Assembly (NCBI GenBank): GCA_944325155.1 | Contig: CALUYY010000010.1 | Location: 1 to 64,000, forward strand | Origin: Candidatus Gastranaerophilales bacterium | GTDB taxonomy: Bacteria > Cyanobacteriota > Vampirovibrionia > Gastranaerophilales > Gastranaerophilaceae | Direction of reading: 5' to 3' | DNA length: 64,000 nucleotides | Part shown: one piece after another, positions 1-64,000 of the stretch | How the letters are laid out: each line of letters opens with the position of its first letter | How positions within the stretch are numbered: the stretch's first letter is position 1 | The notes under the pieces: model-generated | Told to the model about the DNA's origin: nothing | The model's database searches: none | What the model saw: only the letters and a program-made list of their open reading frames with translations | Translations under genes and position numbers: made by a program

Positions 1-1518
1 GCCTATGACACGAAAAAAGAACGATTTTGGACAAGAATAGTTTCGGGGTTCACGGCGGCAATATTTTTGGGAAATGACTTTTATAACAAATCGATTCAAA
101 AAGGAAAAACGGAAGAGGAAGCAAAAAAAGAACAGCATTTAAAACAGGGGCAGGAAATAAGAGAAAATATATGCGAAGGAATTTTACAGTTTGCGGTTTT
201 TGCTTGTTTTACAAAATTGGTTAATAAAAACGTTATGGCATCCGCCGTAATTGCTGCAGCGATAGGGTTTGTTTCCCGTATTGTATCAAGATTGGCAAGC
301 GGCATGCCAATATTCAGGATAAAAGTTCCCGAAAGAAAAAATCAAAAACCGGTTTCAATGAAAGATTTTATAGAAGCCGCAAAACAAGGCAAGACAAAAG
401 ACATTCTCGATAAAAAAGAAGTTTCACCAAAAGATAACAAAGATAAAGAAAATAAAGAAAACGCCAAAAATAAGAAAGAAAAAGGAGCAATTTTAAGCTT
501 TAAAAATATTGTGCTTTTGTGCGCTCTTTCGGCTGCGGGCGGATTTTCTTTAAAATATATAAAAGACAAGACAAAAATAGGACAGCAAATTGCGGAACTT
601 ATTCAAAAAAGACAGGATAAATTTGATAAAGAAACAATTGAAGATGTAATTGCGCCGAAAGAAAAATTGAAAAAATTAAAAGATATTCTTGAAGTAAACT
701 CCGAATATAAAATTTCGCAAAACGTGTTTGATATAATATCCAATAACCCCGATAAGGGTGCATACTTTATAGGCACGGATTATAAAAAAATTAATATACT
801 CGGAGCCGAGGTCAGACAAAAAGATATAAGAAGATTAAAAACCGCACCTTTAAGGTTTTTGAAAGAACTTGTTTCTTATCCTTATAAAATTGCATCAAAA
901 ATACTTAATTTCACAAAAACAGAACCGAAGAAAGTGGATGCGCCGATTGATACAAAGCTTTTAGACCCGTACAATATAAGAAATATCTATAAAAAATTTA
1001 CCGAATTTGAGGCAAAATCGGGCGGGGATGATAAGAAACTTTATAAAGAGTTTGGCGAATATGTCAGACAAATGCGTCTTTTATCAAACAATAATACAAC
1101 TTCATCATCCTGCAACAATTCGCAGATTGCCGTTGCGGCGCAGACTTTGGGAACGATTACCGGAATGTGGTTTAATATGAATGATGAATTTAATTCATCC
1201 GTCAGAAACGGAAGCACCAAAAAAGAAGCGGAAAAAGACGCAAGGTTAAGAGGTATAAATAAATTCTTCAGAATGACCGTTCAGGTTATTATTTCGGGCA
1301 CCCTTAACGATATATTCCATAAACAATACAATAATTCGCTTCTTAAAGCCGCAGGCATAGTTGCCGCAAGCACCGTTCTGACAGACGCCGCTTCAAGGGT
1401 CTTAACCGGTATGCCCGCCAAGAAAATGACAAAAGAAGAGCTTGAAGAATATCAAAAGAACCACAAAGAAGGCATAATGTCCGGTTATTATAAATTTATT
1501 GATAAACTTGCTTCTTAA
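1..1518 (+). CDS. Internally duplicated membrane protein of unknown function (5' partial)
   Basis: The reading frame is open from base 1, so the true start lies outside the window; the TTG at 67 is unlikely to be the start. I do not recognise a family. Two related modules are visible. The first (bases about 30-320) has a hydrophobic stretch, then NDFYNKSIQKGKTEEEAKKE, then an Ala/Ile-rich membrane segment ending in SRLASGMPIFR. The second (about 1135-1430) has NDEFNSSVRNGSTKKEAEKD and a membrane segment ending in SRVLTGMPAKK. Between them lie a Lys-rich linker, a third hydrophobic segment (bases about 490-560) and a mostly helical charged region. It is probably an inner-membrane protein with duplicated hairpins. 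Function unknown. Confidence 0.8.
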   Translation, partial: AYDTKKERFWTRIVSGFTAAIFLGNDFYNKSIQKGKTEEEAKKEQHLKQGQEIRENICEGILQFAVFACFTKLVNKNVMASAVIAAAIGFVSRIVSRLASGMPIFRIKVPERKNQKPVSMKDFIEAAKQGKTKDILDKKEVSPKDNKDKENKENAKNKKEKGAILSFKNIVLLCALSAAGGFSLKYIKDKTKIGQQIAELIQKRQDKFDKETIEDVIAPKEKLKKLKDILEVNSEYKISQNVFDIISNNPDKGAYFIGTDYKKINILGAEVRQKDIRRLKTAPLRFLKELVSYPYKIASKILNFTKTEPKKVDAPIDTKLLDPYNIRNIYKKFTEFEAKSGGDDKKLYKEFGEYVRQMRLLSNNNTTSSSCNNSQIAVAAQTLGTITGMWFNMNDEFNSSVRNGSTKKEAEKDARLRGINKFFRMTVQVIISGTLNDIFHKQYNNSLLKAAGIVAASTVLTDAASRVLTGMPAKKMTKEELEEYQKNHKEGIMSGYYKFIDKLAS

Positions 1519-1592
1519 AATACATTAAATTTGAAATTGTATTAATTTTGCTTTTTAATAAAAAAAGAAATTTTTTAAGATCGGAATGATTA

Positions 1593-2984
1593 ATGGAAGA
1601 GATTTTATACCCTTACGTAGTAAAATTTAACGAATATTTGTCAAATTATATACTTGTTTTTTTATTGGTCGGAGTCGGGCTTTTTTATACGATAAAAACA
1701 AGATTTGTTCAGATAAGATGCTTTAAGGAAGGTTTAAAAAACGTTTTTGGAAAAGTTAATATTTTTGATAAAACAAATTCAAACTCAATGACTTCTTTTC
1801 AGGCTCTTACAACCGCAATTGCCGCACAGGTCGGAACGGGCAACATCGTGGGTGCATCGGGTGCAATTTTAATCGGAGGTCCAGGAGCAATTTTTTGGAT
1901 GTGGGTCATTGCGTTTTTCGGAATGGCAACAATTTATGCCGAAGCCACACTTGCAATTAAAACAAGGGTAATTGAGGCCGACGGCAAAATTAAAGGCGGT
2001 CCGGTTTATTATATTATAACGGCATTTAAGGGGCGTTTCGGGAAATTTCTTGCGGGATTTTTTGCCGTTGCGATTATTCTTGCATTGGGGTTTATGGGCT
2101 GTATGGTGCAGTCTAATTCAATAGCCTGCTGCATGGAAACCGCATTTGGAATTAAACCTTATATAATGGGGATTTTGCTTGTTATAATTTCTTCTTTTAT
2201 TTTTGTCGGCGGAATAAAACGCCTGGCCTCCGTTGTTGAAAAAATTGTTCCTTTTATGGCTTTATTTTTTGTAATCGGCGGATTAATCATTTTAATTGCA
2301 AGAATAAAATATATCCCCGAAACCGTTTATATGATTTTTAAATATGCTTTTATGCCGCAGGCGATTTTAGGCGGAAGCTTCGGTTATGCGATTAAACAGG
2401 CAATAACGCAGGGGGCAAAAAGAGGTTTGTTTTCAAACGAAGCAGGCATGGGTTCAACCCCGCATGCGCACGCCCTTGCAAACGTTAAAGACCCTCATAT
2501 TCAAGGGACCGTTGCAATGATTAGCGTTTTTATAGATACATTTATAATTTTAACCCTTAACGCATTAATTGTGATATCCACTCTATATACAAAAGACGGG
2601 GCGCTATCAAGCGGTTATACCGAAGCTGTTATGAATATATTAAATAAAACGAATTTGGTTCAAACCGCATTTGATACCGTTTTTGGAAATTCAATCGGCG
2701 CCGTTTTTGTTGCGGTTTGTTTGTTTTTCTTTGCGTTTTCAACAATTTTAAGCTGGAATTTGTTTGGAAAAATTAACGTTATTTATCTTTTCGGAAAAAA
2801 ACACCCAAAAATTGCCGAAACAATATATATGATGATTGCTCTTGCTTTTATTATGGCGGGAAGCTTAACTTCAAGCGATTTTGTCTGGGAATTAACGGAT
2901 ATGTTCAATAACCTTATGGTAATCCCGAACGTCCTTGCGCTTTTTGCGCTGTCAAACGTTGTTGCCGGATGTTTGAAGAAATAA
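1593..2984 (+). CDS. Alanine/glycine:cation symporter (AGCS family)
   Basis: Probable Na+- or H+-coupled importer of alanine or glycine in the inner membrane. The 463 residues are almost wholly hydrophobic, with about 10-11 membrane segments. The family signature is clear near residues 71-90 (ALTTAIAAQVGTGNIVGASG), followed by a GPGAIFWMW segment and YAEATLAIKTR. A second conserved block, RGLFSNEAGMGSTPHAHA, lies in the middle. Length matches the family. There is only a weak ribosome site (aagatcgga) ahead of the ATG. The gene ends 6 bp from the convergent methyltransferase-like gene, with no obvious terminator between. The exact amino acid transported cannot be read from the sequence. Confidence 0.93.
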   Translation: MEEILYPYVVKFNEYLSNYILVFLLVGVGLFYTIKTRFVQIRCFKEGLKNVFGKVNIFDKTNSNSMTSFQALTTAIAAQVGTGNIVGASGAILIGGPGAIFWMWVIAFFGMATIYAEATLAIKTRVIEADGKIKGGPVYYIITAFKGRFGKFLAGFFAVAIILALGFMGCMVQSNSIACCMETAFGIKPYIMGILLVIISSFIFVGGIKRLASVVEKIVPFMALFFVIGGLIILIARIKYIPETVYMIFKYAFMPQAILGGSFGYAIKQAITQGAKRGLFSNEAGMGSTPHAHALANVKDPHIQGTVAMISVFIDTFIILTLNALIVISTLYTKDGALSSGYTEAVMNILNKTNLVQTAFDTVFGNSIGAVFVAVCLFFFAFSTILSWNLFGKINVIYLFGKKHPKIAETIYMMIALAFIMAGSLTSSDFVWELTDMFNNLMVIPNVLALFALSNVVAGCLKK

Positions 2985-2990
2985 AGAATG

Positions 2991-3497
2991 TTACCGCGGC
3001 TTTTTGGGAATTATTAAGGGCGTATTTTGTTTATATTCAATATATTTTTCTTTAAAATCATTATAAAGTCTCGGCTCTTCAAAATGTTTTACGTATAAAA
3101 CCATTAATATTGCAAATACAAAAGAAAAAATAACGGCAGTTATTGAATTTAGAATAAAAGAAAGTCCGAGATAAAAAATAAACGTGCCAAAAAGCATAGG
3201 ATTTCTTGTATATTTATAAGGTCCTTTTGTTATAAGTTCAGCCGTTTTGGCTGCACAAACGCCAAAAACATCAAGCGGATTTCCTTTTCCTTGCTTTTGC
3301 ATATATATGTTGGACCAAAACATATAAAAAATACCGAAACAGACAAAAATAATGCCCGATGTTAATGTTAAAACAATCGTATCTGCAATCGGTAAAATAA
3401 AAAATTTTGAAATTTTATATAATAAAAACGGAATAAAAAATAAAAATGTTAATATTCCGACTGAATATCCGATTATATTTTTTATTATTCTTCGCAT
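2991..3497 (-). CDS. Isoprenylcysteine carboxyl methyltransferase-like membrane protein
   Basis: A small integral membrane protein with four or five hydrophobic segments and the ICMT/PEMT-type motif KGPYKYTRNPMLFG, roughly residues 90-104 of the ATG-started form. It is followed by another membrane segment and a C-terminal region with EEPRL, as in this superfamily. Bacterial members methylate lipids or small molecules using SAM; the substrate here is unknown. I place the start at the ATG at 3497 (168 aa), because the longer reading begins with a TTG. The gene faces away from the tRNA-Phe repeat region and converges on the symporter. Confidence 0.8.
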   Translation of the reverse strand: MRRIIKNIIGYSVGILTFLFFIPFLLYKISKFFILPIADTIVLTLTSGIIFVCFGIFYMFWSNIYMQKQGKGNPLDVFGVCAAKTAELITKGPYKYTRNPMLFGTFIFYLGLSFILNSITAVIFSFVFAILMVLYVKHFEEPRLYNDFKEKYIEYKQNTPLIIPKKPR

Positions 3498-3540
3498 TGT
3501 TTTATTATAACAAAGAATCAAATGTATTTAACTCATTTTT

Positions 3541-3794
3541 GCCGACCGAGAAAGCGACTAAATGTCGCTTTTGAAGGAGAGGGCAAGGTGCAACCTTGCT
3601 CCGAGCGTAGGCAAAATCATTAAAGTAAAAAGACCCGTTAATAAAAGAATATGCCGCAACTCACTCTGCCGACTGAAAAAGCGACTAAATGTCGCTTTTG
3701 AAGGAGAGGGCAAGGTGCAACCTTGCTCCGAGCGTAGGCAAAATCATTAAAGTAAAAAGACCCGTTAATAAAAGAATATGCCGCAACTCGGAAT
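3541..3794. repeat. Two-copy 127-bp tandem repeat carrying the tRNA-Phe 3' end
   Basis: Copy 1 is 3541-3667 and copy 2 is 3668-3794, nearly identical over about 122 bp. Each holds an inverted repeat (AAAGCGAC, 5-base loop, GTCGCTTT), a second hairpin around GCAAGG/CCTTGC, and ends with the bases matching the tRNA-Phe 3' end (atgccgcaactc). Only the second copy runs into the intact tRNA. Just before copy 1, bases 3530-3540 (aactcattttt) may be a decayed third copy of the tRNA end. Read on the minus strand, the GCGAC hairpin is followed by a short T-run and could terminate tRNA-Phe transcription. Confidence 0.9.
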
Positions 3795-3851
3795 CGAACC
3801 AAGGACACAGGGATTTTCAGTCCCTTGCTCTACCAACTGAGCTATTGCGGC
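3779..3851 (-). tRNA. trnF: tRNA-Phe (GAA)
   Basis: On the minus strand a 73-nt cloverleaf can be read. The acceptor stem is GCCGCAA/TTGCGGC, the D-arm is GCTCAGTTGGTAGAGC, and the anticodon stem AGGGA/TCCCT encloses loop CTGAAAA (anticodon GAA). The T-arm has GGTTCGATTCC, and the discriminator is A. CCA is not encoded. Both ends of this gene are duplicated in the flanking repeats. A promoter candidate lies about 250 bp upstream at 4109-4136. Confidence 0.96.
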
Positions 3852-4042
3852 ATATATAATTATTCAGTTTTAAATTTTCTTTCAACAGCTCAGTTGGTCT
3901 TATTTGTTTGTCGGTTTCCTAAACTCAACCGAGGCTATTGCGGCATATATAATTATTCAGTTTTAAATTTTCTTTCAACAGCTCAGTTGGTCTTATTTGT
4001 TTGTCGGTTTCCTAAACTCAACCGAGGCTATTGCGGCATATA
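3841..4042. repeat. 93-bp tandem repeat in the tRNA-Phe leader carrying the tRNA 5' end
   Basis: Copies start at 3841, 3934 and 4027 (the last is partial, about 16 bp). Each begins with the complement of the tRNA-Phe 5' end (gctattgcggca). Each full unit also holds AGCTCAGTTGGT (3887-3898 and 3980-3991), identical to the tRNA D-arm but in the opposite orientation. A leader transcript would therefore carry a 12-base perfect complement of the D-arm. The rest of the unit is AT-rich. The first copy's start is the real tRNA end; the other two are fragments. A related single copy lies before tRNA-Lys at 36578-36692. Confidence 0.9.
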
Positions 4043-4108
4043 ATATTATTTAGTTTTCAAATCTTGTCCATACTGTCTTTTGGCGTTTCGTATTTCCAAG
4101 CTTTAATT

Positions 4109-4136
4109 ATCATAACAACTAAAGCTCATTAGTCAA
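4109..4136 (-). promoter_or_regulatory. Sigma70-like promoter for tRNA-Phe
   Basis: On the minus strand TTGACT (4131-4136) and TATGAT (4109-4114) are separated by 16 bp, close to the bacterial consensus. Transcription would begin near 4102, giving a leader of about 250 nt through two and a part 93-bp repeats before the tRNA at 3851. Confidence 0.6.
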
Positions 4137-4143
4137 GAATTTT

Positions 4144-5181
4144 CTACGGCTCCAGAAGAACTTTTATAACTTCCCCGTTTCCGTGCATTTCTATTGCTTT
4201 TTTTGCATACTTTAGAGGCATTGTTTTTGTAATTAATTTTTCAACTTCAATCTTTCCCGTTGAAATTAAATTTAAAGCTTCTCTGAAATATTTCGGCGTA
4301 TGGTGAAAAACGCTTACAATGTTTACTTCATCATAATGAAGCCTTCTTGTATCAATATTAACGCTTGTTCCCGTTGCGCATCCGCCGAATAAATGCACAC
4401 AACCGCCTCTTCTTACCAGTTTGAACATCCTTTCCCAAATTTCTGGCAATCCGACGCATTCAATCGCAACGTCAAGCCCTCTTTTTTCTTCGGTCATGGA
4501 TAAAATTATATCCGTCGGGTCGTCATATTTTTTTAAATCTATAACTTCGTCAACATGCGCAAATTCTTTTGCAAGCTTCATTTTCAAAGGGTTTCTTCCC
4601 ATTGCGATAACCTTTGCGCCTTTTAATTTTGCAAGTGCGCAAAACATTAATCCTATCGGTCCTATCCCGATAACGCCTACCGTATCGCCTTTATTTATCG
4701 GTGTTCTTGAAATTCCGTGAACAACATTTGCCAAAGGTTCCGAAAACGCCGCCAATTTATAGGGCACATTATTTGGAATTTTTATAAGATTTTTTTGCAC
4801 AATTTCTTTTGGAATCGTTATATATTGCGCATAAGCTCCGTTTAAAAGGTTTAAATTTTCACATAAATTTTCTTCGCCTTTCCTGCAAAAGAAACACTCT
4901 CCGCATGGCGCCGAATTTGCCGCAACCACTCTGTCGCCGGCTTCAAATCCTTCAACATTTTCTCCTATTTTAACAATATCTCCCGCAAATTCATGTCCGA
5001 ATCCCGAAGGGATTTTTTTAATTAAAACGGGGTGTCCTCTTTTATATGTTTTAACATCTGTTCCGCAGGTTAACGCCGCTTTAATTTTTACAAGAACTTC
5101 ACCCTCTTTGGGTTCTTCAACGTTTACTTCTTCAAACCTTATGTCTTTCGGGCCATAATATCTTACAGCTTTCATTTTCAT
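4144..5181 (-). CDS. Zinc-dependent medium-chain alcohol/polyol dehydrogenase
   Basis: NAD(P)-dependent oxidation of an alcohol, polyol or amino-alcohol. The catalytic zinc ligands are visible as the TCGTD cysteine (about residue 39) and GHE (62-64). The structural zinc loop has four cysteines (about 93, 96, 99, 107, CGECFFCRKGEENLC). A Rossmann motif VIGIGPIG lies near residue 170. At 345 aa it fits the sorbitol/threonine dehydrogenase type of the MDR family. Its ATG overlaps the stop of the preceding dehydrogenase gene by 4 bp, so the two are translationally coupled. Substrate not determinable. Confidence 0.9.
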   Translation of the reverse strand: MKMKAVRYYGPKDIRFEEVNVEEPKEGEVLVKIKAALTCGTDVKTYKRGHPVLIKKIPSGFGHEFAGDIVKIGENVEGFEAGDRVVAANSAPCGECFFCRKGEENLCENLNLLNGAYAQYITIPKEIVQKNLIKIPNNVPYKLAAFSEPLANVVHGISRTPINKGDTVGVIGIGPIGLMFCALAKLKGAKVIAMGRNPLKMKLAKEFAHVDEVIDLKKYDDPTDIILSMTEEKRGLDVAIECVGLPEIWERMFKLVRRGGCVHLFGGCATGTSVNIDTRRLHYDEVNIVSVFHHTPKYFREALNLISTGKIEVEKLITKTMPLKYAKKAIEMHGNGEVIKVLLEP

Positions 5182-6179
5182 ATCGTTATATACGCCTTTA
5201 AAATTTTTCTGCTTTTGGTATCATCAATTGCTCGGGCTAAATTGTCAAGTTTATAATTTGTACTTAAATTTTGAACATTAACTTTTTTTTCTTTTAAAAA
5301 CCTGCTTGATAAATATAAATCATCGGGTGAGGGTGAATAACTTCCGAGAATATCAAGCTCTTTATAATAAATATCATTGTTTTTATACCCCAAATCACCT
5401 TCAATTGAAGAAAAAACAACAATCTTCCCGCCAAAATCAATTAAATTAAGCGCAGTTTCAAGCGCCTTATTACTTCCCGAGGTCATAAAAATTATGTCAT
5501 ATTTAATATCATCTCTAAAATATATTCCGAATTTTTTTATAAATTCCTGTCTGTTTTTATCCGTATCAAGCCCGAAAGTGTTTGTTTTAAATACCTTCAG
5601 ACCCTGCGCCATCAAAATTCCGATTGAGCCTAAACCGATAACAAGGCAGTTATAATTTGAATTATCTTTGTTTAACTCAAGCCCCGCTCTTTTTATTGCC
5701 CTTATGCAGCAGGATAACGGCTCCAGAAACGAAAACTCTTCATTTGTTAAAGCTTCGTTTTTTTTATAAACGGTATATTTCAAATGGTTTTCATCCGCAT
5801 AAACAAATTCGCTGAAACCCGAAGGAAAAATGTTTGAATTTTTAAAAGTATGACACATTGAATAATTTTTATGATTGCAATATTTGCATTCAAAACAAGG
5901 GTAATGGTGTCCCATTGCGATAATATCCCCTTTTTTAAAAGGAGTTTCTTCTTTGAATCCTTTAATTTCAACATTTATATCTTCAATAATTCCCGTGATT
6001 TCATGGCCCAAAACAACTTTATCTTCATTTTCTTTTGTCGAATGATTAATTTTTACGATATCCGACCCGCAAAGCCCGCACCCCGAAACCTTTATAATTG
6101 CGCCTTTTTTATTACCGAAAACGGGTTTTTCAACATCAACTATTTTAACTTCTTTATTAATTAATTTTGCACACTTCAT
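5178..6179 (-). CDS. Zinc-dependent alcohol dehydrogenase-like protein
   Basis: A second MDR-family dehydrogenase, 333 aa, diverged from its neighbour. It has CGLCGSD (catalytic Cys about 37), GHE (58-60), a cysteine cluster CFECKYCNHKNYSMC for structural zinc, and a nucleotide-binding VIGLGSIG. Its stop overlaps the start of the next dehydrogenase (ATGA), so the pair probably acts in one pathway, perhaps on sequential or alternative polyols. The region after the Rossmann fold is less conserved than in its partner. Substrate unknown. Confidence 0.87.
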   Translation of the reverse strand: MKCAKLINKEVKIVDVEKPVFGNKKGAIIKVSGCGLCGSDIVKINHSTKENEDKVVLGHEITGIIEDINVEIKGFKEETPFKKGDIIAMGHHYPCFECKYCNHKNYSMCHTFKNSNIFPSGFSEFVYADENHLKYTVYKKNEALTNEEFSFLEPLSCCIRAIKRAGLELNKDNSNYNCLVIGLGSIGILMAQGLKVFKTNTFGLDTDKNRQEFIKKFGIYFRDDIKYDIIFMTSGSNKALETALNLIDFGGKIVVFSSIEGDLGYKNNDIYYKELDILGSYSPSPDDLYLSSRFLKEKKVNVQNLSTNYKLDNLARAIDDTKSRKILKAYITI

Positions 6180-6211
6180 AACTTAAAAACTTTTTATATA
6201 AAATGGGTAAA

Positions 6212-6379
6212 TTATTCTGTCATCGGGCGTACATGAACGTTATCATTCTGATCGACAACGCCGAAGGAGCTTCCCTGTATAATTGCATATCTGTTCCAAA
6301 GCTGTGCCACAAGCATACAAACGATTGCAAAAAACACGCATAAAAGCACATATTCTAATGTCGCCTGTCCTCTTTTCAT
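6212..6379 (-). CDS. Small pilin-like protein with class III-type signal (55 aa)
   Basis: A short frame reads MKRGQATLEYVLLCVFFAIV followed by more hydrophobic residues and a polar tail ending in RPMTE. The N-terminus (basic residues, then GQATLEY and a hydrophobic helix) matches the prepilin/TadE/Flp-type pattern, in which a peptidase cuts near the Gly-Gln and the Glu (position 9) sits in the helix. It precedes the two dehydrogenase genes (33 bp) and its start overlaps the alternative start of the divergent GlcF-like gene. No other pilus gene is nearby. It could be a pseudopilin or a TadE/TadG-like relic. Confidence 0.68.
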   Translation of the reverse strand: MKRGQATLEYVLLCVFFAIVCMLVAQLWNRYAIIQGSSFGVVDQNDNVHVRPMTE

Positions 6380-6401
6380 GATAAAATTATACTACAAATT
6401 T

Positions 6402-7460
6402 ATGGATAATGAACTTAAAAAAGAAATAATCAATTGTTCAAGATGTGCCCTTTGTATGGAAGTATGCCCCGTATATAAAGTTAAAAAAACGGAAACTTCC
6501 GTTTTGAGGGGTAAATTTTTGCAAATTTTGGGGCTTATAAGGGGCGATTTAAAATTTGATAAAAATATTAAATATAATCTTGATTTATGTCTGGGCTGCA
6601 AAAAATGCAAAACGGCATGCCCCTCTGATCTTGATGCGGTTAAAATTTTTTCTTATGTAAAATCCGAATATATGAATTTATTTGATAAGCTTTTCTACGG
6701 TTCATTTGCTTTTAAATTAAAAATATTATCGCTTAAAATTTTATATAAAATCAAATATCCTTTGGGAAAATACAAAAATAAAAAAGAAAATAAAATTAAA
6801 CCCAAAGAAAAAATCGCACACTTTAGAGGCTGTGCAACAAAAGCAATCGGAACAAAATTTTTTATTCCTTATGAATTTAAAAAAGAAAAATTTTCTTGCT
6901 GCGGGCTTCCTTTTTATGTTAAAGGAAGAATTGATTTATATGAAAAATATAAAAAAAGAAACATCGATTTAATAAAAAAATATGATAAAGTAATATTCGA
7001 CTGCGCCACCTGTTTTGACACGGTTAAAAGCTATGAAGAATTAACGGATGAATTAAAAAATAAGCTTATTTATTTTACCGATTTTTATAAAAATAAAAAT
7101 TTAAAATCAAATAAAAAAATAAAGATTGCTTTTCATAAACCATGTCATCTTGATAATGAAACTTTTAATGAAATCGAACAAATTTTAAATAACATCGAAA
7201 ATGTTCAATATGAAAGAATGAAAGGGTTTGACGAATGCTGCGGCTTCGGGGGAGATTTTTTTATAAGGCACCCGAAAACCGCTTCAAATCTTTCTTTAAA
7301 TAAAGCGGACAATATTAAAAAGCTTAACCCCGATATAATTTTAACAACGTGCCCAACCTGTCTTTGGAGCTTAAAATTCGGAATTAAGGCTAAAAAGATG
7401 AATATAAAAGCATACGACCTTATGGAATTTTTGCATTATTTTATTTTGATTAAAGATTAA
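6402..7460 (+). CDS. GlcF-like iron-sulfur oxidoreductase subunit
   Basis: Resembles the iron-sulfur subunit of glycolate/lactate oxidases. Two 4Fe-4S motifs lie near the N-terminus (CSRCALCMEVCP and CLGCKKCKTACP). Two cysteine-rich CCG domains follow, with CCGLPF and later ECCGFGG and TTCPTCLWSLK. The usual partner is a flavin subunit (GlcD), which is not next to it. I use the ATG at 6402, eight codons inside the longest frame, because the upstream ATG overlaps the divergent pilin-like start and adds a poorly fitting tail. About 352 aa, slightly short for GlcF. It converges on the PiT-like gene with an 11-bp overlap. Confidence 0.85.
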   Translation: MDNELKKEIINCSRCALCMEVCPVYKVKKTETSVLRGKFLQILGLIRGDLKFDKNIKYNLDLCLGCKKCKTACPSDLDAVKIFSYVKSEYMNLFDKLFYGSFAFKLKILSLKILYKIKYPLGKYKNKKENKIKPKEKIAHFRGCATKAIGTKFFIPYEFKKEKFSCCGLPFYVKGRIDLYEKYKKRNIDLIKKYDKVIFDCATCFDTVKSYEELTDELKNKLIYFTDFYKNKNLKSNKKIKIAFHKPCHLDNETFNEIEQILNNIENVQYERMKGFDECCGFGGDFFIRHPKTASNLSLNKADNIKKLNPDIILTTCPTCLWSLKFGIKAKKMNIKAYDLMEFLHYFILIKD

Positions 7461-8451
7461 TATAATGATGAATAATTGATTTTATTTCATCAAAATGATT
7501 AATCAAAACAACCGTTATAATTGAAACAACAAGCCCCGTTATTGTTTTAAATAAATCTTTTAATACGTGTTTATAAACTTTTTTCTGCGTTTCAAATCTT
7601 AAGCGGTTATACATTGCGATTTCTCTTCCCGCAAGAAGCCCGATAAATACCCATGTGGTTGACATAGGGATGTTGTTTGCATTTTGAAAATAAAGAAGAA
7701 TTGTTGCATAAATAATATCTATAATGGTAGCGGATCTTACATCCTGTGTATTTGTTTTAAGGCGTACAATGTCTTGAATTTCTCCGCCCTTTTTGTAGCA
7801 TACAATCCCCAAAAGCAAAGTAAACGCCAGAACCGATAAAATCATCTGAACCGAATTCAATTGTCTCGGAAGATAAACAAACAAATTTGCCGCATCCTGC
7901 ATAAGCCACTGCGACCATAAATAAGCGGTTGCAATCCATTTTGCGATGTGCCACCTTTTGGATATTTTTTTATTTTTTGAATATAAAAAAGCTTTTTCAA
8001 CGGGTCTTGAAATTATAAAATAAATTATAATCGAGATTATAAACGCTAAAATATACCCTATAAAAGACTTTGCAAGCATTAAGCCTATGACTTGGTTTGA
8101 TGAAAAAACGCTTAAAATTAAAAACGTTGTTGAAACGGGCATTCCTTTTTTGGTCAGAAAAATTAAGACAACGGGCGGAAGAACATGCCACCAGTAAAAT
8201 TCGCCCGCAAAAGGAATCCTGTCCAACCTTCCAAACGACATATCGCCGTTATTAAAATACCATCCTAAAACAAAAGTTAAAATTAAAACGCTTCCCGAAA
8301 ATATCCATAAAATCCAAAAAGGTTTTTCCCTGTTTGCGCTTAAATAAGTTCCCAATGTCTGGATAACGTCATTTGAAACACATGTATACAGGGATAATAA
8401 AAACCCCGATATCATAAAAATATTGCTTAATGTAAGATTTACGGATAACAT
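7450..8451 (-). CDS. PiT-like inorganic phosphate permease homologue
   Basis: An integral membrane protein of 333 aa with about eight hydrophobic segments. It shows the twofold pattern of PiT transporters: SNDVIQTLGTYLSAN near residues 26-40, resembling the PiT ND...GT signature, and MPVSTTFLI; in the second half NIPMSTTWVFIGLLAGRE. PiT proteins move phosphate with H+ or Na+. The second ND motif is degraded here, so another ion is possible. No phosphate regulator or PhoU is adjacent. Confidence 0.62.
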   Translation of the reverse strand: MLSVNLTLSNIFMISGFLLSLYTCVSNDVIQTLGTYLSANREKPFWILWIFSGSVLILTFVLGWYFNNGDMSFGRLDRIPFAGEFYWWHVLPPVVLIFLTKKGMPVSTTFLILSVFSSNQVIGLMLAKSFIGYILAFIISIIIYFIISRPVEKAFLYSKNKKISKRWHIAKWIATAYLWSQWLMQDAANLFVYLPRQLNSVQMILSVLAFTLLLGIVCYKKGGEIQDIVRLKTNTQDVRSATIIDIIYATILLYFQNANNIPMSTTWVFIGLLAGREIAMYNRLRFETQKKVYKHVLKDLFKTITGLVVSIITVVLINHFDEIKSIIHHYINL

Positions 8452-8606
8452 AATTTTTATTTAAAATATTAACAAAAAAGCATTTTGAAAATAACCGGCG
8501 GTTAAAAAAAATTAATATCTTTAAATAAAATATGTAAATAAATTTGAATTTTTTTTACATTATGCTAACATGGGCTAAAAAGCAGGTAGTAGTTAGCGGA
8601 CTCAAA

Positions 8607-9740
8607 ATGAATCTTTTTTCCATATTTAACAAACCCAAAAAAGAAGATATATTTGAAATTTTCCCTGACGGGATTTTAGTTGTTTCAATGGACGGAAAAA
8701 TATTGGATGTTAATTCAAAAGCGCTCCAAATTTTGGGTTTTTCAAAAATGGAATTAATCGGTTCTTATTTTTCCCAATACATTCAAGGCGGAAGCGTTCT
8801 TTTAAATAAGCTTGTTCAATCGGGCATGCTCTCCGTTACAAAAGCCGCAAACTCAAATAAAGAAGATATATATGTTGAGGTTTCCGCCGCAAAAAGCGAA
8901 GATAATGAAAAAGTTTATGTTTCAATAAGGGATATAACCCAGAGCTATAAAGTCCAAAATATGATTTCGGGCGAATATGAAATCGCAAAAAAAATAATTG
9001 ATGAAAAAAATAAATATTTAAAAGGAATTTCGGGCGAAATTTTCTCTTTGCTAAATACCGTTACAAGTTTTTCAAAAGCTTTAAATGACGGTGTCGGCGG
9101 GGAATTAACCGATAAACAAAATAAATATGTAAGCATAATTAATAAAAATTCAAATGAATTATCTTATGACTTGGAAAAGCTTTTTAAATATTTTGAAGCC
9201 GAATCAAACCTGTATCAATACGAATATAAAAAATTTGACCTTGCCGATTTGGTAACTTCAATTGCAAAAAGCTATGAAGTTTTGTTTGCAAAGAAAAAGC
9301 TTAATTTCACTTACGATTTTTCGTCTTTTCAAACAAGAAGCTGTTATAACGACCCCAATATAATTGAAACTTTAATCAGGGCAATTTTAGATATTTCGTT
9401 TAAATATACCGACATAGGCACAATTTCAATGAATGTCGGGAATGCGCCTTTGGAATTTTTGCAAAATAACGGATATGAAACCGAAGATGAAAAAGCGAAA
9501 AAACAATACGCATTATTTGAAATTAAAGATTCCGGGCTTGTTTTAACGCCTAATATTTTACAAAACGTTTTTAATCCTTATTATCTCGATGAATCGGCAA
9601 GTAAAAAATTAACGGGTGCCAAACTTACATATTCTCTTTGCTATAAACATATTAAAAACTTAAAAGGCGATATGTGGGTTTATTCAAAGCCGAGCCAGGG
9701 CACTCTTGCATGCATTTTGCTTCCTATGGATAAAATATAA
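8607..9740 (+). CDS. PAS domain protein with degenerate histidine-kinase core (likely pseudokinase)
   Basis: Residues about 10-115 form a PAS domain (EIFPDGILVVSMDGKILDVN, then FSKMELIGSYF). The remainder aligns with HisKA plus HATPase, but key residues are missing. The H-box reads GISGEIFSLLN where a kinase has S-H-E-L-R-T-P-L-N, so Gly143 replaces the phosphoacceptor His. The N-box region (RAILDISFKYTD) lacks the Mg-binding Asn, and the G2 box (LTGAKLTYSLCY) is degraded. The G1 KDSG and final WVYSKPSQGTLACILLP survive. It may be a ligand-controlled scaffold. Its stop lies 3 bp before the ABC ATPase start. Start choice (8544 TTG, 8562 or 8607) is uncertain. Confidence 0.75.
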   Translation: MNLFSIFNKPKKEDIFEIFPDGILVVSMDGKILDVNSKALQILGFSKMELIGSYFSQYIQGGSVLLNKLVQSGMLSVTKAANSNKEDIYVEVSAAKSEDNEKVYVSIRDITQSYKVQNMISGEYEIAKKIIDEKNKYLKGISGEIFSLLNTVTSFSKALNDGVGGELTDKQNKYVSIINKNSNELSYDLEKLFKYFEAESNLYQYEYKKFDLADLVTSIAKSYEVLFAKKKLNFTYDFSSFQTRSCYNDPNIIETLIRAILDISFKYTDIGTISMNVGNAPLEFLQNNGYETEDEKAKKQYALFEIKDSGLVLTPNILQNVFNPYYLDESASKKLTGAKLTYSLCYKHIKNLKGDMWVYSKPSQGTLACILLPMDKI

Positions 9741-9743
9741 TTT

Positions 9744-10823
9744 ATGGCGGATGTCTGCTTAAAAAACGTATATAAATCATTCGGAGACAAAAAGAATTTA
9801 AAAAAAGTTTTATCGGATATTAATCTTGATATAAAAGATAAATCTTTTTGTGTTTTGCTGGGTCCTTCGGGCTGCGGCAAATCAACGCTTTTAAGAATTA
9901 TAGCGGGCTTAGAGGGTATAGATTCCGGAGAAATTTATATTGATAATAAACTTGTAAATAACGTTCAAGCCAAAGACAGAAACATTGCCTTTGTTTTTCA
10001 AAGTTATGCGCTCTATCCTCATATGAATGTTTTTGATAATATGGCATTTCCTCTTAAAGTTAAAGGGCTGGATAAAAAAATAATCGAAAAAAAAGTTTTT
10101 GAAGCTTCAAAAACTTTAGGTTTGGATGACCTTTTAAAAAGAAAGCCGAAAGAATTATCCGGCGGTCAAAGACAGAGAGTGGCGCTTGGAAGGGCAATCG
10201 TAAGAGATGCAAAAGTTTTTCTTATGGATGAACCTTTGAGTAATTTAGACGCCAAATTAAGAGCAAATATGAGAGTTGAATTAAAAAAACTCCACAAAAA
10301 ATTAAACACAACTTTTATCTATGTTACCCATGATCAAACTGAAGCACTTACCATGGGCGATGAAATCGTTATTTTAAACGAAGGAAAAATTTTTCAAAAA
10401 GGAAGCCCCGATGAAATTTTCTCAAATCCTAAAAATACATTCGTCGCTTCGTTTTCAGGTGTTTATCCGATGAATTTGATTGAAGCTGACATTGTTGAAA
10501 ATAAAATTTTAATCGATGATTTTTCTTTTGAAATTCCCGATTTAAAAAAAGAAAAATTAAAAGATAAAAACAAAATCATCTTAGGTATCCGCCCCGAAAA
10601 AATAAGGCCGTTTAAGGAAAAAGATTCGGATATTAAAGGTGTTTTTGAAGTTGAATTTATTGAAAATACGGGCGTTATTCAAATTGTTCATTTTAAAATC
10701 GGAAATAACACGCTAAAAGCGGTTATTAACGGCAAAATCGCAAATGAAAAATTTGAAACTTTTTATTTTGATAAAAATGATTTAATGTTTTTTGATTTTG
10801 ATAAAAAAACACTTATAGAATAA
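9744..10823 (+). CDS. ABC transporter ATP-binding protein (MalK/UgpC type)
   Basis: ATPase subunit of an importer, probably for sugars. Walker A GPSGCGKST is at 40-48, then VFQSYALYPHMNVFDN (Q-loop), signature LSGGQRQRVALGRA, Walker B VFLMDEPLSNLD and switch VTHDQTEA. The C-terminal 120 residues form the TOBE/regulatory part (ILGIRPEKI). Such ATPases usually serve several permeases, and no permease or binding protein lies beside it. It starts 3 bp after the kinase-like gene, so the pair is co-transcribed. It ends abutting the convergent 52-aa frame. Confidence 0.93.
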   Translation: MADVCLKNVYKSFGDKKNLKKVLSDINLDIKDKSFCVLLGPSGCGKSTLLRIIAGLEGIDSGEIYIDNKLVNNVQAKDRNIAFVFQSYALYPHMNVFDNMAFPLKVKGLDKKIIEKKVFEASKTLGLDDLLKRKPKELSGGQRQRVALGRAIVRDAKVFLMDEPLSNLDAKLRANMRVELKKLHKKLNTTFIYVTHDQTEALTMGDEIVILNEGKIFQKGSPDEIFSNPKNTFVASFSGVYPMNLIEADIVENKILIDDFSFEIPDLKKEKLKDKNKIILGIRPEKIRPFKEKDSDIKGVFEVEFIENTGVIQIVHFKIGNNTLKAVINGKIANEKFETFYFDKNDLMFFDFDKKTLIE

Positions 10824-10982
10824 CTAAATTCTTTTGCTGCGCTCAACCCAGATATATGTTTGTTCGATTGCTCCCATAAAGGGGTTATATGAAAAGTTGT
10901 ATTCCAAAAAAGGGTTTTTTGCTTTTTTATTTATTTTTCTTATCTTAAAATTCATTTTCTTTATATATTTCTTAATATCCAT
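10824..10982 (-). CDS. Small basic protein of unknown function (52 aa)
   Basis: A short minus-strand frame begins MDIKKYIKKMNFKIRKINKK and ends IEQTYIWVERSKRI. The first half is strongly basic and the second aromatic. Purine-rich AAAGAGA lies 7 bases before the ATG as a plausible ribosome site. It follows the EF-hand gene by 111 bp on the same strand, and its stop abuts the ABC ATPase stop. The opposite-strand frame here (10834-11085) is a Phe/Leu/Ile-rich shadow of A-rich codons. No family recognised. Confidence 0.5.
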   Translation of the reverse strand: MDIKKYIKKMNFKIRKINKKAKNPFLEYNFSYNPFMGAIEQTYIWVERSKRI

Positions 10983-11093
10983 ATTGCAATCTCTTTCAAA
11001 CAAACTGTTTTATACTATTTTAAATTTTCTTTTCTTAAAATTTTACCCCGAAAGGTATATCTTAACTTTATACCTTATCGGATAATTATTTTT

Positions 11094-11828
11094 TTATGCC
11101 AAAATATCAAGTGCGCCCGATGTTTCGTTGTGGGTGCCGAGTGTTTTTGCAAGACCTAAATTATCCTGTAATTTTTTGAATATATTGTTTCTTATATAAT
11201 TAATTAATTCGGCTCTTTTGCCTTTATTTTGATGATTAACGGCAAGATAACGGACGGCTTCGTCCGTTCCTTTCGGGGTTATAACGCCCGTCATTATTTT
11301 AGGATCAAGCGAATTTTTATCTTTGCTTTTAATGTCGGCTAAAGCCAAAAACGTTCCGTATTCATCAACTTCAATAAGTCCGTTTTCGTTGGTATCCACA
11401 ACGCCGAAATTAAAAACGTTTGTTTTGTGGGCACGGTTTAATCTGTCGTTCATTTCGCCGACGCTTGCTTTTGCTCTTTGCCCCATTTCTTCATAAGAAG
11501 CCGCAAGAAGCGAAATTTTATCTATACGCCCGTCATTTGCTTTTGTATATCTGTATTCAAAACTGTCGCCGCCCGATGAATCAAGTTTACTGCCGAATCC
11601 TTCAATTGCTCTTACAAAAGCGTCATCATCGGTATAATCTACCGTATAGGGCACAATGTTTGCGCCCGATATTGTATCAACCGATAAACGGTTTATATAT
11701 TCTTCCATATTAGAGGCGGCATTTCTTCCGTATCTGACGGAAGGATTTTGAAATTTTCCGTCGTATTTGCCGAAACTGCCGTTTATAACATTGACACCCA
11801 TATAAAAAATCTTTCTTAGAAAGTCCAT
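11094..11828 (-). CDS. EF-hand-containing protein of unknown function
   Basis: A soluble-looking 244-aa protein with one well-formed EF-hand loop at residues 145-156 (DTNENGLIEVDE: acidic or amide ligands at positions 1, 3 and 5, Gly at 6, Ile at 8 and Glu at 12). A degenerate partner loop lies at about 95-106 (ANDGRIDKI). It probably binds calcium. There is no Sec signal; the N-terminus is MDFLRKIFYMGVNVINGSFG, and the second Met (residue 10) is an alternative start. The 220-bp region upstream is shared with the divergent efflux operon. Role unknown. Confidence 0.72.
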   Translation of the reverse strand: MDFLRKIFYMGVNVINGSFGKYDGKFQNPSVRYGRNAASNMEEYINRLSVDTISGANIVPYTVDYTDDDAFVRAIEGFGSKLDSSGGDSFEYRYTKANDGRIDKISLLAASYEEMGQRAKASVGEMNDRLNRAHKTNVFNFGVVDTNENGLIEVDEYGTFLALADIKSKDKNSLDPKIMTGVITPKGTDEAVRYLAVNHQNKGKRAELINYIRNNIFKKLQDNLGLAKTLGTHNETSGALDILA

Positions 11829-11986
11829 AGAGGTTAAATCCTCTCAAAAAAATAATTTGCTTTTATATTAATTTATGTTAAGCAAAATTAAGAAAAATAT
11901 GTATTATAAGAAACATGTTGCAAATGAAACATATAGGTGCTAGCATGTTTTTTGTCTGCAATTTGAAAAATCATACACTTAGACTA

Positions 11987-12025
11987 GGCAATTTTCTTGC
12001 CAGCTTCATGAGAGAAGTGTTAATA
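11987..12025 (+). promoter_or_regulatory. Candidate promoter and operator for the RND efflux operon
   Basis: TTGCCA (11997-12002) and TTAATA (12020-12025) are 17 bp apart. The -35 half overlaps an inverted repeat GGCAA (11987-11991), 5-base gap, TTGCC (11997-12001), which could be a repressor site. A further pair, ACATG and CATGT, lies upstream. No regulator gene is in the window, so the link is inference. Confidence 0.35.
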
Positions 12026-12066
12026 TTTTTTCATATTGTCGTCAATATTATAAAATGGTGAAAATT

Positions 12067-13266
12067 ATGAATAAAAAAATTACTATCGTATTAGCAACAA
12101 TTATAGTGCTCATTCTTGCCGTTTTGTACAGATACATTGATACAAAAAATGCGGAAAAAGCTCAATCCGAGGCAATTCAGGCTTCAATGACAGCAAATGT
12201 CGAAGTTATGAAACCGTTTGAAGTTGAAACATCCAATGTTATAGAAGCTCCCGGGCGTGTCGTTGCGGTAAAATCGGCAGATGTTATCGCAAGGGTTCAG
12301 GGTATGATTTTAAAACAGCATTATAAAGACGGTGATTACGTTAAACAGGGACAATTGTTATTTACGATTGATCCTGAAGAATTCCAAATTGCATATGAAC
12401 TTGCGAAAGCAAATCTTGCAAATGCGAAAGCTAATCAATATCAGGCGCAAAAAGATTTTGAACGTACAAAAGAACTTGTTGAAAAAGATTTTGTTTCAAA
12501 ATCGGAATATGATAATGCGCTTGCCAAAAAAGACGCTGCTAATGCTCAGGTAAGCGCAAGTATTGCACAATTAAACGATGCAAAAAGACGCCTTTCATAT
12601 TCAAAAGTAACGGCGCCCATTTCCGGTAAAATAAGTCTTCCGACCGTTACCGTCGGCAATTATCTATCATCTCCCAATACCATGCTTACAAAAATCGTAA
12701 GCATAGATCCTATTTATGTTACATATTCTCTTGATTCGGGGTTGTTTAATCAATTAAAATCGGATGAAATTATTCCCGATCATAAAACCAAAACTCCGAT
12801 AAAAGTTAAAATCAAACTCCCTGACGGTACGGTTTATGATGAAATCGGAAACGCCGACTTCTTTGATAATATAATCGATCAATCAACCGGTGCAATTACT
12901 TTAAGGGCTACATTTAAAAACCCGAATGCAACACTCATTCCGGGCGATTTTGTTAATGTTAAAGTTTATTCAAATAAAGTTATAACAAACCTTGCGGTTC
13001 CGCAGTCTGCCGTATTGCAGGATTCAAACGGAAGATATCTTTATGTTGTAAAAGAAGATAATACCGCTTCAAAAAGATATATTGAAACCGCAGGGCAAAA
13101 AGACAATAACTGGCTTATCTCAAGCGGAATTACAAAAGACGAAAAATTTGTTTCATTCGGCGTAATCGGAGTTAGAGACGGCTCAAAAGTTAAAATTACA
13201 AATGCCGAAGATAATAAGGCTATCGGCGGCACAGACGAAGCAACCGACATAAAAATAAAAGACTAA
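12067..13266 (+). CDS. RND efflux periplasmic adaptor (AcrA/MexA family)
   Basis: The membrane-fusion subunit linking the inner-membrane pump to the outer-membrane channel. A single N-terminal hydrophobic helix (MNKKITIVLATIIVLILAVLY) anchors it, and no lipobox is seen. The lipoyl/barrel halves flank an alpha-hairpin (residues about 95-165, rich in Ala and Lys; SKSEYDNALAKKDAANAQV). The family pattern APISGKIS and a beta-barrel with GDFVNVKV follow. The ATG at 12067 has GGTGA ahead; the ATG at 12055 is an in-frame alternative. It heads an adaptor, pump, TolC operon, with 22 bp to the pump gene. Confidence 0.92.
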   Translation: MNKKITIVLATIIVLILAVLYRYIDTKNAEKAQSEAIQASMTANVEVMKPFEVETSNVIEAPGRVVAVKSADVIARVQGMILKQHYKDGDYVKQGQLLFTIDPEEFQIAYELAKANLANAKANQYQAQKDFERTKELVEKDFVSKSEYDNALAKKDAANAQVSASIAQLNDAKRRLSYSKVTAPISGKISLPTVTVGNYLSSPNTMLTKIVSIDPIYVTYSLDSGLFNQLKSDEIIPDHKTKTPIKVKIKLPDGTVYDEIGNADFFDNIIDQSTGAITLRATFKNPNATLIPGDFVNVKVYSNKVITNLAVPQSAVLQDSNGRYLYVVKEDNTASKRYIETAGQKDNNWLISSGITKDEKFVSFGVIGVRDGSKVKITNAEDNKAIGGTDEATDIKIKD

Positions 13267-13288
13267 AACAACGAGGAATAATTAATAA

Positions 13289-16200
13289 ATGTTTGCCAAA
13301 TTTTTTATAGAAAGACCGAGATTTGCCATTGTATTATCACTGGTTATCGTTCTTATAGGTCTTATTTGTTTGACCGTACTACCTCTGGAAGAATACCCCG
13401 AAGTTACGCCTCCGCAGGTAATGGTGCAGGCAACATACTCGGGTGCAAGCGCAGAGGTTGTTGAATCAACCGTGGCCCAGCCGATAGAAGCGCAGGTTAA
13501 CGGTGTTGAAGATATGATTTATATGTATTCAACATCATCAAACGGCACATACAGGCTTAACGTATTTTTTAAAACGGGAACGGATCCTGATATGAACCTT
13601 GTAAACGTTCAAAACAGGGTTTCTCTTGCAACGTCAAGACTTCCTTCGGATGTTCAAAGATACGGTATTACGGTTAAACAATCAACGCAGGGTGCCGGTC
13701 TTGTTATGTATGCTGTATATTCCCCCGACGGTTCAAAAAGTTTGGTTGAAACAAGCAACTATGCTTCAATTTATTTAAAAGACGAACTTGCAAGGATAAC
13801 GGGCGTCGGTCAGGTTGATGTATACGGTGCAAGAGACTATTCAATAAGAGTTTGGCTTGATGCAAACAAAATGGCGGCATTAAATGTTTCGCCCCTTGAA
13901 ATTCAAAATGCGATACAGGGGCAAAACGTCCAAATTCCTGCGGGCGATATCGGTGCAGAGCCTCTTGTAAATAAACACCAGATGAAAATAACGCTAAAAA
14001 CAACGGGAAGGCTGACCACCCCCGAACAATTCGGAAATATCGTGGTAAGGTCAAACCCCGACGGCTCCGCAATCAGGATTAAAGATGTTGCAAGAGTGGA
14101 ACTCGGCGGTGAAAGTTATGCCAATATGGGCCGTTTAAACGGAAGAGAAATTGCCGTTATGTCCGTTATGCAGTTATCAGACGCTAACGCTATTCAGGTT
14201 GCGGATGATTGTAACGCAAAAATGCAGGAATTATCCAAAAACTTCCCCGACGGCATTGAATATCTTATTATGCACGATACAACCGAAACCATTAAGGAAT
14301 CTCTTGCGGAAGTTGTCCATGCGATTGTTCTTTGTGTAATTTTGGTAACGATTGTCGTATATATGTTTCTTGGCGACTGGCGAACATCGTTAATTCCGTT
14401 CGTTTCAATTCCGGTTTCAATTATCGGTACTCTTGCAATATTTGCCATAGCGGATTTTTCAATTAATACATTGACGCTTTTCGGGTTTGTGCTTGCCGTA
14501 GGTACCGTAGTAGACGACAGTATCGTTGTTGTTGAAAACGTTCAAAGACACATTGAAGCAGGGAAAAGCCCCAAAGAAGCAACAATTATTTCAATGGAAG
14601 AAATAACCGGTGCGGTTATTGCAACAAGTCTTGTTTTAATGGCGGTATTTGTCCCTTGTTCGTTTTTATCCGGCATTTCAGGTAAAATGTATCAGCAGTT
14701 TGCGGTTACAATTGCCGCTTCAATCGGTTTTTCGGTTGTTGTTGCGCTTACTCTGGCACCCGCATTATGCGCTACGATATTAAGAAGCAAAGATGAAATT
14801 CCAAACCGTCATTTCTATGAAAAATTCAGAGAATTATATAAAGACTACTGGTCTAAAAAACACCCGACAAATCTTAAAGGTAAATTAAGAGCCTGGGGCG
14901 AATTTTTTGCCGCAGCATGGGAGATATGCATTAAAAAATATAACAGATTTTTTGACAGAGTTAAAAAGGTATATCTTGAAGGGTCTGATTTTTATATTAA
15001 AAGAGGCTCAATGACGGTTATTACCTATATTCTTCTACTTTTGGCGCTTTTGGGATTCTTTAAATTGACTCCGACTGGATTCTTGCCGGAAGAAGACTTG
15101 GGCGTTCTTTTGACCAATATTATTATGAATGACGGAACTTCGCTGTCTGCAACATCAGATGTTTCACTTGAAATTGAAGAACAAATGCTTGCACTTCCCG
15201 GTGTAAGACAGGTAGGCGGCATTGTCGGCATGAACGGCGATAACACCGCTCTTATCTTTACCGTGTTTAAATCTTTTGCGGAAAGAAAAGCAATGCAGCC
15301 CAATTTCTTCAAAAAACTATTTATGTCTGATGAAGAAAAAGAACAGTGCGCAGTAGATCTTGCAGACTTTAAAAGAAAAATCGGAAACATAACTTCAAAA
15401 TATAAGCAGGCTCAGGTTGTAACGTTCGTTCCGCCCGCAATTTCAGGTATGAGTATGTTCGGCGGATTTGAATACCAATTCCTTGATAAAGGTAACAGAA
15501 CCGCTCAGGAATTATATAATGAAGCCACAAAATTAATTGCAAGGGCAAACCAAAGCCCGAAATTAACGGGTGTATTTACCCAATTTAACGCAAATATTCC
15601 GCAGTTTTTAATTGAAATTGATTATCAGAAATTAAAAGCTCAAAATATATCGGAAAATGAAGTTACGGCCGCATTATCTTCGCAATTCGGTTCATATTAC
15701 GTTAACGACTTCAACCTTCAAGGCAGGGTGTTCAGGGTTATGATGCAGGCCGATGAACCGTATAGAAGCGTTCCCGATGATATGGATAAAGTCTATATTA
15801 AAACAAATGACGGCAAATCGGCGCCTTTAAGCTCCGTTTTAAAAGTTACCCCCGTAACCGGTCCTTACAGCGTTACAAGGTTTAACATGTATAATTCAAT
15901 CCAGATTATGGGTAACCCTGCAAAAGGCCAGTCATCCGGTAATGCGATTGCCGAGATGAATAAAATATCTGATGAAATGATGACATCCGATCTGGGATAC
16001 GCATGGAGCGGTACTTCATTACAGGAAATTGAATCCTCGGGGCAAACCGCCGTTGTCTTAAGTATGTCGTTAATATTTGTATATTTATTCCTTGTAGCGT
16101 TATATGAAAGCTGGATGCTCCCTATCGGCGTTATGTTAATTGCGCCTCTTGCCATGCTCGGTGCTCTGTTTCTTCAATACGTTACGGGTAACCAGCTTGA

Positions 16201-16597
16201 CATTTATGCTCAAATAGGGCTTATCATGTTAATAGGCCTTTCCGCTAAACAGGCAATTTTGATTGTTGAATTTGCAAAAGTTGCAAGGGAAGATGAAAAT
16301 AAATCTATATACGAAGCTGCGATGGAGGCTGCCGATATAAGATTCAGAGCCGTTATGATGACCGGTATTGCATTTATTCTGGGTATGGTGCCTTTGGTAT
16401 TTGCATCGGGTGCAGGTGCTATGAGCAGACGTTCATTGGGTACTGCGGTATTTGGCGGCATGATAGTGGCTGTTACCGTCGGTGCGATTTTGGTTCCCGC
16501 ATTTTATGCACATATTCAGGAATCAAGAGAAAAAGCCAAAAAAGCACACAATGAAAGAAAATTAAAACACATTAAGGATATAAGAGAAAATGAATAA
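13289..16597 (+). CDS. RND multidrug efflux permease (AcrB/HAE1 family)
   Basis: Proton-driven inner-membrane pump. It opens with [20 protein letters not shown] and has the two large periplasmic loops and about 12 membrane segments. TM4 holds the charged pair in [21 protein letters not shown], typical of the proton relay. At 1102 aa it is longer than AcrB (about 1050): extra charged residues lie in the cytoplasmic loop between TM6 and TM7 (about 500-565), and another insertion [15 protein letters not shown] sits in the second periplasmic part. GAGG-type ribosome site precedes the start. The last codons overlap the TolC gene by 8 bp. Confidence 0.95.
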
Positions 16598-18290
16598 TTT
16601 TAAAAATTTTTCATACATTTTATTGCCTCTTTTATTAGGTATAATTCAGCCCGCTTTTGCAAACGAGCCTATTATAATTGCAGAATCGGACGCCGATGTT
16701 AATGTTCAATCTGATATTAATGTTAAAAGCGGTTCAGATACAATAAAAGAAGAAAAGAAAGAACCCGAAGCAAAAAATAATAATTCTGCAGAAGTAAAAA
16801 AAGAAGAATTAAAAGAAAATAAAGAATTAAAAGAAGGGCAAAAAAGCGCTCCCGCCGATATAAAACAACATCAGGAAAAAGAAATCACCCTTGAAAACAA
16901 AGGCGAAAAACTTGAAAAAAGAAAATTAAAAAAAGATAAAAAGAAAAATGATTACTCCGAATACTTAATCCCCGAAGACGGGTATCAGCCGGTCGGAAAC
17001 TTGGAAGACAAACAGGTTCAAATCCATGGCGCCGTTTCAAAATCGGATGAGTTAACGCTTGCCGATTGTCTTGAACTTGCGCTTTCAAATAACCCGAAAA
17101 TAAAATCGGCTTATGCTAACGTTGCAAAGGTTAAAGAATCTAAAGTTCAAACACTGTCAAACTATTCTCCAACCTTATCAACCAATACTTCTCTAACCAG
17201 AAACAAAATGGATACATCGGGTTTTCCTGCGGGATTTAACGTAAAACCGTATACAAGATATCTTCTCGGCACAATTTCACTGTCCCAGCTGGTATACGAT
17301 TTTGGTGTTACGCAAAACCAATACACGATAAATAAACTTGATTGGGAAATGTCAAAACAAAATGTTGAAGCCGTTGTTAATGAAGTTGTATGCGAAGTAA
17401 AAGATGCATATTATAACCTTTTATACGCCCTGAGCGCAAAACAGGTCAGACAGGAAACGGTTGAACAATATCAGCAAATGTATGATCAGGCAAAAGCCTT
17501 CTATGAAATCGGAACAAGACCGAGAGTCGATGTAACAATCGCATCATCCAATCTTGCCGATGCCAGGGCAAATTACATAGAAGCTTCAAATGCGGTTGAC
17601 CTTGCGGTTTCAAAATTAAATAACGTTATGGGAACGCCTTTTATAGAACCTTATGTCGTTGATACCTCAATGCCTTATCAGGCAACGGATATTACAATGA
17701 AACAGGCAATTGAAATTGCAAATAAAGCGCGCCCTGATTTAAAAACCGCACTTTATCAAATCCAAAGAGCGGAACAAAACGTAAAATTATATAAAAAATC
17801 TTATATGCCTTCATTATCGGTAGGCGCCAACCTTTCTATGGGCGGCAGGCATAATTTTGTCGATAACACATGGTATGATTTCGGCGGATATTTTTCATTC
17901 CCTGTTATCAACCCTGTTTTAATTACCTCTCAAATTAAACAGGCAAAAGCGGAACTTGAGCAGCAAAAGTTTGATACCAAAAATTCCGTCAATAACATCT
18001 ACTATGAAATTCAAAGCGCATTTGTAAGAGTAACCGATACAAGCCAAAGAATAGTTGCTTCAAAACTTGCCGTTCAGGAAGCGAGAGAAAGCTATGAATT
18101 ATCACAAGGCAGATACAAAGCGGGCGTTTGCGATGCGATTGAATTAAAAGAAGCGCAGATTTCATACGAAAACGCCAAACTTGCATATATTTCAAACGTT
18201 TATGAATATAACAGCGCAAAAGCAACGCTTGAAAAGGCAATCGGACAATCTTTAAAACCTTCTGAAATTCAGGAAAATGTTGAAATATAG
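16590..18290 (+). CDS. TolC-family outer-membrane channel with long charged N-terminal linker
   Basis: The outer-membrane component of the tripartite pump. A Sec signal ends near residue 24 (PAFA). An unusual Glu/Lys/Asn-rich region follows (about 31-122, ending [10 protein letters not shown]), then two outer-membrane efflux repeats starting near 155 ([24 protein letters not shown]). The helical hairpins are rich in Ala, Gln and Tyr, with [13 protein letters not shown] and [18 protein letters not shown] as repeat-equivalent motifs. The charged insert makes it 566 aa, compared with about 450-500 usual, and might span the periplasm or bind peptidoglycan. It overlaps the pump gene by 8 bp. Confidence 0.9.
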
Positions 18291-18313
18291 TAATTTAGTG
18301 TAAAAATTAAATT

Positions 18314-20299
18314 ATGAAAGAAAACCTGTTTCAGATTGTTTCAAATAATAAACCTGCGGGTGATCAGCCAAAAGCAATTAATGCCCTTGTCGAAGGGTTA
18401 AAAAACGATTATAAAAACCAGACGCTTTTAGGTGTAACGGGTTCGGGAAAAACTTTTACCATTGCAAACGTCATAGAAAAAATCCAAAAGCCGACTCTTG
18501 TAATTGCCCACAACAAAACCCTTGCGGCCCAACTGTACGGCGAATTTAAGGAATTATTTCCGAATAATGCCGTTGAATATTTTATATCATATTATGATTA
18601 TTACCAGCCTGAAGCCTATATCCCCAGAACCGATACCTATATTGAAAAATCGGCTTCAATCAATGATGAAATAGACAGGCTCCGCCATAATACGACAAGA
18701 AGTTTATACGAAAGAAACGATGTAATAGTTGTGGCGTCCGTGAGCTGTATATACGGCTTAGGCTTGCCCGAAAATTATTTTAAAGGCGCAATAACGCTTC
18801 AGGTCGGCGATGAGATAGACAGAAAAGCATTTTTAAATCACTTAATTTTAACAAGATATGAAAGAAACGATGTCGAATTAAAAAGAGCAACCTTTAGAGT
18901 AAGAGGCGATTTAATAGAAATTATGCCCGCTTTTGAAAAAATAATTACAAGATTCTCTTTGTTCGGCGATGAAATAGAAAAAATTTCAAGAGTGGATTCA
19001 ACAACGGGTGAAATTATAGAAAACGTTCAAGAAACGGTTATATATCCTGCGGTTCATTATTTGGCGGATGACGATGACCTTGATACAACGCTTGATATGA
19101 TAAGGTTTGAATTAAAACAAAGGCTCTTTGAACTTAATTTGCAAAATAAGCTTGTTGAAGCCCAAAGACTTGAACAAAGGGTTAATTATGATATTGAAAT
19201 GATAAAAGAGATGGGATATTGCTCGGGAATTGAAAATTATTCAAGAATTCTTGAAAGAAGACCCCCGGGAACACCGCCCGCTACATTGCTTGATTATTTC
19301 CCGAAAGATTTTCTTGTAGTAATTGATGAATCCCATGTTACCCTGCCGCAGCTTAAGGGGATGTATTTCGGTGATAAATCAAGAAAAGAAGTTCTTGTTG
19401 ATTTCGGGTTCAGATTACCTTGTGCAAAAGATAACAGGCCTCTTACTTTTGATGAATTCTGGAATAAAATCGATAAGAAAATTTTTATCTCAGCAACTCC
19501 TGGGGACTTTGAAAAAGAAGTTTCAAATCAAATTGTAGAACAAATTATCCGCCCGACAGGGCTTGTTGACCCGGTAATTGAGCTTCATCCGACCGAAGGC
19601 CAGGTAAACGATTTAATCAATGAAATAAATAAGGTAACGGAGAAAAAAGAAAGAGTTTTTGTAACAACCCTGACAAAAAGAATGGCGGAAGATTTAACCG
19701 AATATTTATCTCAAAAAAATATAAAAGTAAGATATCTTCACAGTGAAATTCAATCACTGGAAAGAGTTGAAATCTTAAGAGATTTAAGACTGGGCGTTTT
19801 TGATGTTTTAATCGGTGTTAACCTTTTAAGAGAGGGGCTTGATATACCTGAAGTTTCTCTTGTTGCGATAATGGATGCCGATAAAGAAGGGTTTTTAAGA
19901 TGTGAAACTTCTTTGATTCAGACAATCGGGCGTTCTGCAAGAAATGCAAACGGTAAAGTTATTATGTATGCGGATAAAATAACCGATTCAATGAAGCTTG
20001 CAATTGATGAAACAAAAAGAAGAAGAGAATTACAGCTAAAATATAATAAAGAGCATAATATCACCCCCAAAACCATAATTAAGCCCGTTGAAAATAACCT
20101 TCTTGCCCTTGTCCAAAGTTACAGAAGCGTTGAAGACATTATAGCGGAAGGCATGAGCGAATTAAAAATAGACAGAGATGACCTGCCTAAACTTTTAAAC
20201 AAACTTGAAAAAGATATGCAAAAAGCGGCAAAAATTCTTGATTTTGAAAGAGCCGCACAGATAAGAGATAAAATAAAACAAATAAGAGAAATGCTATAA
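18314..20299 (+). CDS. uvrB: Excinuclease ABC subunit B
   Basis: The damage-verifying helicase-like subunit of nucleotide excision repair. Walker A GVTGSGKT is at 40-47. The damage-probing beta-hairpin [20 protein letters not shown] lies near 93-112, helicase motifs include VVIDESH and [10 protein letters not shown], and the C-terminal UVR segment is [21 protein letters not shown]. At 661 aa it is full length. It begins 24 bp after the TolC gene with no terminator between, so some read-through from the efflux operon is likely. A strong hairpin terminator follows. Confidence 0.98.
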
Positions 20300-20330
20300 A
20301 ATAAGCCTCTTATTTAAGAGGCTTATTTTA
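20297..20330. terminator. Bidirectional intrinsic terminator after uvrB
   Basis: A perfect 16-bp inverted repeat around GCCTCTTA/TAAGAGGC with a 2-base centre and A/T-rich ends lies between the convergent uvrB and Bax inhibitor genes. It has T-runs in both directions. Confidence 0.85.
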
Positions 20331-21086
20331 TTAATTGTTATCCGAAATTTTTGCAAACAGTCTTAAAACTTCAAGATACAGCCATATTAACGTTACCATT
20401 AACCCGAATGCGCCGTACCATTCAAAATATTTGGGCATTTCTTTATTTTGCCCTTCTTCAATTATATGAAAATCAACAATAAAATTGAATGCGGCAATTA
20501 AACATACAATAAAACTAAAGCCGATGCCGACAGGTCCCGAGCCCATTAAAAGCGATGTTGCATTGGGGTTAAAAAGGCTTACTATAAAATTTACCGCATA
20601 AATAACAAAAACGGCAAATGTTGCGATAAAAACCGTTGATCTTAATTTTTCACCGCATTTTATAATTCTTGTCGAATATAAAATAAGCATTGCAAACATT
20701 GTGGCAAATGTTGCGCATACGGCATTAACAATAATCGTGCTTCCTTTTGTGATAACGGCATAAGATCCGCTTATACCGCCCAAAAGTAATCCTTCAAAAA
20801 TTGCATAAATAATAACGGCAGGAATTAAAACTGCTTTATTTCTGACGTTAAAAATTGCGACAAAAGCGGCAATAAGCCCGCCTATGACGCCTGCGGTCGT
20901 CAGTATATTAACTTTATCCGTAAAACCCTGAATGAACTGCATAAATGTATAAGATGCGCTTAAAACGGTTATTGCAAGCAGAATAAACGTTTTTATTGCA
21001 GCTCCCTGTATACTCATAACTCCTTCCTGAGTATCAAATGTATTGAAATCATTTGAAAATTTTGAATTTAAAATCGGATTTGACAT
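20331..21086 (-). CDS. Bax inhibitor-1/YccA family membrane protein
   Basis: A 251-aa protein with about seven hydrophobic segments and a hydrophilic N-terminus of about 30 residues (MSNPILNSKFSNDFNTFDTQ). The pattern matches the bacterial YccA/TMBIM family, including EGLLLGGISGSYA and the conserved end EWYGAFGLMVTLIWLYLEVLRL. Bacterial members act as membrane proteins linked to protease modulation or Ca2+ leak. The ribosome site AAGGAG is well placed. It stands alone between a terminator and a divergent HD gene. Confidence 0.9.
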   Translation of the reverse strand: MSNPILNSKFSNDFNTFDTQEGVMSIQGAAIKTFILLAITVLSASYTFMQFIQGFTDKVNILTTAGVIGGLIAAFVAIFNVRNKAVLIPAVIIYAIFEGLLLGGISGSYAVITKGSTIIVNAVCATFATMFAMLILYSTRIIKCGEKLRSTVFIATFAVFVIYAVNFIVSLFNPNATSLLMGSGPVGIGFSFIVCLIAAFNFIVDFHIIEEGQNKEMPKYFEWYGAFGLMVTLIWLYLEVLRLFAKISDNN

Positions 21087-21277
21087 TTTTATATTTCTCC
21101 TTAATTAATTTAGTAATTATATCATATCATTTTCTTCAAAATCATCAGATTAATTATTAATTAACAATTGTAAAAAAATGTAAAAAACCTTTAGAATTAA
21201 TCAAAAAACGAGAGAATAATTACTTTATTAATTTATAGAATATTTACGGGAAGAAGTTTTACTAAGGTTAGTTTAAG

Positions 21278-22153
21278 TTGAATAATATTCAGGGACTTAC
21301 ATCATACGGTGCAAACCAAAATGCACCCATAATGCCATTTATGACGGCAACAAGGCCGAGAGGTTTTTATGCCGTTAATTCCGTATCTTCTCCCCATAAT
21401 CTTCAAACCCCGTCAAATGACTATTTTCAAAGCCAAACACATAACGCTTCTTCTAATATTCAAAGCACGATGATAACCGTCTTTGACGATTTAATGGCGA
21501 AAGTTTCGCCAAAGATGTATTTGCATAAATACATTTCACAAGGTGTTATTGAAAATGCGCTTAAAAATAATCCGAATATTGCGCAAATTCTTGCATCAAA
21601 AGGTTTAACCCCCGAAATTCATCTTGAAAACGTTCAAAACAATAACCAAAATCACTATTTGACAACCTACAATAAAGCAAAAGAATTGGGAGGAAATTTA
21701 TCCGTCAGCGATTATTCAACTCTTCTTCAATCAAGCTTATTGCATGATATAGGAAAAGTTTTCATCCCGCCCGAAATTTTAAACAAACCGGGCGCCTTAA
21801 CTCCCGAAGAAAGAGAAATAGTTGACCTTCATGCGCAATTGGGGTATGAAATTTTGAAAACAACGCCAATCAGCCAAAAAGTATCAGAGGCGGTAAGAAC
21901 CCATCATCTTCCATACAACGATCCTCAAAAACAAAACAATATAATTTCTCAAATTTTATCCGTAGCGGATGTTTACAGTGCTCTTAAAGAAGAAAGACCC
22001 TATAAAGCAAAACTTCCCGAAGAAAAAGTAAGAGAAATTATGCAGTCTGATTCAAAATTAAATCAGGATATTGTAAATGATATATTCTACTCTCAGGATA
22101 TTTCAAACATGAATAATTTTACACTTGAGCCCTCATATGCTCTTGCGGGATAA
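21278..22153 (+). CDS. HD-domain phosphohydrolase (HD-GYP-related, GYP absent)
   Basis: Residues about 110-255 hold an HD domain: a possible first His at 115, LLHDIGK (His156-Asp157), H185 in VDLHAQLGYEIL, H209-H210 in RTHHLPYND, and D231 in SVADVYSAL followed by RPYK. This resembles HD-GYP cyclic-di-GMP phosphodiesterases, but the GYP motif after the His pair is missing, so the substrate is uncertain. The first 65 residues are Asn/Gln/Ser-rich with no Sec signal. The start is a TTG with AAGG about 10 bases upstream; a later ATG (residue 19) is possible. Confidence 0.8.
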   Translation: MNNIQGLTSYGANQNAPIMPFMTATRPRGFYAVNSVSSPHNLQTPSNDYFQSQTHNASSNIQSTMITVFDDLMAKVSPKMYLHKYISQGVIENALKNNPNIAQILASKGLTPEIHLENVQNNNQNHYLTTYNKAKELGGNLSVSDYSTLLQSSLLHDIGKVFIPPEILNKPGALTPEEREIVDLHAQLGYEILKTTPISQKVSEAVRTHHLPYNDPQKQNNIISQILSVADVYSALKEERPYKAKLPEEKVREIMQSDSKLNQDIVNDIFYSQDISNMNNFTLEPSYALAG

Positions 22154-22161
22154 ATAAAATT

Positions 22162-22190
22162 AAAAGCCGCCCGATTTAAGGCGGCTTTTT
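22162..22190 (+). terminator. Intrinsic terminator after the HD-domain gene
   Basis: AAAGCCGCC and GGCGGCTTT pair around an 8-base loop and are followed by a T-run, starting 9 bp after the HD gene stop. Confidence 0.85.
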
Positions 22191-22226
22191 AATGATTCTT
22201 TTTTCAATTCTTTTATTCCGTATTTA

Positions 22227-22373
22227 TCAAGCATTAAATGCAGACACGACAGGAATACTTACATTGCTTGAGGTTTGAATTTTGTTGATATATACGAAAG
22301 TCCAGGAAAACATCACTATTGTCATCAATAGCAAACTTGAAAGAAGAATATTTACCACTTTGATTTCGCTCAT
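22227..22373 (-). CDS. Small single-span membrane peptide (48 aa)
   Basis: MSEIKVVN is followed by a hydrophobic helix of about 22 residues (ILLSSLLLMTIVMFSWTFVYI) and a polar tail NKIQTSSNVSIPVVSAFNA. I chose the ATG at 22373 because AGAGG lies 7 bases upstream; the longer frame from 22427 would run through a hairpin. It follows the EESAG-repeat gene on the same strand and may be co-transcribed. No family recognised. It could be a membrane-bound regulator, toxin-like peptide or secretion partner. Confidence 0.6.
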   Translation of the reverse strand: MSEIKVVNILLSSLLLMTIVMFSWTFVYINKIQTSSNVSIPVVSAFNA

Positions 22374-22386
22374 TTTACTACCTCTT

Positions 22387-22405
22387 TGCACAGGGCGACT
22401 GTGCA
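22387..22405 (-). promoter_or_regulatory. Hairpin directly before the ribosome site of the 48-aa peptide
   Basis: TGCACAG and CTGTGCA form a perfect 7-bp stem with a 5-base loop. It ends one base before the AGAGG ribosome site (22381-22385). There is no T-run, so it is not a typical terminator. It could control translation or mark an RNA-processing site between the two small genes. Confidence 0.5.
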
Positions 22406-22464
22406 GTTCTTTTCTTTTCTCCGTCATTCTTTAAAGTTTTCTTTCGTTTTTGTGCTTACTTTTT

Positions 22465-22758
22465 TTAAGCAACCAATGAAAAGCCGCCGTTTGCTAACTG
22501 GCCTGCCGATTCTTCGAGCATACGATCATCCATAGCTAAAGTTCCCGCTGATTCTTCAATTCCGCTGCTTGCTAAAGTGCCGGCTGATTCCTCAACGCCT
22601 TTGCTTGCAAAAAGATTGTCGTTTTGATTAACGGGGCTTGTTGCACCGCCCGCAAAGAGATTTTCTTCGTCTTTGTATTCTCTTTCTCTTACTTGCGATA
22701 CACTGCCTACAGAAGAACCTGAATAACCGCTCGTTGCTCCAATTGCTTCTATTGACAT
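22465..22758 (-). CDS. Small protein with three EESAG(T/Q)LA repeats (97 aa)
   Basis: The C-terminal half holds three repeats: VEESAGTLA (55-63), IEESAGTLA (67-75) and LEESAGQLA (81-89). Two shorter NLFA motifs (33-36, 48-51) precede them. Repeat codons differ at third positions (for example GCC, GCG and GCA for the Ala after Ser), which suggests selection on the peptide rather than a recent DNA duplication. The N-terminus, MSIEAIGATSGYSGSS, is not a Sec signal. AAGGAG lies 8 bases before the ATG. The family is unknown; a structural, secreted or precursor peptide are all possible. Confidence 0.72.
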   Translation of the reverse strand: MSIEAIGATSGYSGSSVGSVSQVREREYKDEENLFAGGATSPVNQNDNLFASKGVEESAGTLASSGIEESAGTLAMDDRMLEESAGQLANGGFSLVA

Positions 22759-22939
22759 AACTACTGCTCCTTATTCTTGTGTCTGCTTTTTTCTCTACAA
22801 ATATATAAAAACGATATACTTTTTATAATTTCAACATGAAGTTTTTTTGTTACAAAAGTTCATAATTAATTTATTAATACGCCTGTAATTAAGACATAGA
22901 TTAAAAATCTAATTGTTAACAAAATAAAAAGAGTATATA

Positions 22940-24724
22940 TTATTTTGCAATAATTGCCATTTCACAATTTTTGCAATCAAATAAAAGCGGGTATTTTTTA
23001 TTCTTTTCATCAATCAAAAACCATAACTTATCGGCATTACCCTTTTTAAGACATAAATTTAATGCCCGCCTCAGACAGTGTTTGGTTCTCATTATTTCTT
23101 TGTTTTTAAAATCTTTTGTTGATTCAGGCGAATATTCAATGTTTTTAACTTCGCATTTTTCATAAAATTCTTTTGCTTTTTTGTTATGAATGTTTAATCT
23201 GTAATCTTTAAATTCATCCCGATATTTTGTATATTTTGTTTTTTCAAAAAAGTTTGTCTTATAATTTTCAACTCTTTTTTCTTCCAAAAATTCAAACAAT
23301 TTTCTTCTTAATTCGTTCATATATGAAATTTTTAAAAAAGGAATTTTATCCGTTTTTATTTGAATTTCATCAATATAAAAAATCGAATCCCCCGTTTTTT
23401 TAAATGAAGCTTTAATGTTTTCAATCATTTTTTCTTTATTCTGCGCAATTTCATCAAACCGATAAGGAATTTTAACTGAATAAATTCCGTCATTTAAAAT
23501 AATTTCTTTATCGTTAATGACAAGGTCTGTTTTTATAAGCCTTTTTGTTTTTGAATTTTTAACCGTTTTTTCAAATTCAATGTCAAAATTTCTGTATATT
23601 TTATCTCCCGTTTTTAAATTTTTAAGGGTAATATTCGGATAAATTATATTATTTTCAATTTTATTGACATAACATCCCTTTAATTCGCCGTCAACGAAAA
23701 AACAAAGCCCGTCGCCGTTTGATATTTTTTTATCCGTATTTATGCCAAAACCGTTTTTTGAAATTTTATATGCGACCCCCAAAAATTCGCCCGTTGATTT
23801 CGGCGTGTCAAAATTAAAAATGTCATATTTGTTTTTCTCTATAAAATATGTAGTATACCCTCTGTTAAATGTTTTATTTATATCAGGTTCAAAATCAGAT
23901 AAAATTACGCCGTCTGATGTCTTATCAAATTCATCCAAAAGTTTTCTGTAATATAAAACAACATTTTTTACATAAGTCTCATCTTTTAATCTTCCTTCGA
24001 TTTTAAAAGACTTAACGCCTGTATCGACCAGTTCTTTAATATAATCTTTAAGGCATAAATCTTTCAGGCTTAAAAGATATTTGTCTTTTATAATAAAATT
24101 TCCTTTTTCATCCGTAATTGAATATTTTTTTCTGCAAGCCTGCGCACACTCGCCCCTGTTTGCGGATCTTCCCCCTATATATGCGCTCATATAACAGTTG
24201 CCCGAATATGAAACGCAAAGTGCGCCGTGGATAAAACATTCAAGCTCTATATTTGTATTTTGTTTAATTTCTTTTATTTTCTCCAAGCTTAATTCTCTTG
24301 CAAGAACGGCTCTTTTAATTCCTATGTCTTCAAAGAATTTAACTTTCTCTAAAGTCCTTATATTACACTGCGTGCTTGCATGAAGCTCAATCGGGGGAAG
24401 ATTAAGCTCCAATAATCCCATATCCTGAATAATAAGTGCATCAACCTTAATTTTATATAATTCGTTAATTAATTTTTCGGCTTCTTTTAATTCGTTATCA
24501 TTGAGAATGGTATTTACCGTAACATAAATTTTGACGTTATATTTATGTGCAAAATTAACAAGTTCTTTAATATCTTCAAGATTGTTAGAGGCGTTTTTTC
24601 TTGCGCCGAATGAGTTTGCACCTATATAAACCGCATCGGCACCGTATATGATTGCAGCCTTTGCGCAGGCAAGATTTTGTGCGGGGGCCAATAGTTCAAC
24701 TTTTGTATGATTTTTCCTCTCCAT
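22940..24724 (-). CDS. Peptidase U32 family protein (RlhA/YhbU-like)
   Basis: Members of this family include 23S rRNA C2501 hydroxylase RlhA and collagenase-like proteins. Diagnostic features are ELLAPAQNLACAKAAIIYGADAVYIG at the start, ELHASTQCNI, the cysteine motif FIHGALCVSYSGNCYMSAYIGGRSANRGECAQACR (about residues 164-198), and KDLCLKDYI. The cysteines probably bind an Fe-S cluster. At 594 aa it carries the extra C-terminal region seen in long U32 proteins. No peptidase catalysis is evident from sequence. It diverges from the secreted protein gene at 24763. Confidence 0.88.
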   Translation of the reverse strand: MERKNHTKVELLAPAQNLACAKAAIIYGADAVYIGANSFGARKNASNNLEDIKELVNFAHKYNVKIYVTVNTILNDNELKEAEKLINELYKIKVDALIIQDMGLLELNLPPIELHASTQCNIRTLEKVKFFEDIGIKRAVLARELSLEKIKEIKQNTNIELECFIHGALCVSYSGNCYMSAYIGGRSANRGECAQACRKKYSITDEKGNFIIKDKYLLSLKDLCLKDYIKELVDTGVKSFKIEGRLKDETYVKNVVLYYRKLLDEFDKTSDGVILSDFEPDINKTFNRGYTTYFIEKNKYDIFNFDTPKSTGEFLGVAYKISKNGFGINTDKKISNGDGLCFFVDGELKGCYVNKIENNIIYPNITLKNLKTGDKIYRNFDIEFEKTVKNSKTKRLIKTDLVINDKEIILNDGIYSVKIPYRFDEIAQNKEKMIENIKASFKKTGDSIFYIDEIQIKTDKIPFLKISYMNELRRKLFEFLEEKRVENYKTNFFEKTKYTKYRDEFKDYRLNIHNKKAKEFYEKCEVKNIEYSPESTKDFKNKEIMRTKHCLRRALNLCLKKGNADKLWFLIDEKNKKYPLLFDCKNCEMAIIAK

Positions 24725-24762
24725 TCTTTAATTCTATAATAAAAACCCATATAATTATTATT

Positions 24763-25485
24763 ATGAAAAGAAGTTTTATTTTATCGGGCATAATTTTGTC
24801 TTTATTTTTAATTTCTCCCGCCTTTGCGGGCTCTACGGCTACAACCGGTCCGACTCCCGCAGGGCAAACACCTGTTCAAACCCCCCTGACCACAAGAACA
24901 ATGGTTCGGCAAAATTCTATTTTGGGAGTTGAACAGGGTATTAAATACAATCAGCAGTCTTCAATGAACAGATACTTCGGATCTTCGATAAACAATAAAC
25001 CTAATCAGGGAAATAAACCTTCCCAGGACGTTGGTAAGCCTGATAAACCAAATATTCCGCCCCGCCCTCCCGTTTATTATTCAGGCGGTTACTGGTATAA
25101 TACCTGGGACAGATACGGCCGTTCCGATAACGGCACAACCGTAAACAATACAACAAATAATATTTATGTAAACCAAAGCGATTCGGATACAAACGCAAAC
25201 AATAACAACGATAAAAAAGCTGAAGAACAAACAAAAAAAGAACCTACGCAAAAAGAGCTTGACGAACGGGAAAGACAGCTTTTAAAGTCCAAATATTCCG
25301 CAATTTTAGCAAATAAAACCGCAACAAACAGACAAATGTGTACAACCATGGCATCGTTTTTCCCTAATCATACGGCAGAAGAACTGGACAGGGTTTTAAA
25401 CGATTTATTATATTTAAATTGCGATATAAACGAATTAAGGTCTGATTCGATACAAAATAAAATCGATTCAATGTTTGGATATTGA
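24763..25485 (+). CDS. Secreted Asn/Pro-rich protein of unknown function
   Basis: A clear Sec signal (MKRSFILSGIILSLFLISPAFA) is followed by a low-complexity region rich in Thr, Gln, Asn and Pro (about 25-140, with KPNIPPRPPVYYSGGYW). A helical charged part follows (KKAEEQTKKEPTQKELDERE) and then a compact C-terminus with two cysteines (NRQMCTTMASFFPNHTAEEL, DLLYLNCDINELR). The ATG at 24763 starts the signal; the longer frame is an artefact overlapping the U32 start. Probably envelope-associated. Family not recognised. Confidence 0.75.
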   Translation: MKRSFILSGIILSLFLISPAFAGSTATTGPTPAGQTPVQTPLTTRTMVRQNSILGVEQGIKYNQQSSMNRYFGSSINNKPNQGNKPSQDVGKPDKPNIPPRPPVYYSGGYWYNTWDRYGRSDNGTTVNNTTNNIYVNQSDSDTNANNNNDKKAEEQTKKEPTQKELDERERQLLKSKYSAILANKTATNRQMCTTMASFFPNHTAEELDRVLNDLLYLNCDINELRSDSIQNKIDSMFGY

Positions 25486-25528
25486 TAAAATCGCTATTTT
25501 TTGATTAAATTCAATTATCAGCAAATAA

Positions 25529-26128
25529 ATGGGATTAATTAAAATGCGGACAGTTTTGTTTGACCCCGGATACAGCGCTTGTCTGGCGGGAATTTCAGAC
25601 AGTATTGAACTGATGTACGGCGCTTTTCAAACAACGCCGATGCCTCTGAAGCAAAAAAAATTTCAATTTTCCATGATTTTGCCCAAAATAAAAGATATGG
25701 TGTTAAATAACGTTTCTTTTTATCTGGGGTGTCTTTTATGGGCGTCATATATTAAAAATTTTAAAAATGCCGAAATTATAAATAATCCCTGCCTTAATAC
25801 CGAATATACGGAAGAAAATTCAATCGAAGAGCCTTTATATTTAATTGATTTTATTGAAACAAGACTTGATAAAGATTCAAGATATTATATAAATAAAAAA
25901 TATGAAAAAGACGAAAGATTTATAAATATCTTAAAAACCTATATTGAATTTATTAAATTAAATAAAGGTTTTGTCGAAATTAAAACAACCGATGAACTTA
26001 TTCTTCCTTCAAGCATTAAACCGTTAGATAAGGACAATTTAAATCTTGTTAAATCAAAAATCGATGAAGCAATTAAAAACAAAAAGCTCTCTTTATTATT
26101 TGATGTTTATTCTTTAATTCTGGATTAA
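25529..26128 (+). CDS. Uncharacterised protein (199 aa)
   Basis: A soluble-looking protein with no recognisable domain. The N-terminal 75 residues are mixed (MRTVLFDPGYSACLAGISDS is an alternative start, at 25544). The rest is helical and charged, ending KNKKLSLLFDVYSLILD. Codon use matches the neighbours, supporting a real gene. It is followed 2 bp later by a 48-aa Lys-rich frame, probably co-translated, and lies 43 bp after the secreted protein gene. Confidence 0.6.
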   Translation: MGLIKMRTVLFDPGYSACLAGISDSIELMYGAFQTTPMPLKQKKFQFSMILPKIKDMVLNNVSFYLGCLLWASYIKNFKNAEIINNPCLNTEYTEENSIEEPLYLIDFIETRLDKDSRYYINKKYEKDERFINILKTYIEFIKLNKGFVEIKTTDELILPSSIKPLDKDNLNLVKSKIDEAIKNKKLSLLFDVYSLILD

Positions 26129-26130
26129 AA

Positions 26131-26277
26131 ATGTTTACAAAAAAGAAAAAAAAGAAATTTAAAATAGATATAAAAAATATGGGCGTAAATATCGATAAGA
26201 ACGAATATAAAGAAATTGTTTTATCAAATTCAAACCGCCCCGAAATTATTAAAGATAAAAATGTAAATAAAATGTAA
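26131..26277 (+). CDS. Small lysine-rich protein (48 aa)
   Basis: The frame begins MFTKKKKKKFKIDIKNMGVN and ends PEIIKDKNVNKM. Its ATG comes 2 bp after the stop of the preceding gene, so it would be translated by coupling. The basic start suggests nucleic-acid or membrane contact, but nothing more can be said. It is short enough that chance cannot be excluded. Confidence 0.45.
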   Translation: MFTKKKKKKFKIDIKNMGVNIDKNEYKEIVLSNSNRPEIIKDKNVNKM

Positions 26278-26362
26278 TATTCTATATAAAATTAATTAAT
26301 TTATTTTGATTCTTGGTTTTATTATAAGTAAATATCTACTTAAATAAAAAGGAGAAAAATAA

Positions 26363-26734
26363 ATGTCCATTGAAGGTATTAATGCAGCAAACAACTTGGC
26401 TGATATTCAAGGTGTTGACCAAGCAAAACCAATTAAAAAAGCGGAAGAACCAAAAGTTGATTTATCCGATCCGGTTGATACCGTTGAATTAAGCGGTAAA
26501 GCAGCAAAAAAAGAAGGTGCTTCAACAGCTAAAAAAGTTGGCGTAGGCATTGCTTCATTTTTACTTCCCGGTTTAGGACAATTTATAAACGGTGAACCTA
26601 AAAAAGGTTTTGCATATTTAGGCGGTTCAATAGGCTGCGCAATTCTTGCAGGCTTTACAGGCCCGATTGGTGCGGTTGCTGCATTAGCAGTCGGTGTTTC
26701 ATCAATCGTTGATGCGGTTAAAAACGCTAACTAA
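26363..26734 (+). CDS. Small TM2-like membrane protein (123 aa)
   Basis: The first 55 residues are soluble (MSIEGINAANNLADIQGVDQ, then Lys-rich). The rest contains two or three hydrophobic segments with FLLPGLGQFINGEPKKGFAYLGG, a pattern seen in TM2-type and other small membrane proteins where GLGQ-x-NG precedes a turn. A consensus AAGGAG ribosome site and a strong terminator suggest high expression as a single gene. The MSIE start is shared with the EESAG-repeat protein. Function unknown. Confidence 0.7.
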   Translation: MSIEGINAANNLADIQGVDQAKPIKKAEEPKVDLSDPVDTVELSGKAAKKEGASTAKKVGVGIASFLLPGLGQFINGEPKKGFAYLGGSIGCAILAGFTGPIGAVAALAVGVSSIVDAVKNAN

Positions 26735-26750
26735 ATTTTAATTTATATAT

Positions 26751-26788
26751 AAAAAAAGACCTTATCAATTTGATAAGGTCTTTTTTTA
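26751..26788. terminator. Bidirectional terminator between the TM2-like gene and metK
   Basis: AAAAAGACCTTATCAA and TTGATAAGGTCTTTTT form a long perfect stem with A and T runs on both flanks, serving convergent genes. Confidence 0.88.
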
Positions 26789-26799
26789 TTGTGATATTT

Positions 26800-28068
26800 T
26801 TATACCATTGCTTTTTCTTTGGCCATTTCTTTTAATTTGTCCGCCATTTGAACTTCTTCCCATGGAACATAAAAATCTACTCTTCCCATGTGTCCGTATG
26901 CGGCCAGTTTTTGATAGAATTTTCCGCCGAATTTTGAAGGAAGCTCTCTTAATTGGAATTGCTTAATTATGGCGGCAGGTCTTAGGTCAAATGTTTTCTT
27001 TACTATTTCTTGTAATTCTTCATCTTTGATTTTACCTGTTCCGAATGTATCAACCAAAACCGAAACGGGTTCTGCCATACCGATTGCATAAGCAAGCTCA
27101 ATTTCGCACCTTTGTGCAAGTCCTGCGGCAACGATATTTTTTGCAACCCATCTTGCCGCATATGCTGCGGAGCGGTCAACTTTCGTGGGGTCTTTGCCTG
27201 AAAATGCGCCGCCGCCGTGGCGTGCGTATCCGCCGTAGGTGTCAACAATGATTTTTCTTCCCGTAAGCCCAGCATCTCCTTGCGGTCCGCCTATAACAAA
27301 TCTTCCCGACGGATTAATATAATATTTTGTTGTTTCATCGGGTTTGATTTTTTCGTTTTTGAATACTTCGTTTATAACGTATTCAATCATATCTTTTCTT
27401 ATTATTTCCTGTATTTTTTTATTATCGGTTTCGTTATTGATTTCGGGGTCGTGCTGGGTGGAAATAACGATTGTATCAATTCTTTTCGGTTTATTGTCGA
27501 CATATTCGACCGTAACCTGTGTTTTGCCGTCGGGTCTTAAATAGTTAACGGTTTTATTTTTTCTTACTTCGGATAATTTATATGCAAGTTTATGCGCAAG
27601 AGAAATTGGAAGAGGCATTAATTCTTCCGTTTCGTTGCAGGCATATCCGAACATTATTCCCTGATCTCCGGCGCCTAAGTTTTCCGTTTCCGTTGCCGAA
27701 GTTGCGCTTGTGTCATTTCTTGTTTCAAGCGCTTTATTAACACCGCCTGCGATATCCGTTGATTGTTCATCTATGCTTGTTAAGACGGCACATGTTTTAT
27801 AATCAAAGCCGCCGCCTTCTTCGCCTTTATATCCTATTCTTTTAATCGTATCTCTGACAACCGAAGGAATATCAACGTAACAATTTGATGAAATTTCCCC
27901 CGAAACAAGAACCATTCCCGTTGTTGCGGTTGTTTCCGCCGCAACTCTGCTTTGAGGGTCTTTTGTTAAAAAAACGTCAAGAATGGCATCTGAAATCTGG
28001 TCGCAAACTTTATCGGGATGGCCTTCCGTTACCGATTCCGATGTAAACAAAAAATTTTTAAGTGGCAT
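26800..28068 (-). CDS. metK: S-adenosylmethionine synthetase
   Basis: Makes SAM from methionine and ATP. Conserved motifs are [18 protein letters not shown] near residue 15, [12 protein letters not shown] in the middle, [15 protein letters not shown], and the P-loop-like [16 protein letters not shown]. At 422 aa it is a little longer than the E. coli enzyme (384), as in several other phyla. A consensus ribosome site lies before the ATG. Its 5' leader contains possible secondary structure. It diverges from aspS with 148 bp between. Confidence 0.98.
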
Positions 28069-28154
28069 AATTTTTCTCCTTAATTTATATAACCGCCGGT
28101 AAGGTTTTTAATTCCAACCCGGTACAATTAGACATTCTATTACAAAGATATTAT

Positions 28155-28183
28155 TTGGTAAAATTATATTTTTATTTTATAAT
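28155..28183 (+). promoter_or_regulatory. Sigma70-like promoter for aspS
   Basis: TTGGTA (28155-28160) and TATAAT (28178-28183) are 17 bp apart, 33 bp upstream of the aspS start. Confidence 0.6.
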
Positions 28184-28216
28184 TTAGCTGAAAACAATTG
28201 TTTAAAGGGATTAAAA

Positions 28217-29992
28217 ATGGAATTAGCTTATAAAAAACAAAATTGCACGGAATTAACGGAAGATAATATAGGCGCAGACGCTGTTCTTGCAGGCTGGGCT
28301 TCAACCATAAGAGATTTGGGCGGTATTATTTTTGTTGAAGTAAGGGACAGATCGGGTCTGTTTCAGGTTGTTGCGGACCCTCAAATAAACCCTCAGGTTT
28401 ATGAAACTTTCCAAAAATTAAAAACCGAATATGTTATTCAGGTTAAAGGCAAAATCTCAAAACGCCCCGACGATACAATAAACGAAAAATTAAAAACGGG
28501 CAGAATTGAAATGTATCCCGATGAAATCCAAATTTTATCCGCTGCAAAAACTCTCCCCTTTCAATTGGAAGATGAAACGGTGTCTGAAGATGTCAGATTA
28601 AAATACAGATATCTTGATTTAAGATGTGAAAAAACTTTAAATAATATTGTTCTAAGACATAAAATCGTAACGGCAATCAGAAACTATTTAAATTCAAATG
28701 ATTTTCTGGAAGTTGAAACTCCGATTTTATGTAAAACAACTCCCGAAGGCGCAAGAGATTATCTTGTACCGAGCAGGGTTTATGACGGTAAATTTTTTGC
28801 GCTTCCGCAATCACCCCAAATTTTTAAACAGCTTTTAATGGTCGGCGGAATTGAAAAATATTATCAAATTGCAAAATGCTTCCGTGATGAAGATTTAAGG
28901 TCCGACAGACAGCCCGAATTTACGCAGGTAGACTTAGAGATGAGCTTTGTCGAACAGGATGACGTTATTAAAGTAACCGAAGGTCTTGTAAAAGAAGCAT
29001 TTAAAGCGGCGGGGGTCGAAGTTAATCCGCCGTTTAAAAGAATAACCTGGCATGAAGCCATGGATAAATACGGTTCCGATAAACCCGATACAAGATTCGG
29101 TTTAGAATTATTTGATGTAACCGATATTATGGCAGCCTCCACGTTTGAAGCGTTTAAGGCCGTTATAAATAACGGAGGAACCGTAAGAGCGATTAAAATC
29201 CCCGGTATTGCAAGCTATTCAAGAAAAGAAATGGATGATATAAGAAATCTTGCAATAAAATTCGGCGCAAAAGGTCTTGCCTGGGTTACTTATATGGAAG
29301 ACGGAAGCGTTAAATCGCCCGTGTTTAAATTCTTAAACGAAGAACAAATTGAAGAAATCCAAAAAAGAGCGGACGCAAATAAAGGCGATATTGTTTTCTT
29401 TGTTGCGGATAACCCCAAAGTCGTATTTGATGTTTTAGGCAGATTCAGATTATACTTTGGCGAAAGATTAAATTTAATCGACAAAGATAAACACGACCTG
29501 CTTTGGGTTGTTGATTTTCCTTTGTTTGAATACTCCGCCGAAGAGGACAGATACGTTTCCGTTCACCACCCGTTTACAATGCCCGCTTACGAAGACATTG
29601 ATAAATTGGAATCGGATAAGGCCCATGTTAAATCAATTGCATACGACATTGTATATAACGGCGTTGAACTCGGCGGCGGTTCAATCAGAATACATTCAAG
29701 CGAAATACAGGAAAGAGTCTTTAAGGCAATCGGACTTACCGATGAAGACATTAAAGAAAAGTTTGAATTTCTTGTTCAAGCCTTCCAATACGGAACTCCG
29801 CCCCATGGCGGTCTTGCAATCGGTTTAGACAGGCTCGTTGCGCTTTTGACCCGTTCAAATTCAATAAGAGATGTAATAGCATTTCCCAAAAACTCACAGG
29901 CAAAAGACTTAATGTCTAATGCTCCGGGGTCTGCAAGCGAAACACAGCTCAGAGAATTGCATATTAAATTAAGAAATGTTCCTAAAGTTTAG
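28217..29992 (+). CDS. aspS: Aspartyl-tRNA synthetase, bacterial type
   Basis: A class II synthetase of 591 aa, the bacterial form with the inserted GAD domain. An N-terminal OB fold (residues about 15-110) binds the anticodon. Motif 2 lies in [17 protein letters not shown], and motif 3 in [13 protein letters not shown] near residue 545. GGGSIRIH is also present. Whether it is discriminating or also loads tRNA-Asn cannot be told here. AAAGGGA is the ribosome site, and a strong hairpin follows the gene. Confidence 0.98.
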
Positions 29993-30008
29993 GTAAAATA
30001 AAAAGCTT

Positions 30009-30038
30009 TTTGCGCACTTTTTTAAAAAAGTGCGCAAA
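30009..30038 (+). terminator. Palindromic terminator after aspS
   Basis: A perfect 30-base palindrome (TTTGCGCACTTTTTT and its complement) begins 17 bp after the aspS stop. It is A/T-rich at the centre and is followed by a T-rich stretch. Confidence 0.75.
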
Positions 30039-30125
30039 TTTATTTTTCAGGTTCAAAAAAAATATTTTCATACGTTAAAATTTTTGTTACCCCTTTTTAA
30101 AATTATGAAAGAGAAAGGAAATATA

Positions 30126-30710
30126 ATGAATTTAACAATCTCTCCGGTTAATTGTTCAAAACCCTGTAATAACGTCAGTTTTGGTATGGCAGAATTCAGC
30201 GAAGCGGGAAGAAGATTTGCGGACCAATATAAAGATGTTTATGCCCCGATTTCAAGGCCGAACAACTTAGATGCCAATATTGACTATTCAAAATTTTTTG
30301 AAGGAAAAAAATTATTCAGACAGTATCCTTTTGTAAAATACTTTAACGAAAAACTTCCCGATGATAAAGGCAACCCCGCCGGAATCGATGATATAACGGA
30401 TACGATTATTAAATGCGGGGCATCTAAAAGCCAAACTTCAAACGCAAAATTCATAAAACAGTTAATTGCGGCAGAACCCTCTATGGACAGGCTTAATAAA
30501 GCAACAAGAACACCGATTTCGGAAGCAATAAAAGAAGTTCTTGATACAAACTATGATAATCCGCAGGTATCAAACGAAGACACCCTTGCTCTTATAAGAA
30601 TGTCGGCTCCTGCCGTTGATAACAAAACAAAAGGTATTTTGGACGGTGTTATAGTTAACGCAAAAACGGGCGGCTATGTTGAACCCGCACCCAAAAAATC
30701 AAAAAAATAA
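30126..30710 (+). CDS. Uncharacterised protein with NVSFG N-terminal motif (194 aa)
   Basis: A helical, Asp/Lys-rich protein with no known domain. The start MNLTISPVNCSKPCNNVSFG contains an Asn-Val-Ser-Phe-Gly motif I associate with proteins in gut Melainabacteria genomes (a recollection, not checked). I chose the ATG at 30126 because AAAGGA precedes it. The longer frame from a GTG at 30030 begins inside the aspS terminator. Single gene, ended by a strong terminator. Confidence 0.65.
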   Translation: MNLTISPVNCSKPCNNVSFGMAEFSEAGRRFADQYKDVYAPISRPNNLDANIDYSKFFEGKKLFRQYPFVKYFNEKLPDDKGNPAGIDDITDTIIKCGASKSQTSNAKFIKQLIAAEPSMDRLNKATRTPISEAIKEVLDTNYDNPQVSNEDTLALIRMSAPAVDNKTKGILDGVIVNAKTGGYVEPAPKKSKK

Positions 30711-30716
30711 TATATA

Positions 30717-30752
30717 AAATAAAAAGGAGAGTTTAAACTCTCCTTTTTATTT
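30717..30752. terminator. Bidirectional terminator
   Basis: AAATAAAAAGGAGAGTTT and its complement form a perfect stem between the 194-aa gene and the convergent nagZ-like gene, overlapping the latter's last codons. Confidence 0.85.
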
Positions 30753-31814
30753 GATTGTTTTTTTAAGTTTTATTATTTTATCATACGAATCGTTTATTCT
30801 CTCGGGTGATATATATCCGTCAATTAAACCCTGTTTTATAATCAGGCTGATTTTATCAACAAGTTTTTTATCGTGTTCAAATCTGTTTGAAAATAATAAA
30901 ATATTTTCTCCCGCATTAATTCCCAAAGAAACAATTTCCGACAGTCCGTAATTTTTTCTTATTGCCCCCATATCAAGGTCATCGGTTATAATAACTCCGT
31001 CAAAATTTGTCTGAATTCTTAAAAATTTTTCAATTGTTTTGTAAGACAAGCTTGCGGGATATCTTTCGTCAATGTTTTTATTATAAACGTGCGATATCAT
31101 AACGGTTTGCATATCATTCAGGTTTGCAAGATATAAATAAGGGTATAATTCAAATTCTTTATATGTTTTTGTGGCGTCGACAAGTCCCAAATGAGTGTCG
31201 CCCGAAGGGCTTCCATGGCCGGGGAAATGTTTGACGGATGTTATTATTTTGTTTTTTTTATGCGCATTTATAAATTCTTTTGCATATTTTACGACAACTT
31301 TAGGGTCGTTTGAATAACTTCTTTCTTTTTTATCTATTATTGAATCTTTATTTATTGCAATATCGACACAAGGCGCAAAGTTAAGGTTAATATCCGCTTC
31401 TTTTAACATTTCTGCCATTTTATAATATTCATCATACGCTTCAATTTCGCTCATTTGCGCAACTTTTTTTGCGGATTTAAAATTTTGAAATCCGTTATTT
31501 TTATTCATTCTCTGAACGTATCCCCCCTCTATATCTATTGCAATAAAAGGCGGATGTTTTGCTTTGGAATTTTTAAGGGCGGATGTCATTTTTAAAAATT
31601 CTTCTTTGTTTTTAATGTTGTCTTCAAAAAATATGACGCCCGAAATCTTGTTGTCGTTAACCTGTTTTAATACTTCCTTAAATTCTTTTGATTTAACATT
31701 GTCGCCGTTAAATCCGACAATTATCATCTGTCCTATCATCTCGTCCAAATCCGCGCCAAAAGACGGAACTTGAAATAAAATAAACGATAATATAATAACC
31801 AGTATTTTTTTCAT
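30747..31814 (-). CDS. nagZ: Glycoside hydrolase family 3 beta-N-acetylhexosaminidase (NagZ-like)
   Basis: Cleaves N-acetylglucosamine from muropeptides or glycans. The family signature KHFPGHGSPSGDTH holds the Asp/His catalytic dyad region, and the nucleophile Asp lies in IITDDLDMGAI. Also visible are AIDIEGGYVQRM and APCVDIAIN. A Sec-like signal (MKKILVIILSFILFQVPSFG) suggests export, whereas E. coli NagZ is cytoplasmic. At 355 aa it is typical of single-domain GH3. It lies 46 bp after the TolC-like gene on the same strand. Confidence 0.9.
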   Translation of the reverse strand: MKKILVIILSFILFQVPSFGADLDEMIGQMIIVGFNGDNVKSKEFKEVLKQVNDNKISGVIFFEDNIKNKEEFLKMTSALKNSKAKHPPFIAIDIEGGYVQRMNKNNGFQNFKSAKKVAQMSEIEAYDEYYKMAEMLKEADINLNFAPCVDIAINKDSIIDKKERSYSNDPKVVVKYAKEFINAHKKNKIITSVKHFPGHGSPSGDTHLGLVDATKTYKEFELYPYLYLANLNDMQTVMISHVYNKNIDERYPASLSYKTIEKFLRIQTNFDGVIITDDLDMGAIRKNYGLSEIVSLGINAGENILLFSNRFEHDKKLVDKISLIIKQGLIDGYISPERINDSYDKIIKLKKTIK

Positions 31815-31860
31815 AATAAATTTGCTTTCAAATCAATAATCTTATTTGATTTTACCATTG

Positions 31861-33297
31861 TTAAGGTTTATAGTTTTCAACTATTCTGTCGATATTTATT
31901 ATTCCTTCATTAAACAATAATTCAACTTGATTAATGTTATATTCAATAACCGCCTGAAGGTATTCTATTCTTGCGTTTGTTTTTTGGCTCTGCGCCTGAA
32001 TAACGTCAATTAAAATCCCTTCTCCGGTATCAAGCCTCATTTCCGCCAAAGTTACGGATTCGGTTGCATAATCAACTTGTTTTTTCGTTATATCGATTCT
32101 CTGCAGTAATAATTTTGAATTGTAATAAGAATTTAAAAGTTCTTCTTCAATCTCCCTTATTTTATTTTGAAGCATATATTCCATTGAATTTATTTCATAT
32201 TGTTTTGCTTTTGCTTTTGTTATTGTTCCGAGTCCCGTATTTTCTCCCAATGCCCAATCAACATATACCCCGACAACGTTACTTCCGCCGAGCCCTATTT
32301 TTGCGGTACCCTGATATTGGTTTTGATAAAAAATTCTGGGTTTTGGGGAAAAGTCTGTATAAATTGATTTTTTATTATATTTTGCCGCTTTTATTTCATT
32401 TTTGATTGCTTTTATATCTTTTCTGTTTTTGTATGCGACTTCATATAAATCTTCAAGTTCCAAATTGTTATCAACGAGATTATTCGGTTTAACCTCTTTT
32501 TCAATCGGATACAAGGGGGTTTTAATTTCAATTCCCATAGTGTTTGATAATTTTGCCTGCATAAGCCTGAAATTGTTCATAGCTTCAATTAAGCTTCTTT
32601 TTGCGCTTGCAACTTCGTTTTTCTGCCTTATGACGTCAAATTTTGTTCCCATACCGGAAATCTCAAGATTTTTTGTTAAATTTAACTGTGCCGTTCTTTC
32701 ATATAAATTTTTAAGATGAATTTCAATATTAATTTTTGCCTGCAGTAATTGCCAGTAATAAACGCTTGTATACATTAAAATTTCTTCTTTTGTAAATTTA
32801 AGATTTTCATTTTGCGCAAGCTTTTTAAATTTTGCTTCTTTAGAATTAAAAATCTGTTTTCCGCCCTCCGTTAAAGAATGCCTTACAATTAGGGAAGATG
32901 ATAATGCAAGCTCGTTAAACCTGTTAACAAGTGCGGTGCCGACCAGAACCTGACCTCTGTAATAAATTGAATACCAGCTGTATGCAACTTCGGGCAGGAA
33001 TTTTGTAAGCGCATTTTTATGGAGATATTCATAGCTTTTATAAGTTTCAAATTGTGTTTTAATATTAAAATTATTTTCTATCGCAATACACAAACACTCA
33101 TCCAGACTGACGGGGATAATTTCCTGGCTTAAAAAATCTTTTATTTCATTTTCAAGATTTAATTCTTTTGAACAGTTTTTGCAATAATCCCTAAAATTGT
33201 TTTCAAATTTTTCGTCGTTAAATTTATAAATATCGCAATATGACGGATTAATCCAAATAAAATACAAAATTAAAGATATAACTATCCTATTTTTCAT
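31861..33297 (-). CDS. TolC-family outer-membrane protein
   Basis: A second TolC-like protein, not linked to a pump gene. A Sec signal (MKNRIVISLILYFIWINPSYC) precedes about 75 residues with two cysteines (CKNCSKELN). Two efflux repeats follow: residues about 60-260 (PVSLDECLCIAIENNFNIKTQFETY) and the second from about 285 (LEDLYEVAYKNRKDIKAIKNEI). A helical hairpin ends GEGILIDVIQAQSQKTNARIEY. The length matches the family. It could serve a type I secretion or an RND system elsewhere in the genome. Confidence 0.85.
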   Translation of the reverse strand: MKNRIVISLILYFIWINPSYCDIYKFNDEKFENNFRDYCKNCSKELNLENEIKDFLSQEIIPVSLDECLCIAIENNFNIKTQFETYKSYEYLHKNALTKFLPEVAYSWYSIYYRGQVLVGTALVNRFNELALSSSLIVRHSLTEGGKQIFNSKEAKFKKLAQNENLKFTKEEILMYTSVYYWQLLQAKINIEIHLKNLYERTAQLNLTKNLEISGMGTKFDVIRQKNEVASAKRSLIEAMNNFRLMQAKLSNTMGIEIKTPLYPIEKEVKPNNLVDNNLELEDLYEVAYKNRKDIKAIKNEIKAAKYNKKSIYTDFSPKPRIFYQNQYQGTAKIGLGGSNVVGVYVDWALGENTGLGTITKAKAKQYEINSMEYMLQNKIREIEEELLNSYYNSKLLLQRIDITKKQVDYATESVTLAEMRLDTGEGILIDVIQAQSQKTNARIEYLQAVIEYNINQVELLFNEGIINIDRIVENYKP

Positions 33298-33408
33298 AAT
33301 TGAATAAAAATAATCAAATTTTGCCCAAAAAATAATACACTTTATGGGCTAATGCTTTTATGATATTATTTCATTTGAAAATAAGATTATTTAAAAAAGA
33401 AGGAAATT

Positions 33409-36015
33409 ATGACAGAGACTCTTGAAAATCTTTCAACAACTTATAATGCAAGAGAAGTTGAGAAAGAAATTTATAAATTTTGGGAAGATAATGAATTTTT
33501 TAAAGCGGACAATAAAAGCAAAAAACCGCCTTATTCAATTGTTATTCCCCCGCCGAACGTTACGGGTATTTTGCATATGGGGCACGCACTGGACGGCACC
33601 TTGCAGGATATTTTAACAAGATATAAAAGAATGAAAGGTTTTGAAGCTCTCTGGCTTCCGGGGTGCGACCATGCTGGGATTGCAACCCAAAACGTTATTG
33701 AAAAAGAGCTTTCAAAACAGGGTAAAACCCGTTTTGACCTCGGCAGGGAAGAATTTTTAAATGTTACCTGGGATTGGGCAAACAGCCACAAATCAAGAAT
33801 TTTGGGGCAATTTAAGACATTGGGCGCTTCTTTTGATTTATCAAGAACAAGATTTACTCTTGATGAAGGGTGCTCAAAAGCGGTTAAAAAAGTTTTTGTT
33901 GATTTGTATAACAAAGGCTTGATTTATAAAGGTTCATACATTGTTAACTGGTGCCCGAGATGTCAGTCCGCCATATCGGATATTGAAACCGAATATGAAA
34001 CCGAACAGGGGCATTTGTGGGAAATTTCATATCCCATCAAAGACGAGATGGGCGCAATCGTTATTGCAACGACAAGACCCGAAACAATGTTCGGAGATGT
34101 TGCGGTTGCTGTTAATCCTAATGACTATAAATATAAAGATTTAATAGGAAAAAAATGCGTCATTCCTCTTGTCGGAAGAGAAATCCCCATTATTGCGGAT
34201 GAATACGTCGATAAATCTTTCGGAACGGGCGCCTTAAAAATTACCCCCGCACATGACCCTAACGACTTTGAAGTCGGAAAAAGGCATAATCTTCCCTTTA
34301 TCAAAGTAATAGATGAACAAGGGAAAATGATTGCAAGAAGCGAAGTCCACCCGGATGTTTGGGGCTTGGACAGATATGAAGCAAGAAAACGCACCGTTGA
34401 GATGTTAAAGGCGCATGAAGTTCTTGTTAAAATTGATAACCACGAACACAACGTCGGAAAATGCCAAAGATGTAATACAACGATTGAGCCTTTGTTATCG
34501 GAACAATGGTTTGTAAAAATGGAGCCTTTGGCAAAAGCGGCGATTGAAAAAGTTAAAGACGGCTCAATTCAATTTATCCCGAAACGCTGGGAGAAAAACT
34601 ATTTAATGTGGATGGAAAATATCCGGGATTGGTGCATTTCAAGGCAATTATGGTGGGGACACCAGATACCCGCATACTATCATAACGAAACAAAAGAAAT
34701 GGTAGTTGCAATGGAAAATCCTGATCCCAAAAACTATACTCAGGATAAAGATGTTTTAGATACCTGGTTTTCAAGCGGATTGTGGCCTTTTGAGACTATG
34801 GGATGGCCCGATGTTGAATCGGATGATTATAAAAAATTCTATCCGACATCAACTCTTGTAACCGGATTTGATATTATATTTTTCTGGGTTGCAAGAATGA
34901 TTACTATGGGGCTTGAATTTACGGGCGTTCCGCCGTTTTCAACCGTTTATATCCACGGGCTTATAAGGGATGAATTCGGACAGAAAATGTCAAAATCAAA
35001 AGGAAATACAATCGACCCCGTTTTATCTATCGAAAAATACGGGTGCGACGCCGTAAGGTTCACCCTTGCAAACCTTTGCACCTACGGCGGACAGGATATT
35101 AAACTGTCGGATGAAAAATTTGAATTCGGAAGAAACTTTGCAAACAAAGTTTGGAATGCTTCAAGGTTTGTTTTGATGAATCTTGAATCAAAAGAACAAA
35201 ATTTTGATTTATCAAATCTTTCAATTGCCGATAAATGGATTTTAACCAAACTGAACCAAACAATAAAAGAAGTTAACGACAACCTTGAAAATTACCGCAT
35301 AGGCGAAGTTACAACCGTTTTATACGACTTTTTCTGGAATTGTTACTGCGATTGGTACGTTGAATTATCGAAAATTGAAAAAAATGAAAACGTGCTGACT
35401 TATGTTTTGGATAATTTCTTAAGGCTTTTGCACCCCGTTATGCCTCATTTAACGGAAAAAATCTGGCAGTTAATGCCCGTTAAAAAAGAAGAAAAAGCAA
35501 TAATGAAATCAAAATTCCCCGAATACAACGAGAAATTTGATTTTGAAGAAGATTCAAAAGCCATGGAGATGGTGTTTGATGCAATAAGAAGCATAAGAAA
35601 CATAAGACAAAGCTTTAATATATCGCCCTCCGTTAAAGTTAACGTCAAAATCCAAGGGGAAATTGAACTCTATAAAAAAGTAACAAATTATCTTAAACGC
35701 CTTGCAAGGGTCGAAGAAATCGAATTTATAGACGATAACCATACATCAGATAAACAATCGGCAAGCGCTGTTGTTCAAAATTCAAAAATCATTGTTCCTC
35801 TTAAAGGTTTGATTGATATTGAACAGGAAATTTCAAGACAAAATAAAAAACTTGATAAATTAAACCAGGAAAAAAATTCTCTTCAAAACAGAATTAATAA
35901 TGAAAAATTTGTTAATTCCGCCCCTGCTGAAGTTGTTCAAAAAACAAAAGACAGAATACAGGAGCTTGAAGCCGAAGGACAGATTATTAAAAATTTAATA
36001 GATAATTTATCTTAA
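33409..36015 (+). CDS. valS: Valyl-tRNA synthetase
   Basis: A class I synthetase of 868 aa. The HIGH-equivalent is in PPPNVTGILHMGHAL (about residues 48-62), and the KMSKS loop in KMSKSKGN (about 530). The editing domain sits between them (TTRPETMFGDVAVAVNP). Anticodon-binding helices follow, with a C-terminal coiled coil (QNKKLDKLNQEKNSLQNRIN) that contacts the tRNA. The ribosome site GAAGGAA precedes the ATG. It ends overlapping a convergent gene by 9 bp, with a terminator hairpin inside that gene. Confidence 0.98.
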   Translation: MTETLENLSTTYNAREVEKEIYKFWEDNEFFKADNKSKKPPYSIVIPPPNVTGILHMGHALDGTLQDILTRYKRMKGFEALWLPGCDHAGIATQNVIEKELSKQGKTRFDLGREEFLNVTWDWANSHKSRILGQFKTLGASFDLSRTRFTLDEGCSKAVKKVFVDLYNKGLIYKGSYIVNWCPRCQSAISDIETEYETEQGHLWEISYPIKDEMGAIVIATTRPETMFGDVAVAVNPNDYKYKDLIGKKCVIPLVGREIPIIADEYVDKSFGTGALKITPAHDPNDFEVGKRHNLPFIKVIDEQGKMIARSEVHPDVWGLDRYEARKRTVEMLKAHEVLVKIDNHEHNVGKCQRCNTTIEPLLSEQWFVKMEPLAKAAIEKVKDGSIQFIPKRWEKNYLMWMENIRDWCISRQLWWGHQIPAYYHNETKEMVVAMENPDPKNYTQDKDVLDTWFSSGLWPFETMGWPDVESDDYKKFYPTSTLVTGFDIIFFWVARMITMGLEFTGVPPFSTVYIHGLIRDEFGQKMSKSKGNTIDPVLSIEKYGCDAVRFTLANLCTYGGQDIKLSDEKFEFGRNFANKVWNASRFVLMNLESKEQNFDLSNLSIADKWILTKLNQTIKEVNDNLENYRIGEVTTVLYDFFWNCYCDWYVELSKIEKNENVLTYVLDNFLRLLHPVMPHLTEKIWQLMPVKKEEKAIMKSKFPEYNEKFDFEEDSKAMEMVFDAIRSIRNIRQSFNISPSVKVNVKIQGEIELYKKVTNYLKRLARVEEIEFIDDNHTSDKQSASAVVQNSKIIVPLKGLIDIEQEISRQNKKLDKLNQEKNSLQNRINNEKFVNSAPAEVVQKTKDRIQELEAEGQIIKNLIDNLS

Positions 36016-36411
36016 ACGTTTTTTATAAGTCTTTTTTAATTGGCGCATAAATTTTTTATGCGCCTTTTTAAATGTTTTTTCCTGTTTTTTATCCAAGGGG
36101 ATATTTTCTGTATATTGAAGTTCAAAATCAATGTTTTCAATTAAATCAAGATATTCTTCATTAATTAAAATTAAAACTGCTTCAAGTTCTTCCTTTGATT
36201 TTGTTTCGTTTAAGACATCTTCAAGCGCAAGAGTTTTATTTTTTGATAAACCGTATATAAAGTCTAAAATTTCTCTGTTTGAATTTGGAACCTGTCTTTG
36301 TGCCAAATAATCAAGATAAAAGCTTTTGAAAAATTGTTCGACACTGCCTGAATATGCATGGTTAACGGTCAGACAGACAAAAATAAATAAGCTTAAAATT
36401 ATCTTTTTCAT
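36007..36411 (-). CDS. Secreted small basic protein of unknown function (134 aa)
   Basis: A Sec signal (MKKIILSLFIFVCLTVNHAYSG) is followed by a helical acidic region and a very basic C-terminus (KKAHKKFMRQLKKTYKKRLR). It probably acts in the periplasm. The 3' end overlaps valS by 9 bp and includes a hairpin that fits a valS terminator. No family recognised. Confidence 0.68.
   Translation of the reverse strand: MKKIILSLFIFVCLTVNHAYSGSVEQFFKSFYLDYLAQRQVPNSNREILDFIYGLSKNKTLALEDVLNETKSKEELEAVLILINEEYLDLIENIDFELQYTENIPLDKKQEKTFKKAHKKFMRQLKKTYKKRLR
36042..36069 (+). terminator. valS terminator embedded in the convergent coding sequence
   Basis: GGCGCATAAA and TTTATGCGCC form a perfect 10-bp stem with a 3-base loop followed by five Ts, 26 bp after the valS stop. 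On the other strand it encodes part of the basic tail of the 134-aa protein. Confidence 0.75.
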
Positions 36412-36473
36412 ATTTTGATTATACTTTGTTATAACAAAAATTAATCATTCATATGTTTAATTTAAAAATATTG

Positions 36474-36502
36474 TTGACGGGAAAGTTTGTTCTTGGTATT
36501 CT
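36474..36502 (+). promoter_or_regulatory. Sigma70-like promoter for tRNA-Lys
   Basis: TTGACG (36474-36479) and TATTCT (36497-36502) are separated by 17 bp. Transcription would start near 36509, leaving a leader of about 185 nt before the tRNA at 36693. Confidence 0.6.
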
Positions 36503-36577
36503 GTTCTGGTCAGCTATCCGAGTTGGCACCGTGTTTGGAATAAATCCGGTATTAAAATTTTGAAATTTTATTTATTT

Positions 36578-36692
36578 GCGCTTTTTAGCTCAGTCTTGTC
36601 GAGGCAATTCAGCCGAGACAAAAATATAAAGCACGATAGGAGTGCTCGGACAACTGAGCGAACGGCAAAAAAAGTTGAAAATTGAATAATTT
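36578..36692 (+). repeat. tRNA-like leader element before tRNA-Lys (single copy)
   Basis: It begins gcgctttttagctcag (36578-36593), a near copy of the tRNA-Lys 5' end. It contains a hairpin with stems TTGTC/GACAA and GGC/GCC, then ACAACTGAGC (36650-36659), complementary to the tRNA D-arm. It ends GTTGAAAATTGAATAATT just before the tRNA. The order and several segments match the 93-bp unit before tRNA-Phe (GTTGAAAG...CTGAATAATT). It could form a stem between its own GCTCAGT and ACTGAGC. Confidence 0.7.
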
Positions 36693-36765
36693 GCGCTTGT
36701 AGCTCAGTTGGTAGAGCACTCCCCTTTTAAGGGATAGGTCGCGCGTTCGAATCGCGCCAAGCGCA
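36693..36765 (+). tRNA. trnK: tRNA-Lys (UUU)
   Basis: A 73-nt cloverleaf. The acceptor is GCGCTTG/CAAGCGC, the D-arm is GCTCAGTTGGTAGAGC, and the anticodon stem CTCCC/GGGAT has loop CTTTTAA (anticodon TTT). The T-arm is GCGCG-TTCGAAT-CGCGC, and the discriminator is A. The outer anticodon-stem pair (C/T) is a mismatch. CCA is not encoded. The convergent glycosyltransferase stop is 11 bp downstream. Confidence 0.95.
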
Positions 36766-36776
36766 AATTTTTATGT

Positions 36777-38594
36777 TTAATCCTTTTTTAAAATTTCAAT
36801 AATTTCAGGATATTGTTTAACAATTATATTAAACCCGATTTTGCCGCTCATGCCTTTTGATTTTTTATTGTTAATCTTGCACAATCCGTATTGCTGCGTG
36901 TTTTCAACGGTAAGATGATTATATGAATAACCTTTATTAAGCCTTATTTTTGTTCCGTTTAAAACCGCCATTGCCCAAAACCAGATGTCATCTTGTGTGG
37001 GAATAATTTCTTTGAATTTATTTTCATCCGAAACATCTTTATATAAGGAATTTGGCGGATATAAAACAGCCCCCGCTCCGATTATTGTATTAAAAAAGCT
37101 TGCCTGTTTATAATTTTCCCATGTCAGATAATAATAAAGAGAATCAAGAGTTTCAATTTCGTTATTTTTGTTTAATTTAATTCTCCAGCACCTGTTTGCC
37201 TGAATTTCATTCGGATATTTAAGATACGAATTATACAGCGCTTCAATCGTGTCTTTTTCGTAATAAATATCATCATCAAACGTTATTATAATGTCGTCTT
37301 TATATTCTTTTAAAGCGGGAATTAATTTTTTATAAGATTTTATGTCGTTACACCACTTAATTTGAAGTCCGTAATTTTTTAATTCCAAAAGATCGCAAGG
37401 AAGGCACTTTTCTTTATCTTTAAATTGTTCTTCCGCTAAATATAAAACAATCTCATCGGGCTTCACCGTTTGATTCATCAGGGTTTTAACCGTTGTTTTA
37501 ACTGTGTTTATTCTCTCGGGGAAAGTCGTAAGAGAAGCAATAATTTTTCTGTCTCTTTTTTTATCGTTAATGCCCGAAGCCTTAATTTCTTCAACCTTAA
37601 AATCCGCTCTGTATTTTAATTTCAGCTTAATAAACAAAAACATTATTATAATATGCTGGTCAATATTATTTATTGAAAAAAGTTTTTTAAGAAAAACGGT
37701 TATATTAAACAAAGTGTCTTTTTTTATATATAAAAAAGGAATTATGTTAAAAAGAATAAATTGTTCTTTTTTATATAAAACATTTTCTTTGATTTTTAAA
37801 ATCGGTATATTTAAAAACTCAATTTCGCTTTTTTTAATAAAGTATTCTTTTTTGTTTAACTTAATATTATTTTTAATGCATAATTCAATTGCTTCTTTTT
37901 GATTATTGTATCTGTCCGTTTCCTTTTTTACGGTTTTTTTGCTTTTTGTAATAGAGCTTTTATCATTTACCATATAGTAATAATTTGTGTCTTTAACGGT
38001 GCATATTCTTTTGCAATTCAAAAGCACGTTTAGTGTTGCAAGAATATCTTCATAATATTTGCCTTCAACAAATTTATAATTTATGCGATTAAGAAATTTT
38101 TTACTGTAAAGTTTGTTCCAAACATAAGACTGATCGGGATATTTTAATATATTGAATTGTTCGTCTTTATTATCTGTGACATAGTCTTTTGTGTAATGAA
38201 CTCTCCATTTTTGATATCTTTGGTATTTTCTGATAACGCTTGAAGCGGCAACATCGGCGTTATTTTTAATTAAGGCGTTATACAGTTTTTCGATAAAATT
38301 ATTATCAACGTAATCATCGGAATCAATAAAGCTGATATAATCGCCTTTTGCAATGCTTAACCCCTTGTTTCTTGCACCTGATAACCCCGAATTTTTTTGT
38401 TCAACGTATACTATCCGCTTATCATTAAGATATTTTTCGATAATTTTTTTCGTATCGTCCGTTGAACCGTCATTAACTATGATAATTTCAATATCTTTTA
38501 AAGTTTGATTTATAACGCTTAAAATACATCTTTCAATATATTTTTCAACATTATAAACAGGAATTATTACAGAAACTTTAATGTTATTTTCCAT
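36777..38594 (-). CDS. Double-domain glycosyltransferase (GT2 plus second GT-A domain)
   Basis: The N-terminal domain (about 1-225) is a family 2 glycosyltransferase: VSVIIPVYNVEKYIERC, IVNDGSTDDT and the metal-binding FIDSDDYVD. A linker of about 110 residues follows. A second GT-A-like domain (about 345-600) has KIIASLTTFPERI, FDDDIYYEKDTIEAL and TQDDIWFWAMAVLNG. It probably builds cell-surface polysaccharide. The 3' end is 11 bp from tRNA-Lys. No other polysaccharide cluster is visible, so it stands alone. Confidence 0.85.
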   Translation of the reverse strand: MENNIKVSVIIPVYNVEKYIERCILSVINQTLKDIEIIIVNDGSTDDTKKIIEKYLNDKRIVYVEQKNSGLSGARNKGLSIAKGDYISFIDSDDYVDNNFIEKLYNALIKNNADVAASSVIRKYQRYQKWRVHYTKDYVTDNKDEQFNILKYPDQSYVWNKLYSKKFLNRINYKFVEGKYYEDILATLNVLLNCKRICTVKDTNYYYMVNDKSSITKSKKTVKKETDRYNNQKEAIELCIKNNIKLNKKEYFIKKSEIEFLNIPILKIKENVLYKKEQFILFNIIPFLYIKKDTLFNITVFLKKLFSINNIDQHIIIMFLFIKLKLKYRADFKVEEIKASGINDKKRDRKIIASLTTFPERINTVKTTVKTLMNQTVKPDEIVLYLAEEQFKDKEKCLPCDLLELKNYGLQIKWCNDIKSYKKLIPALKEYKDDIIITFDDDIYYEKDTIEALYNSYLKYPNEIQANRCWRIKLNKNNEIETLDSLYYYLTWENYKQASFFNTIIGAGAVLYPPNSLYKDVSDENKFKEIIPTQDDIWFWAMAVLNGTKIRLNKGYSYNHLTVENTQQYGLCKINNKKSKGMSGKIGFNIIVKQYPEIIEILKKD

Positions 38595-38723
38595 AAAAAA
38601 GAATATAGCATAAAAACGAACAATAAAGTTTTTGTTATGTTTCTTAATTGAAGGAAGCTTTTTTTTCTTAGTTATTATATATTATTTATAAACTAGTTTT
38701 GTTTGAGGATTTTAAAGTTTAAG

Positions 38724-40709
38724 ATGAGAAAAATTGATGAAAAAACGGTTAATGCAATCCGCGTTTTATCGGCTGACGCAATTCAAAAAGCAAAATCCGG
38801 ACATCCGGGAATGCCTTTGGGCGCTGCCGCAATAGGTTACAGCTTATATGCATATCATCTTAACTTTAACCCCGAAAAACCGAAACTTTTTTTTAGGGAC
38901 CGTTTTATTTTATCGGCGGGCCATGGGTCTATGCTTTTATATTCCCTGAATCATCTGTTCGGATACGATATTAAAATGTCTGATATTAAAAATTTCAGAC
39001 AATTGGGTTCGATTACTCCGGGGCACCCCGAATACGGTCATACTCCGGGTGTCGAAGCAACAACTGGACCTTTGGGTGCGGGTGCCGCTATGGCGGTCGG
39101 CATGGCAATGGCGGAAAGACATCTTGCCTCTGTTTTCAATAAAGAAAACTATAACATAATCGATAATTACACATATGCGCTTTTAGGCGACGGATGTATG
39201 ATGGAAGGTGTTTCAAACGAAGCTTTTTCGCTTGCGGGAACTTTGGGTTTGAATAAACTTATAATTCTTTATGATTCAAACAATATTACAATCGAAGGGA
39301 AATGCGACCTTGCTTTTACCGAAGACTCCGTTAAAAAAATGCAGGCATACGGCTTCTTTACACAGGTTGTTGAAGACGGAAACGACATAGATAAAATAAA
39401 CGAAGCAATTAAAAACGCCAAAAACCAAAAAGAAAAACCGTCTTTTATTAAAATAAATACAAAAATCGGCTACGGCTGCCCCAAAAAAGAAGGCTCGGCT
39501 TCAAGCCACGGCGAGCCTTTGGGCGATGAGAACGTTTGCGATTTAAGAAAAACCCTAAACTGGCAATACAATGAACCGTTTTTTATTCCCGATGATGTTT
39601 ATGAAAACTGTGCGGGCTTTTTGGATGAAAAAATTAATTTAATGAATAAAAAAGAAGCGTTTCTTGAAGAATACTTTAAAAAATTTCCCGAAATGAAGGC
39701 TTTGTTTGATGAATATTTTAATTTCGACACCGATAAAATTTTAAACGATGAAACAATTTGGGCTTATGATGATAAAGACAAAGCAACAAGAAGTTCATCG
39801 GGCGAAATTTTAAATAAATTAAAAGACAAAATGAAAAATCTTTTCGGCGGAAGCGCAGACCTTGCGCCTTCAAATAAAACGGAATTAAAGGGTCTCGGCG
39901 ATTTTTCAAAAGAAAACCCGAAAGGTCAAAACGTTCATTTCGGCGTAAGAGAAATTTCAATGGCGGGAATTGCAAACGGAATTGCGCTATACGGCGGTCT
40001 TAGAACTTTTGTTTCAACGTTTTTTGTGTTCAGCGACTATTTAAAGCCGATGGCAAGATTGTCCGCTTTAATGAAACTTCCCGTAACTTATATCTTTACT
40101 CATGACAGCATAGGCGTAGGCGAAGACGGGCCGACCCATGAGCCTGTTGAGCATATTGCAATGTTCAGATCAATGCCGAATTTTGTAACTTTTCGCCCCG
40201 CAGACTCAAAGGAAACAATAGCCGGCTGGAAATATGCGATTTCATCAAAAGAAAAACCGACAGCGCTTATCTTGTCAAGACAAAATCTTGTGCAGTTAAA
40301 AAATACAAACGTAAATAATGCTCTTTTGGGTGCATACATTGTCGAAAAAGAAACAAAACAAACTCCCGACTTGATTATGATTGCAACGGGGTCTGAATTA
40401 AGTCTTGCAATAAATGCAAGAAAAGAGCTTTTAAAAGAAAATATAGATGCAAGAGTTGTTTCAATGCCTTCAATGGAACTGTTTGAAATGCAAACGGATG
40501 AATATAAAGAAAAAATTCTTCCTTCAACAAATAAAAAAAGATTGATAATTGAAGCCTTGTCCAAATTCGGCTGGGGAAGATATATGGGCTTTGAAGGAAA
40601 ATCAATCACTATGGATGAATTCGGTGCGTCTGCTCCCGGAGATGTTTTATTTAAACATTTCGGCTTCACCGTTGAAAACGTTGTTAAAAAAGCAAAAGAG
40701 CTTTTATAA
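38724..40709 (+). CDS. tkt: Transketolase
   Basis: Thiamine-diphosphate enzyme of the pentose phosphate pathway. The N-terminus has KAKSGHPGMPLGAA. The ThDP/Mg binding motif is GDGCMMEGVSNEAFSLAG, then YDSNNITIEG, and the pyrimidine domain has FTHDSIGVGEDGPTHEPVEH. The ATG at 38724 gives 661 aa, the usual length; the longer frame starts with a TTG seven codons upstream. A TPR-glycosyltransferase gene follows 48 bp later. Confidence 0.97.
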   Translation: MRKIDEKTVNAIRVLSADAIQKAKSGHPGMPLGAAAIGYSLYAYHLNFNPEKPKLFFRDRFILSAGHGSMLLYSLNHLFGYDIKMSDIKNFRQLGSITPGHPEYGHTPGVEATTGPLGAGAAMAVGMAMAERHLASVFNKENYNIIDNYTYALLGDGCMMEGVSNEAFSLAGTLGLNKLIILYDSNNITIEGKCDLAFTEDSVKKMQAYGFFTQVVEDGNDIDKINEAIKNAKNQKEKPSFIKINTKIGYGCPKKEGSASSHGEPLGDENVCDLRKTLNWQYNEPFFIPDDVYENCAGFLDEKINLMNKKEAFLEEYFKKFPEMKALFDEYFNFDTDKILNDETIWAYDDKDKATRSSSGEILNKLKDKMKNLFGGSADLAPSNKTELKGLGDFSKENPKGQNVHFGVREISMAGIANGIALYGGLRTFVSTFFVFSDYLKPMARLSALMKLPVTYIFTHDSIGVGEDGPTHEPVEHIAMFRSMPNFVTFRPADSKETIAGWKYAISSKEKPTALILSRQNLVQLKNTNVNNALLGAYIVEKETKQTPDLIMIATGSELSLAINARKELLKENIDARVVSMPSMELFEMQTDEYKEKILPSTNKKRLIIEALSKFGWGRYMGFEGKSITMDEFGASAPGDVLFKHFGFTVENVVKKAKELL

Positions 40710-40757
40710 AATTATTAATATTTTGCATATAAGTCAAAAAAACTTTAAAATTAAAAT

Positions 40758-42401
40758 ATGGCACTTATTGATAATGCGATAGAGCTTTTTAAAGAAAATA
40801 AAATTGATGAAGCAAGAAGAGTTCTTGAAATCTGTTTTGACGTAAATAATGATGATTACCTTGCAAACAGATATCTGGGGCTTTGCCATATTGAATTAAA
40901 AAATTATGATAATGCTCTTATATTTTTAAAACATGCTCTTGAATTAAGTAAAAACCATGAATCGGAAGGAGATTTGGGCGTTTGCTACTGGCATTTAAAA
41001 GATTATGAAAGAGCTCAAATTCACCTTATAACATCCGTTATGGATAAATATGAAGATAAATATGCAAAAGTTTTGGAAAAAGCGCTTTTATCAAAACATA
41101 ACGATGAAGCAATGCTCGGACTGAAGCTTTTAATGCATGATAACCACCCGAAAGACATTTTTATTTTAAGGGATTTAACAAGTTATGCGCAGAAATTAAA
41201 AAAATATGATCTTGCCATACAATATTTTGACGTTTTGTTAAAACTCTGCCCCGATGATTATGTTGCATGGAATAATCTCGGGCTTATTTATGAAGAATTA
41301 AATAACTGGAAAAAATCTTATGAATGTTATAAAAAATCTTTATCATTTAAAGACTTTTTTTCTCCCAATTTTAATCTCGGCATAATGTCAAGAAAAATGC
41401 ACCGCTTTGAAGATTCAATAAAATATTTAAAAAAAGCGATAATACAAAACCCGAACTCTCCCCAGCCCAAATATTCTCTTGCAATGAGTTATATGATGTT
41501 AAAGGATTTTAAAAACGGCTATCCTCTGTATGCTAATCATATGACAATTATTATGCCGGCTTTTTACAGAAACGAATGGAGAGATACCGATTTTCACACC
41601 GACAAAACCCTCTGTATTTTTACAACCGGCGGGCTTGGGGATATGATTATGTTTTCAAGATATTTTGATTATATAAAAGGATATTTTAAAAAGATTTATA
41701 TCCTGCTTCCCGAGACTTTGCATTCAATTTTTAAATATAATTTTCCATATCTTGAAATTATTGATTCAAAAGTAATTTTTACCGATTTTGATTATGCGGT
41801 TACACCTATGCACATTCCAAACATTTTTAATCTTGATTTCACCGTTTTTGTGCCGAAACCCGAAGGGTTTTTTGAAGTGAAAGAATCTTTGGTTAAAAAA
41901 TTTGAAAGAAAATTAAAAAAATCAGACAAATTAAAAGTTGCAATAAACTGGCATGGCAACCGAGAAGGAACAAGAACGTTTTTTAACAGAAGCATGCCCC
42001 TAAGTTATCTTGAACCCGTTTTTGAAAAATATAAAGAAAAAATTGATTTTTATTCCGTTCAAAAAGATGACTCGCACACGGACTGTGAAAAATACCCTGA
42101 AATTGTCGATTTGTATGATGAAATTAAAAATTTTGAAGATACGGCGGCAATCTTAAAAAATATGGATTTATTAATCTCCATTGATTCTTCCCCCGTTCAT
42201 ATGGCAGGGGCATTAGGCGTTAAAACTTATATGATTTTACCCTATACAAACGAGTGGCGCTGGTTTGTCGATGATGAAAAATCCATCTGGTATGATTCCG
42301 TCAGCATATTCCGCCAAACAGACGAAGGAAACTGGAGCTCTGCGGTTGATAAAATGCTTGATAAAATGGATGAATTGTTTACAGACAAAGCCAATCCTTG
42401 A
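40758..42401 (+). CDS. TPR protein with heptosyltransferase-like C-terminal domain
   Basis: The first 260 residues form about seven tetratricopeptide repeats (for example ANRYLGLCHIELKNYDNALI, YVAWNNLGLIYEELNNWKKS). The rest resembles a GT9/GT41-like glycosyltransferase: FTTGGLGDMIMFSRYF, VAINWHGNREG, a long acidic segment, and ISIDSSPVHMAGALGVKTYMIL with the sugar-nucleotide-binding end. It may glycosylate proteins or surface glycans. Its 3' end overlaps deoB by 23 bp on the opposite strand. Confidence 0.85.
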   Translation: MALIDNAIELFKENKIDEARRVLEICFDVNNDDYLANRYLGLCHIELKNYDNALIFLKHALELSKNHESEGDLGVCYWHLKDYERAQIHLITSVMDKYEDKYAKVLEKALLSKHNDEAMLGLKLLMHDNHPKDIFILRDLTSYAQKLKKYDLAIQYFDVLLKLCPDDYVAWNNLGLIYEELNNWKKSYECYKKSLSFKDFFSPNFNLGIMSRKMHRFEDSIKYLKKAIIQNPNSPQPKYSLAMSYMMLKDFKNGYPLYANHMTIIMPAFYRNEWRDTDFHTDKTLCIFTTGGLGDMIMFSRYFDYIKGYFKKIYILLPETLHSIFKYNFPYLEIIDSKVIFTDFDYAVTPMHIPNIFNLDFTVFVPKPEGFFEVKESLVKKFERKLKKSDKLKVAINWHGNREGTRTFFNRSMPLSYLEPVFEKYKEKIDFYSVQKDDSHTDCEKYPEIVDLYDEIKNFEDTAAILKNMDLLISIDSSPVHMAGALGVKTYMILPYTNEWRWFVDDEKSIWYDSVSIFRQTDEGNWSSAVDKMLDKMDELFTDKANP

Positions 42402-43518
42402 TTCTGTCCGAAACATAACAAAACGAATCTTTAATTCCCAAATTCTTCGGTTCAATATTTTTGTTATAAATAATTAAAGGAACCATCTCTCTTGTATGAT
42501 CGGACCCTTTATACGTCGGGTCGCACCCGTGGTCTGCCGTTATTATAAGCAAATCATCTTCATTCATATTTAAAATAAATTTATCCAAATAAGAATCAAT
42601 TTCTTCAATCGCTTTTTTATATCCGATATAATCACGCCTGTGTCCGTATAACATATCGGTATCGACAAGGTTTGTAAAAATCAGATTAAAATCTTTTTTA
42701 TTTTTTATTGCTTCAAGTGTTATGTTTAACCCTTCAGTGTTTCCCGCACTGGAGATACTCTCCGTTATGCCGGAGCCGGTAAAAATATCTTTTATTTTTC
42801 CTATTGCATAAGTTTTTCCGCCTTCTTTTTCAATTAAATTTAAAATTGTATCTTTTGGCGGTTTAACGGAAAAATCGTGTCTTAGGGCAGATATTCTTGT
42901 CGGCTTGTTATTAATTATTCTATACGGTCTTGCGATTACTCTTGATACGCCGCAATTTCCTTCATCAAGAATTTTTCTTGCAATTTTACACCATTCATAT
43001 AGCGTTTCAACATCAATTAAATCAATATCAACGGCAATTTGAAAAACGCTGTCTGCGGATGTATATATAATCGGAAATTTTGTTTTTTGATGTTGTTCGT
43101 TTAAATCCTGTATGATTTGTGTGCCCGATGCGGGATAATTACCCAAAATTCCCCCGCATTTTGTTTTTTCTATAAATTCATCAATAATTTTATCGTCAAA
43201 TTTTTCATACGTTCTGAAGGGATGATCTAAAACAAGCCCCGCAATTTCCCAGTGCCCCGTTGTCGTGTCTTTTCCTTTTGATTTCGGTTTCATTATGCCG
43301 TATTGCGCAATCGGGTTTTGTTCTTTTTTTATTCCGAAAATATCTTTAATGTTTCCGAGCCCCATTTTCTCAAAATTGGTAACATTTAACCCCCCCGCTT
43401 TTTTTGCAAGGTTGCATAAAGTGTTCACCGTATTATCGTCATTAAATTCAACGGCATCATCCATGGCGCCTATTCCCATGGAATCTATAACAATTATAAT
43501 TGCACGTTTATTGTTCAT
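42379..43518 (-). CDS. deoB: Phosphopentomutase
   Basis: Interconverts ribose/deoxyribose 1- and 5-phosphates in nucleoside salvage. An alkaline-phosphatase-fold metalloenzyme: IIIVIDSMGIGAMDDA at the N-terminus with the first metal Asp, TTGHWEIAG, and late LLIITADHGCDPTYKGSDHTREMVPLI carrying Asp/His ligands. At 379 aa it is typical. The start overlaps the stop of the decarboxylase by 4 bp (ATGA), so the two are coupled although their functions differ. Confidence 0.95.
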   Translation of the reverse strand: MNNKRAIIIVIDSMGIGAMDDAVEFNDDNTVNTLCNLAKKAGGLNVTNFEKMGLGNIKDIFGIKKEQNPIAQYGIMKPKSKGKDTTTGHWEIAGLVLDHPFRTYEKFDDKIIDEFIEKTKCGGILGNYPASGTQIIQDLNEQHQKTKFPIIYTSADSVFQIAVDIDLIDVETLYEWCKIARKILDEGNCGVSRVIARPYRIINNKPTRISALRHDFSVKPPKDTILNLIEKEGGKTYAIGKIKDIFTGSGITESISSAGNTEGLNITLEAIKNKKDFNLIFTNLVDTDMLYGHRRDYIGYKKAIEEIDSYLDKFILNMNEDDLLIITADHGCDPTYKGSDHTREMVPLIIYNKNIEPKNLGIKDSFCYVSDRIKDWLCL

Positions 43519-44861
43519 AGTTTAATGACCTCGGTATTTTCATCCAAATATTTCATATGCCATTCCTGTATGGCTTCTCCGGGGTATAAAATGCCTATAC
43601 CCGGCGGATACGGGATAATTGAAGCGGCGCTCAGTTTTAATTCCGAATCTTCTTTGTTTATTAATTCTTTTTTTGCATAAAATGCAACAAAGGGCTGAAT
43701 TTTAACTAACGGCTGCGGTTGAAAATCCGCAACGGGAACATAATTAAATTCATACTTCCCTTCCAGAATTTTAATTAAAGCTATTTTTAATTTATCAAAT
43801 TTGGATTTATCGCTTCCGATACCCGTTAAAAATAAACTTCCGAAATCGTTATTGTATTCATCTTCAATATTATGTTCCTTATATAAGATATCAGATAATA
43901 AATTTCCGCTCATGCCTTTTATTTTAAGGAAAATTTTTGTTATATCGTGATATTCACAGTCCAAAAATTCTATGTTTTTACCCTTAAAATAGTCTTTTAA
44001 ATTTATAATGTTTAAAATTAATTCATCAATCGTCTTCAAGCCTTCTTTTGAATTAAGATAATTAATTGTTTCTTCAATAATACTTATCATAGGATACGAA
44101 GGCGAAGTTGTCTGAAAAAGGTTAACCGCTCTTTGCACCGTATCGGGGTCAATATCCCTGCATTCTTTTGACATATGCAAAAGTGCACACTGGTTAACTG
44201 CACCTGCGTTTTTATGAAGCGAATGAACGCTGAAATCCGCACCCGATTGAATTGCGGTTTTGGGGAAACTGTCCGAAAAATTGAACAATGCGCCATGCGC
44301 CTCATCAACTATTAAATAAGTATTATATTGTCTGCAAATTTTTGAAATTTCTTCAATGTCGGATACTATTCCGTCATAAGTCGGGCTTGTTAAAATAAAT
44401 GCTCTGTAATCATTTAATTTAAGCTGAAATTCAAGTTTCCCGGGGTCAATTTTTCCGTATATTCCCCAGTTTGATGAAATTTCATTATCGGTATCGGGCA
44501 TTATCCAGTCAACATCACACCCTGAAACGACAACGCCCGATAATACGGATTTATGGCAGTTTCTTGCAATTAAAATTCTGTCGCCGGGGCGGATAACCGC
44601 TTTCATTGCGGCTAAAATTCCCGTTGTGGCGCCTTGCGTTAAAAAGAATGTGCGCTCCGTATTATAAATTTCACATGCTCTGAACTGCGCATTTTTAATG
44701 ACACCTTTGGGGTTTTGGAGGTTATCAAGCCCTTCAATTTCTGATAAATCTCTTTTGTAAAATTCGTTTAATTCTTTCAAAACCGGACTTTTTTGGCTGT
44801 GTGAGGGCGTTGTAAAAAGTGTTTTTTTAGAACCGTTGTTAAGTAATTTCCATAAATTCAT
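43515..44861 (-). CDS. Orn/Lys/Arg decarboxylase family protein
   Basis: A PLP enzyme that decarboxylates a basic amino acid, probably for polyamine or acid-stress metabolism. The fold-type I pattern is visible: TTPSHSQKSPVL near the start, LTSPTYDGIVSDI, IVDEAHGALF, and the Schiff-base Lys in SVHSLHKNAGAVNQ. At 448 aa it is the short YaaO/SpeA-like type without a wing domain. Lysine, arginine or ornithine specificity cannot be read. The start is 23 bp from the divergent ligA. Confidence 0.87.
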   Translation of the reverse strand: MNLWKLLNNGSKKTLFTTPSHSQKSPVLKELNEFYKRDLSEIEGLDNLQNPKGVIKNAQFRACEIYNTERTFFLTQGATTGILAAMKAVIRPGDRILIARNCHKSVLSGVVVSGCDVDWIMPDTDNEISSNWGIYGKIDPGKLEFQLKLNDYRAFILTSPTYDGIVSDIEEISKICRQYNTYLIVDEAHGALFNFSDSFPKTAIQSGADFSVHSLHKNAGAVNQCALLHMSKECRDIDPDTVQRAVNLFQTTSPSYPMISIIEETINYLNSKEGLKTIDELILNIINLKDYFKGKNIEFLDCEYHDITKIFLKIKGMSGNLLSDILYKEHNIEDEYNNDFGSLFLTGIGSDKSKFDKLKIALIKILEGKYEFNYVPVADFQPQPLVKIQPFVAFYAKKELINKEDSELKLSAASIIPYPPGIGILYPGEAIQEWHMKYLDENTEVIKL

Positions 44862-44884
44862 ATTTTTATAATAAAATAATTCCT

Positions 44885-46894
44885 ATGGATGTACAAGAAG
44901 AAATACAAAAATTACGCAAAGAAATCGAATTAAATTCATATCTTTATTATGTGCTTGACGAGCCTAAACTTGAAGATTACGAGTATGATGAATTATTCCG
45001 CAGATTGGAGCGCCTTGAAAATGAACATCCCGAACTTATTACCCCCGATTCTCCGACGCAAAGGGTGGGCGGTATCAGTGAAAAATTTGTTCAGGTTCAG
45101 CATAAAAACAGATTATACAGCCTTGATAATTCAAATAACCCCGATGAGCTTAAAAAATGGTATGAAAGAGTTTTAAAAGAAGCCACACCCGATAATTCCG
45201 GACAGATGTCTTTATTTGAAACTTCAAAAAAAGATATTCCACTTGCGGTTGAATTGAAAATAGACGGGCTTGCCATTGCTCTTACTTATAAAAAAGGCGT
45301 TTTTGTTCAGGGCTTAACAAGGGGCGACGGCGTTATAGGAGAAGATATTACAAACAACCTGAAAACAATTAAATCAATTCCCCTGAAACTTTTTGAACCG
45401 GTTGACCTTGAAGTGAGGGGCGAAATTTATATGCCGATTAGTTCTTTTGAAAAATTAAACCAAAAACAAATCGAACTCGGTCAAAAAACATTTGCAAATC
45501 CGAGAAATGCGGCTTCAGGGACAGTCAGGCAGCTGGACCCTAAAATTACCGCCCAAAGGGACTTATCCATTTTTGTATACTTCGGACTTTTAAATAACCC
45601 CGAAATTAAAACCCACTCCCAAACGATGGAATATTTAAAAAAACTCGGATTCAGAACAAATAAAGTATACAAAGCATCGGGCATTGAAGAAGCAATTAAA
45701 TACATAAACGAGCTTGATGAAAAAAGAAAACATCTTAACTATGCAACAGACGGTGTTGTTGTAAAAGTTGACAGTCTGGAACTGCAAAATGAACTCGGGT
45801 TCACTTCTCATCACCCCAAATGGGCAACGGCGTATAAATTTCCCCCCGAAGCCGTCTGGAGCAGATTAAAAAATATATCCGTTCAAATCGGAAGAACGGG
45901 AATGGCCGTTCCCGTTGCGGAATTAGAGCCTGTAAACCTTGCGGGAAGCGTTGTTTCAAGGGCAAGCCTTTATAATTTTGATGAAATTAAAAGACTGGAT
46001 ATTGAAATAAACGACAGGGCGCTTGTAAAAAAAGCGGCAGAAATTATTCCGAAAGTAATAAGAACGGAAAAAACAAACGAATCAACCCCTTTTGTAATGC
46101 CGAAAAATTGCCCCTTTTGCGGAGAAAAACTTATTGAAGTCGAAGGTGAAGTTGCAATTTACTGCCCGAATAACAAAAGCTGCCCCGCCCAAATTAAAGG
46201 AAAAATTGAATATTTTGTTTCAAAGTATGCAATGGATATTGAAGGATTTGGCGAAAGCATAATAGATCAGCTTGTAACATTGGGAAAAGTTAAAAATTAT
46301 TCCGATTTATACTATTTAACTTTTGATGATTTTATGGAACTTGATTTGGTTAAGGAAAAGTCGGCAACAAACCTCTATAATGCGATTTCACAGAGTAAAA
46401 ATACAAAACTTTCAAAATTTTTAAACGCAATCGGAATAAGATTGGTGGGAAAAGAGAGCGCCGATATTCTTGCAAAAAGATTTAAAACGATTGATGAATT
46501 AAAAGAAGCTTCAATTGAAGAAATAAATTCGCTTGAAGGTATCGGTGAAAAAATGGCAAAAAATATTTATGATTATTTTCATAACGAAGAAAATCTTTTA
46601 ATTTTGGACCGTGCGCTCAAAGCGGGAATTATACTTGAAAATCCGTATACAATAAGTGAAAATTTAAAATTAAAAGGACAATCTTTTGTGATAACGGGAA
46701 CTTTGGAAAAATATTCAAGGGATGAAGCTCAAAACATACTGAAATCTCTCGGTGCAAAAACGCCGAATTCGGTGAGCAAAAATACAACTTATGTTATAGC
46801 GGGTTCAAATCCGGGGTCAAAATTTGACAAAGCAAAAGAACTGAACGTTCCGATTTTATCGGAAGAAGAATTTATTAATCTGGTTGAAAATTAA
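44885..46894 (+). CDS. ligA: NAD-dependent DNA ligase
   Basis: Seals nicks in replication and repair. The adenylation domain has the active-site Lys in VELKIDGLAI (about residue 121). A zinc finger CPFCGE...CPNNKSCP sits near residue 405. Helix-hairpin-helix repeats include NSLEGIGEKMAKNIY, and a C-terminal BRCT domain begins about 590 (LKGQSFVITGTLEKYSRDEA). At 669 aa it is full length. The SIMPL-domain gene follows 12 bp later. Confidence 0.98.
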   Translation: MDVQEEIQKLRKEIELNSYLYYVLDEPKLEDYEYDELFRRLERLENEHPELITPDSPTQRVGGISEKFVQVQHKNRLYSLDNSNNPDELKKWYERVLKEATPDNSGQMSLFETSKKDIPLAVELKIDGLAIALTYKKGVFVQGLTRGDGVIGEDITNNLKTIKSIPLKLFEPVDLEVRGEIYMPISSFEKLNQKQIELGQKTFANPRNAASGTVRQLDPKITAQRDLSIFVYFGLLNNPEIKTHSQTMEYLKKLGFRTNKVYKASGIEEAIKYINELDEKRKHLNYATDGVVVKVDSLELQNELGFTSHHPKWATAYKFPPEAVWSRLKNISVQIGRTGMAVPVAELEPVNLAGSVVSRASLYNFDEIKRLDIEINDRALVKKAAEIIPKVIRTEKTNESTPFVMPKNCPFCGEKLIEVEGEVAIYCPNNKSCPAQIKGKIEYFVSKYAMDIEGFGESIIDQLVTLGKVKNYSDLYYLTFDDFMELDLVKEKSATNLYNAISQSKNTKLSKFLNAIGIRLVGKESADILAKRFKTIDELKEASIEEINSLEGIGEKMAKNIYDYFHNEENLLILDRALKAGIILENPYTISENLKLKGQSFVITGTLEKYSRDEAQNILKSLGAKTPNSVSKNTTYVIAGSNPGSKFDKAKELNVPILSEEEFINLVEN

Positions 46895-46906
46895 GGAGAA
46901 AGTTTT

Positions 46907-47635
46907 ATGAAAAAAATTTTAGCCGTTTTGGCATTTTTAGCGGTTTTAGGTTTATCTTCCGTTTATGCGGCGGAAAATTCGGACAAAGGTTATATCTCGG
47001 TTAACGTTGAAGCAACCGAAGAATTGGACCCCACTTTGGTTAAAATTTCTTTTGCTATTCAAACGAGAGATAAAAATCCGGACAGTGCCGCAAATATAAA
47101 CAAAGAAACATCAACTAAAGCAATAAATGCCGTTAAAGCTCTTGTTGATGCGCAAAAAGGCGAAACAATAAAAACGACTTCATATTATTTAACGCCCGAA
47201 TATGCTTATAAAGACGGAAAAAGAAATTTAACGGGATATCTTGCTTCAAACACTCTGCAGGTTTCCCTTAAAGATGTTTCAAAAGCGGGAAAAATAATTG
47301 CCGTGGCGTTATCAAACGGTGCAAATTCCGTTAACAACCTTCAATTTATTTTGGAAGAAACAAACGATAACTGTAACGCTTTAATTCAAAAAGCTTCAAA
47401 AGGCGCAAAAGAAAGAGCGGATAAAATTGCTCAATCCATGGGAACAACGGTAACGGGAATTAAAAGTATATCGGCCGGATGTTCTTCATCTTCCAATTTT
47501 GGTATGGCAAATTTGAGATACTTAAATTCAAAAGCAGAAGCTGCCATGGATTCCGGCTCAAGCGCAAGTGTTCCCGTTGAATCGGGCAAAACCCAATTAA
47601 GAGCGTATGTTAATGCAGACTTTTTTGTAAAATAA
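46907..47635 (+). CDS. SIMPL-domain (DUF541) secreted protein
   Basis: A Sec signal (MKKILAVLAFLAVLGLSSVYA) is followed by the SIMPL/YggE-type fold: GYISVNVEATEELDPTLVKISFAI, TTSYYLTPEYAYKDGKRNLTGYLASNTLQV and GANSVNNLQFILEE. It is probably periplasmic; relatives affect oxidative stress or membrane functions. The ribosome site is taAGGAG, and an intrinsic terminator follows. Confidence 0.87.
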   Translation: MKKILAVLAFLAVLGLSSVYAAENSDKGYISVNVEATEELDPTLVKISFAIQTRDKNPDSAANINKETSTKAINAVKALVDAQKGETIKTTSYYLTPEYAYKDGKRNLTGYLASNTLQVSLKDVSKAGKIIAVALSNGANSVNNLQFILEETNDNCNALIQKASKGAKERADKIAQSMGTTVTGIKSISAGCSSSSNFGMANLRYLNSKAEAAMDSGSSASVPVESGKTQLRAYVNADFFVK

Positions 47636-47647
47636 AATTTCTTTTTT

Positions 47648-47683
47648 AAAAATCGCCCCTTTACTTCATCGGGGCGATTTTTT
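47648..47683 (+). terminator. Intrinsic terminator after the SIMPL gene
   Basis: AAAAATCGCCCC and GGGGCGATTTTT pair around an 11-base loop, followed by a T. Confidence 0.88.
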
Positions 47684-47749
47684 GCATTTAAAATTGACTT
47701 TTGTTTAAAATAACATTTAAAATAAAAATATAAATAAAAGGGATAATAT

Positions 47750-48172
47750 ATGCGCTTATTTATGGTTATAGTTTATGTTGCGATTGCATTTTATTTTGTA
47801 TTCGTGTCGCAGCCTGCAATATATGTCCCGATGTTTATTTTTGCGGTTCTTTTTATTTTTTCTCTTCCCGTATATAAAAAACATGTTATAAAAAATGTCA
47901 GAAAAAAAATTGTTGAAGCCCAAAAGCTTAAACAGGAAGGAAAAGAAGTTAAGCCTTTTATTGAAATCAATTCTTCCCCCTGGTATGTTTTAATGGAGCT
48001 TCCGGGTATTACAAGCCAAATGGCAAAAACTGCGGTTGCACTGAGAAAAGAAAACGGACCTTATCCTTCAATTGATGTTTTTATACAAATAACAAAAGTA
48101 AAACATGTTTATATCGAACACATAAAAGCCGTAGCTTACGTTAAAAATGAAATTCCGCCCGTAAAAAGATAA
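47750..48172 (+). CDS. Small membrane protein with ComEA-like helix-hairpin-helix domain
   Basis: 140 aa with two hydrophobic segments in the first 45 residues. A basic linker follows, then an HhH motif (EINSSPWYVLMELPGITSQMAKTAVALRKENGPYPSIDVF), the sequence type of ComEA and related DNA-binding domains. It could bind DNA at the membrane, but no other competence gene is adjacent. It converges on ffh with a 2-bp gap. Confidence 0.7.
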   Translation: MRLFMVIVYVAIAFYFVFVSQPAIYVPMFIFAVLFIFSLPVYKKHVIKNVRKKIVEAQKLKQEGKEVKPFIEINSSPWYVLMELPGITSQMAKTAVALRKENGPYPSIDVFIQITKVKHVYIEHIKAVAYVKNEIPPVKR

Positions 48173-48174
48173 TT

Positions 48175-49563
48175 TTATCTGAAGCGGTATTTATGTTTCA
48201 TTTTGTTTGCCTGATTTATCATATTTAATTGGGCGGCTTTTTGGTTTTTGCCTTTCATCATATCTTTAAAACCGCCTAAGCCCTTCATCATTTTTCTCAT
48301 CATATCAAACTGCTGGATAAATTTGTTAAATTCATCCAAGCTGACACCTGCGCCTTTTGCTATTCTTTTTTTTCTTGAAGAATTTAAAATGTCGGGGTTT
48401 TTTCTTTCTTCCTTTGTCATTGATGAAATCATAACTTCAATTTTTTTAAGCTGTTTTTCGCCTTCATGGGAAATTTTTTGTCTGTCGTCTTTATTCAGCC
48501 CTTTAATGGGAAGCATTCCCAAAATGCCTTCTAATGAACCGAGCATTTTCATTTGTTTTTGCATTTTCAGAAAATCTTCAAATGAAAATGTATTTTTAAG
48601 CATCGCTTCTTCTAATTCTTTTGCATTTTCTTCATCAAATGCTTTTTGCGCTTTTTCAACAAGGGTAACGACATCTCCCATGCCGAGAATTCTGTTTGCC
48701 ATCCTGTCGGGATAAAAGTTTTCCAGAGGTTCTATTTTTTCACCCGTTGAAACAAGTTTAATCGGTTTTTTTGTTGAATATGTAACGGATAATGCCGCAC
48801 CGCCTCTTGTGTCGCCGTCTAATTTAGTTAAAATAATACCCGTTATTCCTATTTGTTCATCAAAGTTTCTTGCGATATCAACGGCTTCCTGCCCCGTCAT
48901 CGAATCAATTACAAGAAGTTTTTCGTTAACGGGATATTTTTTTTCAATGAGCATTAATTCCGCCATCATCTCCGTATCAATCTGGAGTCTTCCTGCGGTA
49001 TCCAAAATTAAAACACCGTTATTTTTTTCTTTTGCATAATTAATTGCATTATCTATAATTTCAAGTACGTTTTTTGAGCCTTCAAGAGTATAAAAATCAA
49101 TGTTGTTTTCATCGGCTAAAACATTTAGCTGTTTAATGGCGGCGGGTCTGTAAATATCGCATGCAACAAGGAGAGGATTTATTCCTTCTTCTTTTAATTT
49201 TTTTGCAAGTTTAGCTGATGTTGTTGTTTTACCTGACCCTTGAAGTCCGAGCATTAAAATAAAAGAAGGGTTTGAATTTAAATTTAAGGGTTTATATTCT
49301 CCGCCCAAAAGCTCTTTTAATTCATCATATACTATTTTTACCAGCTGTTCCGACGGCTTTACGCTTTTTAAAACGGCTTCGCCGAGTGCTTTTTCTTTTA
49401 TGTTCGCTATAAAAGGTTTAACCACGTTTAATGAAACATCCGCATCAAGAAGCGCACGTCTTATTTCTCTTATGGCATCCTGCATATTATCTTCGGTTAA
49501 AGCGGCGTTTCCCGAAGCTTTTCTTATAACTTCCTGTAATTTTTCAGATAAATTATCAAACAT
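48175..49563 (-). CDS. ffh: Signal recognition particle protein Ffh
   Basis: SRP GTPase that delivers nascent membrane proteins. The N-domain helices are followed by the G-domain with Walker A GLQGSGKTT (106-114), DTAGRLQ and TKLDGDTRGGAALS. The methionine-rich M-domain begins about 320 (MQKQMKMLGSLEGILGMLP, FDMMRKMMKGLGGFKDMMKG) and ends with a basic tail. At 462 aa it is full length. The 4.5S RNA gene was not seen in the window. Confidence 0.98.
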   Translation of the reverse strand: MFDNLSEKLQEVIRKASGNAALTEDNMQDAIREIRRALLDADVSLNVVKPFIANIKEKALGEAVLKSVKPSEQLVKIVYDELKELLGGEYKPLNLNSNPSFILMLGLQGSGKTTTSAKLAKKLKEEGINPLLVACDIYRPAAIKQLNVLADENNIDFYTLEGSKNVLEIIDNAINYAKEKNNGVLILDTAGRLQIDTEMMAELMLIEKKYPVNEKLLVIDSMTGQEAVDIARNFDEQIGITGIILTKLDGDTRGGAALSVTYSTKKPIKLVSTGEKIEPLENFYPDRMANRILGMGDVVTLVEKAQKAFDEENAKELEEAMLKNTFSFEDFLKMQKQMKMLGSLEGILGMLPIKGLNKDDRQKISHEGEKQLKKIEVMISSMTKEERKNPDILNSSRKKRIAKGAGVSLDEFNKFIQQFDMMRKMMKGLGGFKDMMKGKNQKAAQLNMINQANKMKHKYRFR

Positions 49564-49587
49564 AAAAAAATGATACCATAAAAATTT

Positions 49588-50436
49588 TTATTCTTCCCCG
49601 AGTGAACAATCGGTTAAAATAAAGCCCAAATTTTTAATATCTTCAATTAAAGTTTTATCTTCAATTATTAAAAATTCTCCGTAATTATTCGGTTTTAAAA
49701 TTTCTTTTTCATAGTATGCGGGATGAATTAAAACTTCGACTATTCCTTTATCTATAACTTTTAATCCTTCAAGAATCGTGTTTTTGTCCATAAAACCCGT
49801 ATAAGTTACGCCGATTAGATAATCATTTGTTATAAAATTATCTTTGATTAATTTTTTATTTCCAATGCTTAAGAAATCCAAAAGTGCTAATTTGATTAAA
49901 TTGACGGGATATTTGCATGTCAGATGTTTTTTGATTGATTTTACAAAATAAGGTTTTTCAAACTGCGTTCTTATATAAGGTATCTTATATTCTTCCGCTA
50001 ATTTTATTATTAATTTAAAAAGGTTCGGAATTGAGTGGGTATGAACATGGGAATTAATGTGGTTTATTTTAAAATCGCTTAAAATGCGCTCAATTTGTGC
50101 TCTCATTTCAAATTCTGCGGCATTAATAAAATTTTTATCAAACGATTTTTTTAATAAATTAATGTATCCGTTATTAAAATTATTTTTTGAATCAACAAGA
50201 AATTTATTTTTTGTTAAACTTTTTCCTTCAACCAGATTAATATGAATTCCAAAAAACGTTTCTTTTAAATCTTTGCTTAAAGAAACGGCTTCACCGTATC
50301 CTTCCGTATTGGACAAAACGCAGCTTGTTTTTATGATACCGGATTTTATTCCCTTATATACTCCCATATTAAAAGGATTGGAATGGCCGAAATCATCAGA
50401 ATTGAAAATTAAATATTTTTTATTTTGATAAGACAT
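49588..50436 (-). CDS. ChbG/HpnK-type polysaccharide deacetylase-like protein
   Basis: The family removes acetyl groups from chito-oligosaccharides or related sugars. The metal site is suggested by SDDFGHSNPFN (Asp14-Asp15), FGIHINLVEG and the His-rich INHINSHVHTHSIPN. At 282 aa it is typical. Its start overlaps the LOG-family gene by 17 bp, so the two are probably one transcript. The natural substrate is not evident. Confidence 0.85.
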   Translation of the reverse strand: MSYQNKKYLIFNSDDFGHSNPFNMGVYKGIKSGIIKTSCVLSNTEGYGEAVSLSKDLKETFFGIHINLVEGKSLTKNKFLVDSKNNFNNGYINLLKKSFDKNFINAAEFEMRAQIERILSDFKINHINSHVHTHSIPNLFKLIIKLAEEYKIPYIRTQFEKPYFVKSIKKHLTCKYPVNLIKLALLDFLSIGNKKLIKDNFITNDYLIGVTYTGFMDKNTILEGLKVIDKGIVEVLIHPAYYEKEILKPNNYGEFLIIEDKTLIEDIKNLGFILTDCSLGEE

Positions 50437-51028
50437 TGTGAATCAATTCTTCTTTTTGGGATTTTGTATCATCAAATTTATAACTGTTTAAATATTTAAT
50501 AACTTCATCAGGGCTGTTTGCAACATAATAAAGATTCTTTGAATCTTTTGCCGCAAATTTTTCACTTATAATTTTTTCAAAAAAGTTTAATAAATCATTA
50601 TAAAAACCGTTTGTGTTTAAAATTACGATTGCTTTGTTGTTATAGCATAATTGTTTTTGAACAATCATCTCCGATAATTCTTCCAAAGTCCCGAATCCGC
50701 CCGCAAGCGCGATGACCGCATCCGATTTTTCATCCAGCGTTGCTTTTCTTTCGCGCATTTCTTTTGTTAAATAAAATTCATCACAAAAAGCTTCGCTAAC
50801 CCCAAGGTCATATAATTTTGCGGGCATAACCCCTATAACTTTTGAGCCGTTATCTTTGGCGCTTTTTGCAACTTTATACATAAGCCCGAGTTTTGAGCCG
50901 CCGTAGACTACGTTATAATTATTTTTTGCAAGAAGAACACCTAAATTTTCGGCGTCTTTATAATAAATATCTTCCAGAGAATTGCTTGATGAACAGTATA
51001 CGCAGACATTTTTAATTTTATTATTCAT
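50420..51028 (-). CDS. LOG-family nucleoside 5'-monophosphate phosphoribohydrolase-like protein
   Basis: A Rossmann-fold protein of the TIGR00730/LOG family, which includes cytokinin-activating phosphoribohydrolases. The motif VIALAGGFGTLEELSEMI is the family's PGGxGTxxE with the first Pro changed to Ala, and GGSKLGLMYKVAKSA lies upstream. The substrate is probably a purine nucleotide. 202 aa, usual length. It overlaps the ChbG-like gene. Confidence 0.87.
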   Translation of the reverse strand: MNNKIKNVCVYCSSSNSLEDIYYKDAENLGVLLAKNNYNVVYGGSKLGLMYKVAKSAKDNGSKVIGVMPAKLYDLGVSEAFCDEFYLTKEMRERKATLDEKSDAVIALAGGFGTLEELSEMIVQKQLCYNNKAIVILNTNGFYNDLLNFFEKIISEKFAAKDSKNLYYVANSPDEVIKYLNSYKFDDTKSQKEELIHNVLSK

Positions 51029-51052
51029 AACCTAAGTATATAAAAGCATAAA

Positions 51053-52111
51053 TTAATAGTCAAACAAACTGTTGGAAGGTATCATAATGGGCGATGTTAC
51101 CGAATTTTGCGGATTTGTTCTCGTGAAATTCGATTCGATTATTGAAGGAACGCCGAGAGGAGTTTTATCTTTAGCGGGCATTTCAATTACTTTTTGTTCT
51201 TTAACTTCGGCGGGTATTCCCTGATTTTGTTCAACGGATGCCTGTTTTTTTGCGGCGGACATTTTAAAAATGTCCGAAACATCATAAGAAACAACGCTGT
51301 TATTTTGCTGTTCGGTTATATAAATTTTTGCTTTCTTTTCATCAAGGCTAATACAATAAGGTTTCTTTGCATACATTAAAACGGTATGATTTCCGTTTTT
51401 GTCATACATAACAACCGACCCTTTATTGTAATTTGCGGCGTATAAATTATCATAAGGGTCAATTGCAAGCCCGATGGGGCCGCTTACTTCTTTTGTGCCG
51501 TCCGCAAAAACGGTTTTTGTAAGCCCGTCTTTTGAAATTTTAAAAATTTTATTTTCGGAAAAACTTGCAACATACATATTGCTTTCAGAATCAATTACAA
51601 GCCCCGATGGTGCCGGTACGCTTCCGACTATTGAAGTTTTCAGGCTTTGCTGCGCTTTTATTTTTGATTCCTGTGCAAGTTCGTTTTGTCTTTTTGAAAT
51701 TTTATTTTGCAGAACCGTTGCTTTTGTTCCGTATTCGGAATTTGAAGGAATTTTATTTAAATAAGTTGCGGCTTTTGATAAATATCCCTTTTTAAACAGT
51801 AATTCAGACAACTGATATGCACTTTCATAATCATCGGGCTGAATTTTTAACAGTGCTTCATAAGAATTAATTGCGTCTTGATATTTCCCTGAAGCTTCCT
51901 GTATTCTTGCAAGGTTATAATAAGCTTCATAGAAATCGGGGCTGATTGAAATTGCTTTTTTAAAAGTTGCGATTGATTGTTCGATTTTATCCTGTTCGTA
52001 TAAATCGATGCCTTTATTGTATAAAACGGTTGCATCATCTTCAATTGAAGCAAATGAAGGCATTATAACCGCAAAGAAAAGTAAACCGCTCAACAAAAAA
52101 CTTTTTTTCAT
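51053..52111 (-). CDS. Secreted TPR and NHL/SMP30-like beta-propeller protein
   Basis: A Sec signal (MKKSFLLSGLLFFAVIMPSFA) precedes about three TPR repeats (GIDLYEQDKIEQSIATFKKA, YEAYYNLARIQEASGKYQD). A propeller-like segment follows (PSGLVIDSESNMYVASFSENKIFKI, GPIGLAIDPYDNLYAANYNKG), then a low-complexity tail. It probably acts in the periplasm or at the surface. Relatives are widespread but their roles are mostly unknown. Confidence 0.78.
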   Translation of the reverse strand: MKKSFLLSGLLFFAVIMPSFASIEDDATVLYNKGIDLYEQDKIEQSIATFKKAISISPDFYEAYYNLARIQEASGKYQDAINSYEALLKIQPDDYESAYQLSELLFKKGYLSKAATYLNKIPSNSEYGTKATVLQNKISKRQNELAQESKIKAQQSLKTSIVGSVPAPSGLVIDSESNMYVASFSENKIFKISKDGLTKTVFADGTKEVSGPIGLAIDPYDNLYAANYNKGSVVMYDKNGNHTVLMYAKKPYCISLDEKKAKIYITEQQNNSVVSYDVSDIFKMSAAKKQASVEQNQGIPAEVKEQKVIEMPAKDKTPLGVPSIIESNFTRTNPQNSVTSPIMIPSNSLFDY

Positions 52112-52180
52112 GGTAGTATTGTAGCAAAAATCAAATGTAAATACAAATATAGAAAATTTTTATTTCACTAAGGAAAAATA

Positions 52181-53167
52181 ATGCTGATATTCGGAATTGA
52201 AACAAGCTGTGATGAAACGGCATGTGCAATAATCAAAGACGGAAGAGAAGTTATATCAAATGTTGTGGCTTCACAAATTAAAACCCATGAAATCTTCGGC
52301 GGGGTAGTTCCCGAAGTTGCCGCAAGAGAACATTTAGATACAATAAATGTCGTTATAAATGAAACATTTGATATTGCAAAAAAAGAATTCAACATAAACC
52401 CTGATGACATTGACGCTTTTTCATCAACCGCAGGTCCCGGGCTTGTAGGGTGTCTTTTGGTCGGCTTAAATGCCGCAAAAGCATTATCTTTATCCTATAA
52501 TAAGCCTTTTATCGGTGTTAACCATCTAAAGGCCCATGTTTGCGCAAATTTTTTAGAATCGGATTTAAAACCCCCTTTTATATGCCTTCTTGTTTCGGGC
52601 GGACATACGCAGGTTATAAAAATTGACGATTACGATAAACAGGAAATCATAGCTTCCACCATAGACGATGCAACGGGAGAAGTTTATGATAAAGCGGCAA
52701 GGCTTATGGGTTTAACATACCCCGGCGGAATTAAACTTGATAAAATAGCGCAGACGGGAAATAAATATGCATTTAAACTTCCCGAAGCCAAAGTAAAAGA
52801 AAACGAATTCAGCTTTTCGGGGCTAAAAACAGCGGTTTTAAGACTTGTTCAATCGTACAGGGGAAAAGAATTACCGGTTAACGATATATCGGCAAGTTTT
52901 CAGGAAACCATAACAACAACATTAATAAATAAAACAAAATTTCTGGCGGATAAATATAATATAAAAACTATTGCGCTGTCGGGCGGAGTTGCCGCAAATT
53001 CAAGATTAAGAGAAAAGCTTTTTGAACTTCAAAGTGAAGGTTATAATACATTTGCGCCAAAGATGAAATTTTGCACCGATAATGCGGCAATGGTTGCGTC
53101 ATGTGCGTATTTTTGCCCGATAAAAACGGATGATTCTCTTATATTGGAAGCATTTTCAAGAGGATAA
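52181..53167 (+). CDS. tsaD: tRNA t6A modification protein TsaD
   Basis: Threonylcarbamoyl transferase subunit acting on tRNAs that read ANN codons. An ASKHA-fold protein: LIFGIETSCDETACAI at the start, VPEVAAREH, the metal-binding HLKAH, LLVSGGHTQ, and the late ALSGGVAANSRLRE with FCTDNAAMVA. 328 aa, usual length. AAGGA precedes the ATG. It converges on the Ycf45-like gene with 1 bp between. Confidence 0.97.
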   Translation: MLIFGIETSCDETACAIIKDGREVISNVVASQIKTHEIFGGVVPEVAAREHLDTINVVINETFDIAKKEFNINPDDIDAFSSTAGPGLVGCLLVGLNAAKALSLSYNKPFIGVNHLKAHVCANFLESDLKPPFICLLVSGGHTQVIKIDDYDKQEIIASTIDDATGEVYDKAARLMGLTYPGGIKLDKIAQTGNKYAFKLPEAKVKENEFSFSGLKTAVLRLVQSYRGKELPVNDISASFQETITTTLINKTKFLADKYNIKTIALSGGVAANSRLREKLFELQSEGYNTFAPKMKFCTDNAAMVASCAYFCPIKTDDSLILEAFSRG

Positions 53168-53168
53168 T

Positions 53169-54767
53169 TTAATCTTCGTTTCTTGAAATTCTTATTCTTC
53201 TTAAATTTCCTTCGCCGAAACTCTGCGAATGAAGATTATAAGAATCCGCAAGCTCATGCTGTAATTTTCTTATATTTTGGGGCTGCGGTTCAAGTTCAAC
53301 GCTTTCGGCTCCTTCCATAACTTTTGCAATGGCAGCTTTTGCCTCATCAAGCGCAAGCTCGCAATCGTCTTTATAATCGGTTGTAACTTCTTTAAAGTCG
53401 GGGTTGTCGGCTAAATGAAGGGCGTCTTTCAAAACTTTTTGAATTTGCGACATTGAATTTGTTCTTACAAAATAAACGGGCAGCCTGTATTCGTTTGCAA
53501 CCGATAAAATTTTTGTTCCGCCTTTTGCAAAGTTTTTGTGCGCAATGACCAAATCCGCATCTTCGACATTTTTTGCTATTTCAACATCAATATCAAGTCT
53601 TTCTATTATTTTATTTACAATTGACCTTGAAACGGCATAGATATAAATTTTCTTTCTGTTTTTAACGGAATTAACGTATTTTTGCCTGTTAAAAGAAAAA
53701 TTCATCGGGTTTTGGGTTCTCTGGTCAAGCTCGTTTACTCTGTCTATGGTTTTTTCAAGCTCCGATTTATCCGGAACCTTATATTCATAAACCTGATCAA
53801 CTTTTCTTATCTCCGGCGTTACGGGCCATCCTCTTAAAATGCAGTCAACCGCTTCTGCGGTATTTTTGTAAACAGCAAGAGTGTTTCTGTCGATGATTTC
53901 AATAACAATATCAAATGTCGGCTGTTTTTCTCTTTCCAATACCGTTTTTTGACATCCCCTGTGTTTTGCTTCATCATCGCCAAGCGTAACGGAGCTGACG
54001 CCGCCGACCAAATCGCTCATTGCGGGGTTTTTAATAAGGTTGTCCAAAGTGTTGCCGTGTGCCGTTGCAATAAGCATAACGCCTCGTTCCGCTATTGTCC
54101 TTGCGGCGGCAACTTCAAGCTCCGTTCCTATTTCATCAACAACTATAACTTCGGGCGTATGGTTTTCAACCGCCTCAATCATTATATCTTTTTGCATTTC
54201 GGGCTGCGGCACCTGCATTCTTCTTGCTTTCCCGATTGCAGGGTGTGCAACGTCGCCGTCGCCCGCAATTTCGTTTGACGTGTCAACGACAACAACTCTT
54301 TTTCCGAGTTCATCCGCCACAAGTCTTGAAATTTCTCTTAATTTTGTTGTTTTGCCGACGCCCGGGCGCCCTAAAAATAAAATGCTTTTATTTTGCATTA
54401 CAAAATCTTTAATACATGCGATTGTTCCCGTAATTACACGTCCTATGCGGCATGTAAGCCCGATTATTTTACCCTGTCTGTTTCTGATTGCGCTTATTCT
54501 GTGCAGTGTTCCCGCTATTCCCGAGCGGTTATCGTTTGTAAAATCGGGGATTTTTGATGTTATATAATCGATATCATCGCTTGTAACGGTATCCGTTCCT
54601 AAGTATTCAATCTTTCCGTTTCCTATTCTAACCTCGGGCAGCCTTCCTATATCAAGGACAATTTCAATCGCATCGTCCAAAAGCCCGTCATAAATGTTTC
54701 TTTTAATTCTTGGAGGTAAAATTTCAATTAATTTGGTGAGGTCGTTTTGAAACTGCACTTCACTCAT
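53169..54767 (-). CDS. AAA+ ATPase with C-terminal R3H domain (Ycf45-like)
   Basis: The AAA part, related to SpoIIIAA, has Walker A FLGRPGVGKTTKLREI (about residue 131) and VIVVDEIGTELEVAAARTIAERGV as Walker B and sensor. A long C-terminus ends in an R3H-like motif (RKLQHELADSYNLHSQSFGEGN) that binds single-stranded nucleic acid. This 532-aa architecture is typical of cyanobacterial Ycf45 proteins, and is one reason for suggesting a cyanobacterial relative. Function in these bacteria is not established. Confidence 0.85.
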   Translation of the reverse strand: MSEVQFQNDLTKLIEILPPRIKRNIYDGLLDDAIEIVLDIGRLPEVRIGNGKIEYLGTDTVTSDDIDYITSKIPDFTNDNRSGIAGTLHRISAIRNRQGKIIGLTCRIGRVITGTIACIKDFVMQNKSILFLGRPGVGKTTKLREISRLVADELGKRVVVVDTSNEIAGDGDVAHPAIGKARRMQVPQPEMQKDIMIEAVENHTPEVIVVDEIGTELEVAAARTIAERGVMLIATAHGNTLDNLIKNPAMSDLVGGVSSVTLGDDEAKHRGCQKTVLEREKQPTFDIVIEIIDRNTLAVYKNTAEAVDCILRGWPVTPEIRKVDQVYEYKVPDKSELEKTIDRVNELDQRTQNPMNFSFNRQKYVNSVKNRKKIYIYAVSRSIVNKIIERLDIDVEIAKNVEDADLVIAHKNFAKGGTKILSVANEYRLPVYFVRTNSMSQIQKVLKDALHLADNPDFKEVTTDYKDDCELALDEAKAAIAKVMEGAESVELEPQPQNIRKLQHELADSYNLHSQSFGEGNLRRIRISRNED

Positions 54768-54884
54768 AAATTTTTAATCGCCTTTCAACAAGCTGCAAAC
54801 ATCAAAAAAGCTTTCTATAATTATTATAAACCATTCTATAAGAAATACAAGAGTAGTAATACTTTTATAACACCCTAAAACCTT

Positions 54885-55520
54885 TTATTTATACCTTATT
54901 TTGCCCATTCTGTTTATCGGCCAGAAGATAAAAGCGGCATGACCTATAATGTTTTCTTTGGGTAAAAAGCCCCAAAATCTGCTGTCTTGACTGTTTCCTC
55001 TGTTATCTCCCATCATAAAATAATTATTTTCAGGTATGGTAAACGGTCCGCAATACATATCATCCCTGCATTCTATCCAGTCAAAAGTATCCAATATGTA
55101 AGGTTCGTTTTCTTTTTTATCATTTATATAAACAAAAAATTCATCACCTTCTTTTTTAATTTCAAATTTATCCCCCGGAGTTCCTATAATTCTTTTAATA
55201 TATGCTATATCTTTGCAAAAAATTCCCGTTAATCTTGTAAAAATAGACCATATATCATTTTTTAACTCTTCATCGGGCGGATAAAAAACGACAACATCGC
55301 CTCTTTTCGGTTCAACAAAAGGCTTTGTTATTTTCTCTACAAAAATTCTGTCGCCTTCAATCAGTGTCGGATACATTGAAGATGACGGAATCCATCTTAG
55401 TTCACCTATAAAAAATCTGATTAAAATAACCGCAACAAGTACAAAGACGATTGTTTCAATTATTTCTCTTATTGCCGATTTTGCGTTTTTATCAATTAAT
55501 TCTTCTTTGTCATCCGTCAT
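54885..55520 (-). CDS. lepB: Signal peptidase I
   Basis: Cleaves Sec signal peptides at the outer face of the membrane. One N-terminal anchor helix (about 20-38) is followed by the catalytic Ser48 in IPSSSMYPTL, Lys109 in AYIKRIIGTPGD, and GDNRGNSQDSRFWGFLP. At 211 aa it is a small single-anchor form. It is the last gene of the lipid A block, 4 bp after the prenyl synthase. Confidence 0.96.
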   Translation of the reverse strand: MTDDKEELIDKNAKSAIREIIETIVFVLVAVILIRFFIGELRWIPSSSMYPTLIEGDRIFVEKITKPFVEPKRGDVVVFYPPDEELKNDIWSIFTRLTGIFCKDIAYIKRIIGTPGDKFEIKKEGDEFFVYINDKKENEPYILDTFDWIECRDDMYCGPFTIPENNYFMMGDNRGNSQDSRFWGFLPKENIIGHAAFIFWPINRMGKIRYK

Positions 55521-55524
55521 AATT

Positions 55525-56394
55525 TTATCCTTTGAATAAGTCGATTAAAGAAAATAAATCTTTTTTTGCGCCTGAGTTCGGATAATCAATTAAAAATTCT
55601 TTTGTTTTAATAATTAAATCATCCAAAAACTTATTTGATTTTTGAATTATATCATAATCGTTTTTTGTTTTGGCGCCCAATATGACGGGAAGCGTAAAAA
55701 TTCCTTCCTGTATATCTTTTGAACATTTGCACTCATCTTTGTTTAAAAAATTATTCATATCGTCTTTAATTTGAAAACAAAGAGAAAAGCTTTCGCTGAA
55801 ATTAATTATATTTTTGTTTTCTTTCATTTCTTTTATCTTATATAAAGAGCTGATTGCGGATGTAAAAAGCGATGAAGTTTTTTCTTTTGATATTTTGATG
55901 TAATCTTCGATTGAAATTTTATTAAACCTTGTTAAAAGCGAATTAATCTCGCTTTTTGTCATGTCTTTTGTGGCATTTGAAATTATTTTATATACGCAAT
56001 CATTTTTGATATCGGATAAACATTCCATTGCGCAGGTTAATAAGTAATCTCCCGCCAAAACCGCAATTTTATCCCCTTTATTTATATGAATGCATTCCAT
56101 ATTTCTTCTTAAAACCGCATCATCCAAAATGTCATCATGAATTAAGCTTGCATTATGTATTAATTCAATTGAACAGATAAGATTGAAAATATCTTCATTT
56201 AATTCAATATTTTCTAATTCCGCAACAAGAAGAATAAATAAGGGTCTTAATCTTTTTGCATTTGAGAATAAAAATTTTTTATAATAAGAATTTAATTCGT
56301 TATGGCAGGAATTTAAAAGCGATAAAATTTTATTATCGACAACATTAAGTTCTTTTTCTTTTCTTTTTTTAACGGTAGTATAAATTTCATTCAT
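55525..56394 (-). CDS. Polyprenyl diphosphate synthase-like protein (divergent)
   Basis: Trans-isoprenyl synthase family, making farnesyl or longer prenyl diphosphates. The first Asp-rich motif is HDDILDDAVLRRN, with the basic pair after it. The second, LCFQIKDDMNNFL, has Asn in place of the final Asp of DDxxD. At 289 aa it is short and diverged from FPP synthase. It may be a long-chain synthase subunit or have altered activity. It sits between the M29 aminopeptidase and lepB on one transcript. Confidence 0.78.
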   Translation of the reverse strand: MNEIYTTVKKRKEKELNVVDNKILSLLNSCHNELNSYYKKFLFSNAKRLRPLFILLVAELENIELNEDIFNLICSIELIHNASLIHDDILDDAVLRRNMECIHINKGDKIAVLAGDYLLTCAMECLSDIKNDCVYKIISNATKDMTKSEINSLLTRFNKISIEDYIKISKEKTSSLFTSAISSLYKIKEMKENKNIINFSESFSLCFQIKDDMNNFLNKDECKCSKDIQEGIFTLPVILGAKTKNDYDIIQKSNKFLDDLIIKTKEFLIDYPNSGAKKDLFSLIDLFKG

Positions 56395-56396
56395 TT

Positions 56397-57500
56397 TTAT
56401 ATAACAAATCTGCCGTCTTTATAAATCAATTTATCGTCGGCATAAATACAGGAATTGTTTTTCATATTTTTTATAATATCCCAATGAAGTCCGGACACGT
56501 TTTTGCCGCCGGTTTCGGGGTATGAAGCACCAAGCGCCATATGAACGGAGCCGCCGATTTTCTCGTCAAAAAGAATATTGCCCGTAACGTTTTTAATTCT
56601 TTCGTTTGTGCCGATTGCAATTTCGCCTACCAGTCTTGAGCCTTCATCCATATTAAGCATTGAATTTAAAAAGTCTTCGCCTGTTTGGGCGCTTGCTTCA
56701 ATAACTCTGCCTTCTTTTAATTTAAGATGAATTTTATCCGCCTGATTTCCTCTGTATATTGCGGGAAAATCAAAATAAATTTCGCCTTCCGCTGAATCTT
56801 CAACGGGTGATGTAAAAATTTCGCCGTCGGGGAAATTATTAATCCCGTCGCATGAAATCCATAGCCTGTTTTCAACGCCAAACGTTATATCGGTTTTTTC
56901 GCCCGTTATGTGCAGTTTCTTTGTTCCGTTTAATTTTGAGACGATTCTTTTTTGTTCCTGTCCGATTTCAATCCATTTTTGAACGGGATTTTCCAAATCC
57001 AGATAACAGGAATTGATTAAAAATTCTTCGTATTCATCCAAAGACATTTTTGCTTCCTGGCTTAAGGCTTGTGTCGGAAAATCCGCTATAACCCAGTTTA
57101 ATTCTCCTTTTTCGGACCTTTTTAACATGGTCTGGGATAGTTCCCTTGTTGCTTTTGACCTTTTTGCCATTTTATCTGAATTTGCGTTTGCCATTGACTT
57201 AACGTTTAAGGGCGCTCCGATTGAAATTATTTTATCCGCTTTTTCAAATTCAATTTTTGACATTTCATCAATATAGTTTAACTGGTTATCATCTGCGTTT
57301 TTAATAAAAATTTCTGATAACGATTCAAAAGAACACCTTACAACGGGGTGTGCCCCGTTTTTTAAAACGGCTCTATAAATTTCTTTTATTAAAGGCTCTG
57401 CAAGATAGCTTTGCGTTTTTATTATAACCAAATCGTTCTTTTTAACTTTTGTTGAATAGTTAACAAGAACATCGGCGTATTTTTGATAAAAATTATTCAC
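56397..57500 (-). CDS. M29-family metallo-aminopeptidase
   Basis: A cytoplasmic aminopeptidase of the AmpS/PepS/AmpT type. Typical C-terminal motifs are PVEDSAEGEIYFDFPA, LVGEIAIGTNERIKNVTGNILFDEKIGGSVHMALGASYPETGG and SGLHWDIIKNM, with Glu/His metal ligands. I chose the GTG at 57500: it has AGAGGA close upstream, overlaps the lpxA stop by 8 bp, and the protein then begins VNNFYQKYADVLVNYS as in relatives. The longer frame to 57575 would lie inside lpxA. Confidence 0.85.
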   Translation of the reverse strand: MNNFYQKYADVLVNYSTKVKKNDLVIIKTQSYLAEPLIKEIYRAVLKNGAHPVVRCSFESLSEIFIKNADDNQLNYIDEMSKIEFEKADKIISIGAPLNVKSMANANSDKMAKRSKATRELSQTMLKRSEKGELNWVIADFPTQALSQEAKMSLDEYEEFLINSCYLDLENPVQKWIEIGQEQKRIVSKLNGTKKLHITGEKTDITFGVENRLWISCDGINNFPDGEIFTSPVEDSAEGEIYFDFPAIYRGNQADKIHLKLKEGRVIEASAQTGEDFLNSMLNMDEGSRLVGEIAIGTNERIKNVTGNILFDEKIGGSVHMALGASYPETGGKNVSGLHWDIIKNMKNNSCIYADDKLIYKDGRFVI

Positions 57501-58311
57501 AATCTTCCTCTTGTCTGTAAAATTCTTTGTTTGATTTAATGCAGACACCTCTTTTTGAAGTTTTGATAAATTCAATCATTTTATCAACATATTCATTTTT
57601 TTCAATTTCGTTTTGAATAACTTCAATTGCCTGTGTTGTATTATATTTGGGGCTTTTTAAAATCCTTATTGCCTGATGAATTGCATTAATTGAATCTTTG
57701 TCTATTCCTCTTCTTCTGAGCCCTATGGCATTAACCCCCATTGCAAGTGCGGGCGCACCTTCCGATTTTGAATAAGGAAGAATATCGAGCCTTGTTGCGG
57801 AAGCGCCCGAAATTATGGCTAAATCGCCTATTCTTACGTTTTGATGATAAACGCTCATTCCGCCAAGCCATGCGCCGTATCCCACATGGGTATGTCCGCC
57901 GATTGTTGCGGCATTTGCCATAATAACTTCATTGCCTAAAACACAGTTATGCGCAACGTGGGCGTAAGCCATAATCATACATTTATCGCCCAAAATAGTA
58001 TTATTTCCTTCGCCTGAAGCTCTGTTTACCGTTGCAAATTCTCTAATCCAGCAGTTTTTGCCGATTATAACACCCGTTTTTTCGCCTTTATACCCTAAAT
58101 CCTGCGGTTCGCCGCCAATTGAAGCATAGGGCGCTATTTTTGTATTTTCTCCGATTTTTGCAAATTCTATCGTTGCACCTGCACCTATTTTGACGCCGGA
58201 TAAAATTTCGACATCTTGCCCGATAACCGCATTGGGTCCGATTTCGACACCGGGTGCGATTTTTGCGCTTTTGTCAATTATTGCCGTCGGATGTATCGTC
58301 ATAATATTCAC
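57493..58311 (-). CDS. lpxA: UDP-N-acetylglucosamine acyltransferase
   Basis: First acyl transfer of lipid A synthesis. A left-handed beta-helix built from hexapeptide repeats (HPTAIIDKSAKIAPGVEIGPNAVIG onwards), with the catalytic His in the AYAHVAHNCVLGNEVIMANAATIGGHTHVGY region. The C-terminal helices end with CIKSNKEFYRQEEDCE. At 272 aa it is close to the family's 262. It follows fabZ by 6 bp in the usual order lpxD-lpxC-fabZ-lpxA. Confidence 0.97.
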   Translation of the reverse strand: MNIMTIHPTAIIDKSAKIAPGVEIGPNAVIGQDVEILSGVKIGAGATIEFAKIGENTKIAPYASIGGEPQDLGYKGEKTGVIIGKNCWIREFATVNRASGEGNNTILGDKCMIMAYAHVAHNCVLGNEVIMANAATIGGHTHVGYGAWLGGMSVYHQNVRIGDLAIISGASATRLDILPYSKSEGAPALAMGVNAIGLRRRGIDKDSINAIHQAIRILKSPKYNTTQAIEVIQNEIEKNEYVDKMIEFIKTSKRGVCIKSNKEFYRQEEDCE

Positions 58312-58317
58312 AACTTT

Positions 58318-58767
58318 CTATTTTAATGCTATCGTAATTTCCGCTTCTATACAAAGTTTGCCGTCAACATAGCCTTTGCCCGTGCATTTTGCAATCGGTC
58401 CTTTAACTTTTGTCATATAAACTTCCATATCAAATCTGTCTCCCGGGCGCACGATATTTTTAAATCTTACGTTGTCAACACCTGCAAATAATGCAAGTTT
58501 TCCTTTGTACTGTTCCATTGTAAGTAAAATAGGGGCTGCTGTCTGCGCAAGCGCTTCAATTTGAAGAACCCCGGGCATTATCGGGTTATTCGGGAAATGT
58601 CCGTTAAAAAACATTTCGTTTGCGGTTAAATTCTTATATCCTTTTGAATATTCGTTAGGGACACATTCGGTTATTCTGTCTACCAATAAAAACGGGTATC
58701 TGTGCGGAATTAAATTCATAATTTCCACAATATCGAGTGAAATCGGTTTTGTTTGAACTTCTGTCAT
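58318..58767 (-). CDS. fabZ: 3-hydroxyacyl-ACP dehydratase
   Basis: Dehydrates 3-hydroxyacyl-ACP in fatty acid synthesis. A hot-dog fold with IPHRYPFLLVDRITE, NGHFPNNPIMPGVLQIEALAQ holding the catalytic His and Glu, and GVDNVRFKNIVRPGD. 149 aa, usual length. AAAGGAG is the ribosome site. Its place between lpxC and lpxA is the common arrangement, where 3-hydroxyacyl-ACP is shared with lipid A synthesis. Confidence 0.97.
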   Translation of the reverse strand: MTEVQTKPISLDIVEIMNLIPHRYPFLLVDRITECVPNEYSKGYKNLTANEMFFNGHFPNNPIMPGVLQIEALAQTAAPILLTMEQYKGKLALFAGVDNVRFKNIVRPGDRFDMEVYMTKVKGPIAKCTGKGYVDGKLCIEAEITIALK

Positions 58768-58768
58768 T

Positions 58769-59596
58769 TTATATCTCCTTTAGTAATTGTGCTCTGACAG
58801 CCTGTGCAGTTTGAATGTGATAGCCGTGTCCCGCTTCAATTGCAATAATTTTTGCATTTAATTTTAGAGGGTTAAACCCCGTTAAATATAAATCTCCGAT
58901 TATATCAAGAATTTTATGCTTAACGGGTTCAAATTTGCTCCTTAAATCCGTTGTATATCCATCCCCGGTTAATCCTACGGTGTTATCATAGGTAACACCC
59001 AGTGAAATTCCCATTTTTTGATAAGTTTCAAGGTCCTTTAAATATCCGAATGTTCTTGCTTCGATTATTTCATCCAAATTGACATCAGGATCCAATGTTA
59101 CCCATCTTTGCGCCAAATCCGGATGATTAAAATTAACCGCATAGGTAATTGTTGTTTTATCCGACGGAATTAAAACGATTGAACTTTTTCCCGCATTAAA
59201 TATAACGGGGGATACAAGTTTTTTAACTTCGTCGCTTTCACCCTCAAATCCCGCTTTTTTAAATTCTTCTGCCCAGACTTTTGCGCTTCCGTCCGTTATC
59301 GGGGTTTCAAACCCTTCCGACTTAACCCTGACATCAAGGGCATCAATTCCAAATGCCGCACATGAAGCCATAAAATGTTCCACAAGGGCGATTTTTGCCT
59401 TTGCACCGTTTTTAATGTCCGCAAGAACGACAAAATGCTCCGTTGACACAACATTATTAATGTCTGCTTCTATGATACTGTCTTGAATGTGAAATCTTAT
59501 CCCTTTTTTATCCGAAGGGTTAACTTCAAATATTGCGGGCTTATTATACATAAGCCCTCTGCCTTCTAAAGTAAAACTAGATTTTAGCGTCCTCAT
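58769..59596 (-). CDS. lpxC: UDP-3-O-acyl-N-acetylglucosamine deacetylase
   Basis: Zinc-dependent committed step of lipid A synthesis. The first zinc His is in [17 protein letters not shown], and the other ligands in [17 protein letters not shown]. The late [16 protein letters not shown] carries the catalytic His. At 275 aa it is shorter than the E. coli enzyme (305) and close to the Aquifex form. Its start overlaps the lpxD end by 20 bp, and fabZ follows 1 bp after its stop. Confidence 0.95.
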
Positions 59597-60686
59597 TTAA
59601 AAATTTCTCGTAATCTTCCAATAAATGCTGGTATTTTTTGTATTTTTGAACCATAACTTCTGCTTCCGCAAGGTATTTCATGCGTTTTATGAAATCTTTT
59701 CTCGGCACCGCAGGTGCGCCCATAATAACGCTTTTTGCGCCGAAAGATTTTGTAACGCCCGCTTTTGCAAGAACAATTGAATCATCGCCGATTGATGTAT
59801 GGTCTTTTAAGCCCGCCTGACCCGCAATTACTACTCTGTCGCCGATTGTACAGCTTCCGGCTATACCTACCTGCGATACTATCATGCAGGCACGCCCGAT
59901 TTTACAGTTGTGCCCTATCATAACAAGGTCATCAATTTTTGTCTGTGCACCTATTGTGGTGTTTTCAATGGTACCTCTGTCAATTGCCGTATTTGCGCCG
60001 ATTTCAACATCATCTTCAATTAAAACGGAACCTAATGACGGAATTTTGTATACTTTCTGGTTTTCTTTTCCGCCCGTTATGGAGCCTTCTTTTCTTGCGG
60101 TTTCAATGTTATCGGGAGTTTCCGTTACAAAGCTGAAACCGTCTGCGCCTATGCTTGCGCCGTGGTGTAATATACATCTGTTTTTAATTATTACAAAATC
60201 ACCGATGTTAACGCCGGGGTGAATTAAACAATCATCCCCGAGTTTTGCAAATTTTCCGATATAAATATTTGCCAAAAGTTTTGTATTATCGCCGATTTCA
60301 GCCCCTCTTGAAATAACAACGTTAGGACCGATTGAAACATTTTTCCCCAGTTTTGCTTCGGGGTGAATAACTGCCGTAGGGTGAATTCCGTTATAAAAAT
60401 CGGGGCCTTCGTAAAAAACATTTAACAATGTCATCATTGCAAGTCTCGGGCGTTCAACTTCAATTGTTGAAATATTCGGTATATTAACACCCAAAGGAAC
60501 AAGGGCGCATTTTGCTTTTGTTGAAGCTAAATCCTCAATTTCTTTTTCGCCGAGTGCAAGCGCAAGCGTATTTTCATCCGCTAAAACGGGCGGTGCCACT
60601 TTATTTATTTCGGCATCCGATACCTTGGTTAAAATGCCTTTAACCAGTTGTGATAATTCTTCCAATTTGAATTGTTTACCGCTCAC
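59577..60686 (-). CDS. lpxD: UDP-3-O-(3-hydroxyacyl)glucosamine N-acyltransferase
   Basis: Adds the second acyl chain in lipid A synthesis. The N-terminal uridine-binding domain (about 1-100) is followed by hexapeptide repeats ([33 protein letters not shown]) with the catalytic His in [10 protein letters not shown]. At 369 aa it is slightly longer than E. coli LpxD. The start is a GTG with GGAGG seven bases upstream. Its last codons overlap lpxC. Confidence 0.95.
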
Positions 60687-60727
60687 GTTGCTTCCTCCCT
60701 CAAAAATCTATATTTATTGTATTACAT

Positions 60728-61192
60728 TTATTTTATTTTGTCGATTATTTTTGTTGTGGATTTGCCTTCCACAAGCTTAATAAATTCTACTCTGCCGCCG
60801 TTTTTTATCACGGTATCTGCTTCGGGAAGCGTTTCAATCGTATAATCGGCGCCTTTTGTATATATATCGGGCTTTATTTTATCCAAAAGTTTTACGGGCG
60901 TTGTTTCATTGAATACTATAATATAATTAACATTTTCTAATGCCGATAATACTTCGGTTCTGTCTTGTTCATTATTTATCGGACGGCTTTCGCCTTTAAT
61001 TTTTTTGATTGAACTGTCTGAATTTAAGCCGACAATTAAGACATCGCCTTTGCTTTTGCTTTCTTTTAAGTATCTCACATGTCCCGCATGCAAAATATCA
61101 AAACATCCGTTTGTAAAAACAATTGTTTTGTTTTCGCTTCTTAATTTTTTAATAAGCGCATTGATTTCATCTTCTTTTACTAATTTTTCCAA
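60728..61192 (-). CDS. rfaE2: D-glycero-beta-D-manno-heptose 1-phosphate adenylyltransferase
   Basis: Makes ADP-heptose from heptose 1-phosphate, for the inner core of lipopolysaccharide. A nucleotidyltransferase fold with VFTNGCFDILHAGHVRYL (the HxGH motif), VGLNSDSSIKKIKGESRPINNEQDR and the end KSTTKII. At 154 aa it is the separate adenylyltransferase domain, not fused to a kinase as in E. coli HldE. The partner kinase is not in the window. It lies 41 bp before lpxD. Confidence 0.92.
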   Translation of the reverse strand: MEKLVKEDEINALIKKLRSENKTIVFTNGCFDILHAGHVRYLKESKSKGDVLIVGLNSDSSIKKIKGESRPINNEQDRTEVLSALENVNYIIVFNETTPVKLLDKIKPDIYTKGADYTIETLPEADTVIKNGGRVEFIKLVEGKSTTKIIDKIK

Positions 61193-61221
61193 ACCTAAAA
61201 CACCTCTTTTATTTTAGATTA

Positions 61222-61255
61222 TAAAAGCCGTCTTTTATTGTCAAGACGGCTTTTA
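61222..61255. terminator. Intrinsic terminator between ppiC-like gene and rfaE2
   Basis: TAAAAGCCGTCTT and AAGACGGCTTTTA form a 13-bp stem with an 8-base loop and A/T flanks on both sides. Confidence 0.85.
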
Positions 61256-61275
61256 AATTTTAATTTTAAAATGTC

Positions 61276-62418
61276 TTACTTTTTATCCGTCTTTTTTGTA
61301 TCGGAGGGTTTATCTTCAAGAATTTTTTGCTGTTCGATTGCTTTTTCTTTTATTTTGTTTTGGATATTTTTAAGGTCATAATTTTCATCCACAAATTCGA
61401 CTTTTGCGCTTGCTTTAAGACCGTCCAGAAGACTTGTTAAGACATCAATTTTTTTCTTTTGTTCAAGATAAGCCTGAATTTCGTTTTTCATTTTTTCAAA
61501 CGGCTGAATTCCGGCCGCAGCTTTATCGGTTACGATAATAATATGATTTCCGTAATCCGTTACCACAATATCCGATACCGTTCCCGGTTTAAGATTAAAT
61601 GCAGCGTCCGCAAAGGGTTTTACCATATCTTTTCTTGTAAAGAAGCCTAAATCTCCGCCCTTAAGAGCCGAAACTTTGTCGTCTGAATATTGTTTTGCAA
61701 GTGCGGCAAAATTTTCGGGGTTTGCTTTTACTTTGTTTAAAACTTCTTTTGTAAAATTCATTTTGTTATCAACGGCTTCTTTTGTCTTTTTGTCAATTTC
61801 ATCTGATGTGAGTTCGCCTTTTTTATCCTGGGCGATAATTTCCTGTTTTATTTGAGCGGGGTTAACCTGAATTAAAATGTGTGAAGCTCTGACACGTTCG
61901 GGATAGTTAAACGAAGCTATGTTTTTATTATAAAAATCTTTAACTTCTTTTTCGCTTACTTTCGTACTTTGGGTAGCTTCAATTAATTTATCGATTTTAA
62001 TTTCATTTTCGATATCTTTATCAAATTGTTTTTCCGAAATGTTATTTCTTTTTAAAAGTTCTTCAACTTTTTCTTCTGAACCGATTTTTTCCGCAATTTC
62101 ATTTTTTCTTGCCTGAATTTCATCTTCGGTTACTTCGATTTTTCTTTTTTCAACTTCCTGATTAATTATTTCTTTTAAAATAAGTTCGTTTACTATTCTG
62201 TCTTTTAACATTAAGCTCATAATGCTGTCTTCATCTTTTAGGAAGCCTGAAAACTGCTTATACTGCGGGCTTGAAATTTCTCTGTCGTAAATTTCTTCAT
62301 AGCTGCTTTTTGTAATAGGTTCGCCGTTTACTTTGATAATTGCGCTTTTATCAATATTGCAGCCGGTAAGAGCCGCAAGAACAAAAACGCCGGATAATAA
62401 AACTTTTGATAATTTCAT
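61276..62418 (-). CDS. PpiC-type peptidyl-prolyl isomerase lipoprotein
   Basis: A folding chaperone of the SurA/PrsA type. The lipobox LTGC after a hydrophobic signal (MKLSKVLLSGVFVLAALTGC) marks a lipoprotein. A charged helical chaperone domain follows (residues about 25-170), then a parvulin domain (VRASHILIQVNPAQI, GGDLGFFTRKDMVKPFADAAFNLKPGTVSDIV). The end is rich in Lys and Asp. The ribosome site AAAGGGGAG is strong. It lies 12 bp after mfd. Confidence 0.9.
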   Translation of the reverse strand: MKLSKVLLSGVFVLAALTGCNIDKSAIIKVNGEPITKSSYEEIYDREISSPQYKQFSGFLKDEDSIMSLMLKDRIVNELILKEIINQEVEKRKIEVTEDEIQARKNEIAEKIGSEEKVEELLKRNNISEKQFDKDIENEIKIDKLIEATQSTKVSEKEVKDFYNKNIASFNYPERVRASHILIQVNPAQIKQEIIAQDKKGELTSDEIDKKTKEAVDNKMNFTKEVLNKVKANPENFAALAKQYSDDKVSALKGGDLGFFTRKDMVKPFADAAFNLKPGTVSDIVVTDYGNHIIIVTDKAAAGIQPFEKMKNEIQAYLEQKKKIDVLTSLLDGLKASAKVEFVDENYDLKNIQNKIKEKAIEQQKILEDKPSDTKKTDKK

Positions 62419-62430
62419 ATAATCTCCCCT

Positions 62431-64000
62431 TTAATTTGTTTTCTTAAATTCTAATACTATCTTGGATATATGATAAAACAAATCGGACAATATGTTAAAT
62501 ATTTCATTAAAATTGAGGTAGTCCGTTTTCATTAACAATATCCCTTTTACCTTATCCATGGATTTTTGAGGCTTTGTCCAGTTAAAATATTTTGTAATAT
62601 TAATTGAAGTTTTATTTCTTATTATATTCCACTCCTGCATGGTATAGGGCGTATAAATTCTTATATTATTCCCCGTGTCTTGGATTTGGGTTATATGAAT
62701 GTTTGTGCCCAAAAGTCTTATTTTTATTAATTTAAACAAATTTTCAACCGATTCTGGCAGCTTTGAGAACCTGTCCCTGAAACCGGCCTGAATTGTTTCA
62801 AGCTCATCAAGCGTTTTGATTTCGGCAAGTTTTTTATATTCAAGCATTTTTTGTTCGTATGAACCCACCCAGTCATCCGGAATAAATGCGTTTGTTCTTA
62901 TATCAACAAGGCAGGGGTCAAATTTTTCCGTTTTTTCTTTAACGGGTTCTTTTTCCTGTTTAATTTCTTCGATACATTCTTCCAAAAGCATACAATACGT
63001 GTCAAAACCGACATTTACCATATGCCCGTGCTGTTTTGCACCCAAGATATTACCGACCCCTCTTATTTCGATATCTCTCATTGCAATTTGATACCCCGAG
63101 CCTAATGAAGTAAACTCCCTAATCGCTTTTAATCTTTTAATCGCTTCTTCGTTTAGTTCTTTCGATTGTTTATAAAAACAATAGCAATATGCTTGTCTGT
63201 CAGACCTTCCGACCCTTCCTCTCAATTGATAAAGCTGCGCAAGCCCGAATCTGTCGGAATCGTTTACTATTATTGTATTTGTGTTTGGTATATCAAGCCC
63301 CGATTCAACAATTGTGGTTGAAACAAGAATATCGTATTCTTTGTTTAAGAAATCAAACATTATTTTTTCAAGTTCTTTTTCATGCATTTGTCCGTGAGCT
63401 ATTGCAACTTTTGCATTCGGAATAAGCTCTTGAATATATTTTCCCATTCTTGCGATATTTTCTACCCTGTTATGAATAAAATAAACCTGCCCGTCCCTTT
63501 GAAGTTCATGGTTAATTGCGTTTTTTAAGTATCCTTCATTAAATTCTCCGACATAAGTTTTAACGGGAAGCCTGTTTTTGGGAGGCGTATTTATAACGGA
63601 TAAATCCTTTAGTCCGGATAATGCCATATTAAGCGTTCTTGGTATCGGGGTTGCCGACATTGATAAAATATCTATGTTTTCTTTATAATTTTTCAATTTT
63701 TCTTTGTGGTTGACACCGAATTTATGTTCTTCATCTATTACAAGCAGACCCAAATTTTTATATTCAATATCGGATAAAAGCCCGTGGGTTCCTATAACAA
63801 CATCGCATGAACCTTCTTTGAGCATTTTTATCGTTTCTTTTCTTTCTTTCGGAGTTTTGAACCTTGAAATTAACTGAACGTTAATTGAAAAAGGTTTAAA
63901 CCTCTCGGTTACGGTTCTGTAATGCTGAAGCGCCAGAATTGTTGTCGGCGCAATCATTGCCGCCTGATATCCGCTCATAACCGCTTTAAAAATTGCCCTT
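62431..64000 (-). CDS. mfd: Transcription-repair coupling factor, C-terminal part (5' partial)
   Basis: The frame remains open to base 64000 (its first visible residues read RAIFKAVMSGYQ), so only the 3' part of mfd is seen, and the ATG at 63978 is internal. Helicase motifs include APTTILALQHY, VIDEEHKFG, STTIVESGLDIPNTN and DRFGLAQLYQLRGRVGRSDR. The TRCF domain follows (GVGNILGAKQHGHMVNVGFD). It rescues stalled RNA polymerase and recruits UvrA. It is followed by the ppiC-like lipoprotein gene. Confidence 0.97.
   Translation of the reverse strand, partial: RAIFKAVMSGYQAAMIAPTTILALQHYRTVTERFKPFSINVQLISRFKTPKERKETIKMLKEGSCDVVIGTHGLLSDIEYKNLGLLVIDEEHKFGVNHKEKLKNYKENIDILSMSATPIPRTLNMALSGLKDLSVINTPPKNRLPVKTYVGEFNEGYLKNAINHELQRDGQVYFIHNRVENIARMGKYIQELIPNAKVAIAHGQMHEKELEKIMFDFLNKEYDILVSTTIVESGLDIPNTNTIIVNDSDRFGLAQLYQLRGRVGRSDRQAYCYCFYKQSKELNEEAIKRLKAIREFTSLGSGYQIAMRDIEIRGVGNILGAKQHGHMVNVGFDTYCMLLEECIEEIKQEKEPVKEKTEKFDPCLVDIRTNAFIPDDWVGSYEQKMLEYKKLAEIKTLDELETIQAGFRDRFSKLPESVENLFKLIKIRLLGTNIHITQIQDTGNNIRIYTPYTMQEWNIIRNKTSINITKYFNWTKPQKSMDKVKGILLMKTDYLNFNEIFNILSDLFYHISKIVLEFKKTN

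Follow-up and report, generated by a model that had tools for sequence, protein, structure and literature searches.

Repeated hairpin-bearing copies of tRNA ends at tRNA genes of Gastranaerophilales

The leader of tRNA-Lys and the flanks of tRNA-Phe

The window, a stretch of 64,000 nucleotides from a Candidatus Gastranaerophilales genome (G000), contains two tRNA genes: tRNA-Phe on the minus strand and tRNA-Lys(TTT) on the plus strand. Both are preceded by partial copies of their own 5' ends, in which the slot of the D-loop is occupied by one of several hairpins, herein called plugs. The leader of tRNA-Lys consists of the following parts:

36578-36593, plus strand: 16-nt leader copy of the tRNA-Lys 5' end, from the acceptor 5' strand to the D-stem, GCGCTTTTTAGCTCAG (direct-copy score above >99% of shuffles)
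36596-36621, plus strand: hairpin plug in the D-loop slot, TTGTC-GA-GGC-AATTCA-GCC-GA-GACAA, with tandem G-A mismatches
36630-36646, plus strand: second hairpin, AGCAC-GATAGGA-GTGCT, a remnant of the tRNA 3' D-stem/anticodon 5' strand together with its complement
36639-36659, plus strand: 21-nt antisense strand, GGAGTGCTCGGACAACTGAGC, directed against the D-arm and anticodon 5' strand of the tRNA (antisense score above >99% of shuffles)
36675-36688, plus strand: box TTGAAAATTGAATA, a box of the kind that precedes most unit-bearing tRNAs
36692-36766, plus strand: intact tRNA-Lys(TTT)

In the tRNA, the counterpart of the leader copy GCGCTTTTTAGCTCAG reads GCGCTTGTAGCTCAG. The antisense strand GGAGTGCTCGGACAACTGAGC, whose final part is ACAACTGAGC (36650-36659), is complementary to tRNA GCTCAGTTGGTAGAGCACTCC with two small mismatches and is paired with the tRNA in the minimum-energy fold. 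The leader is predicted to be more stable than its shuffles (folding z -3.0), and the plug is conserved in three congeners, with double changes. Hence, all parts claimed by the earlier note—partial tRNA 5' end, fold-back, D-arm antisense, box, and tRNA—are present in the sequence. The orthologous tRNA-Lys(TTT) genes in L050, L052, and L060 (genomes G002, G005, and G019) are labeled "tRNA-Stop(tta)" by ARAGORN with the anticodon off by one base, which is a software quirk.

The surroundings of tRNA-Phe are more extended, with units on the 5' side and copies of plug 1, the commonest plug, on the 3' side:

3531-3582, plus strand: second plug-1 hairpin on the 3' side of tRNA-Phe, diverged, in the same orientation as the one at 3663-3709 (38.5 bits)
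3600-3662, plus strand: direct repeat X, which includes the complement of the tRNA-Phe 3' end and ends exactly at the plug start
3663-3709, plus strand: plug-1 hairpin ACTCTGCCGA..CTAAATG..GAGAGG in antisense orientation on the 3' side of tRNA-Phe (57.2 bits)
3727-3789, plus strand: direct repeat X once more, extending into the intact tRNA-Phe gene
3778-3852, minus strand: intact tRNA-Phe(GAA)
3853-3945, minus strand: proximal leader unit with 5' copy, plug CGGTTGAG..GGAAACCG, antisense ACCAACTGAGC, and box-like TTTAAAACTGAATA
3946-4038, minus strand: distal tandem copy of the leader unit
4047-4060, minus strand: box TTGAAAACTAAATA before the first unit

The unit thus occurs twice at 3853-4038 (minus strand) with a period of 93 nt, and its parts follow the same order as in the leader of tRNA-Lys, as the earlier note had recognized from one unit. 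On the 3' side, each plug-1 hairpin is followed by a 63-bp direct repeat carrying the complement of the tRNA-Phe 3' end. Since these hairpins lie on the plus strand and tRNA-Phe on the minus strand, they are antisense to the tRNA.

When the leaders of tRNA-Lys and tRNA-Phe are aligned with each other, the score exceeds that of 996 of 1000 dinucleotide shuffles, but solely through the antisense segment and the box. The hairpin parts taken alone show no alignment beyond chance, with 254 of 1000 shuffles aligning as well, and sequence homology of the two fold-backs is not supported. The proposed common leader holds for the architecture, in which antisense and box align, but not for the fold-back sequence. 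Hence, each leader is built from its own tRNA, and the family is one of architecture.

Units and plugs across the family

The upstream regions of tRNA genes were read in five genomes: that of the window, the related G002, G008, and G009, and G017, which belongs to a different family within the order. The first 24 nt of the tRNA recur upstream as a direct copy, scoring above the 99th percentile of shuffles, at 11 of the 39 tRNA genes in the window's genome, where ~0.4 would be expected by chance. The same holds for 6/38 genes in G002, 10/38 in G008, and 8/31 in G009, and for none of 25 in G017. Antisense to tRNA positions 8-45 exceeds >99% of shuffles at 7/39 tRNA genes in G000, 5/38 in G002, 12/38 in G008, 3/31 in G009, and 2/25 in G017. 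Exact antisense runs of 10-18 nt are found at ~20 tRNA genes of the five genomes, as opposed to ≤8 nt in shuffles, the longest being the 18 nt at Asn in G008. Some tRNA genes are preceded by more than one broken copy of their own front end, and sister species differ in the gain or loss of units at the same isoacceptor. Further copies thus exist both in this genome and in its relatives, and some rather than all tRNA genes carry them. The earlier claim of a shared leader family, as opposed to chance, was if anything understated, since ~15-28% of the tRNA genes in the unit-bearing genomes read are affected, across a bacterial family. Because a broken 5' copy is combined with a plug and frequently with an antisense strand, each such tRNA is made beside an RNA that might misfold it. 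The papers searched contain no description of such tRNA leaders.

The full unit has the order: box plus tRNA nucleotides 1 to ~12-16; plug in the D-loop slot; remnant of tRNA nucleotides 18-26 or beyond; often an inverted D-arm; box; and intact tRNA. In its minimal form (L093, L145), it is reduced to [box..tRNA 1-12]-plug-[tRNA 18-26]-[box..tRNA], to which fuller units add the inverted copy of the D-arm. The direct repeat ends exactly at the first plug base in 88 of 98 significant cases, compared with 0 of 130 shuffles. Where the antisense of the tRNA from G18 ends, the next five bases match the D-loop of the intact tRNA at 2.47 positions on average, those of other isoacceptors at 1.02, and the plug-bearing leader copy at 0.59. 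Hence, an intact tRNA either served as the template of the inverted copy or constrains its sequence, and the idea that the antisense merely neutralizes the 5' copy of the leader was rejected. An antisense strand as the defining part of every unit was rejected as well, as it exceeds the null in only 23 of 89 distinct plug-1 tails of a wider sample. Directly before tRNA-Met(CAT) genes starting with GGGCCTGTGGC, the bases GCCAC or GTCAC, complementary to tRNA positions 8-12 (GTGGC), recur in many species (e.g., L077, L086, and L152), including the G-U variant.

Apart from those at Arg-CCT, the units are partial tRNA copies. In L015, two nearly whole pseudo-tRNA-Arg(CCT) copies precede the real gene (1253-1327 and 1377-1451, corresponding to G000:C3:179348-179422 and 179472-179546). 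With 36.9 bits against the Rfam tRNA model, they lie above its cut-off and may be counted as tRNA genes by annotation pipelines.

Plug 1 is a 45-nt k-turn-like hairpin with the consensus ACTCTGCCGA-stem-loop-GAGAGG. Across 37 distinct 45-nt sequences, its 15 pairs contain 74 double-change cells compared with 26.7 in shuffles, and its covariation score of 0.317 (0.104 in shuffles) is reached by 0 of 500 shuffles, the signal being abolished by sliding the partner. The base CTC-TGCC-GA..GA-GAG is nearly invariant, with the pairs G9-A41 in 36/37 and A10-G40 in 37/37 sequences. Stem pairs 2 and 3 are non-Watson-Crick in most sequences, and a second tandem G-A is present in 22/37 and 19/37, respectively. 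By its sequence, this base would fit a k-turn, but with a bulge of 4 nt instead of the usual 3. The other plugs (Lys, Phe, Met, and Asn; Pro-CGG with Thr-GGT; Phe with Thr-CGT in G009) differ from plug 1 in sequence; as judged by eye, most again have GA..GA flanking an inner hairpin. A terminal loop TAAAT as a universal plug feature was rejected because of other loops in G002 and G009. From the leader position and the k-turn-like motif, one could think of a regulatory RNA that is already described, such as the T-box or some other Rfam family. We regard this as highly improbable: the element precedes tRNA genes and not tRNA-regulated mRNAs, Rfam at gathering thresholds matched only tRNA in the window, and at eleven loci nothing but tRNA rose above a family's cut-off even with a relaxed E-value.

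A covariance-model search of sampled genomes, which gives lower bounds, places plug 1 in at least 93 of the 95 genomes that represent the window's family (Gastranaerophilales) and in at least 3 of the 22 that represent the rest of the order; outside the window's family, none is present among the matches listed for a phylum-wide sample of 194 genomes. Copies per genome range from 1 to >46. Nearly every named record in which the plug-1 pattern occurs is a MAG of Candidatus Gastranaerophilales or a gut MAG. Contig JAMPCZ010000013.1 (L073), labeled Muribaculaceae, has a plug-1 unit before tRNA-Met and is probably a misbinned Gastranaerophilales contig. Contigs often end at tRNA loci, part of which have units (starts of G000 C3, C9, and C15; many database contigs), as though the arrays interrupted short-read assemblies, and copy numbers are probably underestimated. 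Such contig ends, e.g., the start of C3, and the Muribaculaceae label are what an assembly or binning artefact would leave, but the element occurs in >90 independent genomes and inside long contigs, so that we give this explanation almost no credence.

In a contig sample drawn by a pattern requiring GC before ACTCTG and a CTAAATG loop, at least 95 plug-1 copies lie in sense orientation in a tRNA 5' leader, at least 6 in antisense orientation on the 3' side of a tRNA, which is Gln in every case, at least 26 away from tRNAs, and at least 19 at sequence ends. Because the pattern requires this GC, it is partly responsible for the apparent insertion directly behind GGC/AGC; plugs were also found after GCAGT(T)G. 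In total, antisense copies at tRNA 3' ends are seen for Gln, Phe, and Leu. Plug-1 copies away from tRNAs either form the tip of a REP-like hairpin or are part of a dispersed repeat, for which 12 copies were read in G087. This repeat, GTCACCCTGAACTTG..TTTCAGGATGACA, is a few hundred bases long, has about a dozen similar copies (L336-L347 in G087, in addition to L075, L080, and L135), and carries plug 1 at the tip of its inner palindrome.

Plugs are also exchanged at homologous sites. The plug at Pro-TGG is plug 1 in G000, whereas G002 has a variant and G008 a third type there. One plug is shared by two tRNAs of a genome in G002 (Pro-TGG and Pro-CGG) and in G009 (Phe and Thr-CGT). The mobility that the earlier note had suggested for the leader thus fits its hairpin plug: within a genome, one plug can be found at several tRNAs; between sister species, a given tRNA can have different plugs; and further copies lie elsewhere in the genomes.

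The box precedes 7 of the 11 unit-bearing tRNAs and 3 of the 28 others in the window's genome (≤2 mismatches). It may resemble the stretch that follows boxA, the NusB/S10-binding antiterminator sequence, in the rRNA leaders of low-GC bacteria. Exact matches to TTGANAAYTNAATA at G000:C14:5895-5908 and C15:30295-30308 have no tRNA assigned to them and could mark rRNA or unassembled tRNA loci. The bias of the box toward unit-bearing tRNAs and the strong covariation of the plug would be expected of a constitutive functional leader, an element for processing, antitermination, or stability in which box and hairpin matter and the pairing with the tRNA is incidental. Most tRNA genes lack both unit and box, though, and plugs also occur outside tRNA loci, which makes this account improbable.

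Probable origin of the units and a possible pre-tRNA switch

The explanation we favor, with confidence only slightly on its side, is that the leader of tRNA-Lys represents one copy of a tRNA-end repeat unit and that mobile hairpins have settled in tRNA ends duplicated by template switching. Most likely, the unit is created when replication template switching or a similar event copies the end of a tRNA locally in the order direct-inverted-direct. Small mobile hairpins that settle at hairpin tips would then occupy the dispensable duplicated copy, recombination between direct repeats would expand and contract the arrays, and selection would keep the tRNA itself intact. On the 5' side, the units are probably transcribed as part of the precursor leader. 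A double template switch is expected to yield the order direct-inverted-direct, and such switches are documented to generate RNA hairpins as well as compensatory changes that require no selection (PMC8794818); thus, template switching could maintain the covariation of plug 1 too. Mobile hairpins acting at the DNA level are favored by the differences of sister species in units and plugs, by copies on both strands near tRNAs, and by copies elsewhere. As a mobilizer of the plugs, a Y1 transposase was rejected: the window's genome has 0 such genes, and in the 7 of 20 relatives that have them, none has plug cores nearby. Two observations point away from a DNA-level process. The preference of plug 1 for sense 5' over antisense 3' positions, 95 versus 6 among the matches listed, is not required by a purely DNA-level process. 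In three species, the leaders of Pro-TGG have retained the antisense to the D-loop although neither their plugs nor their spacers can be aligned, a hint that the pairing is under selection.

A partial tRNA copy, an insert, and an intact gene, with direct repeats at both ends, are also what integration leaves behind (PMC9897764), and the units could in principle be attachment-site scars of phages or integrative elements at tRNA genes. This is very improbable, as the nearest unit measures 58-179 nt, too short for a gene, and as the insert holds antisense to the local tRNA and many different tRNAs are affected. Viral contigs contain neither the core nor the pattern of plug 1, and a viral origin of this plug was rejected.

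Units with an antisense strand are predicted to destroy the cloverleaf at equilibrium, and a regulatory pre-tRNA switch acting in cis is therefore the main rival, possible but clearly less probable than the mobile hairpins. Herein, the leader would fold on itself during transcription, allowing the tRNA to form; in the other state, the antisense strand would pair with the 5' half of the tRNA, the 5' copy would take its 3' acceptor strand, and the tRNA would not be matured. The k-turn-like or tandem-GA hairpin would be the candidate protein or ligand site that sets the balance.

For Lys, the minimum-energy fold of leader and tRNA is such a strand swap (-71.2 kcal/mol, z -5.3), in which the 3' acceptor strand of the tRNA is predicted to be taken by leader TTGCGCTT and the 5' half of the tRNA by the antisense strand of the leader. 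Among predicted folds in four genomes, leaders with copy and antisense show a mean coupling of -9.3 kcal/mol and own-acceptor pairing <0.05 in 22 of 25 cases, compared with -1.2 kcal/mol and 16 of 107 for tRNAs without units. The exact antisense runs, the antisense of Pro-TGG retained beside three different plugs, and the nearly invariant basal motif are likewise consistent with a switch. The leader is possibly regulated, as the earlier note had proposed as its other option. Promoter-like sequence is seen by eye upstream of units in the genomes read. Against a switch stand the scarcity of above-null antisense in the wider sample of plug-1 tails, the absence of the leader at the same tRNA in sister species, and the antisense-oriented plug copies at tRNA 3' ends; moreover, equilibrium folding ignores that the leader folds first during transcription. 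A bolder form, to which we give somewhat less credence still, would make these leaders family-wide self-targeting tRNA switches, each with a decoy of the tRNA's own 5' half and an antisense strand, where a plug-bound protein or ligand decides between folding and a strand-swapped dead form.

Significance and relation to known systems

Few bacterial genes are as conserved and as little decorated as those of tRNAs. In a whole family of gut bacteria, many of them carry changing arrays of decoy ends whose hairpins are exchanged from locus to locus, and a tRNA paired as predicted would be disabled if the order of folding did not prevent it. The units would represent either a form of tRNA regulation that is new as a class or a clear example from nature of how mobile hairpins and template switching affect RNA genes that are essential.

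Mobile palindromic elements are known in several kinds, the Rickettsia palindromic elements being one. Tandem tRNA pseudogenes were reportedly found in Photobacterium in the 1980s; as there, degenerate tRNA copies stand here in tandem before a real tRNA, and we know of no mobile hairpin or antisense strand in that system. T-box and other leader switches resemble the units in being leader RNAs with mutually exclusive folds that involve a tRNA. They differ in that the pairing here would be in cis with the leader's own downstream tRNA, and the T-box covariance model gives no match. With the REP/RAYT (TnpA-REP) system, the plugs share dispersed hairpins, some copies even lying at the tips of REP-like hairpins, but the Y1 transposase is absent from the window's genome and the cores do not lie beside the Y1 genes of relatives.

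As short, dispersed, non-coding hairpins with a conserved fold, present or absent between close relatives, the plugs resemble the GC clusters of yeast mitochondria (PMC4478555) and the repetitive hairpin-forming elements of sponge mitochondria (PMC2800124). Like them, the plug occupies several sites per genome and is polymorphic for presence at homologous sites of close relatives. GC-rich palindromes adjoin tRNA genes in Neurospora mitochondria, according to the citation of Yin et al. 1981 in PMC4478555. The present hairpins differ from mobile palindromic elements by residing within a partial copy of the very tRNA that they precede, by repeats ending exactly at the hairpin, and by the inverted D-arm copy. 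Partial tRNAs of integrative elements (PMC9897764) likewise form direct repeats with the complete tRNA; here, the copies are separated by tens of bases instead of kilobases, with no room for an integrase, and they form tandem arrays and include local antisense. In template-switch hairpins (PMC8794818), reverse-complement copies of a local stretch create and maintain hairpins, as proposed here; those stems lie inside RNA genes, whereas in Gastranaerophilales the end of the tRNA is duplicated, and this at many tRNAs.
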